In this document: positions 1 through 64,000 of the stretch, piece after piece
Layout of the letters: each line of letters begins with the position of its first letter
How positions within the stretch are numbered: position 1 is the stretch's first letter
Origin: a virus
Direction: 5' to 3' (one strand)
Length of the DNA stretch: 64,000 bases
IMG/VR virus record: IMGVR_UViG_3300043427_003242
Location: 21,233 to 85,232 of that record
Made by a program: the position numbers and the translations under genes
The notes under the pieces: generated by a model
Databases searched by the model: none
Seen by the model: the letters and a program-made list of their open reading frames with translations, nothing else
Told to the model about the DNA's origin: nothing

Positions 1-360
1 AGTGGGGCAAATGTAAAATATGAAGTTGTAAAATTACGAAGTTCAACTGGAATTAATACGACAGGAACTTGGGTTTCTGAAAATACAGAATCTGTTGTTG
101 AATTTAATGAAAGTGCTACTGGAATTAGCACCACATATTTTGAAGATTTTATGGGTGGTTATGCTGCAGGAGACAGTCAAAATGTAACAAAACCATCAGC
201 AACAACTACTGTTGCCCAATCAGGCCCAACATCTAAAAAGAATTATCTAACACAAAATTTTGATTCGACAGACTCAGAAATCTTTTCAGTTCGTGTAAGT
301 AATATTGGAACAGATCCTAGTAATGTTGGAGTATCTATGAGATGGAGAGAGATTTACTAA
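1..360 (+). CDS. C-terminal part of a phage structural protein (5' end outside window)
   Basis: An open frame enters at base 1 and stops at 358-360, giving the last 119 residues of a protein. The segment is rich in Ser, Thr, Gly and Asn with no Cys and no membrane segment, a composition typical of tail-fibre or virion surface proteins. It ends in a short charged tail (RWREIY). The stop lies 42 bp before the psbA promoter, so it closes the preceding structural operon. No family can be assigned from the tail alone; the virion role is inferred from composition and position. Confidence 0.6.
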   Translation, partial: SGANVKYEVVKLRSSTGINTTGTWVSENTESVVEFNESATGISTTYFEDFMGGYAAGDSQNVTKPSATTTVAQSGPTSKKNYLTQNFDSTDSEIFSVRVSNIGTDPSNVGVSMRWREIY

Positions 361-402
361 AAGGTTCTTATTTATCTTGTGCCACCTAGGTAATTGGACC
401 TA

Positions 403-431
403 TTGACAGCATTTCCTGACAGTGCTATTAT
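403..431 (+). promoter_or_regulatory. Sigma70-type promoter for psbA
   Basis: TTGACA at 403-408 is a perfect -35 box, followed after 17 bp by TATTAT at 426-431 (5 of 6 matches to TATAAT). Transcription would start near 438, leaving a leader of about 160 nt before the psbA ATG at 597. The host-type promoter implies psbA is transcribed by unmodified host RNA polymerase early in infection. Confidence 0.75.
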
Positions 432-443
432 ATATACATACAC

Positions 444-568
444 GGGGTTAAGGAATGTAACAATTTCTTACCTACGGAATCTTCTCCAACCGGGATCACG
501 AGAAGTAAAGCATCCCTCATACCCACGATGGAGGGTGTCGTGGGAATACTTGTAACCATTCAGTCCCC
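444..568 (+). ncRNA. Structured psbA leader RNA (PhotoRC-like candidate) with predicted pseudoknot
   Basis: The leader can fold into a closed domain. GGGG (444-447) and GAATG (453-457) pair with CCCC (565-568) and CATTC (557-561). Inside it, CTTCTC (481-486) pairs with GAGAAG (500-505). CCCACGA (522-528) pairs with TCGTGGG (538-544), and the loop of that hairpin contains GAGGG (531-535), which is complementary to CCCTC (514-518), giving an H-type pseudoknot. Structured leaders called PhotoRC-I and PhotoRC-II are known upstream of psbA in marine cyanobacteria and cyanophages. Assignment to that family is from memory and position, not from a covariance search. Confidence 0.55.
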
Positions 569-596
569 CTGAATCATACTTACCCTTTTAAAACAA

Positions 597-2113
597 ATGA
601 CTGCTACAATTGCTCAACAACGTTCCACAAATACCTGGAACCAATTCTGTGAGTGGGTTACTTCCACTAACAATCGTCTGTATGTTGGTTGGTTCGGAGT
701 CCTGATGATTCCTTGCCTGCTTGCTGCTACGACTTGCTTCATTATCGCTTTCGTTGGTGCTCCCCCAGTGGACATCGACGGCATTCGTGAACCAGTTGCT
801 GGTTCTCTAATGTACGGAAACAACATCATCTCTGGTGCCGTTGTTCCTTCTTCTAATGCTATCGGACTTCACTTCTATCCTATCTGGGAAGCTGCTTCTC
901 TTGATGAATGGCTTTATAACGGTGGACCTTTCCAACTCGTTGTATTTCACTTCCTCATCGGCATCTATGCTTATATGGGACGTGAATGGGAACTCTCTTA
1001 CCGTCTAGGTATGCGTCCTTGGATCTGTGTTGCTTACAGCGCACCTGTTGCTGCTGCTTCTGCCGTATTCCTGGTTTATCCTTTCGGTCAAGGTTCTTTC
1101 TCTGATGCGATGCCTCTTGGTATCTCTGGTACGTTTAACTATATGCTTGTCTTCCAAGCAGAACACAATATCCTGATGCACCCCTTCCACATGCTTGGAG
1201 TTGCTGGTGTGTTCGGTGGTTCACTCTTCAGTGCTATGCACGGTTCACTGGTGACTTCTTCACTGGTTCGTGAAACTACTGAGAATGAGTCACAGAACTA
1301 CGGATATAAGTTCGGTCAAGAAGAAGAGACCTACAACATCGTTGCTGCTCACGGGTATTTTGGACGCCTTATTTTTCAATATGCTTCCTTTAATAACTCC
1401 CGTTCACTGCACTTCTTCCTGGCTGCCTGGCCTGTTGTAGGCATCTGGTTCACTGCTCTTGGTGTTTCTACGATGGCATTTAACCTCAATCGTCGGGGTC
1501 CCGTCCTAGCAATTTGACGGTAAACATTGGGTGAATTGCTGGAAGCCCTCCATATTGGGTAATCAGCAGCCAAGTCCAAGACGCTTCTTGGAAAGGTTCA
1601 GAGACTAGGTGGTTTCTCAAGCGTGAGATGTAATACACCAATAGCGCCCAACATCCTAAATGGATGAAGATATAGTCCACTCCATAAGAATGGTAAACTT
1701 ATGGGTTCAGTGCAACGGTTTCAACTTCAACCAGTCTATCGTTGATAGTCAAGGTAAAGTTATTAACACTTGGGCAGATGTCCTAAATCGTGCAGGACTT
1801 GGAATGGAAGTCATGCATGAACGCAACGCTCGATTTGTGGGCGCTCTTATCTGAAAAGGTAAGATAAACTTCGGATGAATTGCTGGAAACCCTAACGGGC
1901 AATCAGCAGCCAAGCCAATCACGAACTTGATTGGAAGGTTCAGAGACTAGGTGGTTTCTCAAGCGTGAGATGTAATACACCAATAGCGTCCGACACCTAA
2001 CCTCATAAAGAGTATGGTGAAGATATAGTCCAAACTGTAAGCACAACTTCCCACTTGACCTTGCAGCAGCAGAAGCAACACCAGTTGCTCTCACTGCTCC
2101 TTCAATCGGTTGA
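597..2113 (+). CDS. psbA: Photosystem II D1 protein, split into three exons by two group I introns
   Basis: Exons are 597-1486, 1713-1830 and 2042-2113; joined they give a 359-residue D1. Landmark residues fall at their standard numbers: Tyr161 (YZ), Asp170, His190, His198, His215, Ser264, His272, His332, Glu333, His337, Asp342 and Ala344. Residue 130 is Glu, as in the high-light D1 form of cyanobacteria. Without splicing, exon 1 reads into the first intron and stops at 1515-1517 after 306 residues. Splice points were set by restoring the D1 sequence and fit the group I rule: the exon ends in U and the intron ends in G. The protein replaces the rapidly turned-over host D1 in thylakoids. Its own promoter and leader lie upstream and a terminator follows at 2121. 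This is an intron-split gene, not a pseudogene. Confidence 0.95.
1487..1712 (+). mobile_element. Group I intron 1 in psbA (226 nt, no internal ORF)
   Basis: It interrupts Leu297 after the second codon base; exon 1 ends in CCT and the intron ends in CAGTG. Group I core elements are visible: P7 strands in the GAGACTA segment (1600-1606) and the ATATAGTCC segment (about 1670-1678), and a hairpin built on TCTCA/TGAGA between them. A GGGT near 1530 could serve as guide sequence pairing with the exon end ACCU, with the usual G-U at the splice site. It is too short to encode a homing endonuclease, so mobility would depend on one in trans, such as the nuclease at 2201. Confidence 0.88.
1831..2041 (+). 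mobile_element. Group I intron 2 in psbA (211 nt, no internal ORF)
   Basis: It lies exactly between Ala336 (GCT) and His337 (CAC) of D1; the 5' exon ends in U and the intron ends in G (GTAAG). GGCG at 1839-1842 can pair with the exon end CGCU. The P7 and hairpin core is the same as in intron 1, including a 54-nt identical block (1935-1988 here, 1593-1646 in intron 1), so the two are recent relatives. Its size is close to the psbA intron I recall from cyanophage S-PM2, to which it may correspond. Confidence 0.88.
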
Positions 2114-2120
2114 TAAAATT

Positions 2121-2147
2121 AGAGACCCTTTACGGGTCTCTTTTTTT
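2121..2147 (+). terminator. Rho-independent terminator after psbA
   Basis: AGAGACCC and GGGTCTC form a stem with loop TTTAC, followed by seven T residues, 7 bp after the psbA stop codon. Confidence 0.85.
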
Positions 2148-2148
2148 G

Positions 2149-2179
2149 TGTTATAATGGAGTTTAATATTTTATAAATA
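2149..2179 (+). promoter_or_regulatory. Extended -10 promoter plus T4-type late promoter for the homing nuclease
   Basis: TGTTATAAT (2149-2157) is an extended -10 element without a clear -35 box. A perfect T4 late promoter TATAAATA follows at 2172-2179, 21 bp before the ATG at 2201. The pair suggests expression in more than one phase of infection. Confidence 0.6.
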
Positions 2180-2200
2180 GTTAAAAGTTTAAATACCATA

Positions 2201-2725
2201 ATGAGAACCACGAAGATTTGTAGAAGTTGCAACAAAGAACTTTCTGTCTCTGATTTTAGAGAAGGTCGTAGAAGGTGTATAAGATGTGAAGAAAAAACTT
2301 ATGCAGAAAACTGGGCGAGTAAAACTCATATCGTCTGCAACAAGTGTGGTGTAGAAAAACTTATTTCAGAATATTATAAAGGTCATAAGAGGTGTAAAGA
2401 GTGTTATAGTAAAGACTATAAAGATAAGAGACCTTCTTATGACGATAAGAAAGACTATATGTTGAAATATACTTATGGTGAAGATTTTGGATTAGAGCAA
2501 TATAAAAACCTTCTACAAGAACAAAATGAAGTTTGTGTTATTTGTTTTAATCCAAATACAAATGGTAGAAAGGATAGTAATAACCTTTATGTGGACCACG
2601 ACCATAAGACAGGAAAGGTTCGTGGATTGCTTTGTAGCAACTGCAACAGAATGCTAGGATTGGTTGGAGACAACTTAGATACATTAAGCAACGCAGTTAG
2701 ATACCTACAAAAGCATAAGCACTAA
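2201..2725 (+). CDS. Endonuclease VII-family homing endonuclease (F-CphI-like)
   Basis: 174 residues. The N-terminal half has paired CxxC zinc knuckles (CRSC, CIRC, CNKC, CKEC). The C-terminal half has the recombination endonuclease VII signature: CVIC near 111, a VDHDHKTGKVRGLLCSNCN segment near 131-149 holding the His-rich catalytic site, and an RMLG motif. A freestanding nuclease of this kind (F-CphI, about 177 residues) lies downstream of the intron-containing psbA in cyanophage S-PM2 and cleaves intronless psbA. Size and position here match that case. It probably promotes spread of one or both psbA introns; which insertion site it cuts is not known. Confidence 0.85.
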   Translation: MRTTKICRSCNKELSVSDFREGRRRCIRCEEKTYAENWASKTHIVCNKCGVEKLISEYYKGHKRCKECYSKDYKDKRPSYDDKKDYMLKYTYGEDFGLEQYKNLLQEQNEVCVICFNPNTNGRKDSNNLYVDHDHKTGKVRGLLCSNCNRMLGLVGDNLDTLSNAVRYLQKHKH

Positions 2726-2731
2726 TACTCA

Positions 2732-2765
2732 TTGACTTCTTTGTTAAGAACTGTTAACATAAATA
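2732..2765 (+). promoter_or_regulatory. Promoters in front of psbD
   Basis: TTGACT (2732-2737), a 17-bp spacer and TAACAT (2755-2760) form a sigma70-like promoter. CATAAATA (2758-2765), a late-promoter match, overlaps its -10 box. The psbD ATG is 21 bp further on. Confidence 0.5.
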
Positions 2766-2786
2766 TGATAAATCAATGAGGAGGCT

Positions 2787-3848
2787 ATGGTTTCATCTAC
2801 ACTTTCAAAACCTATTCAACAAAGGGGGTGGTTTGATGTCTTGGACGACTGGCTTAAGAGAGATCGTTTCGTTTTTGTTGGCTGGTCTGGACTTCTTCTT
2901 TTTCCCACTGCTTATCTTGCTCTTGGTGGTTGGCTTACTGGGACAACTTTCGTTACGAGTTGGTACACTCACGGGTTGGCAAGTTCCTATCTGGAGGGTG
3001 CAAACTTTCTTACTGTGGCAGTTTCTACTCCAGCAGATTCTATGGGTCATTCTCTTATGCTTCTCTGGGGTCCTGAGGCTCAAGGGGATTTCGTCAGGTG
3101 GTGCCAACTTGGGGGACTCTGGCCTTTTGTGGCGCTCCACGGGGCTTTCGCTCTAATCGGTTTTATGCTTCGTCAGTTTGAGATTGCTCGTTTAGTAGGG
3201 ATTAGACCCTACAACGCAATCGCATTCTCTGGTCCTATTGCAGTATTCGTTTCTGTATTCCTGATGTATCCACTGGGTCAATCCAGTTGGTTCTTTGCTC
3301 CCTCTTTTGGAGTGGCAGCAATCTTCAGGTTCCTTCTGTTCCTTCAGGGTTTCCACAACTGGACCCTCAACCCCTTCCATATGATGGGAGTTGCTGGTAT
3401 ACTGGGTGGAGCACTGCTCTGTGCCATTCACGGAGCAACTGTAGAAAACACTCTATTTGAAGACAGTGAACAAGCAAACACATTCAAGGCATTTGAACCA
3501 ACACAAGAGGAAGAGACCTATTCAATGGTTACTGCTAACAGATTCTGGTCTCAGATTTTCGGTATTGCCTTTAGTAACAAGCGTTGGTTGCACTTTTTTA
3601 TGCTTTTCGTTCCAGTTATGGGTCTCTGGACTTCTTCTATCGGCATCATCGGTCTTGCTCTTAACCTCCGTGCTTACGACTTTGTATCTCAGGAAATTAG
3701 AGCAGCAGAAGATCCAGAATTTGAGACATTTTACACAAAAAATATACTTCTTAATGAGGGATTAAGGGCATGGATGGCTCCAGTTGATCAACCTGGGGAA
3801 CGATTTGTCTTTCCAGATGAAGTTCTCCCTCGTGGGAACGCCTTGTGA
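2787..3848 (+). CDS. psbD: Photosystem II D2 protein
   Basis: 353 residues, close to the usual 351-353. The N-terminus ([20 protein letters not shown]) and the internal [22 protein letters not shown] segment, with histidines for chlorophyll and non-heme iron, are typical of D2. The C-terminus [12 protein letters not shown] is also D2-like. The start is fixed by a GAGGAG ribosome-binding site just upstream. D2 pairs with D1 in the photosystem II reaction centre in the thylakoid. Unlike psbA the gene is uninterrupted. A terminator follows at 3876. Confidence 0.96.
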
Positions 3849-3875
3849 TAAAAATATAATACCCTGCGGAAACGC

Positions 3876-3898
3876 AAAGACCCTTCGGGGTCTTTTTA
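3876..3898 (+). terminator. Rho-independent terminator after psbD
   Basis: AAAGACCC pairs with GGGTCTTT around a TTCG tetraloop, with T residues on the 3' side, 28 bp after the psbD stop. Confidence 0.85.
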
Positions 3899-3926
3899 TT
3901 GACTTATGACCCCAACTATGATATTA

Positions 3927-3934
3927 TATAAATA
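3927..3934 (+). promoter_or_regulatory. T4-type late promoter
   Basis: Perfect TATAAATA, 16 bp before the ATG at 3950 of the HNH nuclease. Confidence 0.6.
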
Positions 3935-3949
3935 ATAATAGAGTGTTAA

Positions 3950-4525
3950 ATGAATATGGGATTAAATAAAAAATCAATTCCTTGCGGAGGATTAGTTGGA
4001 AAAACTTTTGGGAGACTGACTGTTTTAAGAGAATATAGTAATAAAAAATATATTCTATGCGAGTGCTCTTGTTCTTGCGGTGGAAATACAACTTCAACAA
4101 GAAGAGAGGGATTGTTAAATGGTAGAACTCAATCTTGTGGATGTATTCGTAAAGAAATAGTAAACGCCAAAAATCGTGAAAGATTTGACCCCAACGCAGT
4201 ATCAAAATCAGTTGAATATAGAATTTTGACCAGAGCAAAAAGTAGAGCAAAGCAAAATAATATTCCATTCAATCTGGAACTTATTGATATAGTCATTCCC
4301 GAAACTTGCCCTTTACTTGGTATTCCTATTGAGATACAACCTAAAAAAGGTTATCATCCAAATAGTCCTTCATTAGATAAAATCATTCCAGAAAAAGGAT
4401 ACATAAAAGGTAATGTGTGGGTCATAAGCAATAGAGCCAACACACTCAAAAACGACGCTTCCCTACAAGAACTCCAAACACTCGTAGAAAATCTCAAATG
4501 CTCACATTACTCGCAGCATTCATAG
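3950..4525 (+). CDS. HNH-type freestanding homing endonuclease
   Basis: 191 residues. The N-terminal region (GKTFGRLTVL near 18, then CECSCSCGG and CGCIRK) looks like a zinc-binding DNA-recognition domain. The C-terminal part carries CPLLGIP near 121 and SLDKIIPEKGYIKGNVWVIS near 141-160, a pattern found in phage HNH nucleases, and ends in the usual RANTLKNDA segment. It sits immediately after psbD, so it could mobilise into or near photosystem genes; the target is unknown. It has its own late promoter and its end overlaps the small ORF at 4498. Confidence 0.75.
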   Translation: MNMGLNKKSIPCGGLVGKTFGRLTVLREYSNKKYILCECSCSCGGNTTSTRREGLLNGRTQSCGCIRKEIVNAKNRERFDPNAVSKSVEYRILTRAKSRAKQNNIPFNLELIDIVIPETCPLLGIPIEIQPKKGYHPNSPSLDKIIPEKGYIKGNVWVISNRANTLKNDASLQELQTLVENLKCSHYSQHS

Positions 4526-4572
4526 CATTCGGTATTTTTATGTTTATTATTTCTATATCACAAGACCTATGA
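4498..4572 (+). CDS. 24-residue single-membrane-segment microprotein
   Basis: The ATG at 4498 opens a 24-codon frame that is almost entirely hydrophobic (LLAAFIAFGIFMFII core) with a short polar end (SQDL). It overlaps the end of the HNH gene and joins the next small ORF by an ATGA overlap at 4569-4572, a sign of coupled translation. In size and topology it resembles the tiny membrane subunits of photosystem II or cytochrome b6f, but no sequence match is recognised. It may also be a chance ORF. Confidence 0.35.
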   Translation: MLTLLAAFIAFGIFMFIISISQDL

Positions 4573-4691
4573 TATCCTCCACAACGCCTCATAAAATCGC
4601 AGAGATCCTCAGAGATACCTGGCCTAATCTCTATAGACCTGCAAAGAATTACAAACCACCATCACAGTCTAAAAAGTCATATAATAACTAA
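4569..4691 (+). CDS. 40-residue hypothetical protein
   Basis: Starts at an ATG that overlaps the stop of the preceding microprotein. The product is basic, with a WPNLYRPAKNYKPP segment and a Lys-rich end (SQSKKSYNN). No family is recognised. The stop codon TAA is part of the late-promoter motif CTAAATA that precedes the next gene. Confidence 0.4.
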   Translation: MISSTTPHKIAEILRDTWPNLYRPAKNYKPPSQSKKSYNN

Positions 4692-4694
4692 ATA
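4688..4694 (+). promoter_or_regulatory. Late promoter CTAAATA overlapping a stop codon
   Basis: CTAAATA contains the TAA of the preceding small ORF and lies 27 bp before the ATG at 4722. Confidence 0.45.
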
Positions 4695-4721
4695 TCTTTA
4701 TCATATCAGAGTCAAATTATT

Positions 4722-6083
4722 ATGGAAGAACAACTGCAACTTGAGGAAACTCAACGAACAAATCAACAGTCACAGGATTCAACTCCACACGATCCTAGTG
4801 CAGCACTCAGAAATCCAGAAGGATATACGCAAGTTCCTGATGTTCTTGCTGAAACTCCGATAGAAGAAGTTGAACCAATTAATGTTGGCCAGGTTCAGGT
4901 CACAAATCCTCAATTAGAAGATGCAAATTTTAATGAGGTCTTTGGTGGTTCGGGTGATGTTCCTGTTCTTGGTGATAATGATACTGCTAGAACTAGAGTA
5001 TCAAATTCAATTCCATTATCAGCAATCAATAATGCTTCTCTGGATTCTTTACCTAACACTAACAATATTACTAACAACAGTTTCAACAGTACTGATAATC
5101 CTGTTGATGAAGAAGAAATTGTAGATCCTCCTGTTGATCCTCCTGTAGATCCTCCTGTAGATCCTCCTGTTGATCCTCCAGTAGACCCACCTGTTGATCC
5201 TCCTGTTGATCCTCCAGTAGACCCACCTGTTGATCCTCCAGTAGACCCACCTGTTGATCCTCCTGTTGATCCTCCAGTAGACCCACCTGTTGATCCTCCT
5301 GTTGATCCTCCTGTTGATCCTCCAGTAGACCCACCTGTTGATCCTCCTGTTGATCCTCCTGTTGATCCCGAAGACCCTGAGGATCCTGAAGATCCAGAGG
5401 ATCCCGAAGACCCTGAAGACCCTGAAGACCCTGAGGATCCCGAAGACCCTGAAGACCCTGAGGATCCCGAAGATCCTGAAGACCCTGAGGATCCCGAAGA
5501 CCCTGAGGATCCCGAAGATCCTGAAGATCCAGAGGATCCAGAGGATCCAGAGGATCCTGAAGGTCCTGGTAAAGGAAATCCTGGTAATGATAAGGAAGTT
5601 GGTAATTCGCCTTGGGATGGAGAAACAGGAGCATCTGATAATCCAGGAAAAGGAAATCATCAAGATGGGCAAGACCCAGAAACTAATCAACCACCAGGCG
5701 ACTCAAAGAACGATGGATCAGGACAAAATAATACTCCTGGAAATGGTAATGATAATGGAGGAGGTGGAGGAGATGTTCCTGAAAGAGGGCAAAATAATGG
5801 ATGGGGTAACGGAGATGATGATGCTCCAGGTAATTCAGGACCTAATAATGACGCTGAAAATGATCAAACTCCAGGTTCAAATACTGGAGATCTTGTAGAT
5901 AAATTCTTGAAGGATCATTCTTTCAACGATGAATATGATAATCGTGGAGGAAGACCAGAGTTTGAGTATGAACCACAGAATACTGACGATGTAAATATTC
6001 CAGATGTTCCAGAACCTCTGATTGATTTTCAAGTTCCTGATTATCCAGATGATCTTGGTGGGTTTGACTTTACAGGTCAGTAA
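4722..6083 (+). CDS. Acidic, disordered Asp-Pro repeat protein
   Basis: 453 residues in three parts. Residues 1-133 are acidic and Asn/Gln-rich. Residues about 134-280 are tandem repeats, first DPPV units and then DPE units. Residues about 281-453 are Gly, Asn, Asp and Pro-rich, with GKGNPGND-like stretches. There are no Cys residues, membrane segments or recognised domains, so the protein should be extended, strongly negative and disordered. Codons inside the repeats are nearly invariant, indicating growth by slippage or unequal recombination. A late promoter at 4688 suggests a virion role such as a decoration or surface fibre; this is inference. Confidence 0.7.
   Translation: MEEQLQLEETQRTNQQSQDSTPHDPSAALRNPEGYTQVPDVLAETPIEEVEPINVGQVQVTNPQLEDANFNEVFGGSGDVPVLGDNDTARTRVSNSIPLSAINNASLDSLPNTNNITNNSFNSTDNPVDEEEIVDPPVDPPVDPPVDPPVDPPVDPPVDPPVDPPVDPPVDPPVDPPVDPPVDPPVDPPVDPPVDPPVDPPVDPPVDPPVDPPVDPEDPEDPEDPEDPEDPEDPEDPEDPEDPEDPEDPEDPEDPEDPEDPEDPEDPEDPEDPEDPEDPEGPGKGNPGNDKEVGNSPWDGETGASDNPGKGNHQDGQDPETNQPPGDSKNDGSGQNNTPGNGNDNGGGGGDVPERGQNNGWGNGDDDAPGNSGPNNDAENDQTPGSNTGDLVDKFLKDHSFNDEYDNRGGRPEFEYEPQNTDDVNIPDVPEPLIDFQVPDYPDDLGGFDFTGQ
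5121..5560 (+). repeat. Tandem DNA repeats encoding DPPV and DPE units
   Basis: A block of 12-nt GTTGATCCTCCT-like units changes near 5367 into 9-nt GAAGACCCT-like units. Units differ mainly at synonymous sites, and higher-order patterns recur, for example GTAGACCCACCT alternating with GTTGATCCTCCT. Confidence 0.9.
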
Positions 6084-6110
6084 AAGTATTCTATACTGAT
6101 AGAAATACTT
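6084..6110 (+). other. Intergenic hairpin after the repeat protein
   Basis: AAGTATT and CTAT (6084-6094) pair with ATAG and AATACTT (6099-6110) around an ACTG loop with one bulged A. There is no T-run, so it is more likely an mRNA-stabilising or processing hairpin than an intrinsic terminator. Confidence 0.45.
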
Positions 6111-6119
6111 CTACAAATA

Positions 6120-6359
6120 ATGGACGATATACTAAATCAAATCACAACTACAATTGAAACTTTGGGATGGAATATTGATGATGATATTCGTGTAGAAGTT
6201 GGCGGAGTTGCAGCTACAGGAACTGCAACTCATCCCGATGCAAATCCAAAGTGGGCAAAACCTTTTGGATCTGTAACTTATCAAAATGATGCATTTGTTG
6301 TTATCAAAAATCGTAGTCGTAATCCTGTAGTTTCATCAAAGGCACCTGAGAATGAATGA
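6120..6359 (+). CDS. 79-residue hypothetical phage protein
   Basis: Small acidic protein with segments WNIDDDIRVEVGG and FVVIKNRSRNPV and no recognised domain. It lies 36 bp after the repeat protein and its end overlaps the next gene by 8 bp, so the two are probably translated together from the late promoter at 4688. No cysteine or membrane segment is present. Confidence 0.6.
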   Translation: MDDILNQITTTIETLGWNIDDDIRVEVGGVAATGTATHPDANPKWAKPFGSVTYQNDAFVVIKNRSRNPVVSSKAPENE

Positions 6360-6624
6360 ATATTGGGTTGTAACAGACAATCGAACAGGAAAAGTTATCT
6401 GCCATTGTGCGGATATTAATGATGCGATAATGATGGTTGGATTTGATCCTCATTATCGCTCTTACAGTCGTCATCGTTTTATAATGGATCAGGTGATTAA
6501 TGTAACCTCAACAACAGATAAGCAACTCCCTGGACAACTTGGATTGCCTGCTGGTCAGGTAAATCAATTGGAACCCCATAAGATCAAACTTCCAGAAGGA
6601 CAACAAGAACCTGTTAAAGTATGA
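6352..6624 (+). CDS. 90-residue hypothetical phage protein
   Basis: The start overlaps the previous gene (ATGAATGAATGA region). The N-terminal half (EYWVVTDNRTGKVICHCAD) looks like a compact beta-rich fold. The C-terminal third is Pro and Gln-rich and probably flexible. No family is recognised. Confidence 0.6.
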   Translation: MNEYWVVTDNRTGKVICHCADINDAIMMVGFDPHYRSYSRHRFIMDQVINVTSTTDKQLPGQLGLPAGQVNQLEPHKIKLPEGQQEPVKV

Positions 6625-6640
6625 TGAGTCATAAGGAACT

Positions 6641-6647
6641 CTAAATA
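6641..6647 (+). promoter_or_regulatory. Late promoter CTAAATA
   Basis: CTAAATA followed by TTT, 21 bp before the ATG at 6669. Confidence 0.45.
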
Positions 6648-6668
6648 TTTGCGGTACGCATCTTACGA

Positions 6669-7031
6669 ATGCCACTTTACTCCACTTCAGAAGAACTTTT
6701 ATTTAATCTTGAAGCGATCTCAAGTTCAGAAGCAAGACGAAAATGGAGACAATCAATTAAAGAAAGATGGAATTATGAATGTGCATATTGTGGGAGTGAT
6801 GAAGTTCTTACATTAGATCATATAGTTCCAAGATCTAAAGGTGGAAGTGATAGGGTTACAAATGTCTTATGTGCTTGCAAAAAATGCAATCACTCAAAGG
6901 GACATCAAAAATGGTATGATTGGTACTTACAACAACCATTCTTTACAACAGAAAGATTGTCTGATATTATTGAGTGGCAAAAACAGATTAATAATATTGA
7001 GTACAGCGTCTACCGCCCTAAATATCAATAA
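6669..7031 (+). CDS. HNH endonuclease
   Basis: 120 residues with a classical HNH domain: CAYCG near 39-43, LTLDHIVPRSKGG near 48-60 with the catalytic His, and CACKKCNHSKGHQ near 69-81. This is a freestanding cysteine-rich HNH nuclease common in cyanophages. It could be a homing nuclease or a DNA-processing enzyme. It has its own late promoter and a GC-rich hairpin after the gene. Confidence 0.85.
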   Translation: MPLYSTSEELLFNLEAISSSEARRKWRQSIKERWNYECAYCGSDEVLTLDHIVPRSKGGSDRVTNVLCACKKCNHSKGHQKWYDWYLQQPFFTTERLSDIIEWQKQINNIEYSVYRPKYQ

Positions 7032-7061
7032 AATTTAATTGATGGACTCTTACAGTATTCG

Positions 7062-7085
7062 CCCCCTGCTAGAAACGGCTGGGGG
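7062..7085 (+). terminator. Possible terminator hairpin after the HNH gene
   Basis: CCCCC (7062-7066) pairs with GGGGG (7081-7085), extended by a GC/GC pair after a T-T mismatch. The downstream sequence ATTTCTAATTTC is only moderately T-rich, so this is a weak terminator. Confidence 0.5.
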
Positions 7086-7133
7086 ATTTCTAATTTCAAT
7101 ACTCATAATTTTAATTCCAATACTCATACTACT

Positions 7134-7373
7134 ATGAAATTTACAGTTTATTCAAAACACGGTTGCCCTTATTGCACTAAAATCAAACAAGTGTTAGAGT
7201 TGGCAAATCTTGAACACGTAGTTTATACTCTTGGGGAAAACTTTGATCGTGATGGATTCTATGCAGAGTTTGGAGAAGGGTCTACCTTTCCTCAGGTAAT
7301 TTTAAATGATCAAGAACATCTTGGTGGTTGTATGGATACGGTTCAATATCTAAAGGAGCAAAATTTGGTTTAA
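7134..7373 (+). CDS. Glutaredoxin
   Basis: 79 residues with the dithiol active site CPYC at 11-14, a TFPQVIL segment carrying the cis-proline near 52-58, and GGCMD near 64-68 for glutathione binding. Phage glutaredoxins reduce ribonucleotide reductase during nucleotide synthesis; T4 NrdC is the analogue. The stop codon overlaps the ATG of the next gene (TAATG). Confidence 0.9.
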   Translation: MKFTVYSKHGCPYCTKIKQVLELANLEHVVYTLGENFDRDGFYAEFGEGSTFPQVILNDQEHLGGCMDTVQYLKEQNLV

Positions 7374-7732
7374 TGGAAAGTACATTTCACGAAGTTTATT
7401 TTGATGTAGAGAAAGCAATTGATCTTGCTTTTAATGGACAGTTTGTGTTAAAATTTTACGATTACCTGAAAATTAAGAGTGTACGAAAATTTGAAGTAGA
7501 GGAGTTCATTGAAAGTAAGACTGCAAATGAAATCAGTAGTCTTATAATGGACCTTGATGATTATCTAGAAGGTGGTTCTGACGAAATTCATAAACAACTT
7601 CGTGAGGGCTATGGGCATATTCCAAAACCTCAGGCAAGAAAAATACGAAACTATTTGCACTGCATCCTAGAAGATGCCTGGAAGTATAACTATGATAAGA
7701 GAAGGGGACGACGAAAAAAGAAAACTAAATAA
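7373..7732 (+). CDS. 119-residue hypothetical cyanophage protein
   Basis: The start is the ATG overlapping the glutaredoxin stop. An upstream in-frame start at 7328 would read through the end of glutaredoxin and is rejected. The product is mainly helical (FDVEKAIDLAFNG, EEFIESKTANEISSLIMDLDDYL) and ends in a very basic tail (KRRGRRKKKTK), which suggests nucleic-acid contact. No family is recognised. Confidence 0.6.
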   Translation: MESTFHEVYFDVEKAIDLAFNGQFVLKFYDYLKIKSVRKFEVEEFIESKTANEISSLIMDLDDYLEGGSDEIHKQLREGYGHIPKPQARKIRNYLHCILEDAWKYNYDKRRGRRKKKTK

Positions 7733-7898
7733 CTCAGGACCCGAAATTAATCGGGGAATTGAGTTATTATTACGCAATAGGAGGAAGAGAGCATTAAATC
7801 CAAAGACTTTCCAAGTGAAGTTTGGTAAAATGGTTTCTCTCTTTCAAAGGGAGTTTCATTTCTTTATTGAATTTCACTTTGACGTTAAGAAAAAATAA
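7692..7898 (+). CDS. 68-residue basic hypothetical protein overlapping its neighbour
   Basis: Begins at an ATG inside the end of the previous gene (41-bp overlap) and continues past it. It contains an NNSGPEINRGIELLLRNRRK segment and an aromatic end (REFHFFIEFHF). I recall similar short proteins in other cyanophages, which favours a real gene, but the function is unknown. Confidence 0.5.
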   Translation: MIREGDDEKRKLNNSGPEINRGIELLLRNRRKRALNPKTFQVKFGKMVSLFQREFHFFIEFHFDVKKK

Positions 7899-7916
7899 AC
7901 TCTCTGGAGAAAACAA

Positions 7917-8141
7917 ATGGAACCAGCATATGTAATAGCATTCACAGTAATGTTCACGTTGCTTTTTTTTATGGTAGGAAGTATAATTGGTTGGTTAACT
8001 TATAGGCATTTGCTAGAAACAAGACCTCCTTACTTACATCCAGAATTCTTTGATGAGAACGGACAGATTATACCTGATGAGGTTGTCTCTGTTAGATTTG
8101 AGGAAGGATACTTTGATGATGAAGACGAAGAAGAGGATTAA
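7917..8141 (+). CDS. 74-residue single-pass membrane protein
   Basis: One hydrophobic segment at residues 4-27 (VIAFTVMFTLLFFMVGSII) is followed by a positively charged TYRHLLETR flank and a strongly acidic tail ending EDEEED. A GGAG ribosome-binding site precedes the ATG. It is presumably inserted in the host inner or thylakoid membrane with an acidic cytoplasmic tail. No family is recognised. Confidence 0.65.
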   Translation: MEPAYVIAFTVMFTLLFFMVGSIIGWLTYRHLLETRPPYLHPEFFDENGQIIPDEVVSVRFEEGYFDDEDEEED

Positions 8142-8149
8142 AAATACCA

Positions 8150-8156
8150 CTAAATA
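8150..8156 (+). promoter_or_regulatory. Late promoter CTAAATA
   Basis: CTAAATA in the gap between 8141 and 8187, 30 bp before the ATG. Confidence 0.45.
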
Positions 8157-8186
8157 TCTTAAACTATAATATTGCAATTGAAATTT

Positions 8187-8753
8187 ATGACTACGACGAA
8201 GACAAAAAAGACAACAATTGAAAAACCGATTGAAACTCTTCCAACAAATCCATTTGTTTTTGAGGTCTTAGAGCTTGCTTCAAAACAAAGAAGTAATGCT
8301 AAAAAAATTGAAGTCCTTAAAACGTATGAACACGATTCTCTGAAGTCTATTTTTATTTGGAACTTTGATGAATCAGTATCCTCTCTTCTTCCTGAAGGAG
8401 ATGTTCCTTATGGAAATGCAGATGAACAGTCTGTTTATTCTGGAACTCTTTCTGAAAATCTGAGAAAGGAAGCAGAGGGTGGTGAATTAGCTACAGGACA
8501 AGATCTTGATGGTAGAGGTAAAACATCACTTCGTAGAGAATATCAAAATCTTTATCATTATGTAAGAGGTGGAAACGATAGTCTTACAACGATTCGTAGA
8601 GAGATGATGTTTATTAATCTTCTGAGAGGACTTCATCCAAAAGAAGCAGAGGTATTAATTCTTACAAAAGACAAGAAACTAACCGATAAATATAAGATAT
8701 CTTTTGATAATGTAAAGGAAGCATATTCTGATATTCAGTGGGGTAACCGTTGA
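8187..8753 (+). CDS. 188-residue conserved T4-type cyanophage protein (possibly DUF6433-like)
   Basis: The ATG at 8187 is preferred over an in-frame TTG at 8172. The protein has FVFEVLELASKQRSNAKKIE and SLLPEGDVPYG segments and a helical C-terminal half (LTTIRREMMFINLLRGLHP, EAEVLIL). The pattern resembles the DUF6433 phage family as I remember it; this needs a profile search. The stop overlaps the next ATG (TGATG), so the four genes up to speD are probably one operon from the late promoter at 8150. Confidence 0.6.
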   Translation: MTTTKTKKTTIEKPIETLPTNPFVFEVLELASKQRSNAKKIEVLKTYEHDSLKSIFIWNFDESVSSLLPEGDVPYGNADEQSVYSGTLSENLRKEAEGGELATGQDLDGRGKTSLRREYQNLYHYVRGGNDSLTTIRREMMFINLLRGLHPKEAEVLILTKDKKLTDKYKISFDNVKEAYSDIQWGNR

Positions 8754-9088
8754 TGGCAGTAGTTGTTGGAGAAAAAGAAAAAATGGCAGAATCTTCAAAA
8801 AGAGAAAAACAAGTTCTGCCCCACGAGTATGGATGTGAAGTTCTCTTAGAAAAAACTACTCTTGAAAAGGCAAAGGATACTTCATTCCCAAATGATGCCT
8901 ATTTGATTTGGTATACTGTATGTGGGGAAAGTCATATAGATCTTGTAAGAGGATCAAGAGTTCGTATTTTTGATATGTATTACGACCAATACGGATCTGA
9001 TGCAATTCAAAAAATTGATTTTGGATATGGTAGAGCGAACCCAAGAGTTTGGGGATATAAACAACCAGAGAAAAAGAAAAGAAAATGA
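8753..9088 (+). CDS. 111-residue hypothetical phage protein
   Basis: Starts at the ATG overlapping the preceding stop; the in-frame TTG at 8750 is unnecessary. The middle has NDAYLIWYTVCGESHIDLVRG, an apparently folded beta segment, and the end is basic (KQPEKKKRK). No family is recognised. It overlaps the next gene by 4 bp (ATGA). Confidence 0.6.
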   Translation: MAVVVGEKEKMAESSKREKQVLPHEYGCEVLLEKTTLEKAKDTSFPNDAYLIWYTVCGESHIDLVRGSRVRIFDMYYDQYGSDAIQKIDFGYGRANPRVWGYKQPEKKKRK

Positions 9089-9291
9089 GTGCAGGATTTG
9101 GTGGCGAAAAACTTAAAGATGGTAAGGCAGTAGTTGTAATTGACGATAATGAAGTTGATAAACTTTTAAAGAAGTATAAAAAAATTAAAAAGTATATGAA
9201 GTCTCCTTTGTTTACAGTTAAGACAATGGATGGTACTGAAAATTATGTCAGTCAATTGATTAAAGAAGCAGAGGAAAACTCTGTAGACTAA
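9085..9291 (+). CDS. 68-residue hypothetical protein
   Basis: Small charged protein with a Lys-rich helix (DKLLKKYKKIKKYMK) and a FTVKTMDGTENYVSQL segment. It is coupled to the genes on both sides by ATGA and TAATG overlaps, the second being with speD. Function unknown. Confidence 0.55.
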   Translation: MSAGFGGEKLKDGKAVVVIDDNEVDKLLKKYKKIKKYMKSPLFTVKTMDGTENYVSQLIKEAEENSVD

Positions 9292-9617
9292 TGGGTAAGC
9301 ATTATCTTTTAAACCTGTACGGTTGCTCGTTTGTCCTTTTGGACGACGAGCGTTGTCTTATAGACTTATTAGAAAACGCAGCAGCAGCAAGCGGTGCTAC
9401 TGTGGTTCAAACAATATCAAAAAAGTTTGATCCTCAGGGAGTTACTGTTTTATGTTTACTTTCAGAGAGTCATATTAGCATTCATACGTGGCCTGAAGAG
9501 GGCAAAGCAGCGGTAGATGTTTATACTTGTGGCGATTGCCAACCGAAGATTGGATGTGATATAATCATTCAGCAGTTATCTGCAACCAATCATACATTAA
9601 GTTATATCGAACGGTAA
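9291..9617 (+). CDS. speD: S-adenosylmethionine decarboxylase proenzyme (SpeD)
   Basis: 108 residues, the length of small prokaryotic SpeD. The LSESHISIHTWPE motif near 62-74 holds the serine that is cleaved and becomes the pyruvoyl cofactor, and VDVYTCG near 81-87 holds the catalytic Cys. The enzyme makes decarboxylated AdoMet, the aminopropyl donor for spermidine. speD is a known auxiliary metabolic gene of T4-type cyanophages; polyamines may help DNA packaging or host physiology. Confidence 0.93.
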   Translation: MGKHYLLNLYGCSFVLLDDERCLIDLLENAAAASGATVVQTISKKFDPQGVTVLCLLSESHISIHTWPEEGKAAVDVYTCGDCQPKIGCDIIIQQLSATNHTLSYIER

Positions 9618-9650
9618 CAAAAGATACAAAAGTTTCCGGTAAATAATAAT

Positions 9651-9750
9651 ATCGTTCATCACATTATGTGACGGAAGTAAGCCGACGCGGAACGGATCGT
9701 TCATTCGCTATTCGCAAATAGCGAACGCAAACGCCGACTGAAGGAACGCT
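9651..9750 (+). promoter_or_regulatory. Glutamine riboswitch (glnA / Downstream-peptide class)
   Basis: The conserved aptamer features are present. CGTTC at 9653-9657 pairs with GAACG at 9744-9748 to form P1. A short TCACAT/ATGTGA hairpin is followed by GACGGAAGTAAG (9670-9681), and CTGAAGGAACGC closes the motif (9739-9749). A peripheral hairpin (TTCGCTATT/AAATAGCGAA, about 9704-9725) is inserted between the conserved parts. These are signatures of the cyanobacterial and cyanophage Downstream-peptide/glnA RNAs, which bind L-glutamine. The motif lies 30 nt before a short ORF with the expected YRG motif. Binding is inferred from family knowledge. Confidence 0.85.
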
Positions 9751-9778
9751 CTTTAACTCAAAACTAAGGAGAACCCTA

Positions 9779-9913
9779 ATGTCTAAAGTCGTTTATCGCG
9801 GTGTTGAATATGACACCGAAATTCGCCGCCAGCAGCAGCAGGCTCAGCAACAACCTCAACAATATAATGAGACCTATCGTGGTGTTAAGTTTGTGAAGGA
9901 GGTAGAAAAATGA
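9779..9913 (+). CDS. 44-residue riboswitch-controlled peptide (DUF4278-type, YRG motif)
   Basis: The ATG follows an AAGGAG ribosome-binding site by 7 nt. The peptide begins with VVYRGVEYDTEIRR, has a Gln-rich middle (residues 18-28), and repeats the motif near the end as TYRGVKF. Short proteins with the YRG motif are the typical genes behind Downstream-peptide glutamine riboswitches. They are thought to act in nitrogen-status signalling in cyanobacteria, but the cyanophage product has no established function. The next ORF starts inside its stop (ATGA). Confidence 0.85.
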   Translation: MSKVVYRGVEYDTEIRRQQQQAQQQPQQYNETYRGVKFVKEVEK

Positions 9914-10011
9914 ATACTTATTTTGTTCGTTATCTAAAGAAAAAAGATAAGAAAGAAAAACTACTTCATATTGCACAATTGAATATGGCAAAGCAACCAC
10001 AAGTTGCATAA
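9910..10011 (+). CDS. 33-residue basic peptide downstream of the riboswitch peptide
   Basis: The ATG overlaps the stop of the YRG peptide, and the frame is closed just before a terminator, so both belong to the riboswitch-controlled transcript. The product is Lys-rich (RYLKKKDKKEKLL) with an Ala/Gln end. No family is recognised. Confidence 0.55.
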   Translation: MNTYFVRYLKKKDKKEKLLHIAQLNMAKQPQVA

Positions 10012-10017
10012 GATTAA

Positions 10018-10047
10018 AAGGAAGGATTGACAACCTTCCTTTTTTTG
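10018..10047 (+). terminator. Rho-independent terminator of the riboswitch operon
   Basis: AAGGAAGG (10018-10025) pairs with CCTTCCTT (10034-10041), followed by a continuous T-run to 10046. Confidence 0.85.
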
Positions 10048-10055
10048 TGTAGAAT
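10027..10055 (+). promoter_or_regulatory. Sigma70-type promoter nested in the terminator
   Basis: TTGACA (10027-10032) lies in the terminator loop; after 17 bp comes TAGAAT (10050-10055). It would drive the 51-residue ORF at 10077 and thyX. Confidence 0.65.
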
Positions 10056-10076
10056 ACTAATAAGTATTATAATAAT

Positions 10077-10232
10077 ATGAACCGAGAAAAAGTAAAACTG
10101 ATTATTCATAATATGGAATTACTTGTTCGTTCCTTAAAGGAAGAACTAAAAGAACCTCCGTCTCTGAATTATGAGGAGGTTGCTCCATATTTGGTTGATG
10201 ATGATATTGAATTTTACGAGGAAGAGGATTGA
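10077..10232 (+). CDS. 51-residue acidic hypothetical protein upstream of thyX
   Basis: The N-terminus is a helix (REKVKLIIHNMELLVRSL) and the C-terminus is very acidic (DDDIEFYEEED). It follows the nested promoter and its TGA overlaps the thyX ATG (TGATG). I recall similar small proteins in other cyanophages; function unknown. Confidence 0.55.
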   Translation: MNREKVKLIIHNMELLVRSLKEELKEPPSLNYEEVAPYLVDDDIEFYEEED

Positions 10233-10987
10233 TGAAACCAATTAAAGCAAAAGACCTTCTTGAATTAGACCAACATATGAAAGTTGTGATGATTCGTCAG
10301 ACGCAACTTCCCCAAACTCTTGTTTATCAAGCAGGTAAGAATGACTATTCGGAAGATCCCATTCATACCAAAATGACTCCTGGAGAAAAGGATTGTGGTA
10401 AATGGGTCATTGAACAACTGCTTGCAAATGAGAGAGGTCATTGGGGTCCACTAGAACATCCTGCAATTACTTTAGATTGTGTTGGATTTGTTCACAACGT
10501 AATTGTTCAGGCAAGAACTCATCGTGTTGGTGTAAGTTTTGATGTTCAATCTCAGCGTTATACCGGTCGTCGTGTACTGAAGGTTGCCAAGGGTGAACTG
10601 AAACCAGAAGAGGTTTATTATGTGCGTCCAGAAGGTCTCTACCTGGACCGTAAAGGGCACAAGTATGAATGGACGAGGGAAGATTACGAAAGGCAGTTAA
10701 AGTTCTGTCTATCGGCATCTGAGAGGTATGCAGAGGGCTATGAGAAGCGTGGTATGGCGGAAGAACATCTTCGTGATTATCTTCCCCAGAATATTCGTCA
10801 GAACTTTGTAGTCTCATTCTCTCTTCGTGCTGCACTACACTTCCTAGACCTAAGAGCAAAACTAGATGCTCAAGTAGAGATTCAAGCACTTTGTGAAGGA
10901 ATGGTTCCTGTAATGAAAGCGTGGGTTCCTGAGATCTTTAGTTATTATGAAGAGAAGCGTCTACATAAGGCAAGACTTAGCCCCTGA
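10232..10987 (+). CDS. thyX: FAD-dependent thymidylate synthase (ThyX)
   Basis: 251 residues. The ThyX motif is present near 92-110 as RTHRVGVSFDVQSQRY, the phage version of RHRxxSxNExSxRY, and GHWGPLEHPAITL near 70-82 supplies the upstream conserved histidines. The C-terminal LRAALHFLDLRAKLDAQVEIQ segment matches the family's dUMP and FAD-binding helix. It converts dUMP to dTMP using methylene-tetrahydrofolate and NAD(P)H, supplying thymidylate for phage DNA. The ATG overlaps the preceding stop; an in-frame TTG three bases upstream is not needed. Confidence 0.93.
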   Translation: MKPIKAKDLLELDQHMKVVMIRQTQLPQTLVYQAGKNDYSEDPIHTKMTPGEKDCGKWVIEQLLANERGHWGPLEHPAITLDCVGFVHNVIVQARTHRVGVSFDVQSQRYTGRRVLKVAKGELKPEEVYYVRPEGLYLDRKGHKYEWTREDYERQLKFCLSASERYAEGYEKRGMAEEHLRDYLPQNIRQNFVVSFSLRAALHFLDLRAKLDAQVEIQALCEGMVPVMKAWVPEIFSYYEEKRLHKARLSP

Positions 10988-10992
10988 GTTTT

Positions 10993-11151
10993 ATGAAAAG
11001 TTATTGCATTAAAGACCATCTTACTGGTCACATTTTTAAGGTTTTTGTAACTGAAGAGAAGTTTCAAGAATTTCTTAAGAGTAATCCTGATATGGATGAA
11101 TGTATTGACTGTGTTGAATGTGATGATGCACCGTCTATCACGCTCGAATAA
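10993..11151 (+). CDS. 52-residue Cys-rich hypothetical protein
   Basis: Begins 6 bp after thyX. It has Cys5 and a CIDCVEC cluster (39-45) that could bind a metal, followed by an acidic segment. The stop TAA is part of the late-promoter ATAAATA. No family is recognised. Confidence 0.5.
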   Translation: MKSYCIKDHLTGHIFKVFVTEEKFQEFLKSNPDMDECIDCVECDDAPSITLE

Positions 11152-11154
11152 ATA
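11148..11154 (+). promoter_or_regulatory. Late promoter ATAAATA
   Basis: ATAAATA overlapping the preceding stop codon, 26 bp before the TTG start at 11181. Confidence 0.45.
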
Positions 11155-11180
11155 TCCTTACACACTATGGAGAAATAACT

Positions 11181-11423
11181 TTGGCAATCTATCCAATTAT
11201 TCATAAAGAAACTGGCGAGAAGAAAGTCGTTGAAATGAGTGTTCACGATATCACTCAGTGGTATGTTGAGAATCCGGATTGGAAACGCGATTGGAGTGAA
11301 GGATGTGCAACTCCAGGAGAACTCGGAGAGTGGCAAAATAAACTTGCCAACAAACATCCAGGATGGAATGATGTACTAGATCGTGCCGGAAAAATGCCTG
11401 GCTCAAAAGTTAAAAAAATCTAA
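11181..11423 (+). CDS. 80-residue conserved cyanophage protein with TTG start
   Basis: No in-frame ATG precedes the conserved-looking N-terminus (AIYPIIHKETGEKK), so TTG at 11181 with the GGAG site at 11169-11172 is the best start. The protein has a WYVENPDWKRDWSEG segment and a PGWNDVLDRAGKMPGS end. I recall related sequences in cyanophages, where function is unassigned. Confidence 0.6.
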   Translation: MAIYPIIHKETGEKKVVEMSVHDITQWYVENPDWKRDWSEGCATPGELGEWQNKLANKHPGWNDVLDRAGKMPGSKVKKI

Positions 11424-11434
11424 TTTAATTTTAT

Positions 11435-12193
11435 ATGGCAAGAAGAAAAAGAACGACGAATGAACAACCAATCGGAGTTGGTCTTACCGCAAAACAAGCA
11501 AAACGTAAGAAACCAATTAACTCCGAATTAATGAGAGAGATTGAACCTCTTACTGACAATCAAGAATTACTTTATAAAGCATACGAGTCAAATCAAAACA
11601 TCGTTGCTTATGGATGTGCAGGTACTGGTAAAACTTTTATCACACTCTATAATGCACTTCAAGATGTTCTCGATGAAAGGTCGCCATATGAAAAAATTTA
11701 TATTGTAAGGTCTCTTGTTGCTACTCGTGAGATTGGATTTCTTCCAGGAGATCACGAAGATAAATCAAGTCTTTATCAAATTCCTTATAAGAATATGGTA
11801 AAGTTTATGTTCCAACTTCCTTCAGATGCTGACTTTGAGATGCTCTATGGAAATCTGAAAACTCAAGGAACGATTAGTTTTTGGAGTACTTCTTTTATTC
11901 GTGGAACTACCCTGGATAATGCAATTGTCATTGTAGATGAATTTCAGAATCTTAACTTCCACGAGTTAGATTCCATCATCACTCGTGTAGGTGAAAACTC
12001 AAAAATTATGTTCTGTGGCGACGCAACTCAATCTGATTTGATTAAGTCAAATGAAAAAAATGGTATCGTTGATTTTATGAAAATTCTTCGTAATATGCCT
12101 TCAATTGATATTATTGAATTTGGTGTTGAAGATATTGTTCGCTCTGGATTCGTGAAAGAATATATTCTCGCAAAAATAGAAAGTGGTTTATGA
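11435..12193 (+). CDS. phoH: PhoH-like ATPase
   Basis: 252 residues. The Walker A motif GCAGTGKT is near 60-67, and IVIVDEFQNL near 168-177 is Walker B with the PhoH-type acidic pair. GDATQSDL near 194-201 is the conserved motif that reads the nucleotide state. PhoH is a cytoplasmic P-loop ATPase/helicase-like protein carried by most marine T4-type phages and linked to phosphate-stress genes in hosts; its phage role is unproven. The gene overlaps the next by 4 bp. Confidence 0.9.
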   Translation: MARRKRTTNEQPIGVGLTAKQAKRKKPINSELMREIEPLTDNQELLYKAYESNQNIVAYGCAGTGKTFITLYNALQDVLDERSPYEKIYIVRSLVATREIGFLPGDHEDKSSLYQIPYKNMVKFMFQLPSDADFEMLYGNLKTQGTISFWSTSFIRGTTLDNAIVIVDEFQNLNFHELDSIITRVGENSKIMFCGDATQSDLIKSNEKNGIVDFMKILRNMPSIDIIEFGVEDIVRSGFVKEYILAKIESGL

Positions 12194-12870
12194 CATTTAT
12201 TCATCATAATTATTTGGGTGATCTTGAATTAGAAAAGAAAGAAACCAACGGCATCCGACTGTACAATCTTCCAAATGGTCAGTGGGTGCCTTCAATTACT
12301 TCTGTGACTTCGTTTTATAATCGTGAGATTTTTATTAAGTGGAGAAAAAGAGTAGGTCTTGAAGAGGCAAATCGGATCACTAAAAGAGCAACTGCAAGAG
12401 GAACTGATTTCCACCAAGCCTGTCAGGATTATTTGGAAAACAAAGAATTGGATTGGAATAACTACCAACCAATTACAAAGATTATGTTTCATCACGCTAA
12501 ACCTTATCTTGATAAGATAAATAATATTCACGCAATTGAAAGAACTCTTTATTCTGAATATCTTGGACTTGCTGGAAGAGTTGATTGTATTGGAGAATAC
12601 GAGGGAGAACTTGCAGTCATAGACTTTAAAACTTCTGAAAAAATTAAACCAGAAGAATGGCTTGAAAATTACTTTGTTCAGGAAATGTTTTATGCTACTG
12701 CTTACTATGAACTGACAAAAATTCCTTCAGTCAAACTTATTACAATTATGGTAACGCCTGGAGGAGAAGTCAAAGTATTTGACAAAAGAAACAAAGGGGA
12801 TTATATTAAGTTATTAGTTCGTTACATTAAAGAATTTGTACATCACAATATTAGGCCAGATGGAGAATGA
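12190..12870 (+). CDS. PD-(D/E)XK exonuclease (MGME1/RecB-like)
   Basis: 226 residues. The core motif is GRVDCIGEYEGELAVIDFKTS near 134-154 (Asp, then Asp-x-Lys). An upstream ARGTDFHQACQDYL segment near 68-81 carries the conserved Gly and His, and QEMFYATAYYELT near 169-181 is the following motif. This arrangement fits single-strand exonucleases of the MGME1/RecB nuclease group used in phage recombination or DNA turnover. It is coupled to phoH (ATGA) and overlaps gene 33 by 11 bp. Confidence 0.75.
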   Translation: MTFIHHNYLGDLELEKKETNGIRLYNLPNGQWVPSITSVTSFYNREIFIKWRKRVGLEEANRITKRATARGTDFHQACQDYLENKELDWNNYQPITKIMFHHAKPYLDKINNIHAIERTLYSEYLGLAGRVDCIGEYEGELAVIDFKTSEKIKPEEWLENYFVQEMFYATAYYELTKIPSVKLITIMVTPGGEVKVFDKRNKGDYIKLLVRYIKEFVHHNIRPDGE

Positions 12871-13117
12871 ATTAGAGAAAGCACTAGAAAATAAGTTTTT
12901 CTGTCCATCTAAATTTGCACAAGAAATTGAAAATCTTGTGCAAATTAATATTGAAATGAATTATATTGATGCGATCATTTATTTCTGCGAGCAAAACAAT
13001 ATTGATTTGGAATCAGTTCCAAAACTCATTTCAAAACCACTAAAAGAAAAAATTAAGTATGAGGCGATGGAACTCAATTTTCTTAAGAAAACTTCCCGTG
13101 CTAAATTAATTTTTTGA
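12860..13117 (+). CDS. 33: Late-promoter transcription accessory protein (gp33-like)
   Basis: 85 residues from the ATG at 12860; a start at 12836 lies within the exonuclease and is rejected. The protein is helical, with NYIDAIIYFCEQNNIDLESVP and KPLKEKIKYEAMELNFLKK segments that match gp33 proteins of T4-type cyanophages as I remember them. gp33 bridges RNA polymerase and the sliding clamp to activate late transcription. The gene order 33-59-32 is the same as in T4, which supports the call. Confidence 0.65.
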   Translation: MENELEKALENKFFCPSKFAQEIENLVQINIEMNYIDAIIYFCEQNNIDLESVPKLISKPLKEKIKYEAMELNFLKKTSRAKLIF

Positions 13118-13714
13118 ATGATGCCATTTGACTGCTATAAAACTTATCTTGCATTAAAAAATCATTTTACAAAAGACTCTTACGACTATCATAAGTACAA
13201 TAAAAAAACCAGAGCGAGTCTTCAATCTTTTTATAAACGGAAGGATAGATTTTTCTTTGAGAAGATGTCAAGACAAAGAGATGAAAAAGAAGTAGAAGAC
13301 TTCTTTGTTGCAAACTTTGTTTCTTGTCAAGACCCAGAAACACTCTGGATTGGTGAGGTGATGAAGGATGGAGAAGAAAGATATCAGAACTGGCAGAAAA
13401 AAATTCAATCACTATCTTATCTTTTTAAGGAAGAATCACAATCTCTCTTTGAAGAAAATAAGTTTGATGAAGTTTTTAAATGCTCTAAAGGTCACCCACC
13501 ACTACTTAAAAAGTTTCTAACTGGTAAAGTAAGTTTAGAGACTCTGGTAATCTACGATAAAATCTTTATGTTTAGTAAGGACTTTGATAAGAAACTACAA
13601 GATCCAGTGTGGGAAACCGTCAGTCGTAGAATAAGAAAGTACAATTCCTTTCTAAATATTGACGTATTTAAATTTAAAAAAATATTAAAAGAAGTAATTC
13701 TGGGAGAGAAATGA
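13118..13714 (+). CDS. 59: Helicase-loading protein (gp59)
   Basis: 198 residues (T4 gp59 has 217). The N-terminal CYKTYLALKNHF, then KRKDRFFFEKMSRQ and FFVANFVSCQDPETLWIGEV, correspond in order to T4 gp59 segments around KRRDKYFFQKL and SNLVANQDAWIGD. The C-terminal RKYNSFLNID also matches. gp59 loads the gp41 replicative helicase on gp32-coated forks. It begins directly after gene 33 and overlaps the next gene by 4 bp. Confidence 0.85.
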   Translation: MMPFDCYKTYLALKNHFTKDSYDYHKYNKKTRASLQSFYKRKDRFFFEKMSRQRDEKEVEDFFVANFVSCQDPETLWIGEVMKDGEERYQNWQKKIQSLSYLFKEESQSLFEENKFDEVFKCSKGHPPLLKKFLTGKVSLETLVIYDKIFMFSKDFDKKLQDPVWETVSRRIRKYNSFLNIDVFKFKKILKEVILGEK

Positions 13715-14055
13715 GTTTCTTTGATTCTGAAATGGTTCGTGCAGAAATGGCTGAGATTTCTGAACTTCAAGAAGAAGTTTATGGGAGTGTCTTTAAGTTT
13801 CCTTCTATGAAAAAAGAGGAAAGAATAAGACACGTTGAATTAATGGAGCGTCTTTTAGATAAACAAAAAGTTCTTTATACAAGAATGAGTTTATCTGATG
13901 ATCCTGAAGCAATTGAAATGAAGGAACGTATTATGCATTCTGCAATTATGATGGGTATGCCTCCTGGAACTGATATGAATATCATTCTTAACAATATGTC
14001 TAAGATGCTTGAAGTGATGAAAGAACAGATTGACAAAACTGGTTCCGACCTGTAG
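13711..14055 (+). CDS. DUF1825-like protein between genes 59 and 32
   Basis: 114 residues, helical and acidic. It starts MSFFDSEMV and contains ELQEEVYGSVFKFPSM and RLLDKQKVLYTRMSLSDDPEA. The N-terminus resembles the cyanobacterial DUF1825 family, which also starts with an SFFDSE-type motif. T4 has no gene at this spot, so this looks like a cyanophage-specific insertion into the 33-59-32 cluster. Function unknown. Confidence 0.55.
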   Translation: MSFFDSEMVRAEMAEISELQEEVYGSVFKFPSMKKEERIRHVELMERLLDKQKVLYTRMSLSDDPEAIEMKERIMHSAIMMGMPPGTDMNIILNNMSKMLEVMKEQIDKTGSDL

Positions 14056-14126
14056 AATAAGTTTGGCTGGACGATCCATTAAGCAAAGTCACAAATGCCA
14101 AATCCAATTAATCAAAGGTAATTTAA

Positions 14127-15080
14127 ATGAGTTTTCAAAATCTTAAAAAACAATCTTCTCTTGGTTCACTGACTGAAAAACTGGTGAAACAGGTTGAGAA
14201 GATGAATAATACCACCAATAGTGGTGCTGATGATCGTCTCTGGAAACCAGAGATGGATAAAACTGGTGTTGGTTCTGCAACTATTCGCTTTCTTCCCGCT
14301 CCTGATGGTGAAGAACTTCCTTGGGTAAAGATGTATTCTCACGCTTTCCAAGGTCCTGGTGGATGGTTTATTGAAAATTCTCTGACTACTATTGGTCAGA
14401 AGGATCCTGTCTCAGAGTACAATCGTGGTCTCTGGAATAGTGGTAACGAAAAAGATAAAGAGACTGTTCGTAAGCAAAAGCGTAAGCTTTCTTACTACTC
14501 CAATATCTACGTTGTAAAGGATCCTGCTAATCCTGCAAACGAAGGTAAAGTATTTCTTTTCAAGTATGGTAAGAAAATCTTTGATAAGATTCTGAATGCT
14601 ATGCAACCAGAGTTTGATGATGAAGATCCTATCAATCCTTTTGACTTCTGGCAGGGTGCTAATTTCAAAATCAAAATCGTAAAGAAAGATGGTTATTGGA
14701 ATTATGATAAGTCTGAATTTGATCGCGTAGGTCCTCTACTGGACGATGATGATGCTCTGGAAGCACTGTGGAAGAAAGAGTATTCTCTATCTGCAATTAC
14801 TGCACCTGACCAATTCAAGTCTTATGAAGATCTTGAGCGTCGTATGAATATGGTTCTTGGTCTGGGTGGTACTACAACTCCCACACAGTCTCGTGCTGTG
14901 GTAGAGCAGGAAGATGAATATGAATCTTACAGCAAACCTGTAAGTCGTGAAGATAAAGTAATGGAAGAACTTGAGGATTCTTACAATCGCTCCAAGTCTC
15001 CTTCACTTCCCAAGATCACTTCGGATGATGAAGATGAAGATGATGCACTCTCATATTTCCAAAAATTGGCTGAAGAGTGA
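14127..15080 (+). CDS. 32: Single-stranded DNA-binding protein (gp32)
   Basis: 317 residues (T4 gp32 has 301). The N-terminal FQNLKKQSSLGSLTEKL is the cooperativity domain. The core has TIRFLPAPDG near 52-61, YYSNIYVVKDPANPANEGKV near 122-141 and FKYGKKIFDKI near 144-154, all matching T4. The C-terminus is very acidic (SDDEDEDDALSYF), the region that recruits partner proteins. The zinc-binding Cys/His cluster of T4 gp32 is missing. The upstream 71-bp leader can form a TTTGGC/GCCAAA stem (14062-14067 with 14097-14102), possibly an autoregulatory site as in T4. Confidence 0.93.
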   Translation: MSFQNLKKQSSLGSLTEKLVKQVEKMNNTTNSGADDRLWKPEMDKTGVGSATIRFLPAPDGEELPWVKMYSHAFQGPGGWFIENSLTTIGQKDPVSEYNRGLWNSGNEKDKETVRKQKRKLSYYSNIYVVKDPANPANEGKVFLFKYGKKIFDKILNAMQPEFDDEDPINPFDFWQGANFKIKIVKKDGYWNYDKSEFDRVGPLLDDDDALEALWKKEYSLSAITAPDQFKSYEDLERRMNMVLGLGGTTTPTQSRAVVEQEDEYESYSKPVSREDKVMEELEDSYNRSKSPSLPKITSDDEDEDDALSYFQKLAEE

Positions 15081-16094
15081 TCAAGTATAAAGTCTAATAT
15101 TATCTCCTCTCTTAAGGGTCTCAGACACATATTGTTGAGACCCTTTTTTATATGGCATAATATCGTCCATATCATTAAACACTACATTTAAGTATCTTGG
15201 TTTGAGCACAAAAATATTTCTCTTATCCTCTTCTATTTGCTTTTCATATTCATAATTTGTTATTGGTTTCACAAAAGAAGTTGAAGGAATCTGAACAGAA
15301 TATCCGAGACCATCATCCCAGAATTCATAATATCGTGGATTGGTGAGACTGCTAATTAAAGAATTTTCCAATAATGTATAATTAACTTGTTCTTTTCCAG
15401 AAGTAGAAATTGCCGGAATAAGAATATTTGGAATATCTGGAAGTTCATAAGTAAAATAACTTCCAGATATTTCAGTAATAATATGTTTTCCGTTATATTC
15501 TCTTTCAGAAACTCCATCAATTGTAATCTGATCTCCCACAGATGCTGGAATATTATCTCTCATAAAAACACTTACAGTTTTGCTCGGAGTAACTCCGCCA
15601 TCTTGAGTTGCTGCTATTGAGTTAATAATTGAATTAATAGTCTCTATAAAGTTTCCATTAGTCTTCCAATTTTGAGATATTCTCAAACCATTTTTAAGAA
15701 CTGTAATGCCCAACGAATTCCTAATTTCTTCTGTTTCATAATGATGAACCCCAGAATATAAGTTTTCATAAGAACCATACTTTTCTAGCATCACCTTATC
15801 AAAGGTATCTTGAGTCATAGGCCACTCTGATTGAATATTCAAAATGTTGTTAGAAAGAAGAACTACCCAATCTAATGTGGAGTCTTCATAAAACTTATTA
15901 GCAACATTATCAGGTCTCTCGTCACCAATAATTGAATACTTCTCAAAAAATGCTAAGTCGCCAAAAATATCTTCTCTTAACTTTCCACGCTTAAAAAGAT
16001 TTTTAACTGGAATATACTCAGAGATATATTTGTCTCCTGGATTTCTGGAGACATAATCAAAGTTTGGTACTTGTCTGAAGTATGGTTTAGTCAT
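15081..16094 (-). CDS. 53: Baseplate wedge protein (gp53)
   Basis: 337 residues on the minus strand. The N-terminal YFRQVPNFDYVSRN and the segment VANKFYEDSTLDWVVLLSNNI near 64-84 match the gp53 wedge family of T4-type phages. It is longer than T4 gp53 (196 residues), with extra beta-rich sequence in the C-terminal two thirds. Its stop codon directly abuts the gene 32 stop with no gap, and its last codons hold the gene 32 terminator on the other strand. The start lies 1 bp past the gene 48 stop. Confidence 0.78.
   Translation of the reverse strand: MTKPYFRQVPNFDYVSRNPGDKYISEYIPVKNLFKRGKLREDIFGDLAFFEKYSIIGDERPDNVANKFYEDSTLDWVVLLSNNILNIQSEWPMTQDTFDKVMLEKYGSYENLYSGVHHYETEEIRNSLGITVLKNGLRISQNWKTNGNFIETINSIINSIAATQDGGVTPSKTVSVFMRDNIPASVGDQITIDGVSEREYNGKHIITEISGSYFTYELPDIPNILIPAISTSGKEQVNYTLLENSLISSLTNPRYYEFWDDGLGYSVQIPSTSFVKPITNYEYEKQIEEDKRNIFVLKPRYLNVVFNDMDDIMPYKKGSQQYVSETLKRGDNIRLYT
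15114..15149 (+). terminator. Terminator of gene 32, inside the antisense gene 53 coding end
   Basis: A 10-bp stem, AAGGGTCTCA (15114-15123) with TGAGACCCTT (15136-15145), is followed by T residues to 15149. On the minus strand the same bases encode residues near the end of gp53. Confidence 0.8.
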
Positions 16095-16095
16095 T

Positions 16096-17511
16096 TTAGT
16101 AACCTATTGGATGACCATCGTAATCAGTATCATAAACTGGAGTGATTTCTTGAAACTGTAAATTTAAAGTATAAGAAACCATGGTTCCATCATTATAAGT
16201 CATATAAGATCCAAGTGGAGTGTAATCAACAGAACAGTTTGTAAGAGCACAAGCTTTTGTTGTAGGATTTGGACTAATTAAATTAATTCCTGGATGATTT
16301 TCTGTTTCACCTTTCAAATATCTTATCGTAAAAACGTGAGGAGCTCTTAGAAAAATTCCTTTCTCTTTTCTAACCGCCATATGATATTTAAAGTATTTGA
16401 TAATTTTTTTGATATCATTTGCTTCTGGTTGATTTCTCGCAGACATTTTAAAAGTAAAGGTAAAAGGTCTTAATTGAGGTGCTTGGAAAAGAAGTTCAAG
16501 GTTTGGATTGAGAATAACGTTATCAGTTCTCGCCAAAACATTGTTAAGACTTGCTGCTTGCCCTGCAAGATATCTTTTAACTCTATCACTTTGAGTTATA
16601 AATTCTTTATATGCGTTTTTAATTTGACTTTCTACATCTGCTCCAGGTGTTCCATCTGGACCCATAGCAGTATATGATAAATTAAATATTGCAGCATCAA
16701 TTGCACTTACACTGTCTGGACCCCAATCAACAGAATTTTGATCATTAATTGGAGATTGAATTGATAAGCAAACTGGTCCATCAACAATATCATATTCAGG
16801 AGATCCAAATGAAAATTGTGATCCCGTACCTGATGCTGCTCTTGGTTTTATTTTAACAGCTTGAAATTTAATTTTATCTTGCTCAGTTTTCATTTCCTTC
16901 GGATATCTTAATCCTGAAGTAGGTGCTATGGATAATTGTGCTGCTTCTAATGGAACATCTATAGTCTTTAAATCACCTACACTTTCTCCTGGTGTCGGTA
17001 ATACTGGTTGTGCTGGTGCTGGTCCATTTGCTCCACCTTGTTGAGGTGCTTGTGGTTGAGGATTTGAACCTGGAATGGCGGTATTTTGTAAACTACTTGC
17101 TAGTGGTTTTTGATATCCACCGACAATTCCATTGGAAGTCGCCGCTTGCTTTATTGAATTTTGAGCAGCTTGATACATTATTCCACCAGAAGTGTTTAAT
17201 GATATAGCTGCTGTAGGTCCTAGAATTGTTCCATCAGGTTGTGCATACTGTGAGATACCAGTTTCAAATATTTCGGCAGGTGTATATTTTTTCAATTCCC
17301 AAGATCCTGCAGCTCCTCCTTTTGTTGAAGTTGCAGCTACAAAAAATTGACTTCCGTTAGGAGTATATAATAGTTCTGTTTTTGTTGTGTTTGCGATTGG
17401 ATTTCCATTTACATCTGGAATAAATGTAGTCTTTGTTTTTATAAAAAGTGGAGTTGTTGCTCCTGGTAATTTTGGACCGGATTGATTACTCTCTATTGTT
17501 TTTTGAGACAT
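16096..17511 (-). CDS. 48: Probable tail-tube cap / baseplate protein (gp48-like)
   Basis: 471 residues. Residues about 140-175 form a Pro, Gln and Gly-rich linker. The C-terminal half (PFTFTFKMSARNQPEANDIKKIIKYFK near 352-378; then GSYMTYNDGTMVSYTLNLQFQEITPVYD) looks like the tube-fold domain shared by gp48, gp54 and gp19. Adjacency to gene 53 on the same strand supports gp48. It is longer than T4 gp48 (364 residues) because of an extra N-terminal part. Confidence 0.62.
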   Translation of the reverse strand: MSQKTIESNQSGPKLPGATTPLFIKTKTTFIPDVNGNPIANTTKTELLYTPNGSQFFVAATSTKGGAAGSWELKKYTPAEIFETGISQYAQPDGTILGPTAAISLNTSGGIMYQAAQNSIKQAATSNGIVGGYQKPLASSLQNTAIPGSNPQPQAPQQGGANGPAPAQPVLPTPGESVGDLKTIDVPLEAAQLSIAPTSGLRYPKEMKTEQDKIKFQAVKIKPRAASGTGSQFSFGSPEYDIVDGPVCLSIQSPINDQNSVDWGPDSVSAIDAAIFNLSYTAMGPDGTPGADVESQIKNAYKEFITQSDRVKRYLAGQAASLNNVLARTDNVILNPNLELLFQAPQLRPFTFTFKMSARNQPEANDIKKIIKYFKYHMAVRKEKGIFLRAPHVFTIRYLKGETENHPGINLISPNPTTKACALTNCSVDYTPLGSYMTYNDGTMVSYTLNLQFQEITPVYDTDYDGHPIGY

Positions 17512-17587
17512 CAGAACTCTCCTCCATTTACTGAAGGAATAATCATCTCAATTGTTTGTAGAGTATGAGACATTTATGAGAGAGTTT

Positions 17588-17983
17588 TTATTTATTTAGA
17601 CGGAATTTTGCATAAGGTATAGAGAGTAACTCATCCAACTCATTATACTTAACGACGTGAAGTTTTCCTGCAACTTCTTCCCAGGTATATTGCCTTGATT
17701 CTCTCCAATGAAAATTGATTGCTTTGAATCCCCACTTCTGGAGTTCAGTACAAGCAATCAAAGGATGTTGGTCGTATTCAATTTCTGGTGTCTTTGGGTT
17801 ATAAATGAATGTATAAAACTTTCCTGGTTCTGGATATAATACTTCTTCTTTTAATGCATCCATTATCATTAACATTAAATCTTCTGGGTCGCTGGTTCCA
17901 CTTTGAGCAATTTTTCTTTTGAGTTCTCTGACTCTTATAGTTGTTGATGCTTTTTCTGCGTATTGCCCAAAACCCTCTGCCAT
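17588..17983 (-). CDS. 131-residue hypothetical protein between genes 4 and 48
   Basis: The N-terminal half is helical (TTIRVRELKRKIAQSGTSDPEDLMLMIMDAL) and the C-terminal half has FYTFIYNPKTPEIEYDQHPLIAC and WGFKAINFHWRESRQY. The start overlaps the gene 4 stop on the minus strand, so the two are co-transcribed. Such proteins recur in this position in cyanophages as I recall; the function is probably in virion assembly but is not established. Confidence 0.6.
   Translation of the reverse strand: MAEGFGQYAEKASTTIRVRELKRKIAQSGTSDPEDLMLMIMDALKEEVLYPEPGKFYTFIYNPKTPEIEYDQHPLIACTELQKWGFKAINFHWRESRQYTWEEVAGKLHVVKYNELDELLSIPYAKFRLNK
17589..17595 (-). promoter_or_regulatory. Possible minus-strand late promoter for gene 48
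   Basis: TATTTAT on the + strand reads ATAAATA on the minus strand, about 78 bp upstream of the gene 48 ATG and inside the 3' end of the upstream gene. Confidence 0.35.
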
Positions 17984-18426
17984 TATTTGATACCTAATTC
18001 ATCTTCTGTAATGACTTTGAACTCTAACATTCTATCGGCACACCATTCTTGTGCTGCTTTCCACTTTGCTTGATTGACTGCATAAGTTTTACATTCGTGC
18101 AAGTATGATTTCGTCACTCTTGATCTTTGCTTTGGTGGAACTGTTTGTTTCTTAGGTTTGACTTCAATTACATAAGTCTTAATTCTTCCAGATTCCTCTT
18201 TTACTTTAATAAGATAATCTGGAAAGTATCTATGAACTCGGTTATCAACTGGAGACACGTAAGAGATGCAAAATTCTTCCGATGCCCAAGATACTATGCT
18301 TGGATTATGGTCACAATAATAACAAAAGCGTCTCTCCCAACTACTTCTGCAAATGATGTTTGATGCATCACCTTGATATTTTTCTGGATGAGATGGTTTG
18401 TATATACTCTTAATACTTTCTGCCAT
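17983..18426 (-). CDS. 4: Head completion protein (gp4)
   Basis: 147 residues, like T4 gp4 (150). The segments EKYQGDASNIICRSSWERRFCYYCD near 15-39, SPVDNRVHRYFPDYLIKVKEESGRIKTYVIEVKPKKQ near 58-94, and VNQAKWKAAQEWCADR follow T4 gp4 nearly residue by residue. The FPDYLIK...VIEVKP pattern also resembles a PD-(D/E)XK nuclease core. gp4 acts at the end of head assembly, before tail joining. It is the first gene of the minus-strand group. Confidence 0.9.
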   Translation of the reverse strand: MAESIKSIYKPSHPEKYQGDASNIICRSSWERRFCYYCDHNPSIVSWASEEFCISYVSPVDNRVHRYFPDYLIKVKEESGRIKTYVIEVKPKKQTVPPKQRSRVTKSYLHECKTYAVNQAKWKAAQEWCADRMLEFKVITEDELGIK

Positions 18427-18456
18427 TTTCCAGCATACATAATATATCAGTAAAAG

Positions 18457-18464
18457 TATTTATA
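18457..18464 (-). promoter_or_regulatory. Minus-strand T4-type late promoter for gene 4
   Basis: The + strand TATTTATA at 18457-18464 is TATAAATA on the minus strand, 30 bp upstream of the gene 4 ATG. It would drive 4, the 131-residue gene, 48 and 53. Confidence 0.6.
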
Positions 18465-18465
18465 G

Positions 18466-19275
18466 ATGGCAGGACCAACTGTAGTTAAAAACTTTGAGAT
18501 AAAACAGAAGTTATTAAGACCGGCATTAACTTCTCATTATGTTTGTAGATTTCAACCCCCAGCGGCCACTGCAGCATTTCTTAAGCAGGGTGAAGGAAGA
18601 TTTCCTGGATCTGATTATAATGCAAGAAAAAATCAAGAACTAATTGAATTGTCTTGTTCTGAAGCATCACTTCCTGGTGCTTCTTTGATGACAAATGAGA
18701 TTACTGATGATCACACTGGAGTCACGGAAAGACCCGCATATAGAAGGCAGTATGACGACCGCATTGATTTTACTTTTTATGTAGATAAAAACTATGGAAT
18801 TATAAACTTTTTTGAAAGGTGGATTTCTTATTGTGTCGGTGAAAATAATGCAGAGGATTTGGAAAATAGAAACTATTTTTATCGTGTAAATTTTCCAGAT
18901 GATTATCAGACTGATGCATTATACATAACAAAGTTTGAGAGAGATTATGTTGGTTCAGCATTAGAATATAAATTCATTCGTGCGTATCCTTTAAGTATCA
19001 ATTCAATACCAGTTTCTTATGAGTCCTCTCAATTATTAAAATGCACTGTTTCATTTTCCTTTATTCGTTATGTAAGAAACTCCGTTGCAGTTGAAAAACC
19101 TATGCAACCAGGACAAACAACAGCAACTGGTATTCCTCCTATTGGCGCTGATGGATTCGTTAATATTCCCGGCGGAGGGGGTGGACTTTCAGTTGGATCT
19201 GATGGATTTTTTAATGTACCGGAGGGAGGTTCTGGCCTTCCAGTTGGGTCTGATGGATTCGTTGAAATAGACTGA
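18466..19275 (+). CDS. Probable tail-tube initiator (gp54-like)
   Basis: 269 residues. Residues 1-205 are predicted as a tail-tube type fold, with LIELSCSEASLPGASLMTNE, DDRIDFTFYVDKNYGIINFFERWI and CTVSFSFIRY, a pattern shared by gp19 and gp54 proteins. Residues about 215-269 are a Gly/Pro-rich tail with three imperfect copies of GADGFVNIPGG / GSDGFFNVPEG. Position beside genes 53, 48 and 26 favours gp54 over gp19. The ATG lies just 2 bp after the minus-strand promoter box. Confidence 0.55.
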   Translation: MAGPTVVKNFEIKQKLLRPALTSHYVCRFQPPAATAAFLKQGEGRFPGSDYNARKNQELIELSCSEASLPGASLMTNEITDDHTGVTERPAYRRQYDDRIDFTFYVDKNYGIINFFERWISYCVGENNAEDLENRNYFYRVNFPDDYQTDALYITKFERDYVGSALEYKFIRAYPLSINSIPVSYESSQLLKCTVSFSFIRYVRNSVAVEKPMQPGQTTATGIPPIGADGFVNIPGGGGGLSVGSDGFFNVPEGGSGLPVGSDGFVEID

Positions 19276-19281
19276 TAAATA
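19275..19281 (+). promoter_or_regulatory. Late promoter ATAAATA
   Basis: ATAAATA directly after the TGA stop of the previous gene, 27 bp before the ATG at 19309. Confidence 0.45.
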
Positions 19282-19308
19282 AACATACTGAAGTTTCTAT
19301 AGGACATT

Positions 19309-20028
19309 ATGCCTTTACCTAAGATTTCTACACCAACTTATGAACTTGAGTTGCCTTCAACTGGACAAACAATCAAATACAGACCCTTTCTAGTAAAAGA
19401 AGAAAAACTATTAGTGATTGCATTAGAATCTGAAGATACCAAACAGATTACTACCGCGATCAAAACAGTCATTAAAAATTGTATTGAGACTAAAGGAATT
19501 AAAGTAGAGTCTCTTCCTACTTTTGATATTGAATATCTCTTTCTCAACATTCGCGGTAAGTCAGTTGGAGAAGAGATTGAAGTGAATATCATCTGTCCGG
19601 ATGATGGAGAGACTACTGTTCCTGTTAAGATTCTTGTAGATGATATTCAAGTTCAAAAAAATTCAGAACATAATAATAGAATTAAACTTGATGATTCAAT
19701 CGTGATGGAGATGAAGTATCCATCATTAGAACAGTTTATTAAGAGTAACTTTGATCTTTCTGCTGATGGTACGATGGATCAATCATTTGAATTGATTGGT
19801 TCTTGTGTAGATAAAATTTATACTGAGGATGAAGTCTGGGTTGCAGCAGATGTAACTAAGAAAGAATTAATGGAGTTTTTAGATCAAATGAACTCATCAC
19901 AATTCAAAGAAATTGAAAAGTTCTTTGAAACGATGCCTAAACTTTCTCATACAATTAAAGTTAAAAATCCAAAGACAGAAGTTGAAAGTGAAGTTGTTCT
20001 AGAAGGGTTATCAAGTTTTTTCGCATAG
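19309..20028 (+). CDS. 26: Baseplate hub protein / tail assembly chaperone (gp26-like)
   Basis: 239 residues (T4 gp26 has 208). The N-terminal LPKISTPTYELELPSTGQTIKYRPFLVKEEKLLVIALES matches the T4 base-plate protein family that includes gp26. Residues 80-115 have FDIEYLFLNIRGKSVGEEIEVNIICPDDG. In contractile systems this type of protein helps assemble the hub or chaperones the tape measure. The short gene at 20031 and the long hub genes that follow fit this role. Confidence 0.75.
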   Translation: MPLPKISTPTYELELPSTGQTIKYRPFLVKEEKLLVIALESEDTKQITTAIKTVIKNCIETKGIKVESLPTFDIEYLFLNIRGKSVGEEIEVNIICPDDGETTVPVKILVDDIQVQKNSEHNNRIKLDDSIVMEMKYPSLEQFIKSNFDLSADGTMDQSFELIGSCVDKIYTEDEVWVAADVTKKELMEFLDQMNSSQFKEIEKFFETMPKLSHTIKVKNPKTEVESEVVLEGLSSFFA

Positions 20029-20030
20029 GA

Positions 20031-20210
20031 ATGAGTCATATGGACTTGGAGAGTTACTTCAAGTTAAATTTTTCCTTAATGCAGTATCATAAATATTCAT
20101 TAACAGAGATTGAAAATATGATACCTTGGGAAAGGGACATTTATGTGATTTTACTAAAACAGCATCTGGAAGAAGAAGAACAACGGGCACAGCAAAGAGC
20201 CAATGGTTAG
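20031..20210 (+). CDS. 59-residue hub-assembly partner protein
   Basis: Begins 2 bp after gene 26 and overlaps the next gene by 8 bp. The helical protein contains YFKLNFSLMQYHKYSLTEI and MIPWERDIYVILLKQHLEEE. A short second chaperone with a Pro-Trp-Glu-Arg segment commonly follows the first tail-assembly chaperone in phages and related injection systems. In cyanophage annotations this position may be called gp51; that link is uncertain. Confidence 0.6.
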   Translation: MSHMDLESYFKLNFSLMQYHKYSLTEIENMIPWERDIYVILLKQHLEEEEQRAQQRANG

Positions 20211-22581
20211 TAATCCAAGTAACAAAGTAAAATCTGAATCAATTGATGAAGTAATTCTCAGGTTACTTGGATTAAATGTTGGCGTCGAATTAGATTATCA
20301 AACATATCACGATATTATTAAAAAGAAGTTAGCGATAGCAAGACTTGCGGGAAAGGAACTTCCAAGAGAAGAAGATGAACTTTTAAGAAATGAATTTAAA
20401 AGAGTTCGTACCTTAAAAGATAAAGGTCTTAGATTCAAGGTTAAAAAAGCAAAAACAAAAGTTAGTTTTACTAAGACTTCTAGTATTCCCGGACAAAAAA
20501 AACTTCCATCTTCTGCAGCAATTATAAAAGCGCAGAAAGGAAAACTTGCATCAACCACAAATGCAATATCAGTATCTTCTAATTTTGAAACTGATGGTAT
20601 TAAAAATACTTTAGATTCAATTTTAACTATTTTAAGTTCTAAATTTAAATTTGATCAGAAACAATCTGATAAGGAAAGAAGAGATAAAGAAACAGAAGGA
20701 AGAGGAAAAAAAGAATCTGCATTAGAAGGATTTAAAAAAGGAATAGGTACAATAGTATCCACCACTAAAAAATTACTTTCACCTTTTCAGGCAATTATTG
20801 ATCGTATTTTTAAATTCATATTTTTCACTTTACTAGGAAGAGGATTTACTTCCTTTATGGAGTGGATGAGTAATAAAGGAAATCAAAATAAGTTTAATTC
20901 TTTTATAGAATTCTTATCGGATCACTGGCCTGCACTTGCTGGACTTTATATTTTATTTGGAACTGGTTTTGGAAAATTAGTTCGTGGACTGCTGAAAGGC
21001 GTTACCCGAATGATTATTGCGATTGGAATGAATATTCCAAAAATATTTGGGTTCATAAGAAAAAATAAAAAACTTGCGTTCTTAGCACTTGCTGCAGCAC
21101 CTTTAGTAAGTAGAGAGATTGGAAATTTATTTACAGATAAAGAAACACCAGAGTCAGGATTAATTCCAAAAACAAATCCAGAACTTAATGAAGCACAAAA
21201 ATCTGTAGATAAAGCACAAGATACTCGGGTTCCAAAATTTAATTTTGGGGGAATGATTCCTAGTTTTAAAATGGGAGGATTTAATCCATATGGTGGAATG
21301 GATTTCTCACAAGGAGTTCCAATTGCTGGTGCTGGATCTGACGATACTCTGATTGCTGCAAAAACTGGAGAAGCAATTCTCACAGAAAAAGATCAACAAG
21401 ATATTGGACAAAGATATGTTGATAGACGTACTGGGCAACCATTAAACATACCACAATATCTTGCGGGAAGAAAACCAGGATCCGTGAATATGAGTAATCT
21501 TAGATTTCCTGGATTTGGTGGGGGATTTAATCTTGGCGGAATGATACCAAGATTTAATATTGGAGGAATGGTAGGAAAACCAAAATCACCATTATCTGGA
21601 ACTTCCAAGTTTGGAGATCTTCCTTTAATAAAAGCCGCCAACTCTGCTGGAATAAAGGGATTAGAATTAGCATCTTTCTTATCTCAAATGTCTCACGAAA
21701 CTGGAGGATATAAGTGGAGTACTGAACTTGGTGGTGGAAGTAGCAGTTATAGTGGTGGAAAAAAATACAAAGGTAGAGGATATATCCAATTAACTCACGA
21801 TTATAATTATAAAAAGTATGGAGATAAATTGGGAATTGATTTGGTAAATAATCCAGATCTTGCAACAAATAGTGATATTGCTGCAAAAATTGCTGTGATG
21901 TATTGGAAAGAAAATGTAAGACCTGCAGTTGGTAATAATTGGAATGATGTTTTTTCTGCATCTAGAGCAATAAACAATCCATCTGCTTCCAGTCCAAAAG
22001 GAATTAATGGATATGAAGATAGAGTTTCTAGGTTCAATCAATATAGAGAGAAACTCAACTCCGGCGCGTTAAACCTAGAAGCACCTGCAAAACCAAAAGC
22101 AAAGAAAAAATCTTTAGGCATAATGAAAACACTAGGTACTGCTCTTAACTTTATGCCATCTATGCTTCCATTTATGCGAGGTGGAGAAATTAAGGAAAAT
22201 ACTGGAATGAATATTCCTGGAGCGACAGCCGATAGACAATTAATTAATGTTGCAGTTCAACCAGGTGAATCCAAATATATTTTTACTAAACAAGCAACTG
22301 AAAGAGGAGCATCTGAGATTGCAAATTTAATTCAGGCTAAACTGGATCCAAATTCAGAAGCAGCAAGAAGAGGATATAGATCAATTACTCCATACAAAAC
22401 TTTTGGTGGATCGGGAATGAACGGTATGATGACTCTACCACCTATGGTTGCATCTGGAGGTGGATCATCAAGACCAAGAGCAGCAGGACTTGCTGGTGCA
22501 TCTGAAGTTCCTAATTTTTCTGCAGTTGCTCCAAGTAATAATAGAGCAGAGTATGCATCAATCTACGGTCTGAGAGGATAA
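20203..22581 (+). CDS. Long hub/tape-measure-like protein with GH19-type muralytic domain
   Basis: 792 residues. Residues 1-190 are basic and helical. Hydrophobic segments near 198-212, 240-262 and 288-305 could insert into membrane. Residues 325-460 have Gly-rich GGMIPSFKMGG-like repeats. Residues about 473-615 form a GH19 chitinase/lysozyme-like domain: SQMSHETGGYKW holds the catalytic Glu and GRGYIQLTHDYNYKKYG is the family signature. The C-terminus returns to GGG repeats. It probably cuts peptidoglycan during tail penetration. The layout (assembly chaperones, then two long proteins) suggests a tape-measure or hub role. Confidence 0.72.
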   Translation: MVSNPSNKVKSESIDEVILRLLGLNVGVELDYQTYHDIIKKKLAIARLAGKELPREEDELLRNEFKRVRTLKDKGLRFKVKKAKTKVSFTKTSSIPGQKKLPSSAAIIKAQKGKLASTTNAISVSSNFETDGIKNTLDSILTILSSKFKFDQKQSDKERRDKETEGRGKKESALEGFKKGIGTIVSTTKKLLSPFQAIIDRIFKFIFFTLLGRGFTSFMEWMSNKGNQNKFNSFIEFLSDHWPALAGLYILFGTGFGKLVRGLLKGVTRMIIAIGMNIPKIFGFIRKNKKLAFLALAAAPLVSREIGNLFTDKETPESGLIPKTNPELNEAQKSVDKAQDTRVPKFNFGGMIPSFKMGGFNPYGGMDFSQGVPIAGAGSDDTLIAAKTGEAILTEKDQQDIGQRYVDRRTGQPLNIPQYLAGRKPGSVNMSNLRFPGFGGGFNLGGMIPRFNIGGMVGKPKSPLSGTSKFGDLPLIKAANSAGIKGLELASFLSQMSHETGGYKWSTELGGGSSSYSGGKKYKGRGYIQLTHDYNYKKYGDKLGIDLVNNPDLATNSDIAAKIAVMYWKENVRPAVGNNWNDVFSASRAINNPSASSPKGINGYEDRVSRFNQYREKLNSGALNLEAPAKPKAKKKSLGIMKTLGTALNFMPSMLPFMRGGEIKENTGMNIPGATADRQLINVAVQPGESKYIFTKQATERGASEIANLIQAKLDPNSEAARRGYRSITPYKTFGGSGMNGMMTLPPMVASGGGSSRPRAAGLAGASEVPNFSAVAPSNNRAEYASIYGLRG

Positions 22582-22585
22582 GTAG

Positions 22586-25500
22586 ATGGCAAAAATTACA
22601 AATCCTTCTAAACTACTTCCATCAGCAAAGTCTACGGCAATTACAAAAGTTGGAAAGTCTGGACTAATTTCTCCAATTAATATTAATAAAAAGAGTGTAG
22701 CAATAGTTAAGAGTAATGATGTTGGTGGTAAGTTAGTTAATATTGAAAAGTTCTTAAAGTCAGATTTAATTGTATCTCAAAAGAAAGCAGAGGTTAAAAG
22801 AAAAGAAAAAGAAAAACAAGATTTTGATGCTGCAGAAAAGAAACTAGAAACACCACAATCAAAAGGATTAAGACTTCCCGGAATATCTGCACCTTCTTTA
22901 GGATTTCTTGATCGTGTAAAGAGATTTTTATTCTTTACTGCTCTTGGATGGTTGCTTCCAAAGATACTTGAGTTTCTACCAAAACTTGAAGGGTTTGCAA
23001 AAATCGTAGGTGGAATTTATAAGTTTGGTGAAGGATTGTTTGGTAAACTCTTTGATGGGTTTATGAGTCTCGTGAAGTTTGGTGGAGACTTAAAAGAAAA
23101 AACATTAGGATTCATCGCAAGCGCAAAGGCAGGAGTAGGTGGTAATTATCAAACTGAATTTGATAAGTTAGAAAAACAATTTAATACTTTTGTAAATGCT
23201 TCGATTATTGTAGGTGTTCTTGCTGCTGATATTGGTGGTGCTGCGGTTGACGAGTATAATAAGTGGAGAAAGAAAAGCGCACCTGAACCACAGAAAGGTA
23301 AAAAAGGAGGAAAACCAAAAGTAACTGAAGGTAGAGGTGGAAAGAAACCAACAGGAAAACCGAAAGTAACAACTGGAAAAGGTGGTAAAGTTCCTGGATG
23401 GTGGAATAATTTATTCAAAGGACCATTTGCAAAACTTAAAGGTCCTTTAAGTAAGTTTGCTGGCGCGGCAGTTCCTGGTCTTGGTGCAGCAGTTGGAGCA
23501 GCTGACGCAGCAGCAAGGTTTAAATCGGGAGATAATATTGGTGGAGCATTAGCATCAGTATCTGCAGGCCTTGATACGATTACTGCGATTCTTGCATTAA
23601 CTGGAGTTGGTGTTCCTGCTGCTGCTATTTTTGGTGGAGTCAGTATTGGTATTGATATTTTACTTTTGATTCGTGATATTGGAAAGGTAATAAAAGAAAC
23701 TTATGCTCCTTGGCTTCCGATGTTTTCTGGTGGAGGAAGAGTTGTTCGTAGATATCAAGGTGGTGGAACTACAAGAGGTGGAAGACCAGTTGGTGGTCCA
23801 TCAAGAAGATCAATTACTCCAACAAGAAAAAAACCACCAAGAGTTTCTCTACCTAAAACTCAACCAGGTAAAGATGTTGGTGGAGAAAAGAAAATAAAAG
23901 AATTTTATGCAAAACCGCAAGATGAAAGTAAGAAATATACAAGACCTTCTGGAGGTTGGTTATCAACTTTATTTGATGGAGAAAAAAAGGATCTAACTGC
24001 CTTTGATACTCTCAAGAAAATGTCGGGTACATTAAAGTCTGACGAAACTCTTGCAAAAGGAATTCTTGGTGTGATGAGTTCTGGTATTGATATGGCGTTA
24101 GGACAAAAACCAGATAAAAAAGTTTTTAAGGCATTCTTTGATAGTATTGGTTATGTTGCAGATACTCTTGCAAATCAAAGAACAAATAAGAGTATGAGTT
24201 CCTTGATGTCTCAAATCAGAGGATTTGCTGAAGGAGGTACAGTTCCTTCAAGAGAATTGAGAGGATCTTATGGAGATATGAGTACCGGTGATTTACTTGC
24301 AAAACTTATTGGTCCTACAATTGATCAAAGAGTTAATGAGGCAATTCAGAGTATTGAAAAAGAATTGATGTTGAAGAAAGACACTACTAAGGATGATATG
24401 CAGGGCCCTGGTAATGGTTTTACTGGAACTTCTGGTGGAGAATATGGTGGATATGCACCATCAGGAATACAGAAAGAAATTTATGAGTATTTAATTAATG
24501 AGAAAAAAATGAGTGACGCTCAGGCACTTGGAATTATGGCTAATATTTTTAGAGAAAGTGGATTCAGAGTAGATGCAAAACAACCTGATGGACCTGGAAT
24601 TGGTTTATTTCAATATTCTTCTGCGGGAAGAAAAGAAGCATTTTTGAGAGCAGTTCCGGATTGGGAAAAAAATTGGAAGGCACAAGTAGATTATGCTTTA
24701 AAAGAACCCGGAGAACCTGGACAAGAATATCTTTCTAAAAAGTTTTCTTCATCGGAAGAAGCTGCCGACTGGTGGATGAGAAAGTGGGAAAGACCTGCAG
24801 AATATATTCAAAGTAGTACTGGTCCCAAAAAGCATAGAGAATATCTATCAAAGGTTCCAAAAGCACCTGACGGAACTGCAAAATTTAGAGAAGGTGAAAG
24901 TTCTTCTTCTTTTACTGGTGGAGTACTACCAAGTACAAAACTTGGTTCTAAAGCGGGTGATAGAAAACATCCAATAACTGGTGAATGGAAAATGCATTCT
25001 GGAAATGATTATCCTATGCCGGATGGAACTCCTATTACTATTACTAGAGATGGGGTGGTTACTAGATCTGAGGTTAATGGTTCGATGACTAGTGGATATG
25101 GAAACTTGATCGAGATTCAACATTCTGATAGATCAAAATCAATATACGCGCATTTATCTGATAGAAAAGTTGGTGTTGGGAGTAAAGTAAAAGCAGGAAG
25201 TGTGATTGGAACTGTTGGTAGTACAGGGGGGTCAACTGGTTCACATTTACACTTTGAATATGATGATCCTAATGGAAATACGGTATCCAATTGGCAAACT
25301 TTAAATTCAAAAGCGGATAAAACTTTCTTGTTTGGTGATAATGTTAAACCATCGATAACATATAAATTAGCTATGAAAGGAGGAAAAGAAGGTATTATAG
25401 AAAAGGGAATATGGAAAGCTAAAAAGTGGACTCCAGAAGAAAAGCAAAGATATAATAGTGCCCAAAGTCAGGCATCAAATTCTCCACAAAAACCAACACA

Positions 25501-25783
25501 AATTGGGGGTAGACCTTCCACAGCAGAACAATTAAGACAAAGTGGAATACAAGTACAAGGAAAATTACAAGATGGTGGTCTCATAGCACCATCAAAACCA
25601 AATCGCACAATACCAAACTCATTTGCTTCTTATGAGACTCCAGGATCTGGAATGATGATTGCAATTCAACCAATGATTCAATATATTGAGAAACCATCAT
25701 CTTCAAAATCAATTGACTTTCCGATGATAGTTCCAATTCCAGTAAATAGTAGTATGCCTGATTTAAGTTTAAGTAGAGGATAA
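22586..25783 (+). CDS. Long hub/tape-measure-like protein with tail lysozyme and M23 peptidase domains
   Basis: 1065 residues. Hydrophobic segments lie near 112-130 and 203-220 and in an Ala/Gly-rich region at 292-370. Residues about 620-755 resemble the phage tail lysozyme family, with ALGIMANIFRESGFRVDA and GIGLFQYSSAGRKEAF. Residues about 785-900 are an M23 metallopeptidase, with HSGNDY and HLHFEY supplying zinc ligands. It therefore carries both glycan and peptide-cleaving activities. It starts 4 bp after the GH19 protein and shares its layout (basic N-terminus, hydrophobic segments, GGG linkers), so the two are probably ancient paralogues. Confidence 0.75.
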   Translation: MAKITNPSKLLPSAKSTAITKVGKSGLISPININKKSVAIVKSNDVGGKLVNIEKFLKSDLIVSQKKAEVKRKEKEKQDFDAAEKKLETPQSKGLRLPGISAPSLGFLDRVKRFLFFTALGWLLPKILEFLPKLEGFAKIVGGIYKFGEGLFGKLFDGFMSLVKFGGDLKEKTLGFIASAKAGVGGNYQTEFDKLEKQFNTFVNASIIVGVLAADIGGAAVDEYNKWRKKSAPEPQKGKKGGKPKVTEGRGGKKPTGKPKVTTGKGGKVPGWWNNLFKGPFAKLKGPLSKFAGAAVPGLGAAVGAADAAARFKSGDNIGGALASVSAGLDTITAILALTGVGVPAAAIFGGVSIGIDILLLIRDIGKVIKETYAPWLPMFSGGGRVVRRYQGGGTTRGGRPVGGPSRRSITPTRKKPPRVSLPKTQPGKDVGGEKKIKEFYAKPQDESKKYTRPSGGWLSTLFDGEKKDLTAFDTLKKMSGTLKSDETLAKGILGVMSSGIDMALGQKPDKKVFKAFFDSIGYVADTLANQRTNKSMSSLMSQIRGFAEGGTVPSRELRGSYGDMSTGDLLAKLIGPTIDQRVNEAIQSIEKELMLKKDTTKDDMQGPGNGFTGTSGGEYGGYAPSGIQKEIYEYLINEKKMSDAQALGIMANIFRESGFRVDAKQPDGPGIGLFQYSSAGRKEAFLRAVPDWEKNWKAQVDYALKEPGEPGQEYLSKKFSSSEEAADWWMRKWERPAEYIQSSTGPKKHREYLSKVPKAPDGTAKFREGESSSSFTGGVLPSTKLGSKAGDRKHPITGEWKMHSGNDYPMPDGTPITITRDGVVTRSEVNGSMTSGYGNLIEIQHSDRSKSIYAHLSDRKVGVGSKVKAGSVIGTVGSTGGSTGSHLHFEYDDPNGNTVSNWQTLNSKADKTFLFGDNVKPSITYKLAMKGGKEGIIEKGIWKAKKWTPEEKQRYNSAQSQASNSPQKPTQIGGRPSTAEQLRQSGIQVQGKLQDGGLIAPSKPNRTIPNSFASYETPGSGMMIAIQPMIQYIEKPSSSKSIDFPMIVPIPVNSSMPDLSLSRG

Positions 25784-25784
25784 A

Positions 25785-27098
25785 ATGCCAGCAAATATTG
25801 CAGCACAAGGCGGCCAAGCCCAAATTGATTTATTTGAATTTTATTCAAATTATGGTAGACCTAAAGTTGATATGTCGGGGGGTATTGTTGAACTTAATTA
25901 TTATGAGAGTATTTTAGATCCTACTATTAGAGTTAATGCAACATTTGCAGATACTGGATATCGAAAAGAAGAAGGTTCTGCAGTTACTGAAGAGGAAGGT
26001 CTTAAACTTACTGTAGGTGAAAAAGTTGAACTTAAGATGACTGATGGATATGATAAAACACTCTCACTTCTTGGTTCTAAGCACTTGCGAATTAAAGAAC
26101 CAAGACAAACCGTAAGTACAACAAACAAAGTCACATTTACAGTCGATCTTTTCACTAAGGAAGCAATTGATAATGAGTTAGTGGAATATCGGGTTAAAAA
26201 AAGATATGATGGAAAAATATCCGATTCAGTAAATAAAATTTTAACAGAGGTTTTAAAGACACAAAAAGAAATTGATATTGATACTACACTAAACAATCTA
26301 AGTTTTATTGGGAATGTTGAAAAACCTTTTTATAAATCTGCATGGTTAGCACCAAGATCTGTACCTGATGTTGCAGACTCAAAAGGAAAACTTGCAGGAT
26401 TTTTCTTTTATGAAACTTATGAGGGATATAAATTCAAGTCAATTGATAAACTGTTTGAGCAAAAACCAAAAAGGAGATTGATATTTAATAATATAATCGG
26501 AGAAATTCCACCAACTTATGATGCAAAAATTTTACAATATTCCTTTGAGAGTTCTTTGGATCTTAAAAATATATTAACTACAGGATCTCAATTAAAATCA
26601 GAACTTAATGCAGTAAACACTTATCAAAGTAAATATCGTAAGAATGATTTTGATTCTAAAGAACAATTTAAAGAAAATAATATTGGTGGAAAAGAACAAC
26701 CTGTAATTGCAAAAGACTTAGATATCCAAAATAAAACATCAAGAAGATCTTTTAAATTTGATGACCAAGGTGCTTTGGTTGAAGGAAAAGATTTAAAGTC
26801 TCAACTTCCAAAATCAAAAGAGATAAACTATAATAATGATGAGATTTTAAGACAATCTTATATGAGATATAATAATCTTTTCTCTACTAAACTTTCAATC
26901 GCAATTCCAGGAGACTTCGATCTTCGTGCTGGAGATTTAGTTTACTGTGATTTCCCAGAGATTTCTAGTAATCCCACAAAACTTGTAAGTCAAAAAGTAA
27001 GTGGAGTTTATATGATTGCAGATTTGTGTAATCATATAACAAAAAATGGATGTTATACAAGACTCAATCTTGTAAGAGAATCAATTGGGAGAAAATAA
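25785..27098 (+). CDS. Baseplate hub protein (gp27-like)
   Basis: 437 residues. The N-terminal half is beta-rich and hub-like (IDLFEFYSNYG, LNYYESILDPTIRVNATFAD, then SVNKILTEVLKTQKEI). The C-terminal part (IPGDFDLRAGDLVYCDFPE, VSGVYMIADLCNHI, YTRLNLVRES) matches gp27-like/Pvc8 hub ends. gp27 forms the trimeric hub at the base of the tail tube and holds the gp5 spike. It directly precedes cp12 and the gp5-like gene. Confidence 0.65.
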   Translation: MPANIAAQGGQAQIDLFEFYSNYGRPKVDMSGGIVELNYYESILDPTIRVNATFADTGYRKEEGSAVTEEEGLKLTVGEKVELKMTDGYDKTLSLLGSKHLRIKEPRQTVSTTNKVTFTVDLFTKEAIDNELVEYRVKKRYDGKISDSVNKILTEVLKTQKEIDIDTTLNNLSFIGNVEKPFYKSAWLAPRSVPDVADSKGKLAGFFFYETYEGYKFKSIDKLFEQKPKRRLIFNNIIGEIPPTYDAKILQYSFESSLDLKNILTTGSQLKSELNAVNTYQSKYRKNDFDSKEQFKENNIGGKEQPVIAKDLDIQNKTSRRSFKFDDQGALVEGKDLKSQLPKSKEINYNNDEILRQSYMRYNNLFSTKLSIAIPGDFDLRAGDLVYCDFPEISSNPTKLVSQKVSGVYMIADLCNHITKNGCYTRLNLVRESIGRK

Positions 27099-27110
27099 GT
27101 ATAAATGATA

Positions 27111-27117
27111 ATAAATA
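27111..27117 (+). promoter_or_regulatory. Late promoter ATAAATA for cp12 and downstream hub genes
   Basis: ATAAATA in the 43-bp gap between the hub gene and cp12, 24 bp before the cp12 ATG. Confidence 0.5.
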
Positions 27118-27141
27118 ATAACAATTAACATCGTGTTCCAA

Positions 27142-27357
27142 ATGGATAGGACACTTCAGCAGCACATTAATAATGATAAGGACGAATTAGATAGTCCCAA
27201 TACAAACAGCCAACGTCGGCGTCATTTGGAAGATGAACTCGATGCTCTTAAAAAGTATCAAGAAAGACATCCTGATGATGAACACGATCCAACTCCCTTG
27301 GAACTCTACTGTGATTCAAATCCAGATGCTCTCGAATGCCGTATGTATGATGACTGA
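27142..27357 (+). CDS. cp12: CP12 Calvin-cycle inhibitor homologue
   Basis: 71 residues from the ATG at 27142; an in-frame GTG at 27133 is less likely. The C-terminus has HDPTPLELYC and ECRMYDD, the conserved cysteine-paired GAPDH-binding end of CP12. The middle (RRRHLEDELDALKKYQERHP) corresponds to the central helix. CP12 bridges GAPDH and phosphoribulokinase and switches off carbon fixation, sending NADPH to nucleotide synthesis. Cyanophage CP12 is a known auxiliary metabolic gene. Here it is set between hub genes, overlapping the next gene's ATG (TGATG). Confidence 0.85.
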   Translation: MDRTLQQHINNDKDELDSPNTNSQRRRHLEDELDALKKYQERHPDDEHDPTPLELYCDSNPDALECRMYDD

Positions 27358-28730
27358 TGAGTGAATATTCTGGAAATTTTGATTTAAATACAGTTTCTTC
27401 TGTACCAAGATGGTTTGGTAGAGTAGTTTCTGATGTATCTTGGCAGGAAAATATTGAGGACGAACTTTTTAGTGAAGCAGAACAACAAAAAGGATGGGGA
27501 TATCGATATCGCATAAGATATTTTGGATTGCATTCTGCAAATACTCAGGATCTTCCTGACGAACAGTTGCCTATGGCAAATGTGGTTATGCCAGTTACTG
27601 CAGGTTCTGGTCTTGGTGGATTTCATGACACTCCTGCACTTTCTTCTGGTACGATTGTAACTGGATGGTTCTTAGATGGAATGGCAGGACAAGAGCCTTA
27701 TATTGATGGAGTATTAATTAACTCCAATAATGATGTTCCAAAAGAACAACCAAAAGGTGAAATAGGTGGTGGTCAACTCTTTAATCAAACTTATAAAGAA
27801 GGAACACCAGAAAGAGGTGCATTTGTCCCAACCAATTTAATAGGAACTCAAGAATATTGGAAAGTAATTCAATCAATTGGTGATAAAATTCATTTAAGTG
27901 ACAGTGCAGTTCAAGCTTGGACAGAACAAGATCTTGATAGGAAAAAACCAACACCACTCGCAAGTCCCTGTAAAACTGATAATAGTCCTTTCAAGGGAAT
28001 TCAAACAACAATTCAAAATCTACTGAATGATATTAAAGATTATGATACGATTGCAGAACTTTTTGGTGGTGGAGATCCTGATAGAGAAAAATTTATTCAG
28101 AAAGTTTTAGATATTGCAACTGGCGATATTACAGGATATGTAAAAAGTTTATTTGATAGTATTCGTGGTTATGCTTATAATGTAGTTTCCGATTCTGCAA
28201 AAAAGGTATTGCCTTTTCTATTTCCAAGTGAGATGCCAAAATTTATGAAGAAAATAAATGAAGGAACCAATCTTCTTTCTTGTTTGTTTAATAAATTAGT
28301 AAGACAACTTCCAGGTTTAATTGGAAATATATTATCAGGTTTACTTGATAAACTTATTGATACTGCATTTTGTTTTGTTGAAAGTTTTGTATCTGACTTA
28401 TTAAATAACTTTGGTATTTTAGATCAAATTACAAATGCAGTACAAACTGCAATTGCATTATTTTCTCAGGGTGTTGGTCTTGTAACTGGTGCCATAGATT
28501 CTATATTTAATGCATTAGATTTTGCAAATGGTATTCTTAACTTTTTCAAATGTGATGATGATGCAGCATGTCCTCAACAACAAGAAATTAATTTGGCGGG
28601 AGCATTCTCTCAGGGTGGAGATCCTCAGGTTTCTTTTGATAAGTTAATTGGACCAAATCCAGTATTCTCTTATGGATCTGGAAATGGAAGTTCTTCAAAT
28701 CAACCAGACTATAGTACTGCTTTCAAATGA
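27357..28730 (+). CDS. 5: Baseplate hub spike protein (gp5 OB-fold, no lysozyme domain)
   Basis: 457 residues. Residues about 17-125 are a gp5-type OB fold: VPRWFGRVV, RYRIRYFGLHS, LPDEQLPMANVVMPVTAGS and SGTIVTGWFLDG. The rest has no lysozyme domain; it contains helical, partly hydrophobic segments (residues 300-395) and two Cys residues near 398-405. T4 gp5 carries a lysozyme between its OB fold and needle, whereas here muralytic domains are on the two preceding long proteins. The gene overlaps the next by 4 bp. Confidence 0.72.
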   Translation: MSEYSGNFDLNTVSSVPRWFGRVVSDVSWQENIEDELFSEAEQQKGWGYRYRIRYFGLHSANTQDLPDEQLPMANVVMPVTAGSGLGGFHDTPALSSGTIVTGWFLDGMAGQEPYIDGVLINSNNDVPKEQPKGEIGGGQLFNQTYKEGTPERGAFVPTNLIGTQEYWKVIQSIGDKIHLSDSAVQAWTEQDLDRKKPTPLASPCKTDNSPFKGIQTTIQNLLNDIKDYDTIAELFGGGDPDREKFIQKVLDIATGDITGYVKSLFDSIRGYAYNVVSDSAKKVLPFLFPSEMPKFMKKINEGTNLLSCLFNKLVRQLPGLIGNILSGLLDKLIDTAFCFVESFVSDLLNNFGILDQITNAVQTAIALFSQGVGLVTGAIDSIFNALDFANGILNFFKCDDDAACPQQQEINLAGAFSQGGDPQVSFDKLIGPNPVFSYGSGNGSSSNQPDYSTAFK

Positions 28731-29800
28731 CAGAATTACTTAGAGAGGAATTTGTAGATCGTCAAGATAAAAAAAGAAAAGAATTTAATGGATTTAAAAA
28801 TGATCCTATAAGAGTTTCTTTTTATGATATTGATGAAATGAGAGTAAATGATGTGACAAGAAGTGAAGCAAATAAAATCGCGGCCGCAAATCCATCACAA
28901 CTTTTTTATTTTCAAGATAAGAATAGGATTCAACAAGAATTAACAATAAGTCAAGTTAATGCTTTAGTTCCATCTAACGATTTGGCAACATCATCTCCTT
29001 GCGATACAGGAGCAAAACCCTCTGGACCTCCAATTTTAAATATTTTTGGTGGGGAAGGTTTAGGTGTACAGGCAAATACAATTATAAGTCCAGTTTCTTC
29101 TGGAGTTATTGGATTTGATATTGTTAATGGTGGAAAAAATTATACCTCACCACCCTTCGCACAACTTGTTGATCAGTCTGGAAAGGGATCTGGAAGTAAA
29201 TTGCAAACAGAAATAAGTAATGGAAGTGTTACTCGAATAAAAATTAAAGCACCTGGTGATGGATATCTTGCTGCTCCAGATGGCAGTTATAGTGGTGGTG
29301 GTAGGGTAATTAAAAGACCAGAGCAGGGTCTAATTCAAAAACCTGATGGAACTTATGTTGTTGTACCACCAAATGTAACTCCAGAATTAGAACCAGAAGA
29401 CATACTTATTCCACCAAGTATCCCACCCATACAACCATCAATATATCCAGTAATTCTTGAGATAGAAGATATAGATATTGATAATCCTGGATTTGGATAT
29501 CAACCAGGTGATCAAATAATAGTAACACCTGATCGTGGAGCAGTCTTAGAACCTGTTATAGATAATGGTAGAATCATTAGAATAAATGTAATAAGTCCAG
29601 GATCAGGTTTTGATGATTTCCCGGAAATTACCACAAATTCTCCCACAGGATATAATTTATCAGCAAGACCTATTTTTAGAGTAAGAAGATTGGATGAAGA
29701 GCAAAGTTTTATTCCACCTCCAGGAGCAACAATTATTTCAGTTGTAGATTGTGTAGGAATAGTACCGCCAAAAAAAGAATTTGATAGGGTTCCAAGATGA
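28727..29800 (+). CDS. 357-residue virion protein with Gly-rich beta repeats
   Basis: The N-terminus is charged. Residues 120-310 contain three related segments of the type IVNGGKNYTSPP, APGDGYLAAPD and VISPGSGFDDFPE, each a Gly-x-Gly-Tyr/Phe turn followed by Pro. Similar motifs occur in the large fibre proteins at 36105 and 62329 of this window. A Pro-rich stretch is at residues 220-245. It lies between the gp5-like and beta-helix genes, so a tail-tip location is likely; no family name is recognised. Confidence 0.6.
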   Translation: MTELLREEFVDRQDKKRKEFNGFKNDPIRVSFYDIDEMRVNDVTRSEANKIAAANPSQLFYFQDKNRIQQELTISQVNALVPSNDLATSSPCDTGAKPSGPPILNIFGGEGLGVQANTIISPVSSGVIGFDIVNGGKNYTSPPFAQLVDQSGKGSGSKLQTEISNGSVTRIKIKAPGDGYLAAPDGSYSGGGRVIKRPEQGLIQKPDGTYVVVPPNVTPELEPEDILIPPSIPPIQPSIYPVILEIEDIDIDNPGFGYQPGDQIIVTPDRGAVLEPVIDNGRIIRINVISPGSGFDDFPEITTNSPTGYNLSARPIFRVRRLDEEQSFIPPPGATIISVVDCVGIVPPKKEFDRVPR

Positions 29801-30375
29801 CAAAATCAAGAAATTACGAGACAAGATCGCAAGGAACTAAAGATGGTTCTATAAAATTTGGACATATCCATGAAGATCAAGTAAAATCATCTGCTCTTAT
29901 TCAAGGTCAAGAATCGTTAGAATATATTGTACTTGATCAAACTGAGCCAAGAAAACGATGGATTACCTCTCGGTGTAGGGGAAGATATCAAGTTAAGTCT
30001 GGTGATGATATTCCAAAAGATGCAGTTGGAATGTACTTTGATGCTTCCAATAGTGATATTGTTATTCGTACTGGCGGAAGAATTCGTATGGAGGCTGAGA
30101 ATATTGATTTAATTGCTCGGGGTAAAACAAATTCGAGCGGTGTAATTAACATTCACTCCAATGAGAGTGTAAATATTAAGACCAAAAGATTTACCGCAAA
30201 TGCAAATGAATCAATCAGTTTATTTACTGATGGTGAGATGCAGCAGACTGCAATAAATATTATGAAAATTGTTGCTGGTAGTGTTCAGAAAATGACTTCG
30301 ATGAGTTCAATTAAACCACCATCACTACCAATTCTTAATGATATAGTTCAGATCGCAAAACCTTTTCCATTATAA
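29797..30375 (+). CDS. Probable tail-spike needle (gp5 C-terminal / VgrG-like beta-helix)
   Basis: 192 residues. Residues 85-155 are a run of short alternating beta strands (IVIRTGGRIRMEAENIDLIA, GVINIHSNESVNIKT, ANESISLFTDGEM), the pattern of the triple-stranded beta-helix in gp5 and VgrG needles. A separate needle gene following an OB-fold gene fits a spike split over two polypeptides. It is coupled to the upstream gene by an ATGA overlap. Confidence 0.6.
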   Translation: MTKSRNYETRSQGTKDGSIKFGHIHEDQVKSSALIQGQESLEYIVLDQTEPRKRWITSRCRGRYQVKSGDDIPKDAVGMYFDASNSDIVIRTGGRIRMEAENIDLIARGKTNSSGVINIHSNESVNIKTKRFTANANESISLFTDGEMQQTAINIMKIVAGSVQKMTSMSSIKPPSLPILNDIVQIAKPFPL

Positions 30376-30387
30376 GCATTACAACTT

Positions 30388-31182
30388 ATGTCAAGTTCAA
30401 GTGATTTTGAGTTGATCCATGGTCAACTTCATGTAACAAAAGACGAAACTAAACCAGAAAATCTTGGTAGAGGTCCAGCAACAATTCGTGGTGCTGCTTA
30501 CATGCAAGGACCTACAGTAGTCGGAAACGATAAATCTCATAATCAAATTACTGCAACATTAATGGTTGCACCATTAAAAAATAATGATTCTCCAACTCCT
30601 AATGTTTTTGGATCTGTATGTGGAACCTCTCCAAATAAATTATCATTATATACTATAGGAAACTCTGCGGTTAAAGGAAGTTTTTTTGTAAGTTCCAATA
30701 TTCTTGCGAGAAGAAATATCACCTCACAGTCTAATGTAAAATCTCAGTGTGGTAAGCATGTTCTTTCTAGAAAAAAGAACTTTGATATTCCTCACCCATC
30801 AAAAGAAGGATGGAGACTCAGACATACTTGTATAGAAGGTCCCTCAAATGATGTTTATATTAAAGGAAGAGTTAAAAATTCTACAGAAATAAGTCTTCCA
30901 AGTTACTGGAAAGACTTTGTAGATATTCGGTCGATTGTAATTACACTTCAACCAATTGGTGCTCATCAAGATGTTATTATTAAGAGATGGGATGAGAGCA
31001 AAGTATATCTTCAATCAAAAGGCGGAATGCCTATTGATTGTTTTTATCACATCATTGCAGAAAGAATTGATGGTGAAAAATTAATTGTTGAATATAAAGG
31101 ATCATCTCCAGCAGATTATCCTGGAGATAATTCAGAATATTCAGTTTCTGGATACCATTATGATACTAAAGAAGAGGTTTGA
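30388..31182 (+). CDS. 264-residue virion protein with fibre-type C-terminal domain
   Basis: The N-terminal third is Gly/Ser-rich with GRGPATIRGAAYMQGPTVVG, as in fibres attached to baseplates. The central RKKNFDIPHPSKEGWRLRHTCIEGPSNDVYIKGRV segment near 128-162 is a motif I recall from many marine phage fibre proteins. The C-terminal part is beta-rich. Likely a baseplate or fibre protein. Confidence 0.6.
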   Translation: MSSSSDFELIHGQLHVTKDETKPENLGRGPATIRGAAYMQGPTVVGNDKSHNQITATLMVAPLKNNDSPTPNVFGSVCGTSPNKLSLYTIGNSAVKGSFFVSSNILARRNITSQSNVKSQCGKHVLSRKKNFDIPHPSKEGWRLRHTCIEGPSNDVYIKGRVKNSTEISLPSYWKDFVDIRSIVITLQPIGAHQDVIIKRWDESKVYLQSKGGMPIDCFYHIIAERIDGEKLIVEYKGSSPADYPGDNSEYSVSGYHYDTKEEV

Positions 31183-31184
31183 TT

Positions 31185-33461
31185 ATGGATGATATATTTG
31201 TAAGTGATAGTGATTTTTTGGATGCAGAAGAATTTATAGAGATTCCCGATACTGGTATACATGATTTTACCAGACCAATTCTTTATACTGCATTAGACGA
31301 ACCTGCAGAAATCATAAACCTTGATGCTGGAAATTTAAGAGTTGATTCTGCTGCAAATGTAGTGGGGAATCTTTCATCTGGATCTAGAACATTACCAAAG
31401 AATTTTCTTGGAATTTCAGCACATTCATTTACTGGAGAAAGAAGTGCAATCTCAGATTCTTTAGGTGGAATAGAGGACTATACAAACGTTGGTTCTTTTA
31501 CTACAAGTGTTTATAATCCATCAGAACCTACTCATATTGGATTTGGTACTTATGGTGGTTTTGGAAATTCCATTGCAACAAATGCAAATGGAAGTTTAAT
31601 TATTATTGGAAACAGAACGTCAATTATTGATGGATATTTTGTAGGAATAGGAACTACGGTTGGTATTGCAACTTATTATGGAAGTGCCTATTTGTATGAG
31701 AGAATTTCAAATAATTTTATAAAAAGAGATTGTATTGTTGGAGAATATTCCAAGGCAGGCCTTGGAGCAACGCACGGAGTTGGAATTGGAACCACAAGTA
31801 TTGATGATTATGGTTACTCTGTTGCAATGTCTCTTGATGGAAAAACTTTTGCTGTTGGTGGACCAAATGTTATTGAGGAAACACGAATTGTTGGTGTATC
31901 ATCGACAAGTGTTGGATTCTCTACTGCATTAAGAACCGGAGTAGTTTGGGTTTATGATTATAAACCGCCAGTAGATCCAGAATATTGTGGTATTGCAAAC
32001 TCAACATTTTGTGAACTCTTAGATTCAGAATCTCTAGGAACAGATTCATTATTTGCCTGTGGAATTGGGAGTACAAATATATGCGAGTCTGCAAAAAATG
32101 TAGATAAACTTATCGTATTGAGAGGAGAATCTGAAGGAGATTTATTTGGTCAGTCACTTGCAATTAGTGCAGATGCAAAAGTTTTAGTAGTTGGTGCTCC
32201 GGGAGCTGGATGTACTACACCACCTTATAATTCAGGTGGTGTCTATGTATATGATAGAAATGATAATACTTATGATAAAGTTGGTATTTTAACCAGTCCT
32301 TCTTCAGGAACTTTTGGTAGCAGTGTCTCTGTAGATGGAGTTGGAAATATTATTGTTGTTGGTAATATTGCACAGAATAAATCTTATGTTTATGAGCGGA
32401 ATGAAAATACATATGGACTTTTCCGTAAAATAGGAGATTTGATATTAGGAGGCACTCAAGTATGTGTAAGTGATGATGGAGCAACTGTGATTGTTTCTAA
32501 TGGAACAAATTCAACGGTTTATGATAGATCTGGAAGCACATTTACTTTAGTTGGAACTCTTACTGGTGGAGAAGTTGGAATTTCTTGTTCTCCTGATGGA
32601 AAAGTTATAACAACAGCAAATACTAATGCGTATTATGTCTATAATAGAGAGGGTGATACTTTTTATTTGAATGCAACTGAGTCAGCCACTATAAACTCAT
32701 TTGATATGAGTACAAATACAAAAGTGATTTATCGTGGAAATAGTGCTGAAGTTGTTGGATCTGGTAAAATTGGCAAAGTTTATTGTGATGACCAGTCTTT
32801 AGAGACCTTTGTATACACAGATGCAAGTGGAAATGTTGGTGTTGGAACTTCACAACCATCAACGAGACTTCATGTAAGTGGTAATACTAGAATTGATGGT
32901 AATACTACAATTAATGGAAATGCTAATATTAGTGGAATTGTAACTGGAGCAATTTTTTATGGAGATGGTTCTGGGTTATACAATATTGGTGGCGGAGCTC
33001 AAGTAATTGCTGGTATTGATACTGCAGGAACTTCTAGTTTTACTGATTTGTATGTTTCTAATACATTAACTGTTAATGGTAATGCTAATATTGCAGGAAT
33101 CGTAACTGCTTCTTCTTTTGTATCTTCAGGAACAACCGCAGTTTATGTTGGAATTAATACATCTACAGTAGATTCTAATACAACTTCATTCCATTATGTT
33201 ACTTTTGATACTACTAATAGTGCTGTTAATATTTCAAATTTTACTTCTGGTAAAAAGTTTGAAATAATTGCAAGAAATAGTTCTGTTGGTAGTAGAAATA
33301 TTATTATAAGATCTAGTACAAATACAACTGGGCATACTGCTATTCCACAAATTGTTCACGCTGCTGGAACGATTACAACTGGAACTATAAGTATTAACGC
33401 CACTTCTGGTCTATTGATAAGTATCTTTAATATGGGTGGCACCATCATTGCATCTTACTGA
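31185..33461 (+). CDS. Tail-fibre protein with FG-GAP-like beta-propeller
   Basis: 758 residues from the ATG at 31185. Residues about 115-500 hold repeats such as GNSIATNANGSLIIIG, GYSVAMSLDGKTFAVGGP and GQSLAISADAKVLVVGAPG, each followed by a VYVYDRNDNTY-type strand, typical of an integrin/FG-GAP-like propeller. The C-terminal part (DASGNVGVGTSQPSTRLHVSG, then NANISGIVTG twice) is the beta-rich trimeric stalk sequence seen in cyanophage fibres. Probably involved in receptor binding. Confidence 0.72.
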   Translation: MDDIFVSDSDFLDAEEFIEIPDTGIHDFTRPILYTALDEPAEIINLDAGNLRVDSAANVVGNLSSGSRTLPKNFLGISAHSFTGERSAISDSLGGIEDYTNVGSFTTSVYNPSEPTHIGFGTYGGFGNSIATNANGSLIIIGNRTSIIDGYFVGIGTTVGIATYYGSAYLYERISNNFIKRDCIVGEYSKAGLGATHGVGIGTTSIDDYGYSVAMSLDGKTFAVGGPNVIEETRIVGVSSTSVGFSTALRTGVVWVYDYKPPVDPEYCGIANSTFCELLDSESLGTDSLFACGIGSTNICESAKNVDKLIVLRGESEGDLFGQSLAISADAKVLVVGAPGAGCTTPPYNSGGVYVYDRNDNTYDKVGILTSPSSGTFGSSVSVDGVGNIIVVGNIAQNKSYVYERNENTYGLFRKIGDLILGGTQVCVSDDGATVIVSNGTNSTVYDRSGSTFTLVGTLTGGEVGISCSPDGKVITTANTNAYYVYNREGDTFYLNATESATINSFDMSTNTKVIYRGNSAEVVGSGKIGKVYCDDQSLETFVYTDASGNVGVGTSQPSTRLHVSGNTRIDGNTTINGNANISGIVTGAIFYGDGSGLYNIGGGAQVIAGIDTAGTSSFTDLYVSNTLTVNGNANIAGIVTASSFVSSGTTAVYVGINTSTVDSNTTSFHYVTFDTTNSAVNISNFTSGKKFEIIARNSSVGSRNIIIRSSTNTTGHTAIPQIVHAAGTITTGTISINATSGLLISIFNMGGTIIASY

Positions 33462-33467
33462 TGAACC

Positions 33468-33496
33468 TTGACAACCTTCAAAGACCTTGCTATAAT
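33468..33496 (+). promoter_or_regulatory. Consensus sigma70 promoter
   Basis: TTGACA (33468-33473), a 17-bp spacer and TATAAT (33491-33496), with TGC giving an extended -10. All 12 core bases match consensus. It lies just after the fibre gene and drives the small-gene and tRNA island. Confidence 0.8.
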
Positions 33497-33521
33497 ACAT
33501 AGGTAATCACGAAACGACCAA

Positions 33522-33704
33522 ATGCAAGACGAATACCTCTCACGATGCGTGGTAGACCCTCTTAAGCGTACTGTATATCTTTATTCTAGTGAAGGGTCAG
33601 AAAAGCAAGTGTCCTGTGAGACCGTTGAACAGTTTATGAATGTGCTAGACTTTGTTCGTGCTACTGTGGATGAGAAAACTCTCTCATACGCAAATCCACT
33701 TTAA
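33522..33704 (+). CDS. 60-residue early-type hypothetical protein
   Basis: First gene behind the consensus promoter. It contains CVVDPLKRTVYLYSSEG and CETVEQFMNVLDFVRA and looks like a small folded alpha/beta protein. I recall similar proteins in cyanophages; function unknown. The strong host promoter suggests early expression. Confidence 0.6.
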   Translation: MQDEYLSRCVVDPLKRTVYLYSSEGSEKQVSCETVEQFMNVLDFVRATVDEKTLSYANPL

Positions 33705-33766
33705 AATCCATTTTAGGTCGATAAAAATCCCGGCAAATTTTTTCCCTTATTACTTTTTTGGAAAGT

Positions 33767-33973
33767 ATGAATCCTTACAAAATCAACTATAAGACTCTAA
33801 AGGAAGAACAAGTAAAAACAACTCCAGAAAATGTAAAAGAGGCAAATGAAGCCTTATTTCGTGCTAAAATGACTCTTCCTGCAGCAGCAAAACACTGCGG
33901 TATGAGTCAAAAAGAGATGAAACTGACTTTCTTTGAGTATTTGAAGTATCATCCAATTACTTATTCTGAGTGA
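33767..33973 (+). CDS. 68-residue helical protein, possible helix-turn-helix
   Basis: The ATG at 33767 is chosen over an in-frame TTG at 33758; GGAA lies just upstream. The C-terminal half (LPAAAKHCGMSQKEMKLTFFEYLK) resembles a helix-turn-helix, suggesting DNA binding. It ends 7 bp before the tRNA-Leu gene. Confidence 0.55.
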   Translation: MNPYKINYKTLKEEQVKTTPENVKEANEALFRAKMTLPAAAKHCGMSQKEMKLTFFEYLKYHPITYSE

Positions 33974-33980
33974 TTTTTAT

Positions 33981-34053
33981 GCCCGTGTAGTCCAGCGGCA
34001 GAGACAGGGCGCTTAAAACGCCTCCAGGGTCGGTTCGAATCCGACCACGGGTA
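33981..34053 (+). tRNA. tRNA-Leu (anticodon TAA) with short variable arm
   Basis: 73 nt including the discriminator A. The acceptor GCCCGTG pairs with CACGGGT, with a G-U first pair. The anticodon stem GGGCG/CGCCT encloses CTTAAAA with anticodon TAA, and the T arm is GTCGG/CCGAC with TTCGAAT. The variable region has only 5 nt, whereas normal leucine tRNAs have a long variable arm. CCA is not encoded. Confidence 0.85.
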
Positions 34054-34057
34054 TTAA

Positions 34058-34064
34058 ATAAATA
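34058..34064 (+). promoter_or_regulatory. Late promoter ATAAATA
   Basis: ATAAATA between the tRNA-Leu gene and the ATG at 34079, at 14 bp. Confidence 0.4.
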
Positions 34065-34078
34065 ATCAAAAAACGCCA

Positions 34079-34357
34079 ATGAAATATAAGATTACTTGTT
34101 CTTATAATTGGTACGAAACTGATGAAGATAGGTTTATAATCAAAACTTATTATATAAACGGAATTCCATTCACATTTGATGATGTTCCATCAATTATGCA
34201 GGACAATCCAGAAATTATTGAAAGAGCAGAACAACAACTTACGATGACTCCAGAAATTTTCTATCAAAAATCATTCTATCTTATAGACGAAGAAGCACAT
34301 CCTTGTTTATTTGAAATGGACCTTGAAAATCCAGAAGTGCTTGACGAAATCCTTTAG
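34079..34357 (+). CDS. 92-residue hypothetical protein between the tRNA genes
   Basis: Acidic protein with KITCSYNWYETDEDRFIIKTYYING at the start and several short helices in the C-terminal half (MQDNPEIIERAEQQL). No family is recognised. It is flanked by tRNA-Leu and tRNA-Thr. Confidence 0.55.
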   Translation: MKYKITCSYNWYETDEDRFIIKTYYINGIPFTFDDVPSIMQDNPEIIERAEQQLTMTPEIFYQKSFYLIDEEAHPCLFEMDLENPEVLDEIL

Positions 34358-34378
34358 GTATCTTATACTATTTTTATT

Positions 34379-34449
34379 GCCTCTAAAGCATTGTGGTGAT
34401 GCACCGCTCTTGTAAAGCGGAGACGACAGTTCAATTCTGTCTAGAGGCT
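34379..34449 (+). tRNA. tRNA-Thr (anticodon TGT)
   Basis: 71 nt. The acceptor GCCTCTA pairs with TAGAGGC, the anticodon stem CCGCT/AGCGG encloses CTTGTAA with anticodon TGT, and the T arm GACAG/CTGTC encloses TTCAATT. The discriminator base is T and CCA is not encoded. Confidence 0.9.
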
Positions 34450-34470
34450 TGAGTTCACTATAACTCCAAT

Positions 34471-34629
34471 ATGTCTCTAATATCACAAAAAGACCGCGAA
34501 ATGGTTATCGAATCACTTGAGTATTACATTCATAAACTCAAGGAAGATAACTGTACTGACGCATCTATAACTGCTTTTAACACTCTTCTAAAATGGATAG
34601 AACTGGAGCACTATAAAAATGAAAATTAA
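34471..34629 (+). CDS. 52-residue helical hypothetical protein
   Basis: Starts 21 bp after tRNA-Thr. Two amphipathic helices are apparent (DREMVIESLEYYIHKLK and ASITAFNTLLKWIELEHYK). No family is recognised; helical content and size suggest a small regulatory or structural peptide. Confidence 0.5.
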   Translation: MSLISQKDREMVIESLEYYIHKLKEDNCTDASITAFNTLLKWIELEHYKNEN

Positions 34630-34649
34630 TAATAGTGCAGAACAAAACT

Positions 34650-35180
34650 ATGTCAAAATATAATTTTCTTCAACAACTTGAAGATGATGAAGAATGTAAA
34701 GAATTAAAGGAATATCCTGGATATTTTATTACTACAAAAGGAAGAGTGTGGAGTAGTATAAAGGGAAAAGGTAGGTGGTTAAGTCAGTATAAACAAGGAA
34801 AATATTATTGGGGAGTTATGATTGGTGGAAATAAATTAGTATATCAATTAGTTGGAAGAAATTTTCTGAATGACTATAAAAATGGAATGCAAATTCTTCA
34901 CAAAAATGAAAATCTAAATTATCCTAATATAAATTTTTTAGATAATCTTTATGTTGGAACACAAAAAGATAATATTATAGATAAAAATATAAAAAATAGA
35001 GGTAGATACGGAGGTAAATCACATTTAACTGCTAAAGAAATTGACGAAATTAAAATAATGTGGAATAATACTAGTGGAGAAACTATTAATAAATTTTCCA
35101 CAAAAGTATGTGGTCTATATGGAGTTAGTAGAACTACAATCTCTTATATTGTAAAAGAAAAAACTTGGTATTATGTTTAG
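34650..35180 (+). CDS. NUMOD4/HNH homing endonuclease
   Basis: 176 residues from the ATG at 34650; an in-frame GTG at 34635 lacks support. Residues about 15-37 (CKELKEYPGYFITTKGRVWSS) form a NUMOD4 domain. The HNH-type core follows with LHKNENLNYPNINFLDNLYVGTQKDNI near 90-116, having His and paired Asn. The C-terminal segment (SHLTAKEIDEIKIMWN, then YGVSRTTISYIVKEKTW) is a helix-turn-helix used for DNA recognition. Such nucleases often sit by tRNA genes in T4-type phages. Confidence 0.85.
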   Translation: MSKYNFLQQLEDDEECKELKEYPGYFITTKGRVWSSIKGKGRWLSQYKQGKYYWGVMIGGNKLVYQLVGRNFLNDYKNGMQILHKNENLNYPNINFLDNLYVGTQKDNIIDKNIKNRGRYGGKSHLTAKEIDEIKIMWNNTSGETINKFSTKVCGLYGVSRTTISYIVKEKTWYYV

Positions 35181-35195
35181 AAAGGAGGTAGAACA

Positions 35196-35369
35196 ATTAA
35201 AATAAATCTCTGGTATTGTGAGGGTATGAAGCAGTGGCGTTGGATTTTAACAGATGATCATCGTCCTGTTGTTAAGCAAGAATCAGGACAAAGACCATTT
35301 CTGCGTGATGCGATGAATGATGTTGCAAATACTGTAGAATATATGTTAGAATCCCAACAAAGTGAGTAA
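35196..35369 (+). CDS. 57-residue conserved protein with probable ATT start codon
   Basis: A strong AAAGGAGGT ribosome-binding site (35181-35189) is spaced 7 nt from ATT at 35196, which opens a frame KINLWYCEGMKQWRWILTDD. The first ATG of the frame (35226) is 10 codons in and lacks a good ribosome-binding site. I recall cyanophage proteins starting NLWYC-x-MxQWRW, which supports the longer form. The end is acidic, with a helical MNDVANTVEYMLESQ segment. Function unknown. Confidence 0.6.
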   Translation: MKINLWYCEGMKQWRWILTDDHRPVVKQESGQRPFLRDAMNDVANTVEYMLESQQSE

Positions 35370-35380
35370 AAATACCCATA

Positions 35381-36013
35381 GTGAAATCTGATTTTTTTAT
35401 AGATACAGTAAAGAAATGTGAAGTAAGAGATCTTCTCAATACTTTTCATTATCTTAAAGACGAATCCAAAGATTTCAAAGTAAGTCCTTACTCCTATGGT
35501 CTCTACCGAAATAGTGTTACAGATGTTCTCCATATTGGTGGTTGTCTCGGTGTTTGTATCTTTACTGGTCTTCCAGTCCCCGAAATAGCAGTAGGTGCAT
35601 TTGGACTTCAGAGACACGAGCAGGAGGGTCTCTATGAACTCTCAAGACTCTGTATTCACCCTGATATCCAAAAAGAGGAATATAACATTACATCTTGGTT
35701 CGTTAGTCGTTGTATAAAGAGGTTTAGAAAAGATGCCCGCGTTCGTTGTATTCTTAGTTATGCTGACTCTAATCACCACTCTGGAATTATATACAGAGCT
35801 TGTAATTTTAGTTACTACGGTTTAACAGACTCCAAAAAAGACTTCTATTATGCTGATGGTACAAAGCACTCAAGAGGTTCTGTAAGGGGTGTTGAAGGTG
35901 AATGGAGAGACCGTAGCAGAAAGCATAGATACTTGATGGTATTTGATAATGAACTTAAAAAAAAGTTGACGTGGAAAGAAGAGAAGTGGTATAATAACTC
36001 TGGTGATACTTAA
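35381..36013 (+). CDS. Mom-like/GNAT-fold acyltransferase, possible DNA modifier
   Basis: 210 residues from a GTG start. Residues about 35-60 (SPYSYGLYRNSVTDVLHIGGCLGVCIFTGLP), LYELSRLCIHPDIQKEEYNITSWFVSRCIKRF and RCILSYADSNHHSGIIYRACNFSYYG follow the layout of the Mu Mom protein family and related phage GNAT-like proteins. Mom-type proteins modify adenines in phage DNA to avoid restriction. Which base or substrate applies here is unknown. It precedes a terminator. Confidence 0.65.
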   Translation: MKSDFFIDTVKKCEVRDLLNTFHYLKDESKDFKVSPYSYGLYRNSVTDVLHIGGCLGVCIFTGLPVPEIAVGAFGLQRHEQEGLYELSRLCIHPDIQKEEYNITSWFVSRCIKRFRKDARVRCILSYADSNHHSGIIYRACNFSYYGLTDSKKDFYYADGTKHSRGSVRGVEGEWRDRSRKHRYLMVFDNELKKKLTWKEEKWYNNSGDT

Positions 36014-36035
36014 CCAAACCCCTTCCGTGTGACTT

Positions 36036-36059
36036 CAAAACCTCCTTCGGGAGGTTTTG
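36036..36059 (+). terminator. Rho-independent terminator after the Mom-like gene
   Basis: CAAAACCTCC pairs with GGAGGTTTTG around a TTCG tetraloop; T residues are part of the stem's 3' arm and follow it. Confidence 0.8.
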
Positions 36060-36066
36060 TTGTATG

Positions 36067-36073
36067 ATAAATA
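36067..36073 (+). promoter_or_regulatory. Late promoter ATAAATA
   Basis: GATAAATA upstream of the 1958-residue fibre gene, 31 bp before its ATG at 36105. Confidence 0.5.
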
Positions 36074-36104
36074 ACTCATAACGGAAACTATAAGTATTAA
36101 TAAG

Positions 36105-39100
36105 ATGGGTCTTTCACGCCTAGAGAATTTCTTAAAATCAGGACGCGGCACAATTTTATATGTGGATCCAAGCAGTCTTGATTCTACTGATAGTATTGAA
36201 AATTCAGGAAATAGTTTAACAAGACCGTTCAAGACTATTCAAAGAGCATTAGTTGAGGCTGCAAGATTCTCATATCAACGTGGTCTTAATAATGATAGAT
36301 TTAATAAAACTACAATTGTATTATATCCAGGTGATCATTTAGTAGATAACCGTCCTGGATATATTCCAACAGGGTCTGGTACTTTTTCAGCAAGAAGTGG
36401 GCAGACAGGATTAACCGATCTAAATCAATGGGATTTGGATACAGTTTATGATTTAGCGACTCCAGATAATACTCTTTATAAATTAAACTCAATTCACGGT
36501 GGGGTGATTGTTCCAAGAGGAACATCAATCGTTGGTATGGATCTTCGTAAAACAAGAATTCGCCCAACATATGTTCCAAACCCAGTAAATGATAATATTG
36601 AAAGATCTTGTGTTTTTCGTGTAACTGGTGCTTGTTATATCTGGCAATTTACAATTTTAGATGCAGACCCAAACGGAACTTGTTATAAAGATTATACCTC
36701 TAATACCTTTGTTCCTAATTTTTCTCATCACAAACTCTCAGGATTTGAGTATGCGGATGGGGTAAATCCTGTAGTAATTAGTGATGATTTTCTCACATAC
36801 TCTACAACCAGAACTGATCTGGATATGTATTATGAGAAAGTTGCTCGCGTTTATGGTACTTCATCTGGAAGAGAAATACAACCAGATTATGGTGATGGGA
36901 CTATAGATATTCAACCAGTTATTGACGAATACCGCATTGTAGGATCTACAGGTGCATCAGTAGGTATTACAAGTATTAAGGCAGGTAATGGAGTTACTCC
37001 AACTACAACAATTACAGTAGATCTTGTAGAATCAATTGAAGGTTTAAGTGTTGACAGTCCAATTCAAATTAGTGGAGTTAATTCTGCTTCTTATGATGGC
37101 CAATTTGTAGTTTCTACAGTTTTAAGCGATACTCAATTTACATATAAAGTTCAAAATACTCCTCTAAATCCACTACCAAATACAACTGGATCTACGATGA
37201 GTCTTGTTGTAGATACTGTTACTTCAGCATCTCCATACATCTTCAATATTTCTCTGCGCTCTGTCTATGGAATGTGCGGATTACTTGCTGATGGGGATAA
37301 AGCAACCGGATTTAAATCTATGGTTGTTGCTCAATATACTGGTATTGGTCTCCAAAAAGATGATAATGCCTTTGTAAGATATGATACTAGTTCTGGTGAG
37401 TATAAGGATTCTACAACTATAACCAATCTTCATACAAATTCAAGATCAAGATTCAAACCTGAGTATGAGAATTTCCATATTAAAGCAACAAATGATTCCT
37501 TCCTACAATTAGTTTCTGTCTTTGCTATTGGTTATGCTCAACACTTTGTAACTGAAAATGGTGGAGATATTGCACTCAATAACTCCAATTCTAACTTTGG
37601 CGCAAAGTCATTAGTATCATCAGGATTTAAGAGAACTGCATTTGAACAGGATGACCAAGGATATATTACACATATTATTCCACCAAAAGAAATTGAAGAA
37701 GAAGAAATTAGTGTTGAGTTTGCATCATTGGACGTTGGCATTACCACACAAAAGTCTGTAGGTGCTGCAACAACAAGTCGTTTATATCTTTATAACCAAA
37801 CAGATGAAAATGTCGCACCAAAAGTTATTATTGATGGATATCATATTGGTGCAAAAGAAAACGAAGAATTAAACGTTCAAGTATTTCAGAGTGGTATAAT
37901 CACTTCTTATGTATCAAGAGTTGTAATGCCTGCTGGGCCTTATAATACAACTCAATCTTCATCAGAAAAAGTCTTTACAGTTGGAAGAGATAACGTAGGA
38001 ATTAATAGTATTACTTCAAATACTTTAACATTAACTCAAAATCACTCATTTATTAATGGAGAATCAATTCGCATAATTGCTGATAATGGTCACTTACCTG
38101 ATGGTATTGAGCCAGATCAAGTTTATTATGCAATTACAAAAGAATCTTCAGTTGGAATTACTACAAATCAAATTCGTATTGCTAAAACTTTAAGTGATGC
38201 TATTAATGGTGCAGTTTCTGCATCTGCAATTGATCTTAATAACAAAGGTGGAGTATTAAGTATTGTAAGTAGAGTTTCTGATAAAAATCCAGGAGATATT
38301 GGACATCCTGTCCAGTGGGATACTGGTGGATATTGGTACATTAATGTTGCAACTACAAATAATCAAATCTATGATACTATTAATTCATTAGGAGTTGCTG
38401 GTCTTGGAAATGCAACAACAAGATCTTATGTTACAAGAAAACCAGATTCTAGAAGTTTAATTGATACTCTCTACCGTGTTCGTTATGTCTTACCGAAAGA
38501 GTCTGCTGGTAGACCTCCAATTGATGGATTTATTCTTCAGGAGTCTAACGATATTATAGGAGACGGAACCGCAGAGATTTCGCAACTCTACAATAATTCT
38601 GGTTCAATTTCAAACGTTTCTCAGTTAAGAAATACAAACTTTATAGCATCTGCATCTTGGTCTTCAAATGTTGCCACAGTTAGATGCGAACTTCCTCATA
38701 ATCTCAAAGTAGGAGATGAAGTAGAGATTGTAAATGTAACACCAATTGGATATAATGGAACTTATGCTGTTGCATCTTTAGTAAGTACAAAAGAATTTAC
38801 TTATGCTCTTGCAACTAATCCTGGAACGTTTACGAACGATACATCTTCAAGAACTTCAAGTCTCCCATATTTTAGAAGAAAGAAATATGGAAAGACCTAC
38901 CAGGTTTATAGAACACAAGAGATTCAACCATATCTCAGAAATATTCAAGATGGTGTCTATTACCTCACTTTACTGAATCATTCAAATTCACCAACAGTTA
39001 CTCCTTTTAGAGAGCAGTCATTCGCACAACCAGTTGAAAATCTATATCCACAAACAAATAATGACAATCCAAATTCAGACCCAGATGCATCAGTATCTCA

Positions 39101-41981
39101 CGCGCTTCCAGCAACAATTGGTGAAGTTGTAGTTGATGATTCTCAAAAGAGTATCACTAAAGAAACATTAGAATCTTTTGTTGTTGGATTTGGAATAACA
39201 GATATTCTTTCTTCAAGTGGAACTTCTCACACAATTTACACTGCACTTGATCACGGATTCTCTGGAATTACCACAGTTAGTATTATAAGTGGTGGTGCGG
39301 AATATGGATCTACTGCTGGTTTTAGTGGAGATCTTTATAATGCAACGCTAGTTGGATTTGCAGGATCAACCACAGGTTCAAATGCGACTGCAAAGATTAC
39401 AGTTTCCTCTGGAGCAATTACTGCAGTTAAGATTATTGATGGTGGTTCTGCATATGGTATTGGTAATACATTAAGAGTTGTTGGAGTTTCTTCTACAACA
39501 GGATTTACTGAAGCTGTAGTTATAGTTGAGTCAATTTCCAATAATATTGCAGATACTTTTAAGATTGTTGGAGTTTCTTCTGCAACAAACGCAGAATATA
39601 ACACTCTTTATAGAATTTCTGGCATATCAACAGGCAAATCAAAAGAAATTAATGTTATATCTTCAGAAACAATCTCTGGATTTACAACAACAGGTCTAGG
39701 AGTAACAGTCACTACAAACTCTGGATATATTCCAACAGGCAAGGTTCTTGAAATCTCAACACTCACCTACACACCTTCCTCCGGTACTGCAACCGTTGGA
39801 TTCACTACAAGTCACGGATTCCAGGTTGATAATAAGATTTATATTAGTGGCGCAAACGAGTCTGCATTTAATGGTGATTTTATTGTTAAGAGAGTTAATA
39901 GTTCTGTAGGAATCTCTTCGATTGTAATTAATGTAGGCACTTCTGTAACAACATCTACTAGTGCATCGGGAACATTATATGCATATCGTCCAGTTCTAAC
40001 ATCTTATGCAGGAGATTTAGTCAAAGATACTGAGAGTTCTTCTGGCCGTTTGAATTATGAGTATGCAGGAATTACAACTGTTCTTAATACTCAATACACC
40101 ACCACAGATACTGGCAATTTAAATATTCCAAATGCTGTTGCTCTTGGTCTGAATCTTGGTGATTATCTATTGATTAATAATGAAATCTTTAGAATTGATA
40201 CTGCAGTTACTTCGAGTGATGTTTCAGTTCTGAGAGCCGTTCTTGGTTCTCCAAGACAAACTCACGTTACAGGTTCAGTTGTTCGTAGAATTCACGTTCG
40301 ACCAGTTGAACTTCGTCGCAACTCAATCATTCGTGCATCTGGACATACTTTTGAATATCTTGGATATGGACCTGGTAATTACTCAACTTCACTTCCAGAA
40401 AAGCAAGACAGAGTATTATCATCTTCAGAAAAGTTCTTAGCACAAGCAACAAAAACTGATGGTGGTATTGTTGTTTATACTGGAATGGATAGTGAAGGTG
40501 GTTTCTATGCAGGAAATAAGAAAATCAATTCTGCAACAGGAAAGGAAGAAAGTTTTGATACTCCAATTCCAACAATTACTGGAGAAAAAAATACAGATGA
40601 TTTAGTTAATATTACTGAAACTCAAAAGTTATTTGTAGAGTCTTCTATAAGAGTTCAAGGTGGAAAGGATAAAAAGATCGTATCCGAATTTGATGGTCCT
40701 GTAGTCTTCAATAGTAAAGTCACTACTAATTCAGATATTGAAGCAAATTCATTATTCATTCAAGGCGAAGAAGAAGTATCAAGAAAGTATACTATTTCAA
40801 ATTCAAAACCAACTGAATCTGGAAATTATGGAGACATTTCTTTCAATTCACAACCAGAAAAATATAACTTTATTGGTTGGACTTATGTAACTGAAAATAA
40901 GTGGGAACCATTTGGATGGATTGGTGGCCCTGGTGTTGGTATCGCTTCCGCAGGAACTTATGTTGGATTTTCTACTCTTTTGAATCTTGTTGCAACAGGA
41001 TTTACGTTTGGCGTTACTTATGATGCAAACTCAGGAGTCAGCACTATTACTTGGGATGCCGATCCAAGAATTGGAATTTATACTGGAGCAAATGCAACAA
41101 ACTTCGTAGGTAGAGTTAAGAATCTCAATTTTGTTGGTGGTGCGGTTACAGTTTCTGGTGGATCTGATGTAGGCATTGCAACAATTTATATTTCCTCAAC
41201 GGCTGGTGCTGGTGGAACAACTCCAGGACTTCCTTTAAATTCTCTTCAGTATAATAACAATGATAGTTTTGCTGGACAGAGTATTGGATATTACGATCCA
41301 AATCTTAATCAAATTAGATTTGGAAGTGCTCCAGGAACAAGTGAACTAACTTCGACATTCTTTACTAATGTTGGTTATCTTGGATTCTCAACTTCAAATC
41401 CATCAGCAAAAATTGAAATTGTTTCAGATAATGAACCTTCATTGTACATCAAATCAACTTCTGGTGGCAATATCGTAAGAGTTGATAATACTTCAAATGA
41501 TACTACACCATTTATTATTGATGGTTCTGGTAATGTTGGTATTAATGTTGCTACAACTCTTGCTGCTCTTGATGTTGTTGGAAATGCTGCAATAACTGGA
41601 GAAGTTAGAATTTATGAAACTGATAGAAGTAATTATGTTGGACTTGGAGTTACGACTTTAAGTTCCGATCTTAACTTTAAACTTCCAGTATCTTATGGTA
41701 CTAATGGTCAAGTTCTCGTAACTGATGGATCTGGAATACTTTCTTGGAGTACTTTTACTGGTGGAAATATTGTAAGTGCTGGTGCTGGAATTACAATTAC
41801 TTATTCTGGTCAAAATGCAACACTTTCAAATAGTGGTGTAAGAAGAATTATTGCAGGAACTGGTGTTACTATCAGTCCTACAAGTGGAACTGGAGAAGTT
41901 ACAATTAATGCAAGTGCTACAGGAGTAGGAACAGCAAATATCTATCCATTCACAACTCGTGGATTTAGTTACATACTTTAA
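36105..41981 (+). CDS. 1958-residue virion protein with beta-helix and fibre-stalk regions
   Basis: The N-terminal segment RLENFLKSGRGTILYVDPSSLDSTDS, then RPFKTIQRALVEAARFSYQRG, leads into a pectin-lyase-like beta-helix. Further on are repeated IYISGANESAFNGDFIVKRV-type modules and Gly-rich turns such as IISGGAEYG. The last 400 residues contain SNPSAKIEIVSDNEPSLYI and NLGDYLL-type stalk repeats. It is the longest gene in the window and is preceded by its own late promoter, and it has the composition of a long baseplate/tail-fibre protein of cyanophages. Its stop directly abuts the stop of the minus-strand gene after it. Confidence 0.72.
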   Translation: MGLSRLENFLKSGRGTILYVDPSSLDSTDSIENSGNSLTRPFKTIQRALVEAARFSYQRGLNNDRFNKTTIVLYPGDHLVDNRPGYIPTGSGTFSARSGQTGLTDLNQWDLDTVYDLATPDNTLYKLNSIHGGVIVPRGTSIVGMDLRKTRIRPTYVPNPVNDNIERSCVFRVTGACYIWQFTILDADPNGTCYKDYTSNTFVPNFSHHKLSGFEYADGVNPVVISDDFLTYSTTRTDLDMYYEKVARVYGTSSGREIQPDYGDGTIDIQPVIDEYRIVGSTGASVGITSIKAGNGVTPTTTITVDLVESIEGLSVDSPIQISGVNSASYDGQFVVSTVLSDTQFTYKVQNTPLNPLPNTTGSTMSLVVDTVTSASPYIFNISLRSVYGMCGLLADGDKATGFKSMVVAQYTGIGLQKDDNAFVRYDTSSGEYKDSTTITNLHTNSRSRFKPEYENFHIKATNDSFLQLVSVFAIGYAQHFVTENGGDIALNNSNSNFGAKSLVSSGFKRTAFEQDDQGYITHIIPPKEIEEEEISVEFASLDVGITTQKSVGAATTSRLYLYNQTDENVAPKVIIDGYHIGAKENEELNVQVFQSGIITSYVSRVVMPAGPYNTTQSSSEKVFTVGRDNVGINSITSNTLTLTQNHSFINGESIRIIADNGHLPDGIEPDQVYYAITKESSVGITTNQIRIAKTLSDAINGAVSASAIDLNNKGGVLSIVSRVSDKNPGDIGHPVQWDTGGYWYINVATTNNQIYDTINSLGVAGLGNATTRSYVTRKPDSRSLIDTLYRVRYVLPKESAGRPPIDGFILQESNDIIGDGTAEISQLYNNSGSISNVSQLRNTNFIASASWSSNVATVRCELPHNLKVGDEVEIVNVTPIGYNGTYAVASLVSTKEFTYALATNPGTFTNDTSSRTSSLPYFRRKKYGKTYQVYRTQEIQPYLRNIQDGVYYLTLLNHSNSPTVTPFREQSFAQPVENLYPQTNNDNPNSDPDASVSHALPATIGEVVVDDSQKSITKETLESFVVGFGITDILSSSGTSHTIYTALDHGFSGITTVSIISGGAEYGSTAGFSGDLYNATLVGFAGSTTGSNATAKITVSSGAITAVKIIDGGSAYGIGNTLRVVGVSSTTGFTEAVVIVESISNNIADTFKIVGVSSATNAEYNTLYRISGISTGKSKEINVISSETISGFTTTGLGVTVTTNSGYIPTGKVLEISTLTYTPSSGTATVGFTTSHGFQVDNKIYISGANESAFNGDFIVKRVNSSVGISSIVINVGTSVTTSTSASGTLYAYRPVLTSYAGDLVKDTESSSGRLNYEYAGITTVLNTQYTTTDTGNLNIPNAVALGLNLGDYLLINNEIFRIDTAVTSSDVSVLRAVLGSPRQTHVTGSVVRRIHVRPVELRRNSIIRASGHTFEYLGYGPGNYSTSLPEKQDRVLSSSEKFLAQATKTDGGIVVYTGMDSEGGFYAGNKKINSATGKEESFDTPIPTITGEKNTDDLVNITETQKLFVESSIRVQGGKDKKIVSEFDGPVVFNSKVTTNSDIEANSLFIQGEEEVSRKYTISNSKPTESGNYGDISFNSQPEKYNFIGWTYVTENKWEPFGWIGGPGVGIASAGTYVGFSTLLNLVATGFTFGVTYDANSGVSTITWDADPRIGIYTGANATNFVGRVKNLNFVGGAVTVSGGSDVGIATIYISSTAGAGGTTPGLPLNSLQYNNNDSFAGQSIGYYDPNLNQIRFGSAPGTSELTSTFFTNVGYLGFSTSNPSAKIEIVSDNEPSLYIKSTSGGNIVRVDNTSNDTTPFIIDGSGNVGINVATTLAALDVVGNAAITGEVRIYETDRSNYVGLGVTTLSSDLNFKLPVSYGTNGQVLVTDGSGILSWSTFTGGNIVSAGAGITITYSGQNATLSNSGVRRIIAGTGVTISPTSGTGEVTINASATGVGTANIYPFTTRGFSYIL

Positions 41982-42431
41982 TTAACCTGCTTCAGGAATT
42001 ACCAAAATATTATAACTGCCACAGACAGCACTGAATGTTTGATTTGATGATAATAATATTTCTGTTGGAAGTGATCCACTAATAGGATATAGAATCTGAC
42101 CAACCGAACCATCAGAGAACACCAGATCGTCAATATTGGAGTATAAATTATTCTGTTTTGTTGAAATATTAAGAGATCCTGGATTTAAAACATTTCTAAA
42201 AGCAAGATTTTTCCCAATAGTAAAAGTGAAAAATTTACGAAGGTCGGCGTTCAAGGTGGATGGGAACGCGATACTCATACTTCCACTAACTCCTCCCCAA
42301 CTAAAACTAATAAGTGGTACATTATTAGTTGAAAGCCGTGCCGTCATATAATTAATTATGACTCTTGCATTTTGCCCGGTATTATTAGTATAAGAAAAAT
42401 TATTAGTCCCACTAAAAACTTGAGATGCCAT
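41982..42431 (-). CDS. 149-residue minus-strand tail protein
   Basis: A lone minus-strand gene inside the fibre region. The product is rich in Asn, Ser and Thr, with NNFSYTNNTGQNARVIINYMT at the start and VPLISFSWGGVSGSMSI in the middle, and looks like a small beta-sandwich fibre or capsid-decoration domain. The bidirectional late promoter at 42456 lies just upstream. No family is recognised. Confidence 0.6.
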   Translation of the reverse strand: MASQVFSGTNNFSYTNNTGQNARVIINYMTARLSTNNVPLISFSWGGVSGSMSIAFPSTLNADLRKFFTFTIGKNLAFRNVLNPGSLNISTKQNNLYSNIDDLVFSDGSVGQILYPISGSLPTEILLSSNQTFSAVCGSYNILVIPEAG

Positions 42432-42455
42432 ATAAATTACTTAAAAGACTTTCCA

Positions 42456-42469
42456 TTATTTATAAATAA
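42456..42469. promoter_or_regulatory. Palindromic bidirectional T4-type late promoter
   Basis: TTATTTATAAATAA is a perfect 14-bp palindrome. It contains TATAAATA on the + strand (42461-42468) and on the minus strand (42457-42464). The minus gene starts 26 bp away and the + gene 27 bp away, so both can use it. Confidence 0.7.
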
Positions 42470-42495
42470 CTAAAACAGGTAGGCGCTCTCCACCT

Positions 42496-42981
42496 ATGGC
42501 AGTACAAAAGAATTTCGTCATAAAAAACGGATTAGAGGTAGATACTAATCTAATCGTTGCAGATCCACAAACAAATAAAGTAGGTATAGGAACAACTATA
42601 CCATTATACACTCTACACGTTAATGGTGGTATTGGTGCAACAACTGCAAATCTTGGAATTACAACAGTTTCAAATTTAGTTATTTCAGGTCCAGTAAGTG
42701 CTGCAAATACTATTGGATCTAATGGCCAATATCTTGCATCAACAGGAGCAGGAGTAACTTGGAAATCGGTAGTTGCTCCAAGAACTTCTACTGTTTATAC
42801 TGCAGGAATAGGAAGTACTTCATTTTCCGTTTCATATACTGTTGGTCTCGTTGATGTTTACATTAATGGTATCAGATTAGCTCCTACAGAATTTACAGCA
42901 ACTGATGGAGTTTCAGTAGGTGTTGCCGATTCCTGTTTTGGTGGTGAGACGGTAGAATTAGTAGTCTATAACTCACTTTAA
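42496..42981 (+). CDS. 161-residue fibre-type protein
   Basis: Contains TNKVGIGTTIPLYTLHVNGG near 28-47, a stalk repeat seen in fibres, and GLVDVYINGIRLAPTEFTATDG, a short beta domain common in cyanophage fibre proteins. Likely a fibre or fibre-attachment segment. The genes that follow share the GIGTT motif. Confidence 0.65.
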   Translation: MAVQKNFVIKNGLEVDTNLIVADPQTNKVGIGTTIPLYTLHVNGGIGATTANLGITTVSNLVISGPVSAANTIGSNGQYLASTGAGVTWKSVVAPRTSTVYTAGIGSTSFSVSYTVGLVDVYINGIRLAPTEFTATDGVSVGVADSCFGGETVELVVYNSL

Positions 42982-42995
42982 GGAGGAACCATTAA

Positions 42996-44339
42996 ATGCC
43001 TGCAAGAAACAGAGAACTTTCACAATTTGGTTCTTTCCTAGAGATTGATAATACAAATAAAAATATTGGAATTACCACAGAAGCAACACCTTATGTTGGT
43101 ATAGGAACTACAAATCCATTTGCAAAACTTACAGTTATTGGAGATACAAATATATCTGGAGTTGTTTCTGCAACTGGATATTATCTAAACGGAAGTCAAT
43201 TAGTAAGTGCTGCTCTTCAGACTTGGGATTTTTCTGGTTCTGATATTTATAGAGCAAATGGAAATGTTGGTATTGCAAGTACCGCACCAACAGAAAAACT
43301 TGATATTATTGGTAATATAAAGGCATCTGGAACAACTACATCATCAAGATTAATTTCTACAGTAGCAACAGGAACCGCACCACTTACAGTTACTTCGACA
43401 ACAGAAGTCACAAATTTAAATGCATCACTTTTAAGAGGTGGTATTCCAGGTTCGAACATTAACTCTTTTGATGTAGTAACGAATGGTGGGACACAGACAT
43501 TAACAAATAAGACTCTTACCTTACCAACATTTGGTGGGACAGGAGTTGCATTTAATGGTTCAACAAGTCAAACAACAACTGTAAGAGCATCAGCAATTGC
43601 AGGAAATAATACTATTACTCTTCCAACAACAACAGGAACTTTAGTCTCTACTGGAGATACTGGAACTGTAACTTCTAATATGATTGCAGATTTGAATATT
43701 ACAAATTCTGACGTATCTGCAACTGCTGCAATTGTTTATAGTAAACTAAATCTTACAAGTTCAATTATAAATACTGATATTGCAGCAAATGCAGGAATTG
43801 ATATAGGAAAACTTTCTGCAAATAAAATTTCTGGAATACCTTTAGGTAGTAATTTAAATAATCTAACCGCAGGTTCCTTTATTAATTATGATTCAGGAAC
43901 AACTTATAATGGATCTACTGCAATTACTGTTTCAGTAGCAGCAACCACAGCAAATACAGGAAATACTGTTGTCGCTCGTAATTCTTCTGGAGACTTTACT
44001 GCAGGAACAATTTCAGTAACAAACCTAACAGCATCTCAAACAGTTCAGGCACAAGACTTCAATTCAACTTCAGATGAAAATCTAAAGACTAATATTGTAA
44101 CAGTTGAGAATGGATTAGAAACAATTAAGTCTCTTCGTGGTGTTACATTTGATTGGAAATCAAATCAAAAACCGTCAATTGGTGTAATTGCACAAGAACT
44201 TGAGAAAGTTCTTCCAGAATTGGTAACTGACGGCGATCCAAAGACTGTGAATTATAATGGTCTGATTGGAATTTTAATCGAGGCAGTTAAGGAATTATCT
44301 GCAGAAGTAGAGAACCTTAAGGCACAACTAAATAACTAA
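42996..44339 (+). CDS. 447-residue fibre with S74-type intramolecular chaperone
   Basis: AAGGAGG precedes the ATG. Beta-rich stalk repeats (YVGIGTTNPFAKLTVIGDTNISG) lead to a C-terminal SDENLKTNIVTVENGLETI...VTFDWKSNQKPSIGVIAQELEKVLPELV segment, the signature of the peptidase S74/endosialidase-type chaperone domain. That domain drives trimer folding and usually cuts itself off at a Ser near its start. The SDENLKTN motif is the site expected for this. Confidence 0.82.
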   Translation: MPARNRELSQFGSFLEIDNTNKNIGITTEATPYVGIGTTNPFAKLTVIGDTNISGVVSATGYYLNGSQLVSAALQTWDFSGSDIYRANGNVGIASTAPTEKLDIIGNIKASGTTTSSRLISTVATGTAPLTVTSTTEVTNLNASLLRGGIPGSNINSFDVVTNGGTQTLTNKTLTLPTFGGTGVAFNGSTSQTTTVRASAIAGNNTITLPTTTGTLVSTGDTGTVTSNMIADLNITNSDVSATAAIVYSKLNLTSSIINTDIAANAGIDIGKLSANKISGIPLGSNLNNLTAGSFINYDSGTTYNGSTAITVSVAATTANTGNTVVARNSSGDFTAGTISVTNLTASQTVQAQDFNSTSDENLKTNIVTVENGLETIKSLRGVTFDWKSNQKPSIGVIAQELEKVLPELVTDGDPKTVNYNGLIGILIEAVKELSAEVENLKAQLNN

Positions 44340-44358
44340 AAGCCGAGTGTAAACGAAG

Positions 44359-45291
44359 ATGGCGATTAAGATTAATAATACTACCGTTATTGACGATAGT
44401 AGACAGTTTATTCCAGCAACTATTTCTGCAGGTTCAACCACAGGATCATCAGGACAGGTATTACAGTCAACAGGAACTGGAGTTACTTGGGGATCAGGCG
44501 GAGGATCTGGAACATTCGATACTGGAATTACTACATCAGTATATGTTTCAGTTACGTCTGGTATTGCTACGGGTATTGGTACAACAGCATCCCAAATAAT
44601 ATCATCACAAATATTCAGAAATGGTGATATCTTTATTGGACCAGGAATTGCATACTCTTTTCCATCAACTGCAGGAAGAGAATATATAATCGAATCAATC
44701 CATATTACAAATAAGTCTGAAAATAACTTATATATTTCGGGAAGACAAGATTTTAATGGTGGTCAGAATGTTCCTATTGCAAATAGAATTATCATTCCCT
44801 ATCAAGGTTCACTAGAACTCTTAGAACAACCAAGAGTTGCAAACCCATCAGATATTCTTAGATTGCAAGCATTAACTGGTATTGCAACAGATTCATTAGG
44901 TCACGATGGTGGATTGGATGCCTTTATTACAATCTCATCAAAAGCAGATATTAATTATATTGGTATTGGAGAAACAATTATATCAACTGACCAAGAAATT
45001 TTTACTTCTGTTACATATCCATCAGTAATTCAATCAATCAGTCTTGCAAATTATAATATGAGTATTGATGCTGATATTACAGTTTCTGTGTTTCGTGGAG
45101 GAACTGTAGGTGGTATTAGCACTACTGGTGTAAGACTTGGTTACTTAGCATATAACTTAACTGTTCCTAAAAATAGTGTGGTTGAAATCTGCCAAAAACC
45201 AAAACAACTTTTAGCAGGAGATTCAATTCTTGTTACAACAACTCCAGCAAACTCTGTAGGTATTGTTCTTGCAGGTAAATACATAGTCTGA
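44359..45291 (+). CDS. 310-residue fibre-type protein
   Basis: N-terminal INNTTVIDDSRQFIPATIS, then Gly/Ser-rich GSGGGSGTFDTG linker, then a beta-rich C-terminal domain (FPSTAGREYIIESIHITNKS). It shares the linker and stalk style of its upstream neighbours and is probably part of the same fibre set. The last third has two GIGTT/GGISTTG motifs. Confidence 0.6.
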   Translation: MAIKINNTTVIDDSRQFIPATISAGSTTGSSGQVLQSTGTGVTWGSGGGSGTFDTGITTSVYVSVTSGIATGIGTTASQIISSQIFRNGDIFIGPGIAYSFPSTAGREYIIESIHITNKSENNLYISGRQDFNGGQNVPIANRIIIPYQGSLELLEQPRVANPSDILRLQALTGIATDSLGHDGGLDAFITISSKADINYIGIGETIISTDQEIFTSVTYPSVIQSISLANYNMSIDADITVSVFRGGTVGGISTTGVRLGYLAYNLTVPKNSVVEICQKPKQLLAGDSILVTTTPANSVGIVLAGKYIV

Positions 45292-45318
45292 TAGAATTAA
45301 TTTATTTGAAAAAATCTT

Positions 45319-45897
45319 ATGTTTAATATTAAATGTCGGAGTCTTTTTCCGACTGACTTGTACTTTGTCGATATTTACGATCAAGCAGAGAATGAGAGTT
45401 ATAAACAAGAACTTCTAAGACTTTCAAAAGAGAGTCCAGGAGAAGTTAGAAGTAATCGTAATGGTTGGCAGAGTGATATAACTCTCTGGAATAATGAGAC
45501 CTTTAAACCACTTCTAGAAAAATCTTCTAATATTGTTCAGTCAATTATTTCAGACCTTTCACAAAATCGGCCTGAGTTTGTGATTCGTTCGATGTGGGGA
45601 AATGTAAATCCAAAAGGTGGATATAATTTTACACACGTTCATCCGACTGGTTGGATGAGTGCTGTTTATTATGTTGCACTTCCTCAAGGTTCTCCAGGTA
45701 TTACTTTTGAAGATCCAAGGCCTGCAAAATTGATGGATTTTCAACAGAGTTGTTTGGTGGATACAAATCATTTTACTCATACTCCAAAGGTTGGTGAGTT
45801 AGTTTTATTTCCTTCTTGGTTACCTCATTTTGTAAATCCAAACCCAACAGATGAAAATCGTATTTCTATTTCTTTTAATGTGGAGTTAATGGTATGA
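45319..45897 (+). CDS. 2-oxoglutarate/Fe(II) dioxygenase, TIGR02466-like
   Basis: 192 residues. The iron and cosubstrate ligands appear in THVHPTGWMSAVYYV (His-x-His) and in GELVLFPSWLPHFVNPN, and Arg in ENRISISFNVEL binds 2-oxoglutarate. Proteins of this family hydroxylate small molecules or peptides; the substrate is unknown. It overlaps the next gene (ATGA) and is the first enzyme of the decoration region. Confidence 0.8.
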   Translation: MFNIKCRSLFPTDLYFVDIYDQAENESYKQELLRLSKESPGEVRSNRNGWQSDITLWNNETFKPLLEKSSNIVQSIISDLSQNRPEFVIRSMWGNVNPKGGYNFTHVHPTGWMSAVYYVALPQGSPGITFEDPRPAKLMDFQQSCLVDTNHFTHTPKVGELVLFPSWLPHFVNPNPTDENRISISFNVELMV

Positions 45898-46556
45898 GTT
45901 CTGTATTGATTGCGATGCCTTGCTATGGTGGAATGGTAAGTGATAAGACTGCAAAAGGTCTTTTTAATCTTGGAAAGGGATTGAATAAAAATGGAATCGA
46001 TCACGGTCTTCTAACAATAGCGAATGAAAGTCTTGTAACCAAAGCGAGATCAAGAATTGCTAATTTCTATATGAATAATACTGAGTATGAGAAAATTCTG
46101 TTTATTGATGCTGATGTGGGATTTACAAACGAAGATGCACTTAAGGTTATCTTAGCAGACAGAGATATTGTATGTGGTGCATATCCGATGAAAGGTATTC
46201 CACTTCGTTACAATTACAATATTTCTTCACCACCAGTCGCAGAAGAAGGGTTGGTGCAGATTGAAAACATTGGATTTGGTTTTTGTTGTATCAAACGTCA
46301 AGTATTTCAGAACATTCAAAATCGTTATGGAGATGAATTGAAGTACTATCCAGCACTAAATAATTCTAGTTATCCTCCAACAGAACAAGAATATCACAAT
46401 TCATATCATTATTTTCTTGAAATGAGAAAAGATATGTCTTTCCTACCAGAAGATTTTTCATTTTTTGAAAGAGCATCAAGTGTAGGATACAAATCTTGGT
46501 TAGATACAAGTATTCGTCTGTCTCATGTTGGTTCTCACGTATATCAAGAAGAGTAA
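45894..46556 (+). CDS. GT-A-fold glycosyltransferase
   Basis: 220 residues. VLIAMPCYGGMVSDKTAKGL starts the Rossmann-like half, ILFIDADVGF near 66-75 supplies the DxD metal motif for nucleotide-sugar binding, and IVCGAYPMKGIP near 88-99 is the usual following motif. The enzyme likely adds sugar to a phage or host target. It is 6 bp upstream of the first propeller gene, suggesting that the virion protein is the acceptor. Confidence 0.75.
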   Translation: MSSVLIAMPCYGGMVSDKTAKGLFNLGKGLNKNGIDHGLLTIANESLVTKARSRIANFYMNNTEYEKILFIDADVGFTNEDALKVILADRDIVCGAYPMKGIPLRYNYNISSPPVAEEGLVQIENIGFGFCCIKRQVFQNIQNRYGDELKYYPALNNSSYPPTEQEYHNSYHYFLEMRKDMSFLPEDFSFFERASSVGYKSWLDTSIRLSHVGSHVYQEE

Positions 46557-46562
46557 GAACAA

Positions 46563-48425
46563 ATGTCTGGAGTATTTGGTCTCAAAAAGGTCTATAAAAA
46601 ACAAGTTCTAAATGTAAGTAATAGAAATTTTGAATCTTGGCCTGAAAGTGCTACTACTGGTTACTTTGGTGGTGGATATAATAGTTCTCGTTTTTCTACC
46701 ATAGATCGCTTAGATTTCTCCACAGAAACCACATCAGTACCAACACCTAAGTTATCTCAAGCAAAAAGTTTCTTAGCAGCAGTCTCAAGCAGTTCTTATG
46801 GTTACTTTGGTGGTGGGTTTGATGTCGCTCCCGGTCCAAATCCTATCTACTACAGTACCATAGATCGTCTAGACTTCACCACAGAAACCATAAGTACTCC
46901 AACACCTAAGTTATCTACAGCAAGAGAGAGTTTAGCAGCAGTCTCAAGTAGTTCTTATGGTTACTTTGGTGGTGGTAGTATTCCTCCTATTGGTGCTGCT
47001 GTTAGCACCATAAACCGTTTAGATTTCTCTACAGAAACCGTAACAGTCCCAACACCTAAGTTATCTCAAACAAAATACAATTTAGCAGCAGTCTCAAGTA
47101 GTTCTTATGGTTACTTTGGTGGTGGTTTTGTTCCTCCTACTACTCGTGTTTTCACCATAGACCGTCTAGACTTCACCACAGAAACCATAAGTACTCCAAC
47201 ACCTAAGTTATCTCAAACAAGAGATGGTTTAGCAGCAGTCTCAAGTAGTTCTTATGGTTACTTTGGTGGCGGCAATATTCCCGGTACTTATGTTTGTACC
47301 ATAGACCGTTTAGATTTCTCTACAGAAACCGTAAGTACTCCAACACCTTCATTATCTCAAACAAGATCTCAATTAGCAGCAACCTCAAGTAGTTCTTATG
47401 GTTACTTTGGTGGTGGCCTTCCCGGAGCTCCATCTGTTGTTTGCACGATTGACCGTCTAGATTTCTCCACAGAAACAGTAACAGTACCAACACCTAAGTT
47501 ATCTCAAGCAAGACGTGATTTAGCAGCAACATCAGGAGCAACAGGAACCCGTAGAGTTGGTTCTGCAACTTATGGTTATTGGGGTGGTGATAGTGTTTCT
47601 ACTATAGACCGTTTAGATTTCTCTACAGAAACCGTATCAGTACCAACACCTAAGTTATCTCAAGCAAGATCTAGTTTAGCAGCAGCCTCAAGTAGTTCTT
47701 ATGGTTATTTTGGTGGTGGTTTGATTCCCACTACTGCTGTTGTTTGCACTATAGACCGTTTAGATTTCTCCACAGAAACTGTATCAGTACCAACACCTAA
47801 GTTGTCTCAAGCAAGAAGAGATTTAGCAGCAACCTCAAGCAGTTCTTATGGTTATTTTGGTGGTGGAAATTCTCCTACTCCTGCTGTTTTTTGCACCATT
47901 GACCGTTTAGATTTCTCTACAGAAACCGTAACAACACCAACACCTAAGTTATCTCAAGCAAGAAGTGGTTTAGCAGCAGTCTCAAGTAGTTCTTATGGTT
48001 ACTTTGGTGGTGGTTTTGCTTCTACTGATGTTTTTTGTACTATAGACCGTCTAGATTTTTCAACAGAAACAGTATCAACACCAGGAACCTATCAGTTATC
48101 TCAAGCAAGACAATTATTAGCAGCAACCTCAAGTAGTTCTTATGGTTACTTTGGTGGTGGGGGTTTTCCTACTACTGTTTGCACTATAGACCGTCTAGAT
48201 TTTTCAACAGAAACAGTATCAACACCAACACCTAAGTTATCTCAAGCAAAAAGAGATTTAGCAGCAACCTCAAGTAGTTCTTATGGTTACTTTGGTGGTG
48301 GTACTACTCCTACTATTGTTTCCACTATAGATCGTCTAGATTTTTCATCAGAAACAGTATCAGTACCATCACAAAAACTCACTTCAGTAAGATTTAATTT
48401 AGCAGCAGTCTCAAACTCAAACTAA
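46563..48425 (+). CDS. Kelch-like propeller repeat protein, two six-blade domains
   Basis: 620 residues with 12 near-identical blades of about 45-50 residues. Each blade runs SSYGYFGGG, a variable segment of 5-18 residues, TIDRLDFSTET, a linker, and PKLSQARxxLAAVS. Blades are in two blocks of six, separated by ATSGATGTRRVGSAT. The pattern (Gly pair, Tyr/Phe, then Asp-Phe strand) is Kelch-like, so each block should form a six-bladed beta-propeller. The first 25 residues (SGVFGLKKVYKKQV) are conserved in the paralogues and probably attach to the tail. The ATG follows the glycosyltransferase closely. Confidence 0.82.
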   Translation: MSGVFGLKKVYKKQVLNVSNRNFESWPESATTGYFGGGYNSSRFSTIDRLDFSTETTSVPTPKLSQAKSFLAAVSSSSYGYFGGGFDVAPGPNPIYYSTIDRLDFTTETISTPTPKLSTARESLAAVSSSSYGYFGGGSIPPIGAAVSTINRLDFSTETVTVPTPKLSQTKYNLAAVSSSSYGYFGGGFVPPTTRVFTIDRLDFTTETISTPTPKLSQTRDGLAAVSSSSYGYFGGGNIPGTYVCTIDRLDFSTETVSTPTPSLSQTRSQLAATSSSSYGYFGGGLPGAPSVVCTIDRLDFSTETVTVPTPKLSQARRDLAATSGATGTRRVGSATYGYWGGDSVSTIDRLDFSTETVSVPTPKLSQARSSLAAASSSSYGYFGGGLIPTTAVVCTIDRLDFSTETVSVPTPKLSQARRDLAATSSSSYGYFGGGNSPTPAVFCTIDRLDFSTETVTTPTPKLSQARSGLAAVSSSSYGYFGGGFASTDVFCTIDRLDFSTETVSTPGTYQLSQARQLLAATSSSSYGYFGGGGFPTTVCTIDRLDFSTETVSTPTPKLSQAKRDLAATSSSSYGYFGGGTTPTIVSTIDRLDFSSETVSVPSQKLTSVRFNLAAVSNSN

Positions 48426-48428
48426 ATA
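48422..48428 (+). promoter_or_regulatory. Late promoter CTAAATA overlapping a stop codon
   Basis: CTAAATA contains the TAA stop of the first propeller gene, 21 bp before the ATG at 48450. Confidence 0.45.
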
Positions 48429-48449
48429 AGGTAACTATATCATTCTGAA

Positions 48450-50108
48450 ATGAAATCTGGAGCAACTGAAAGTTCTTTTTATTATCTTTCGCAATATTAT
48501 ACATTTCCCGAAAATGTAGATGTAAAAAGAACCACACACGAAATCATAAAATCAGATAAGCAATATAAGGTCATTTGGGCACACGATAATTGCGACCAAG
48601 CAGGACACAGAGATCTTCCACAACACATCGACAAGATTGATAAGATTGTCTGTGTGTCTAATTGGGAGAGAGAACAATATATCAAGTACAATCGTGCTCC
48701 TGCAGAAAAACTTGTAGTGATTCCAAATGGTGTGGATGATATGTTCCGCCCATCGGGAAAACCAAAGTCAAAGACCTGTATCTTTTTCTCTGCACCACAT
48801 AAGGGTATTGCACCATTAGTTCCTATCTGGAAAGAAGTCATCAAACATCATCCAGATGCAAAACTCAAAGTGTTTTCTTCGATGTCTCTTTATGGAGATA
48901 TTCAACCAGGAGAAGGTGAGAATGAGACCATCACAACTGATAAGGGACTAGAGCCTTCACCATTCATTCCTATCTACAAGGAACTTCAAGCACTTCCAGG
49001 TGTAGAGTATTCTCCTTGTATTGACCGTGAAGATTTACTACCTCATATTCAAGATGCTGCTTTTTATATTCATCCAAATGTATGGGAAGAAACCTTCTGT
49101 GTCTCATTAGCAGAAGCGATGAGTTGTGGATGCTTTCCTATCACTACAGATATGGGAGCACTTCCAGAAACATCAAATAGAATGGGCAAGTATATTCCGA
49201 TGAGTGGAAAGACTACTCCAAGAGGTTGGATACCTGATAATACATTCCATAAAAACTTTACAGAAGAAGTGATAAGGGCTCTACATTTCTTTGATATTGC
49301 AAGAGATGAATATGAACAAGCATCACAAGTAATTTCAAAGTTTGCGATTGAAAATTATAACTGGAAAAAAATTTCCTTAATGTGGAAAGAACTTATCAAT
49401 AAAATTATTGGAGGTTCTAATTCAAATCTTGATGACTATTATTTAAATTATTCTGAACAATTAATACCTCCATATGAGCATATTAATTACTTACATCAAA
49501 TGAAATATGAACAATCAATAGAACCAAAAGTGATCTATGATATTGGTTCAAACTGTTTGCACTGGTCTAAAGTTGCTCAAATGATTTGGGAGAATTCAAA
49601 AATTTACCATATTGATGGATTTGTACCTCTTGAAAATCTTTACAAAACTAAAGGAGTTGACTATGCAATTGAAGTTCTGAGTGATAATGATTATAAAGAA
49701 GTGACCTTCTTTGAAAATTTTATGAATCCTGGCGGATGTTCTTATTATGAACTTAACTATCAGGACTTTCCATATAATGTTGCTGCATTTAAGAATGAAC
49801 ACTATAGAGAAGTTATTCGAAAAACAAAGACCTTAGATACTCTAGTTCGTGAAAAAGGATGGCCAACTCCAGACCTAATTAAGATGGATGTGCAAGGTTG
49901 TGAACTTGATATTATTAAAGGTGCTGTGAATACGATTCGTTATTGTCCTCATATTATTCTTGAACTTCAGAATCAAGAGTATATGAAAGGTGCTCCGATG
50001 AGAGATGATGTAATCGATTATATGAAATTTATTGGATATGAATTAGTTTCTCATTTCACACAAAATTCATCAGATGCTGATGGAGATTATCATTTTGTAA
50101 GGTATTAA
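48450..50108 (+). CDS. Glycosyltransferase (GT4-like) fused to FkbM-type methyltransferase
   Basis: 552 residues. Residues 1-305 are a GT-B type glycosyltransferase: IVCVSNWEREQYIKYN, IPNGVDDMFRP near 90-100 and HPNVWEETFCVSLAEAMSCGCFPI near 208-231, with the E-x7-E motif. Residues about 340-552 match an FkbM-like methyltransferase: VIYDIGSNCLHWSKVA, then IKMDVQGCELDIIKGA near 475-490. Fusion of both activities suggests that a sugar is added and then capped by O-methylation. It lies between the first propeller gene and the gene at 50165. Confidence 0.85.
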   Translation: MKSGATESSFYYLSQYYTFPENVDVKRTTHEIIKSDKQYKVIWAHDNCDQAGHRDLPQHIDKIDKIVCVSNWEREQYIKYNRAPAEKLVVIPNGVDDMFRPSGKPKSKTCIFFSAPHKGIAPLVPIWKEVIKHHPDAKLKVFSSMSLYGDIQPGEGENETITTDKGLEPSPFIPIYKELQALPGVEYSPCIDREDLLPHIQDAAFYIHPNVWEETFCVSLAEAMSCGCFPITTDMGALPETSNRMGKYIPMSGKTTPRGWIPDNTFHKNFTEEVIRALHFFDIARDEYEQASQVISKFAIENYNWKKISLMWKELINKIIGGSNSNLDDYYLNYSEQLIPPYEHINYLHQMKYEQSIEPKVIYDIGSNCLHWSKVAQMIWENSKIYHIDGFVPLENLYKTKGVDYAIEVLSDNDYKEVTFFENFMNPGGCSYYELNYQDFPYNVAAFKNEHYREVIRKTKTLDTLVREKGWPTPDLIKMDVQGCELDIIKGAVNTIRYCPHIILELQNQEYMKGAPMRDDVIDYMKFIGYELVSHFTQNSSDADGDYHFVRY

Positions 50109-50116
50109 ATTTTTAC

Positions 50117-50123
50117 ATAAATA
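50117..50123 (+). promoter_or_regulatory. Late promoter ATAAATA
   Basis: ATAAATA after the fusion-enzyme gene, 41 bp before the ATG at 50165. Confidence 0.4.
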
Positions 50124-50164
50124 AATTATAATGAACTGAAGTTCTTTTAATTCTACGGGGTATT

Positions 50165-51031
50165 ATGTCTGAAATTTATAAGGATATTGCACTTGCTAAA
50201 GCAGACGATGTTTTAGATGATAAAAATGAGTTTATGTTTAAGGTTTATAATGAATGTACAAAGTGGGAAGAAAGTGAAACAGAACTTGCTCAGGGTCGTT
50301 CCAACTTTCAGATTGAAAAATTTGTAGTACACGATAACTTTACAATTCCATCAGCATTTAAAGCAGCAATTATTAACCGAAAGAGTGTTGCTGAAGGTTT
50401 ACTTCAAGGTATTCAAGAAGCAAAAAGAATTGCTAGAGAGTTTCATTATAAGTGGGATGGAAAAGATAAAACTCAACCAGTTTGGTGGGAAAATGGAAGA
50501 GGTGGAAAAGAACTCTGCTGGTATGATATTGATGAGTTTAATTTTCATCGTTTGATTCGTGGACTAAATCAAGGTTTCCAATCTCAAGTTGATGAACTTG
50601 AGTTCTTTGATAAATTGATTGAAAGACTGATTGAATTGAATGGTGGAAAACTGATTACTAAAGAACAGTATGATGAAGATCAACCTGTTTATTGGGAACG
50701 CCGTCTTGCTAACCAGTCTCTTGATGACTTGTTACAAGCAAAAACTGGAGTAAATGCTGGTAATATTCGTTCTATGAGACGTGCAAGTGCTCCAACAGTT
50801 CTTCCTGATGATGTGAATAGAACGAAGGGAACTTTTGGGGATCCAAATAATCCAATGTCTTTCCTCACTTCACTTCAAGATCACGTATCAAAAGGTATTG
50901 AAGAGATTAGTGGAATGTATAATGTTCTTGAAGGAAGACAACAAGAAGAACCAAAGTTTTTAGATCCTGCTACAGGAACTGAAGGAGTTTCATTATTCAA
51001 CGAACAACTCAAGCAACCAGAACAGGCATAA
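50165..51031 (+). CDS. 288-residue helical virion-type protein
   Basis: Mostly helical and acidic. It contains CTKWEESETELAQGRSNFQIEKFV, AIINRKSVAEGLLQGIQEAKRIAREF and DELEFFDKLIERLIELNGG, with an Ala/Pro-rich, flexible C-terminus. It resembles conserved structural proteins of T4-type cyanophages in a general way, but no named family is recognised. It directly precedes the second propeller gene and its last residues are not repeat-like. Confidence 0.6.
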   Translation: MSEIYKDIALAKADDVLDDKNEFMFKVYNECTKWEESETELAQGRSNFQIEKFVVHDNFTIPSAFKAAIINRKSVAEGLLQGIQEAKRIAREFHYKWDGKDKTQPVWWENGRGGKELCWYDIDEFNFHRLIRGLNQGFQSQVDELEFFDKLIERLIELNGGKLITKEQYDEDQPVYWERRLANQSLDDLLQAKTGVNAGNIRSMRRASAPTVLPDDVNRTKGTFGDPNNPMSFLTSLQDHVSKGIEEISGMYNVLEGRQQEEPKFLDPATGTEGVSLFNEQLKQPEQA

Positions 51032-51037
51032 AAACAA

Positions 51038-53854
51038 ATGCAAGGAGACGTATTCGGTTTAGATCGTGTTTATGATCTACAAGTTAGTAATACAACATCG
51101 GGTCTAAACCTGAATATTTCTGGTCGTCTTTATGGTTACTTTGGTGGTGGTGGTATTGGTCCAGTACCACTTGCATTTTATACGACTATTGACCGTTTAG
51201 ATTTCACTACAGAAACCAGAACAACTCCAGCAACCTATCAGTTATCTCTAGCAAGAAGTAATTTAGCAGCAGTCCAAAGTACCAATTATGGTTACTTTGC
51301 TGGTGGACTTTTTTCTCCAATCACGATTAGATTTTGCACCATAGACCGTTTAGATTTCTCATCAGAAACCGTAGCAACTCCAGGAACATATCAGTTATCT
51401 GAAGCAAAACAAAGTTTGGCAGCAGTCTCAAGTAGTTCTTATGGTTATTTTGCGGGTGGTCTTACTCCTACTCCTGCCCGTGTTTGTACCATTGACCGTT
51501 TAGATTTCTCTACAGAAACTAGATCAACACCAGGAACCTATCAGTTATCTCAAGCAAAAGTTGGATTAGCAGCAGTTTCGAATAGTTCTTATGGTTATTT
51601 TGGTGGGGGACTTATTCCTACTCCCGCTATTGTTTGTACCATAGACCGTTTAGATTTCTCCACAGAGACCAGAACAACTCCAGGAACTTATCAGTTATCT
51701 CAAGCAAGAGAAGATATATCAGCAACCTCAAGTAGTTCTTATGGTTACTTTGCTGGTGGTGAAACTTCTACTCCTGCTTTTGTTACTACCATAGATCGCC
51801 TAGATTTTTCTACAGAAACCGTAAGTACTCCAACACCTAAGTTATCTCAAGCAAGAGATAATTTAGCAGCAGTCTCAAGTAGCTCTTATGGTTACTTTGG
51901 TGGTGGTTCTTCTGCTGCTAGTACTTATATTACCACCATAGATCGTCTAGATTTTTCCACAGAAACCGTAAGTACTCCAACACCTAAATTATCTCAAGCA
52001 AGAGGTGGATTAGCAGCAACTCAAATCAATCGCAATCCAATTTTTCAACTTTCTCCTAAGTTTACCAATTGGCCTGAGAGTTCTACTGCTGGTTACTTTG
52101 GTGGTGGCGGTGCTGCTCCTACTTTTGTTTCTACCATAGACCGTTTAGATTTCTCCACAGAAACCATAAGTACTCCAGCACCTAAGTTATCTCAATCAAG
52201 ACAAAGTTTGGCAGCAGTCTCAAGTAGTTCTTATGGTTATTTTGTTGGTGGTCTTAATCCTCCTTCTACTTTTTATTCCACTATAGATCGTCTAGATTTC
52301 TCAACAGAAACAGTAATAGCACCAACACCTAACTTACCTGTAGCAAGAGGTGAATTATCAGCAACCTCAAGTAGTTCTTATGGTTACTTTGGTGGTGGTT
52401 CTGTTACTGTTCCTACTCGTGTTTGTACCATAGATCGTTTAGATTTTTCAACAGAAACCATAAGTACTCCAACACCTAAGTTATCTCAAGCAAGAAGTGG
52501 TTTAGCAGCAGTCTCAAGTAGTTCTTATGGTTACTTTGGTGGTGGTTTTGCTTCTACTGATGTTTTTTGTACTATAGACCGTCTAGACTTCTCCACAGAA
52601 ACCGTATCAGTACCAACACCTAAGTTATCTACAGCAAGAGAGAGTTTAGCAGCAGTCTCAAGTAGTTCTTATGGTTACTTTGGTGGTGGCCAGACACCTC
52701 CTCGTGGTAATTATTGCATCATAGATCGCCTAGATTTTTCTACAGAAACCAGAAGTACTCCAACACCTAAGTTATCTCAAGCAAGATCTAGTTTAGCAGC
52801 AGCTTCAAGTAGTTCTTATGGTTACTTTGGTGGTGGTTATACTCCTACTGTTCGTGTTTGCACTATAGACCGTTTAGATTTCTCCACAGAGACCGTAAGT
52901 ACTCCAGCACCTAAGTTATCTCAAATAAGAGATAACTTAGCAGCAACATCAGGAGCAACAGGAACTCGTAGAGTTGGTTCTGCAACTGCTGGATATTTTG
53001 TAGGTGGATTTGCAGCTGCTGGAACTAGTACAATAAACCGTCTAGATTTCTCTACAGAAACTATTACAACACCATCACCTAAGTTGTCTGCAGTAAAATG
53101 GAAATTATCAGCAACTTCAAGTAGTTCTTATGGTTACTTTGGTGGTGGGGGATTCTCTTCTGGATTTTATTCTACCATAGATCGTCTAGATTTCTCTACA
53201 GAAACTGTAAGTACACCAACACCTAAGTTATCTCTAGAAAAATGGAAATTATCAGCAACCTCAAGTAGTTCTTATGGTTACTTTGGTAGTGGTTATGCTC
53301 CTGGTGCTCCTGCTCCTGGTATTATTAGCACTGTAGATCGTCTAGATTTCTCTACAGAAACTGTAAGTACACCAACACCTAAATTATCTCAGGCAAGAGA
53401 AAATTTAACGGCAACCTCAAGTAGTTCTTATGGTTACTTTGGTGGCGGTAATCTTCCTCCTTCTGTTTGCACCATAGATCGCTTAGACTTCACTACTGAA
53501 ACTATAACATCGCCAGGAACCTATCAGTTATCACAAGCAAAATCTGCTTTACAAGCAACCTCAAGTAGTTCTTATGGTTACTTTGCTGGTGGTGCTACTG
53601 TGTCTACCATAGACCGTCTAGATTTCTCTACAGAAACCGTAACAACACCAACACCTAAGTTATCTTCATCAAGAAGTGATTTAGCAGCAACCTCAAGTAG
53701 TTCTTATGGTTACTTTGGTGGTGGTCTTATTTCTGGTCCTGTTACTGTTTCTACTATAGATCGTATAGATTTCTCTACAGAAACCACATCAGTACCGGCA
53801 CAAAAACTTGTTGCAGAAAGATGGGGACCAGTAGCAGTCTCAAACTCAAACTAA
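51038..53854 (+). CDS. Kelch-like propeller repeat protein, three six-blade domains
   Basis: 938 residues with 18 blades in three blocks of six. The first boundary is a KFTNWPES segment and the second a GATGTRRVGSAT segment. The blade pattern is as in the 46563 protein, with variable GG-to-TIDRLDF segments of 5-18 residues. A 119-nt stretch at 52469-52587 is identical to 47937-48055 in the first paralogue. The N-terminus (QGDVFGLDRVYDLQV) corresponds to the paralogues' attachment segment. Likely a receptor-binding fibre. Confidence 0.82.
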   Translation: MQGDVFGLDRVYDLQVSNTTSGLNLNISGRLYGYFGGGGIGPVPLAFYTTIDRLDFTTETRTTPATYQLSLARSNLAAVQSTNYGYFAGGLFSPITIRFCTIDRLDFSSETVATPGTYQLSEAKQSLAAVSSSSYGYFAGGLTPTPARVCTIDRLDFSTETRSTPGTYQLSQAKVGLAAVSNSSYGYFGGGLIPTPAIVCTIDRLDFSTETRTTPGTYQLSQAREDISATSSSSYGYFAGGETSTPAFVTTIDRLDFSTETVSTPTPKLSQARDNLAAVSSSSYGYFGGGSSAASTYITTIDRLDFSTETVSTPTPKLSQARGGLAATQINRNPIFQLSPKFTNWPESSTAGYFGGGGAAPTFVSTIDRLDFSTETISTPAPKLSQSRQSLAAVSSSSYGYFVGGLNPPSTFYSTIDRLDFSTETVIAPTPNLPVARGELSATSSSSYGYFGGGSVTVPTRVCTIDRLDFSTETISTPTPKLSQARSGLAAVSSSSYGYFGGGFASTDVFCTIDRLDFSTETVSVPTPKLSTARESLAAVSSSSYGYFGGGQTPPRGNYCIIDRLDFSTETRSTPTPKLSQARSSLAAASSSSYGYFGGGYTPTVRVCTIDRLDFSTETVSTPAPKLSQIRDNLAATSGATGTRRVGSATAGYFVGGFAAAGTSTINRLDFSTETITTPSPKLSAVKWKLSATSSSSYGYFGGGGFSSGFYSTIDRLDFSTETVSTPTPKLSLEKWKLSATSSSSYGYFGSGYAPGAPAPGIISTVDRLDFSTETVSTPTPKLSQARENLTATSSSSYGYFGGGNLPPSVCTIDRLDFTTETITSPGTYQLSQAKSALQATSSSSYGYFAGGATVSTIDRLDFSTETVTTPTPKLSSSRSDLAATSSSSYGYFGGGLISGPVTVSTIDRIDFSTETTSVPAQKLVAERWGPVAVSNSN

Positions 53855-53857
53855 ATA
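53851..53857 (+). promoter_or_regulatory. Late promoter CTAAATA overlapping a stop codon
   Basis: CTAAATA contains the TAA stop of the second propeller gene, 17 bp before the ATG at 53875. Confidence 0.45.
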
Positions 53858-53874
53858 TCCCAAAAACCTATATT

Positions 53875-54702
53875 ATGAAAACCTTTCACTTTCTTTCAGG
53901 TCTTCCAAGATCTGGTTCGACACTTCTGACTGCACTTCTGAATCAAAATCCTCAGATACACGCATCTACAAACTCTCCTCTTTTAGATACAATACATTAT
54001 ACTGAGGAGTATTTGTTATATAACTCAGAGCAATATAAAGCACATCCAAAACCAGAAGCAGCACATAGAGTTTTATCATCCATACCTCATAACTATTACT
54101 TTGATACACCAGAACCGATTATTATTGATAAGTCAAGAGGTTGGGTGAATCAAATACAACACATCAAAGATTACATCACTCCAGAACCAAAGATCATTTG
54201 TCCTGTAAGAAACATTCAGGACATTATGGTTTCTTTTCTTTCTTTAATTGAACGCAGTAAAACAACATCTTTTGTTGATAAAGCTCTCGTAGAAAGAAAC
54301 TTAGAACTTACAAATGATAATCGATGTGATTTTCTAATGTCTCCAAGTGGTATTATATGTCAATCTTATCACGCACTTACAGAAGCATTTCGTAAGAGTC
54401 ATCAGAGATATTTGTTATTTGTAGAATATGAGGATTTAATTTCCAATCCTCAAAGAGAACTTAATCGTATTCATTCATTTCTAAGAATACCTGAGTATTC
54501 TTATGATTTTTCAAATGTAAAACCAAAGTTTGATGAGAATGATGTGGTTTATGGCCTTGAGAATATGCATACTGTCAGAAATAAAGTTGAAAAAATACAC
54601 AGAGATAATTCAAAGTATCTTAGTAAGTATATTATGGATAAATATAAAGAAATGGAGTTCTGGCGACAACTAACTCCGAAGTACTCTGTATTTGGAATCT
54701 AA
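53875..54702 (+). CDS. Sulfotransferase
   Basis: 275 residues from the ATG at 53875; an in-frame start at 53821 lies in the propeller gene and is rejected. The N-terminal FLSGLPRSGSTLLTALLNQNP is the 5' PAPS-binding loop, and IICPVRNIQDIMVSFLS near 107-123 is the 3'-phosphate-binding segment. The family transfers sulfate from PAPS to hydroxyls or Tyr. The stop overlaps the ATG of the third propeller gene (TAATG), so the enzyme is co-expressed with it and probably modifies a virion or host surface component. Confidence 0.85.
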   Translation: MKTFHFLSGLPRSGSTLLTALLNQNPQIHASTNSPLLDTIHYTEEYLLYNSEQYKAHPKPEAAHRVLSSIPHNYYFDTPEPIIIDKSRGWVNQIQHIKDYITPEPKIICPVRNIQDIMVSFLSLIERSKTTSFVDKALVERNLELTNDNRCDFLMSPSGIICQSYHALTEAFRKSHQRYLLFVEYEDLISNPQRELNRIHSFLRIPEYSYDFSNVKPKFDENDVVYGLENMHTVRNKVEKIHRDNSKYLSKYIMDKYKEMEFWRQLTPKYSVFGI

Positions 54703-57488
54703 TGTCTGGAATATTTTCACTTAGAGAAGTTAGAACAGAACAAATTGCAAATATTAATGAAAGTTTTGACGTAAACACTCCTTCGGCTCTCTATGGATAT
54801 TATGTCGCAGGTGCAGAACCTGGTACTACTTGTGTAATTGACCGTTTAGATTTTACTACAGAAGTCGTAACAGCCTCAACTTCCCCAATTTTAAAAACTA
54901 ACTTTGGTGTTGCAACAAATAATTTTTATGCTTATTTTGCTGGGGGAATCACTGCTGGTGGAGATATTTCTACTATTGATCGCTTAGAATTTTCTACGGA
55001 AACTGAAACGGCTGCAGTTTCTAATCTTTCTGCAGCAAAAAGAGGAACATCAGCAGTCGCAACTAATTTATATGGATATTTTGGTGGTGGTTATGCTGTC
55101 CTTCCTGTTAGCACCTTTTATTCCACAATTGATCGTTTAGATTTTTCTACAGAAACCATACAATCTCCAGTCATAGCAGCCAAGTTATCATCATCAAGAA
55201 GAAATTTAACGTCAGTATCAAATAGTTCTTATGGTTACTTTGCTGGTGGTGCTAGTGCCCCAACTACTTTTGTTTGCACTATAGACCGTCTAGATTTATC
55301 TACAGAAACCAGAGCAACACCAGGAACTTATCAGTTATCTCAAGCAAAATCAACTTTAGAATCTGTAGAAAATGATAGTTATGGTTACTTTGGTGGTGGT
55401 ATTATTCCTACTCCTGCTGTTGTTTCTACCATAGATCGCCTAGATTTTACTACAGAAACTAGAACAACACCAACACCTAAGTTATCTGCATCAAAATCTT
55501 CTGCAGCAGGTACTTCAAGTAACTCTTATGGTTACTTTGCTGGTGGTGAAACTTCTACTCCTACTATTATTTCTATCATAGACCGTTTAGATTTCTCTAC
55601 AGAAACCGTAACAACTCCAGGGCCCGATTTATCTGTAGCAAGAATAGGTTCCGGTGCAACACAAATTAATAAACCTAAAACCTTTAGAAGTTCACCTAAG
55701 TTCACCAACTGGCCCGAGAGTGCTACTACTGGTTACTTTGCTGGTGGTGCTACTCCTACTTTTGTTTCTACCATAGACCGTTTAGATTTCTCCACAGAAA
55801 CCATAAGTACTCCAGCACCTAAGTTATCTCAAGCAAGACAAGAATTAGCAGCAGTCTCAAATAGTTCTTATGGTTATTTCGGTGGTGGTCTTGTTCCTCC
55901 TGCTACTCGTGTTTGTACCATAGATCGCTTAGATTTCTCCACAGAAACTGTATCAGTACCAACACCTAAGTTATCTCAAGGCAGAGAAGAATTAGCAGCA
56001 GTCTCAAGTAGTTCTTATGGTTATTTTGGTGGTGGCCTTATTCCTCCTGCTACTCGTGTTTGTACCATAGACCGTCTAGATTTCTCTACAGAAACTAGAT
56101 CAACACCAGGAACCTATCAATTATCTCAAGCAAGAGATGGTTTAGCAGCAGTCTCAAGTAGTTCTTATGGTTACTTTGCAGGTGGAGGGCCCGACGCTAG
56201 TATTGGTGTTTGCACCATAGACCGTTTAGATTTTTCCACAGAAACAAGAACAACACCAACACCTAAGTTATCTCAAGCAAGACAAGAATTAGCAGCAGTC
56301 TCAAATAGTTCTTATGGTTATTTCGGTGGTGGTCTTGTTCCTCCTGCTACTCGTGTTTGTACCATAGATCGCTTAGATTTCTCTACAGAAACAGTAACAG
56401 TCCCAACACCCAAGTTATCTTCAGCGAGAAGTGGTTTAGCAGCAGTCTCAAGTAGTTCTTATGGTTACTTTGGTGGTGGTTATTTTACTCCTCCTGCTAC
56501 TCGTGTTTCCACCATAGACCGTCTAGATTTCTCTACAGAAACCGTAACAACACCAACACCTAAGTTATCTCAAGCAAAATCTAGTTTAGCAGCAACATCA
56601 GGAGCAACAGGAACTCGTAGAGTTGGTTCTGCTACTTATGGATACTTTGGTGGTGGTGCCGTTCCTACAGATAGTTCCACAATAGACCGCTTGGATTTCT
56701 CTATAGAAACCATAACAACTCCAACACCTAAGTTATCTCAAGGAAGACAATTATTAGCAGCAACCTCAAGTAGTTCTTATGGTTACTTTGGTGGTGGTTT
56801 GACTAGTACTCCCCTTTTTGTTTGTACCATAGATCGTCTAGATTTCTCTACAGAAACAGTATCAGTACCAACACCTAAGTTATCTCAAGCAAGAAATTTC
56901 CTAACAGCAACCTCAAGTAGTTCTTATGGTTACTTTGGTGGTGGTAGTACTCCTACTCGTGTTTCTATTATAAATCGCTTAGATTTCTCAACAGAAACCG
57001 TAAGTACTCCAACACCTAAATTATCTCAAGCAAGAGGTGGATTAGCAGCAGCCTCAAGTAGTTCTTATGGTTACTTTGGTGGTGGTGGTACTCCTACTCT
57101 TGTTTGTACTATAGACCGTTTAGATTTCTCTACAGAAACCGTAGCAACACCAACACCTACATTATCTCAAGCAAGACAAAATTTAGCAGCAGTCCAAAGT
57201 ACCAATTATGGTTACTTTGGTGGTGGTGGTACTCCTACTGTTGTTTCCACCATAGACCGTTTAGATTTCTCAACAGAAACCATAACAACTCCAACACCTA
57301 CATTATCTCAAGCAAGACAAAATTTAGCAGCAACCTCAAGTAGTTCTTATGGTTACTTTGGTGGTGGTGGTCCTACTCTTGTTTGTACTATAGACCGTCT
57401 AGATTTTTCAACAGAAACCATAACAACTCCAACACCTAAGTTATCTCAAGCAAGAAGTGGTTTAGCAGCAGTCTCAAACGCAAACTAA
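54702..57488 (+). CDS. Kelch-like propeller repeat protein, three six-blade domains (third paralogue)
   Basis: 928 residues with 18 blades. The first six blades are the most diverged and have linkers such as SPILKTNFGVA. The second block starts at KFTNWPES and the third at GATGTRRVGSAT, as in the 51038 protein. A 124-nt segment occurs twice, perfectly, at 55816-55939 and 56260-56383, so blades have been copied within the gene. It is directly coupled to the sulfotransferase. The N-terminus (SGIFSLREVRTEQI) matches the other two paralogues. Confidence 0.82.
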   Translation: MSGIFSLREVRTEQIANINESFDVNTPSALYGYYVAGAEPGTTCVIDRLDFTTEVVTASTSPILKTNFGVATNNFYAYFAGGITAGGDISTIDRLEFSTETETAAVSNLSAAKRGTSAVATNLYGYFGGGYAVLPVSTFYSTIDRLDFSTETIQSPVIAAKLSSSRRNLTSVSNSSYGYFAGGASAPTTFVCTIDRLDLSTETRATPGTYQLSQAKSTLESVENDSYGYFGGGIIPTPAVVSTIDRLDFTTETRTTPTPKLSASKSSAAGTSSNSYGYFAGGETSTPTIISIIDRLDFSTETVTTPGPDLSVARIGSGATQINKPKTFRSSPKFTNWPESATTGYFAGGATPTFVSTIDRLDFSTETISTPAPKLSQARQELAAVSNSSYGYFGGGLVPPATRVCTIDRLDFSTETVSVPTPKLSQGREELAAVSSSSYGYFGGGLIPPATRVCTIDRLDFSTETRSTPGTYQLSQARDGLAAVSSSSYGYFAGGGPDASIGVCTIDRLDFSTETRTTPTPKLSQARQELAAVSNSSYGYFGGGLVPPATRVCTIDRLDFSTETVTVPTPKLSSARSGLAAVSSSSYGYFGGGYFTPPATRVSTIDRLDFSTETVTTPTPKLSQAKSSLAATSGATGTRRVGSATYGYFGGGAVPTDSSTIDRLDFSIETITTPTPKLSQGRQLLAATSSSSYGYFGGGLTSTPLFVCTIDRLDFSTETVSVPTPKLSQARNFLTATSSSSYGYFGGGSTPTRVSIINRLDFSTETVSTPTPKLSQARGGLAAASSSSYGYFGGGGTPTLVCTIDRLDFSTETVATPTPTLSQARQNLAAVQSTNYGYFGGGGTPTVVSTIDRLDFSTETITTPTPTLSQARQNLAATSSSSYGYFGGGGPTLVCTIDRLDFSTETITTPTPKLSQARSGLAAVSNAN

Positions 57489-57491
57489 ATA
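57485..57491 (+). promoter_or_regulatory. Late promoter CTAAATA overlapping a stop codon
   Basis: CTAAATA contains the TAA stop of the third propeller gene, 22 bp before the ATG at 57514. Confidence 0.45.
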
Positions 57492-57513
57492 AATCATCTA
57501 CATCATTACTGAT

Positions 57514-58173
57514 ATGAATGATTTATTATCCAATATTTTAATTCAACCAAAAGTAGTCACGAAAGAAAACTGTAAATATCTGATTGATTATGCAAATAGT
57601 GCAGAAATGGAACAGATGGGTGTGTTTGACCCCGATAAAACTAATCTTACAAAGCAACAAGAACATAAGGTAGATAAAACATCCAGAGATGTAAAGTGTG
57701 CTGATGTAACACCGATACTTCCTCAAATTCACGACCTGATGACAAACATTATTGACCACGTTATCAATCCTTTTTATAATTTTAAAATTCGTGATAGTGA
57801 AATGCCTCAACTTCTTTACTATGAAAAAGGAGGGCACTATAAACCTCACTATGATGCAGAAGCACTTTGGACGAATCCCGATGGAACTCAAATGTGGAAG
57901 AAGAGTGTAGATCGTGATCTTTCTACGGTTCTTTTTCTCAATAATGATTTTGATGGTGGATATTTTACATTTCCAGATTTAAGAGTCACCATTAAACCAG
58001 AACCAGGCCTTCTTGTTTGTTTTCCTTCCTCAAGATACTTTAAGCACTGTGTTGAACCTGTACTTTCTGGTAAAAGATACACTCTTGTAACTTGGATGAG
58101 AGTTCAAGGATTCAAAACAAAAGAAGAACAAGATAGAGAAATAGAACAGAAGTATGGAATTAAGGTTCCATAA
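57514..58173 (+). CDS. Prolyl 4-hydroxylase-type 2OG/Fe(II) dioxygenase
   Basis: 219 residues. YEKGGHYKPHYDAEALW near 107-123 holds His-x-Asp, FKHCVEPVLSGKRYTLVTWMR near 179-199 has the distal His and the Lys/Arg that binds 2-oxoglutarate, and STVLFLNNDFDGGYFTFP is the strand between them. This is the prolyl 4-hydroxylase layout. Possible substrates in this window are the proline-rich linkers of the propeller proteins or the DPPV repeats of the protein at 4722; that is inference. Confidence 0.87.
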   Translation: MNDLLSNILIQPKVVTKENCKYLIDYANSAEMEQMGVFDPDKTNLTKQQEHKVDKTSRDVKCADVTPILPQIHDLMTNIIDHVINPFYNFKIRDSEMPQLLYYEKGGHYKPHYDAEALWTNPDGTQMWKKSVDRDLSTVLFLNNDFDGGYFTFPDLRVTIKPEPGLLVCFPSSRYFKHCVEPVLSGKRYTLVTWMRVQGFKTKEEQDREIEQKYGIKVP

Positions 58174-58176
58174 ATA
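58170..58176 (+). promoter_or_regulatory. Late promoter ATAAATA
   Basis: ATAAATA contains the TAA stop of the hydroxylase, 25 bp before the ATG at 58202. Confidence 0.45.
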
Positions 58177-58201
58177 ACAAGAAAGTATCTTGAAATAAGA
58201 A

Positions 58202-58744
58202 ATGACCCAACTTATAAAACATTATTTGTTAGATAGGGATAATCCAAGTGTTTTTGCAACAACGCCAGAACAATGGGCCCAACCAATGTTCGGTGTAATT
58301 AATTTTACTGCCGAAGGTCTTGAGAAAGTTTATACACTTTTTGATGAAAATGGAATTGAATTTTTCTTTTCAACTTGTCCAGACGAAACAGTAATTGAAG
58401 AAAAAGAAGGTCTTGCTGTTCTTACTCAAGCAGAATGGGATGCAGAAATTGCAGCATATGATGCAAGACAATCAACAAAGCGTCTTAATCTTGTTCGCAA
58501 ATACAGAGATCAACTTTTAAATCAAACTGATTGGATTGTAATTAAAGCAAAAGAAACTGATACTAATCTTTCAACAGAATTTAAAGATTGGAGACAGTCT
58601 CTTCGCGATCTTCCTAGTGCAGCAACTTTTCCAACCGAACTTCCCGCACCTCCAGCAGGTGTATCAGTAGATCAATCAATTTACACTTCATATATTGAAG
58701 ATTTGAGAAAAGTTCCGATGATTAACGATCCATTATCTGTGTAA
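58202..58744 (+). CDS. Tail-fibre assembly chaperone (Phage_tail_APC-like)
   Basis: 180 residues. The C-terminal region with LVRKYRDQLLNQTDWIVI, then DWRQSLRDLP near 131-140, is characteristic of phage tail-fibre assembly chaperones that fold or attach fibres. The N-terminal half (WAQPMFGVINFTAEGLEKVYTLFDENG) is less conserved. It probably serves fibres encoded nearby. The 3' end overlaps the convergent minus-strand gene by 12 bp. Confidence 0.7.
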   Translation: MTQLIKHYLLDRDNPSVFATTPEQWAQPMFGVINFTAEGLEKVYTLFDENGIEFFFSTCPDETVIEEKEGLAVLTQAEWDAEIAAYDARQSTKRLNLVRKYRDQLLNQTDWIVIKAKETDTNLSTEFKDWRQSLRDLPSAATFPTELPAPPAGVSVDQSIYTSYIEDLRKVPMINDPLSV

Positions 58745-59311
58745 TAACTGATAACACTTATCACTACGATCAAATGCATAGTCTGCATATTGACCGTTTT
58801 TTCTTACAAAGTGTAGAAACAGTTGCATAAAGCGATCATTCTTGTGAGTTCTTAAAGGACTTCTCCAGTGCTCTACTTCTGTTCCCAAATATGCAACTCC
58901 GTGTCCTACTGGAGTGACTACTGCTTGATTTTTTCCAGTCTTATCTTTTAATTTGATAGGCCAAGGAGCATCACCGCAAATATTCATCGTGACAGAGACC
59001 TCACAAGATGGACGGTCAGTATGGCAGTTCATCCATCCACCTTTATGATAAGTTGTAGAAAACCAATAAGTTGGTAAAAGTTCTTCTCCAAGAAGATTTT
59101 CAAGAACTGGTTGAATTCTTTTCATCACGAAAGTACAAGAGGGTGGTGCATAGCAAGTCAATACTCTACCTCTCTCCGGATCCCAGTGTCCATTAAGAGA
59201 ACCCAAATCATTTACAGCACCACAAAGGTTTTGATACTTAATATTAATTGCTTCTTCTGGTGTAATAATATCGGGGAGATAATACCATCCTCTTTTTACA
59301 AACTTACTCAT
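58733..59311 (-). CDS. 2OG/Fe(II)-dioxygenase-like protein, minus strand
   Basis: 192 residues. HTDRPSCEVSVTMNICG near 96-112 gives His-x-Asp and a following beta strand, and VEHWRSPLRTHKNDRFMQLFLHFV near 146-169 has the distal His and basic residues. The layout fits a third 2-oxoglutarate oxygenase-type protein in this region, with weaker family resemblance than the other two. The gene is convergent with the fibre chaperone. A possible minus-strand sigma70-like promoter (TTGCAT, 17 bp, TAGAAT) lies at 59330-59358. Confidence 0.7.
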   Translation of the reverse strand: MSKFVKRGWYYLPDIITPEEAINIKYQNLCGAVNDLGSLNGHWDPERGRVLTCYAPPSCTFVMKRIQPVLENLLGEELLPTYWFSTTYHKGGWMNCHTDRPSCEVSVTMNICGDAPWPIKLKDKTGKNQAVVTPVGHGVAYLGTEVEHWRSPLRTHKNDRFMQLFLHFVRKNGQYADYAFDRSDKCYQLLHR

Positions 59312-59370
59312 AAGTTATAAAATAAATCTATTCTATAATATCTATATCAATAATGCAACTTGAGATACGG

Positions 59371-59377
59371 ATAAATA
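59371..59377 (+). promoter_or_regulatory. Late promoter ATAAATA
   Basis: GGATAAATA in the divergent gap, 23 bp before the ATG at 59401. Confidence 0.5.
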
Positions 59378-59400
59378 ACTAAAAGTAGTATGTTGCGGAA

Positions 59401-59733
59401 ATGGCAGTTCCAGCAGTTAATATTGTTATTGAACAAGGTACTGACTATCAAGAAGTTTTTACCGTAAATAATCCAGATGGAAGTCCTTTAGATTTAACAG
59501 GACATACTGGAGTGGCGAAAATCCGTAAGTTTCCAGAGTCCACTAGTTTTACATCTTTTAATGTTGGAATTGTATCTACTGCAGGACAAGTAGTAGTATC
59601 TCTTGCAAATACAATTACCGATGATTTGAAGGCAGGTAGATATTATTATGATGTAATTATTATTTCTTCTCAAGAAAAGAAAACTAAAGTTGTTGATGGT
59701 ATGGTGCTTGTAAATGCTAGTGAGTCAATCTAA
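59401..59733 (+). CDS. 110-residue tail/fibre-associated beta-sandwich protein
   Basis: The N-terminal VNIVIEQGTDYQEVFTVNNPDGSPLDLTGHTG and central KIRKFPESTSF...GQVVVSLANTITDDLKAGRYYYDVII give a small Ig-like or BppU-type fold. Such domains commonly form the base of fibres. The stop overlaps the next ATG (TAATG), coupling it to the collagen-like protein. Confidence 0.65.
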   Translation: MAVPAVNIVIEQGTDYQEVFTVNNPDGSPLDLTGHTGVAKIRKFPESTSFTSFNVGIVSTAGQVVVSLANTITDDLKAGRYYYDVIIISSQEKKTKVVDGMVLVNASESI

Positions 59734-62255
59734 TGCCTACAGTTTCTCTTGGAAGCACCAGCTATAATGTTACTGTAGGGTATAATCCCTCTATTAAACT
59801 TACAAGAGAGGCTGGAAGTACTCAAGGTCTTCAAGGAACTCAAGGACCTTTAAGTAATTTTCAAGGAACACAAGGGCCTCAAGGAACTCAAGGTCGTCAA
59901 GGATTACAAGGTTTAAGTAATCAAGGAGTTCAAGGAACTCAAGGATTATTTGGTATTCAAGGAACTCAAGGTCTTCAAGGAATACAAGGCACTCAGGGTC
60001 GCCAAGGTACTCAAGGTCTTCAAGGAACACAGGGACTTCAGGGATTACAAGGTCTTCAAGGTCTTCAAGGAACAGGAAACCAAGGAACTCAAGGAACACA
60101 AGGTCTTCAAGGTAGACAAGGTACTCAAGGAAGACAAGGTACTCAAGGGAATCAAGGAACTCAAGGTCTTCAAGGTCTTCAAGGACTGCAGGGCGATCAA
60201 GGTATTCAAGGCCTGCAGGGTCACCAAGGCCTTCAGGGAAATCAAGGACTTCAAGGTCGTCAAGGTCTTCAGGGAAATCAAGGACTTCAAGGACTTCAAG
60301 GACTTCAAGGAAATCAAGGTCTTCAGGGACACCAAGGACTTCAGGGTCATCAAGGAACCCAAGGTCTTCAAGGTCGTCAGGGTCTTCAGGGACTTCAGGG
60401 ACATCAAGGTCTTCAGGGACATCAAGGACTTCAAGGAAATCAAGGACTTCAGGGACATCAAGGTCTTCAGGGACATCAAGGACTTCAAGGTGATTTTGGA
60501 CGCCAAGGACTTCAAGGTCTTCAAGGTCTAAGTAATCAAGGATCTCAAGGACTTCAAGGATCCCAAGGACTTCAGGGACAGCAGGGACTTCAAGGACAAA
60601 GAGGACTTCAAGGTAATCAAGGATCCCAAGGACTACAAGGAAATCAAGGTCTTCAAGGTTTAAGTAATCAAGGATCCCAAGGACTTCAAGGTGATAGAGG
60701 ATCTCAAGGAAGACAAGGCCTCCAGGGATTGCAAGGATTATCAAATCAAGGTATTCAGGGACATCAAGGACTTCAAGGTCTTCAAGGTGTTCAAGGACGC
60801 AGTAATCAAGGAGCTCAAGGTCTAAGTAATCAAGGATCTCAAGGATTGCAAGGTACTGGAGGTTTCCAGGGACTTCAGGGACAGCAGGGACTTCAAGGAC
60901 AAAGAGGTCTTCAGGGAAATCAAGGTCTTCAGGGAAATCAAGGTCTTCAGGGGTTACAGGGTTTAAGTAATCAAGGATCCCAAGGACTTCAAGGTGATAG
61001 AGGATCTCAAGGAAGACAAGGCCTCCAGGGATTGCAAGGATTATCAAATCAAGGTATTCAGGGACATCAAGGACTTCAAGGTCTTCAAGGTGTTCAAGGA
61101 CGCAGTAATCAAGGAGCTCAAGGTTTAAGTAATCAAGGATCCCAAGGACTTCAGGGATCCCAAGGACTTCAAGGACTTCAAGGACAAAGAGGACTCCAAG
61201 GACTTCAAGGATTGCAAGGTCTAAGCAATCAAGGAGTTCAAGGTACTCAAGGAAGACAAGGCACTCAAGGAATATCCGGTAAAGATGGAAACTTTGGTGG
61301 TGCTACTTTTGATTATACTTTTAGTACAGATACCACTAATTCTGATCCTGGTATTGGTTACTTAAAGTTCAACAATTTAAATCTTTCTATTGCGCTTGAA
61401 CTTTATATTGACGACCAAAACGATGGTTCTACTGATATTCAATCTTTCCTAAGAACAATTGATGATAGTACATCAACAATCAAAGGACATTTTAGAATAT
61501 CTAATAAATTTGATAGTTCTGACTTTGCACTCTTCACAATATCTTCAATCACAGAACTGAGTGGTTATTTCCAAGTCTTCTGTGCTTATGTTTCTGGAAG
61601 CACATCATCATTCAGTAATGATGAAGATGTAATTATCACATTTGCAAGAACTGGTGATAAGGGAGATACTGGTTCACAAGGTTCTCAGGGAGTTCAGGGT
61701 CTACAAGGTCTTCAGGGTCTTTCTAACCAGGGTGTTCAAGGTCTTCAGGGTAAAACAGGAACATCTCTGAATATTATTGGTTCTCTTGCTCTTACTCTAG
61801 GAAACGAGCAATCTGATCTGAATACAGCATTCCCATCGGCAGGATCTGGTGATGGTGTTATTGATACGAATACAGGAAACTTATGGATTTATGATAGTGT
61901 TTCTTGGACAAATGTAGGAAATATTCGTGGACCTCAAGGATTACAGGGTCTTCAAGGAACCCAAGGTCTTCAAGGAATTCAGGGTCTTCAAGGACCACAA
62001 GGTGTTCAGGGTGTTCAGGGTGTTCAAGGTATAATTGGTGATAGTTACTGGATTAAAACTGATGTAGGAATTCATACTCTATCAAATGTTGGTATTGGTA
62101 CAACGAATCCAACAGAACAACTTACAATATTAGGAAGTGTTGGAGTTGGTGGAAGTTTAATTTTTAATGATACAGCAGGAATTTCTACAGTTATTGTTGC
62201 AATTGGTACAGAAAGATTCTTACAAAATATTATTATTGATTGTGGGGAGTATTAA
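59733..62255 (+). CDS. Collagen-like fibre protein with Gly-X-Gln repeats
   Basis: 840 residues. Residues about 30-515 are Gly-X-Y triplets, mostly GLQ, GTQ, GNQ and GHQ, with the GLSNQG variant at intervals. Gln occupies the Y position almost everywhere and proline is nearly absent. A folded segment (about 515-640) is followed by two shorter triplet runs (640-676 and 730-766) and a beta-rich C-terminus with GIGTTNPTEQLTILG. The triplets should form a triple-helical stalk. Two 165-nt segments (60657-60821 and 60960-61124) are identical, so the stalk grows by duplication. Confidence 0.82.
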   Translation: MPTVSLGSTSYNVTVGYNPSIKLTREAGSTQGLQGTQGPLSNFQGTQGPQGTQGRQGLQGLSNQGVQGTQGLFGIQGTQGLQGIQGTQGRQGTQGLQGTQGLQGLQGLQGLQGTGNQGTQGTQGLQGRQGTQGRQGTQGNQGTQGLQGLQGLQGDQGIQGLQGHQGLQGNQGLQGRQGLQGNQGLQGLQGLQGNQGLQGHQGLQGHQGTQGLQGRQGLQGLQGHQGLQGHQGLQGNQGLQGHQGLQGHQGLQGDFGRQGLQGLQGLSNQGSQGLQGSQGLQGQQGLQGQRGLQGNQGSQGLQGNQGLQGLSNQGSQGLQGDRGSQGRQGLQGLQGLSNQGIQGHQGLQGLQGVQGRSNQGAQGLSNQGSQGLQGTGGFQGLQGQQGLQGQRGLQGNQGLQGNQGLQGLQGLSNQGSQGLQGDRGSQGRQGLQGLQGLSNQGIQGHQGLQGLQGVQGRSNQGAQGLSNQGSQGLQGSQGLQGLQGQRGLQGLQGLQGLSNQGVQGTQGRQGTQGISGKDGNFGGATFDYTFSTDTTNSDPGIGYLKFNNLNLSIALELYIDDQNDGSTDIQSFLRTIDDSTSTIKGHFRISNKFDSSDFALFTISSITELSGYFQVFCAYVSGSTSSFSNDEDVIITFARTGDKGDTGSQGSQGVQGLQGLQGLSNQGVQGLQGKTGTSLNIIGSLALTLGNEQSDLNTAFPSAGSGDGVIDTNTGNLWIYDSVSWTNVGNIRGPQGLQGLQGTQGLQGIQGLQGPQGVQGVQGVQGIIGDSYWIKTDVGIHTLSNVGIGTTNPTEQLTILGSVGVGGSLIFNDTAGISTVIVAIGTERFLQNIIIDCGEY

Positions 62256-62266
62256 TTTTAAGAAGC

Positions 62267-62273
62267 ATAAATA
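62267..62273 (+). promoter_or_regulatory. Late promoter ATAAATA
   Basis: CATAAATA in the 73-bp gap before the final gene, 55 bp upstream of its ATG at 62329. Confidence 0.45.
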
Positions 62274-62279
62274 TCTAAA

Positions 62280-62313
62280 ACTCTTATATAAGAGTCTCTC
62301 TGTGGTATATACC
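62280..62313. other. Two adjacent palindromes in the leader of the last gene
   Basis: ACTCTTATATAAGAGT (62280-62295) and GGTATATACC (62304-62313) are both perfect palindromes between the late promoter and the ATG. They could form mRNA hairpins or bind a dimeric protein. Confidence 0.5.
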
Positions 62314-62328
62314 AAAATGAGGAGTTGA

Positions 62329-64000
62329 ATGGCAGCCCCTATTATCCGCATTAAGCGGTCAGCAGTTCCTGGAAAGAAACCAACGGTAAATGATTTACCT
62401 CTGGGGGAACTTGGCCTTAATACTTACGATGCAGAGTTATATGCCCGTAGAGAACGCACAGGAATCGGCACCGATATTGTAAGACTTGGTGCTGGAGCAA
62501 CTGTTACCAATATCTTATATGTTACTCAAGATGGAACAGATACAAACTCAGGAAAAAAACTTGGAGACGCAAAACGAACAATCGGAGCAGCACTTACAGC
62601 AGCAACAACAGGAACAGTTATTAAAGTTAGTGCTGGATCTTATTTAGAAAATAATCCTTTAATTTTACCCACCCAAGTTTCAGTTGTTGGAGATAGTCTT
62701 AGAGAAGTATCAGTATCTCCACAAAACGCAAATGAAGATTTATTTTATGTACTTGAAGGTAACTATGTTGCAGAAATGTCTTTTACTGGAACATTAAATG
62801 CAGGAAAAGCAATCTTTGCATTTAATCCAAATCAAGTAGGATATTCAAGTCAATCACCATATATTCAAAATTGTACTAACTTTATTCCAAATAGTATAGG
62901 ACTTAAAATTGATGGGTCAAAATGTATTGGACCACTCAAATCTATGGTTCTGGATAGTTACACTCAATATAATCAAGGTGGTATTGGATGCTCTATTACA
63001 AATGAAGGATACGCACAATTAGTTTCTCTCTTTACTATTTGTGATGAAATTGCAGTCTATTGTGGTTCTGGATCTGCTTGCGATTTAACTAACTCCAATT
63101 CTTCTTTTGGAAATTATGGGCTAGTAGCAGATAGTGTTGGACCTTTAAAGTATACGGGTATTGTAACAGCATCTGCAGCAGAAAATGCAGATACTTTTGT
63201 TCTTGACTTAAATGTACCGACTCTGAATGTTACAAATGCACTTTATGATAATACGACTGGACTTACAACAATTACTGTAGGTTCAAATCACAACTTTAAT
63301 GTTGGAATGGGAATTTCAATTGTTGGACTTGCATTTACTTGCTCTTCTGGTCCAGGAATTGTAACTTATCCATCAGGAAATAAAGGTTATATTTTTGAAG
63401 TTGCTGGTGTTCCATCACCAACTTCTTTTGAAGTTTATGTTGGAGTTTCTACTCTCTCTCATACATATCAATCTGGTGGAACTGCAAAAATAAATGTAGT
63501 CAGACCTTTTGATGGACAAGTCATTTATTTTGATACACTTTATTCTAGTGTAGAAAGTATTACAGTAGGTTCTGGTGGAACTGGATATACTGGAAATGCA
63601 GATCTAACAATTAGTTCTCCTGCAACTGCTTGGGGTATTCCTGCGACTGCTGTTGCTGAAGTAAAAGATGGGTCTGTAATTTCTGTAGAAATGGTTTCAA
63701 ATGGAAGGGGATATACTTCAACTCCTACAGTAACTTTTAGTTCTCCTGATGTTGGAATAAATACTGCAACAGGTACTGCAAATCTAATTCCAACTTATTA
63801 TGTAATTCAAAATTCAACACCTGTTTCTGCTGGAATTTGTACGATTACAATTACTGATAATGTTCCTTATGCTGTTGGAGTTGGTACTACTGTTCCTTTC
63901 TTCAAACAAAGTAGAGTTCTTGCATCAGGACATTCTCTTGAATATATTGGATCTGGAACAAATATTGCAACTGCATTACCTGCAAATGGTGGAGTTCCTA
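62329..64000 (+). CDS. Beta-helix virion protein, 3' end outside window
   Basis: 557 codons are visible. GAGGAG precedes the ATG. The N-terminus (PIIRIKRSAVPGKKPTVNDLPLGELGLNTYDAELYARRE) is an attachment segment seen in cyanophage fibres, followed by LYVTQDGTDTNSGKKLGDAKRTIGAALTAA, a pectin-lyase-like beta-helix start. A later segment (QLVSLFTICDEIAVYCGSGSACDLTNSNSSFGNYG) matches a segment of the 1958-residue protein at 36105 (QLVSVFAIGYAQHFVTENGG, then LNNSNSNFGAKS), so the two share a domain. It is likely a tail or fibre protein. Confidence 0.7.
   Translation, partial: MAAPIIRIKRSAVPGKKPTVNDLPLGELGLNTYDAELYARRERTGIGTDIVRLGAGATVTNILYVTQDGTDTNSGKKLGDAKRTIGAALTAATTGTVIKVSAGSYLENNPLILPTQVSVVGDSLREVSVSPQNANEDLFYVLEGNYVAEMSFTGTLNAGKAIFAFNPNQVGYSSQSPYIQNCTNFIPNSIGLKIDGSKCIGPLKSMVLDSYTQYNQGGIGCSITNEGYAQLVSLFTICDEIAVYCGSGSACDLTNSNSSFGNYGLVADSVGPLKYTGIVTASAAENADTFVLDLNVPTLNVTNALYDNTTGLTTITVGSNHNFNVGMGISIVGLAFTCSSGPGIVTYPSGNKGYIFEVAGVPSPTSFEVYVGVSTLSHTYQSGGTAKINVVRPFDGQVIYFDTLYSSVESITVGSGGTGYTGNADLTISSPATAWGIPATAVAEVKDGSVISVEMVSNGRGYTSTPTVTFSSPDVGINTATGTANLIPTYYVIQNSTPVSAGICTITITDNVPYAVGVGTTVPFFKQSRVLASGHSLEYIGSGTNIATALPANGGVP

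Follow-up and report, generated by a model that had tools for sequence, protein, structure and literature searches.

How did a single viral photosynthesis gene come to hold two group I introns, and what keeps each of them in place? The psbA product, D1, forms the rapidly turned-over core of photosystem II, and cyanophage-made D1 keeps infected cells photosynthesising. We analysed a 64,000-nucleotide stretch of a metagenomic virus contig (IMG/VR record IMGVR_UViG_3300043427_003242, positions 21,233 to 85,232), here called the window, in which psbA is divided into three exons. Our reading, which we regard as likely, is that this is a cyanophage psbA with two ORF-less group I ribozymes of old, site-specific lineages, the first of which is most likely spread by a nuclease encoded downstream of the gene. 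The features of the locus are listed in Table 1. The promoter-like site upstream of psbA agrees with the consensus at 11 of 12 positions, which is weak evidence.

Table 1. Features of the psbA locus (positions in the window)
Feature	Position	Strand	Remarks
Promoter-like site 5' of psbA	403..431	+	TTGACA, 17 nt, TATTAT, extended TG; consensus scan
PhotoRC-II RNA motif, psbA leader	468..557	+	RF01717, 49.5 bits (gathering score 39)
psbA	597..2113	+	D1 gene, three exons and two group I introns
psbA exon 1	597..1486	+	890 nt, codons 1-297, phase 2; D1 restored on splicing
Group I intron 1	1487..1712	+	226 nt, ORF-less, inserted after CDS nt 890; RF00028
psbA exon 2	1713..1830	+	118 nt; D1 restored on splicing
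Group I intron 2	1831..2041	+	211 nt, ORF-less, inserted after CDS nt 1008 (between A336 and H337); RF00028
psbA exon 3, including stop codon	2042..2113	+	72 nt; D1 restored on splicing
Intrinsic-terminator-like hairpin and T run, 3' of psbA	2121..2141	+	scan
Free-standing endonuclease VII-type gene	2201..2725	+	174 aa, PF02945; probable partner nuclease of intron 1

Two introns in the psbA gene of the window

A cmscan search against all Rfam families matched the group I intron family RF00028 at 1477-1704 (84.8 bits, E=2.9e-21) and at 1821-2053 (77.6 bits, E=4.3e-19), both above the gathering score of 50 bits, with the core P3-P8 recognised by the family model in each intron; no third match was found within the 64-kb window. 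This is the Infernal search that a preliminary description of the DNA had proposed, and at the level of sequence it confirms the two separate group I introns claimed there. The boundaries given in that description (1487-1712 and 1831-2041) are exact, as is the 118-nt middle exon between them: when both segments are taken out, the remaining 890, 118 and 72 nt encode an uninterrupted D1 of 359 residues. It had also held that D1 is obtained only if both introns are removed, and this is borne out by translation of the partly spliced forms, in which D1 stops after 306 residues if intron 1 is retained and after 343 if intron 2 alone is retained. Skipping of exon 2 breaks the reading frame.

Both introns likewise follow the described splice rule, in that a U paired with a G of the internal guide precedes the intron and the last intron base is G. 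The guide of intron 1 forms P1 as ACCU/GGGU and makes four of five P10 pairs, with one mismatch; that of intron 2 forms P1 as CGCU/GGCG and all five P10 pairs (CACAA/UUGUG). The distinctness of the two guides argues against mis-splicing between the introns. The core helices of both introns show compensatory changes among relatives, P4 and P7 being invariant and hence uninformative either way. In the alignment of 31 distinct introns from the site of intron 1, helices P2-P9, including the P7 pseudoknot, are paired in 99.3% of cells and 17 pairs have two-sided changes; the covariation score was reached by no shuffle, and slid structures scored far lower. The 12 introns from the site of intron 2 are paired in 97.0% of cells, with 11 two-sided pairs.

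Insertion sites in cultured phages and uncultivated viruses

The suggestion in the preliminary description that two introns in one psbA had gone undescribed does not stand. Two introns in one phage psbA are already on record: the GenBank entry of S-CBWM1 (MG450654) annotates two group I introns, after nt 649 and 1011, and by tblastn and cmscan the psbA of S-SRM01 has three, after nt 276, 750 and 1002. Neither of the window's sites is occupied in these two phages. S-CBWM1 also differs from the window in that its first intron is 784 nt long with an endonuclease ORF of its own, and no F-CphI-like gene was matched downstream. S-SRM01 shares with the window the multiple psbA introns and an F-CphI-like gene downstream, but its first intron carries an HNH ORF. 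Its authors described two partial psbA genes and suspected just one intron, holding an endonuclease (PMC8557907), whereas the sequence (locus L001, 1327-3729; MW015081 207378-209780) reads as one gene. S-PM2, with a single psbA intron after nt 1002, resembles the window: this group I intron has no ORF, measures about 210 nt and lies close to the 3' end of psbA, and the gene is followed directly by a free-standing endonuclease VII-type gene and then psbD. S-PM2 differs in having one intron instead of two, at site 1002 rather than at 890 and 1008. Because intron 2 of the window is inserted after CDS nt 1008, not 1002, it was ruled out as an S-PM2-type intron. This difference in site had escaped the preliminary description, as had the PhotoRC-II RNA 5' of psbA and the F-CphI-like gene 3' of it. 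A site-890 intron was found in no cultured phage among the matches in 50,697 records, and of the four cultured psbA genes that contain introns, none has one at site 1008. In S-PM2 psbA (L002, 3480-3530), GGGAAGTT near the 3' end of the intron is complementary to AACTTCCC in the downstream exon, and a hairpin across the 3' splice site is possible.

Another conserved phage gene known to hold more than one group I intron is nrdE, of which Staphylococcus phage Twort has two and Brochothrix phage A9 three plus an intein (PMC3653736); the gene, the hosts and the intron sequences are different, and the introns are fewer than in the richest psbA genes found here.

Scans of uncultivated viruses for patterns that join the 3' core of an intron to psbA exon sequence retrieved 50 contigs at site 890, 21 at 1002-1011, 13 at 276 and 22 at 750. 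The scan for introns near codon 218 gave none; its pattern was probably too strict, since introns at nt 645 entered through other patterns. Splice reconstruction of 95 loci yielded 211 introns at 18 fixed positions, and 61 loci have at least two introns. A preceding U and a final G were found in all introns but one (47 of 47 at the site of intron 1, 28 of 29 at that of intron 2), a result partly built in, as the reconstruction favours such boundaries among those that fit D1 equally. The exception, in locus L012, is a boundary artefact in a locus with a second, diverged exon 3. The P1 test provides an independent check on the boundaries: at least four P1 pairs are formed by 210 of the 211 introns and by 14% of shuffled ones. 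The census loci had been selected for carrying introns. Of 54 full-length psbA genes in which site 890 is empty, 52 are intron-free, so that psbA without introns is the common state in that sample.

In 17 further loci, which include near-copies, sites 890 and 1008 both hold introns, and the two-intron arrangement of the window is therefore not a chance occurrence. At the upper end, the psbA gene of IMGVR_UViG_3300042987_001812 (locus L021, 6653-11260, plus strand) has nine group I introns, each coinciding with an Rfam match, eight above the gathering score and one at 48.7 bits. Its exons measure 179, 138, 182, 57, 14, 75, 245, 102, 19 and 69 nt, and removal of all nine introns leaves an intact D1 of 359 residues with 94% identity to that of the window. 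Loci L077 and L027 belong to a single contig, where the coding sequence of one stretch continues that of the other, and they have seven introns between them. At the 3' end of psbA in six loci (L023, L046, L065, L068, L076 and L093), two group I introns flank a micro-exon of 16 or 19 nt, lying between CDS nt 989 or 992 and 1008 or 1011. These observations mark psbA as a strong target for group I introns; no earlier account of a psbA gene with up to nine introns, at 18 sites, was found in the open-licence text of PubMed Central.

Origin of the introns and the downstream nuclease

In intron trees, psbA introns cluster by insertion site and not by host gene. Introns of site 890, those of the short type at site 1008 and part of those at site 1011 form families related to one another, and a second site-1008 lineage of 251-258 nt clusters with site-992 introns. 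A 54-nt block from P7 to P7.2 is identical in introns 1 and 2 of the window, which might be taken to mean that intron 2 is a recent copy of intron 1, made in this genome by intragenic transposition or reverse splicing. We consider such an origin very improbable, because an AU test rejects sisterhood of the two introns (p_AU=0.003), because their guides differ and each is suited to its own site, and because site-890 introns of other genomes share the block just as fully, so that having it in common does not set the window's pair apart. On the last of these grounds, conversion between introns 1 and 2 inside this genome was rejected as the source of the block. Clustering by site, together with the rejected sisterhood, suggests instead that the introns reached new positions long ago and were then maintained at each, which is what homing would predict.

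The integrity of the locus could be doubted in two other ways. The 3' end of intron 2 reads GTAAG, as against GGAAG in 10 and GGGAG in one of its 11 relatives, and the intron may splice less efficiently for it. From this one substitution, which is shared by the identical loci L010, L041 and L043 and alters a position that the 11 other introns of site 1008 conserve, it could be argued that this intron, or both, is decaying and splices poorly, so that little full-length D1 is made or its output is limited by splicing; every core helix and both guides are intact, however, and the exons encode an undamaged D1, and we judge decay to be unlikely. As the window is a metagenomic virus contig, the introns might also have been joined into psbA by misassembly, but this is hardly credible when L010 and L041 have the identical arrangement and the 17 other loci occupied at the same two sites have diverged sequence.

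Two further observations concern the relatives of the introns. The site-890 introns carry clearly different versions of P7.1/P7.2 at one site (alignment A1, columns 111-164), and the same alternatives are met again at other sites, which gives the impression of modules swapped between introns. In Klebsiella phages, an unannotated stretch (for example MT708547, 302955-303076) has 78% identity to part of intron 1 of the window; so a related group I intron appears to occur in an unrelated phage group.

The ORF directly 3' of psbA, at the position of an F-CphI-type (endonuclease VII / DHHRN) gene, encodes a C-terminal endonuclease VII domain (PF02945, E=7.7e-22, 77.4 bits) and has 40% identity over 137 aa to F-CphI, the S-PM2 nuclease; unlike F-CphI, it is apparently tied to the upstream intron. 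An orthologue lies 3' of psbA in 28 of the 45 loci that have intron 890 and in none of the 38 that do not, an association with a Fisher probability of 1e-10 when kinship is ignored; none was found in 66 control contigs whose 890 site is empty. Three of the orthologues are identical and the others, where the ORF is intact, have 85-91% identity. Against the link, 17 of the 45 intron-890 loci are without this nuclease. On the exon 1 tree the nuclease and intron 890 never disagree in direction, with on average 2.8 agreeing and 0 opposing supported pairs, independent supported pairs that are too few for significance. These sequence comparisons make the ORF most likely the partner nuclease of intron 1. 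A less probable alternative, which still deserves serious weight, is that it serves intron 2 or is unrelated to either intron: intron 2 is the nearest, the gene beginning 160 nt 3' of it, and the S-PM2 intron served by F-CphI has almost the same location (nt 1002). Yet intron 890 is present in all 28 loci with an orthologue while intron 1008 is present in 14 and absent from 14, and no orthologue is present in eight loci where site 1008 holds an intron and site 890 is empty.

Other observations were made around these genes. On the reverse strand of L012, psbA exon 3 is found twice (2392-2463 and 3079-3150, oriented coordinates), the copies being 62% identical, and the endonuclease gene sits between the first and the second, diverged exon 3; by its sequence, the doubling looks like the footprint of nuclease arrival by recombination into psbA. 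In the window, a second endonuclease-like ORF follows psbD (3950-4525, plus strand), with a match to the endonuclease family phrog_3322 and none in Pfam, and might be the partner nuclease of some other site in psbA or psbD. It is followed by a 453-aa ORF (4722-6083, plus strand) in which a long tandem series of VDPP repeats gives way to EDP repeats (5120-5568).

Proposed mechanism and implications

From the sequence, the structure and its covariation, the guides and the restored reading frame, we infer splicing of the following kind. Each ribozyme would fold independently in the psbA transcript, its internal guide pairing with its own upstream exon to form P1 and its own downstream exon to form P10, and two guanosine-initiated transesterifications would excise each intron to leave a continuous D1 message. 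Introns 1 and 2 would represent old lineages within a single intron family, each specific to its site and maintained and spread there through recombination when phages co-infect a cell. The agent that propagates intron 1 is most likely the endonuclease encoded directly 3' of psbA, which would cut psbA alleles lacking intron 1 and be blocked from cutting its own genome by the intron there. Such spread would be collaborative homing as for F-CphI and S-PM2, in which F-CphI cleaves psbA alleles that have no intron and is stopped where the intron is present (PMC6083498). Splicing of the single S-PM2 psbA intron has been reported to respond to light (PMC5931967), and by analogy splicing-based control of D1 output is possible in the window as well.

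More broadly, and with slightly less assurance than we have in our reading of the window, we think it probable that the psbA gene of cyanophages serves group I introns in general as a landing place, with at least 18 fixed points in its 1080 nt, most having their own intron lineage and several their own nuclease. The virus with nine introns would then need nine splicing events to make D1, across exons as short as 14 nt, and the window would be a two-intron member with a nuclease dedicated to intron 1. There is also a consequence for annotation, as the psbA of S-SRM01 has been entered as two partial D1 genes though it reads as one gene. Genes that call for two to nine splicing events can be used to test whether stacked introns throttle viral D1, and how adjacent, closely related ribozymes avoid splicing with the wrong partner. 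With its recurring sites, a separate lineage at each and a nuclease apparently tied to one of them, psbA offers a natural series of cases in which to study the pairing of homing endonucleases with introns.
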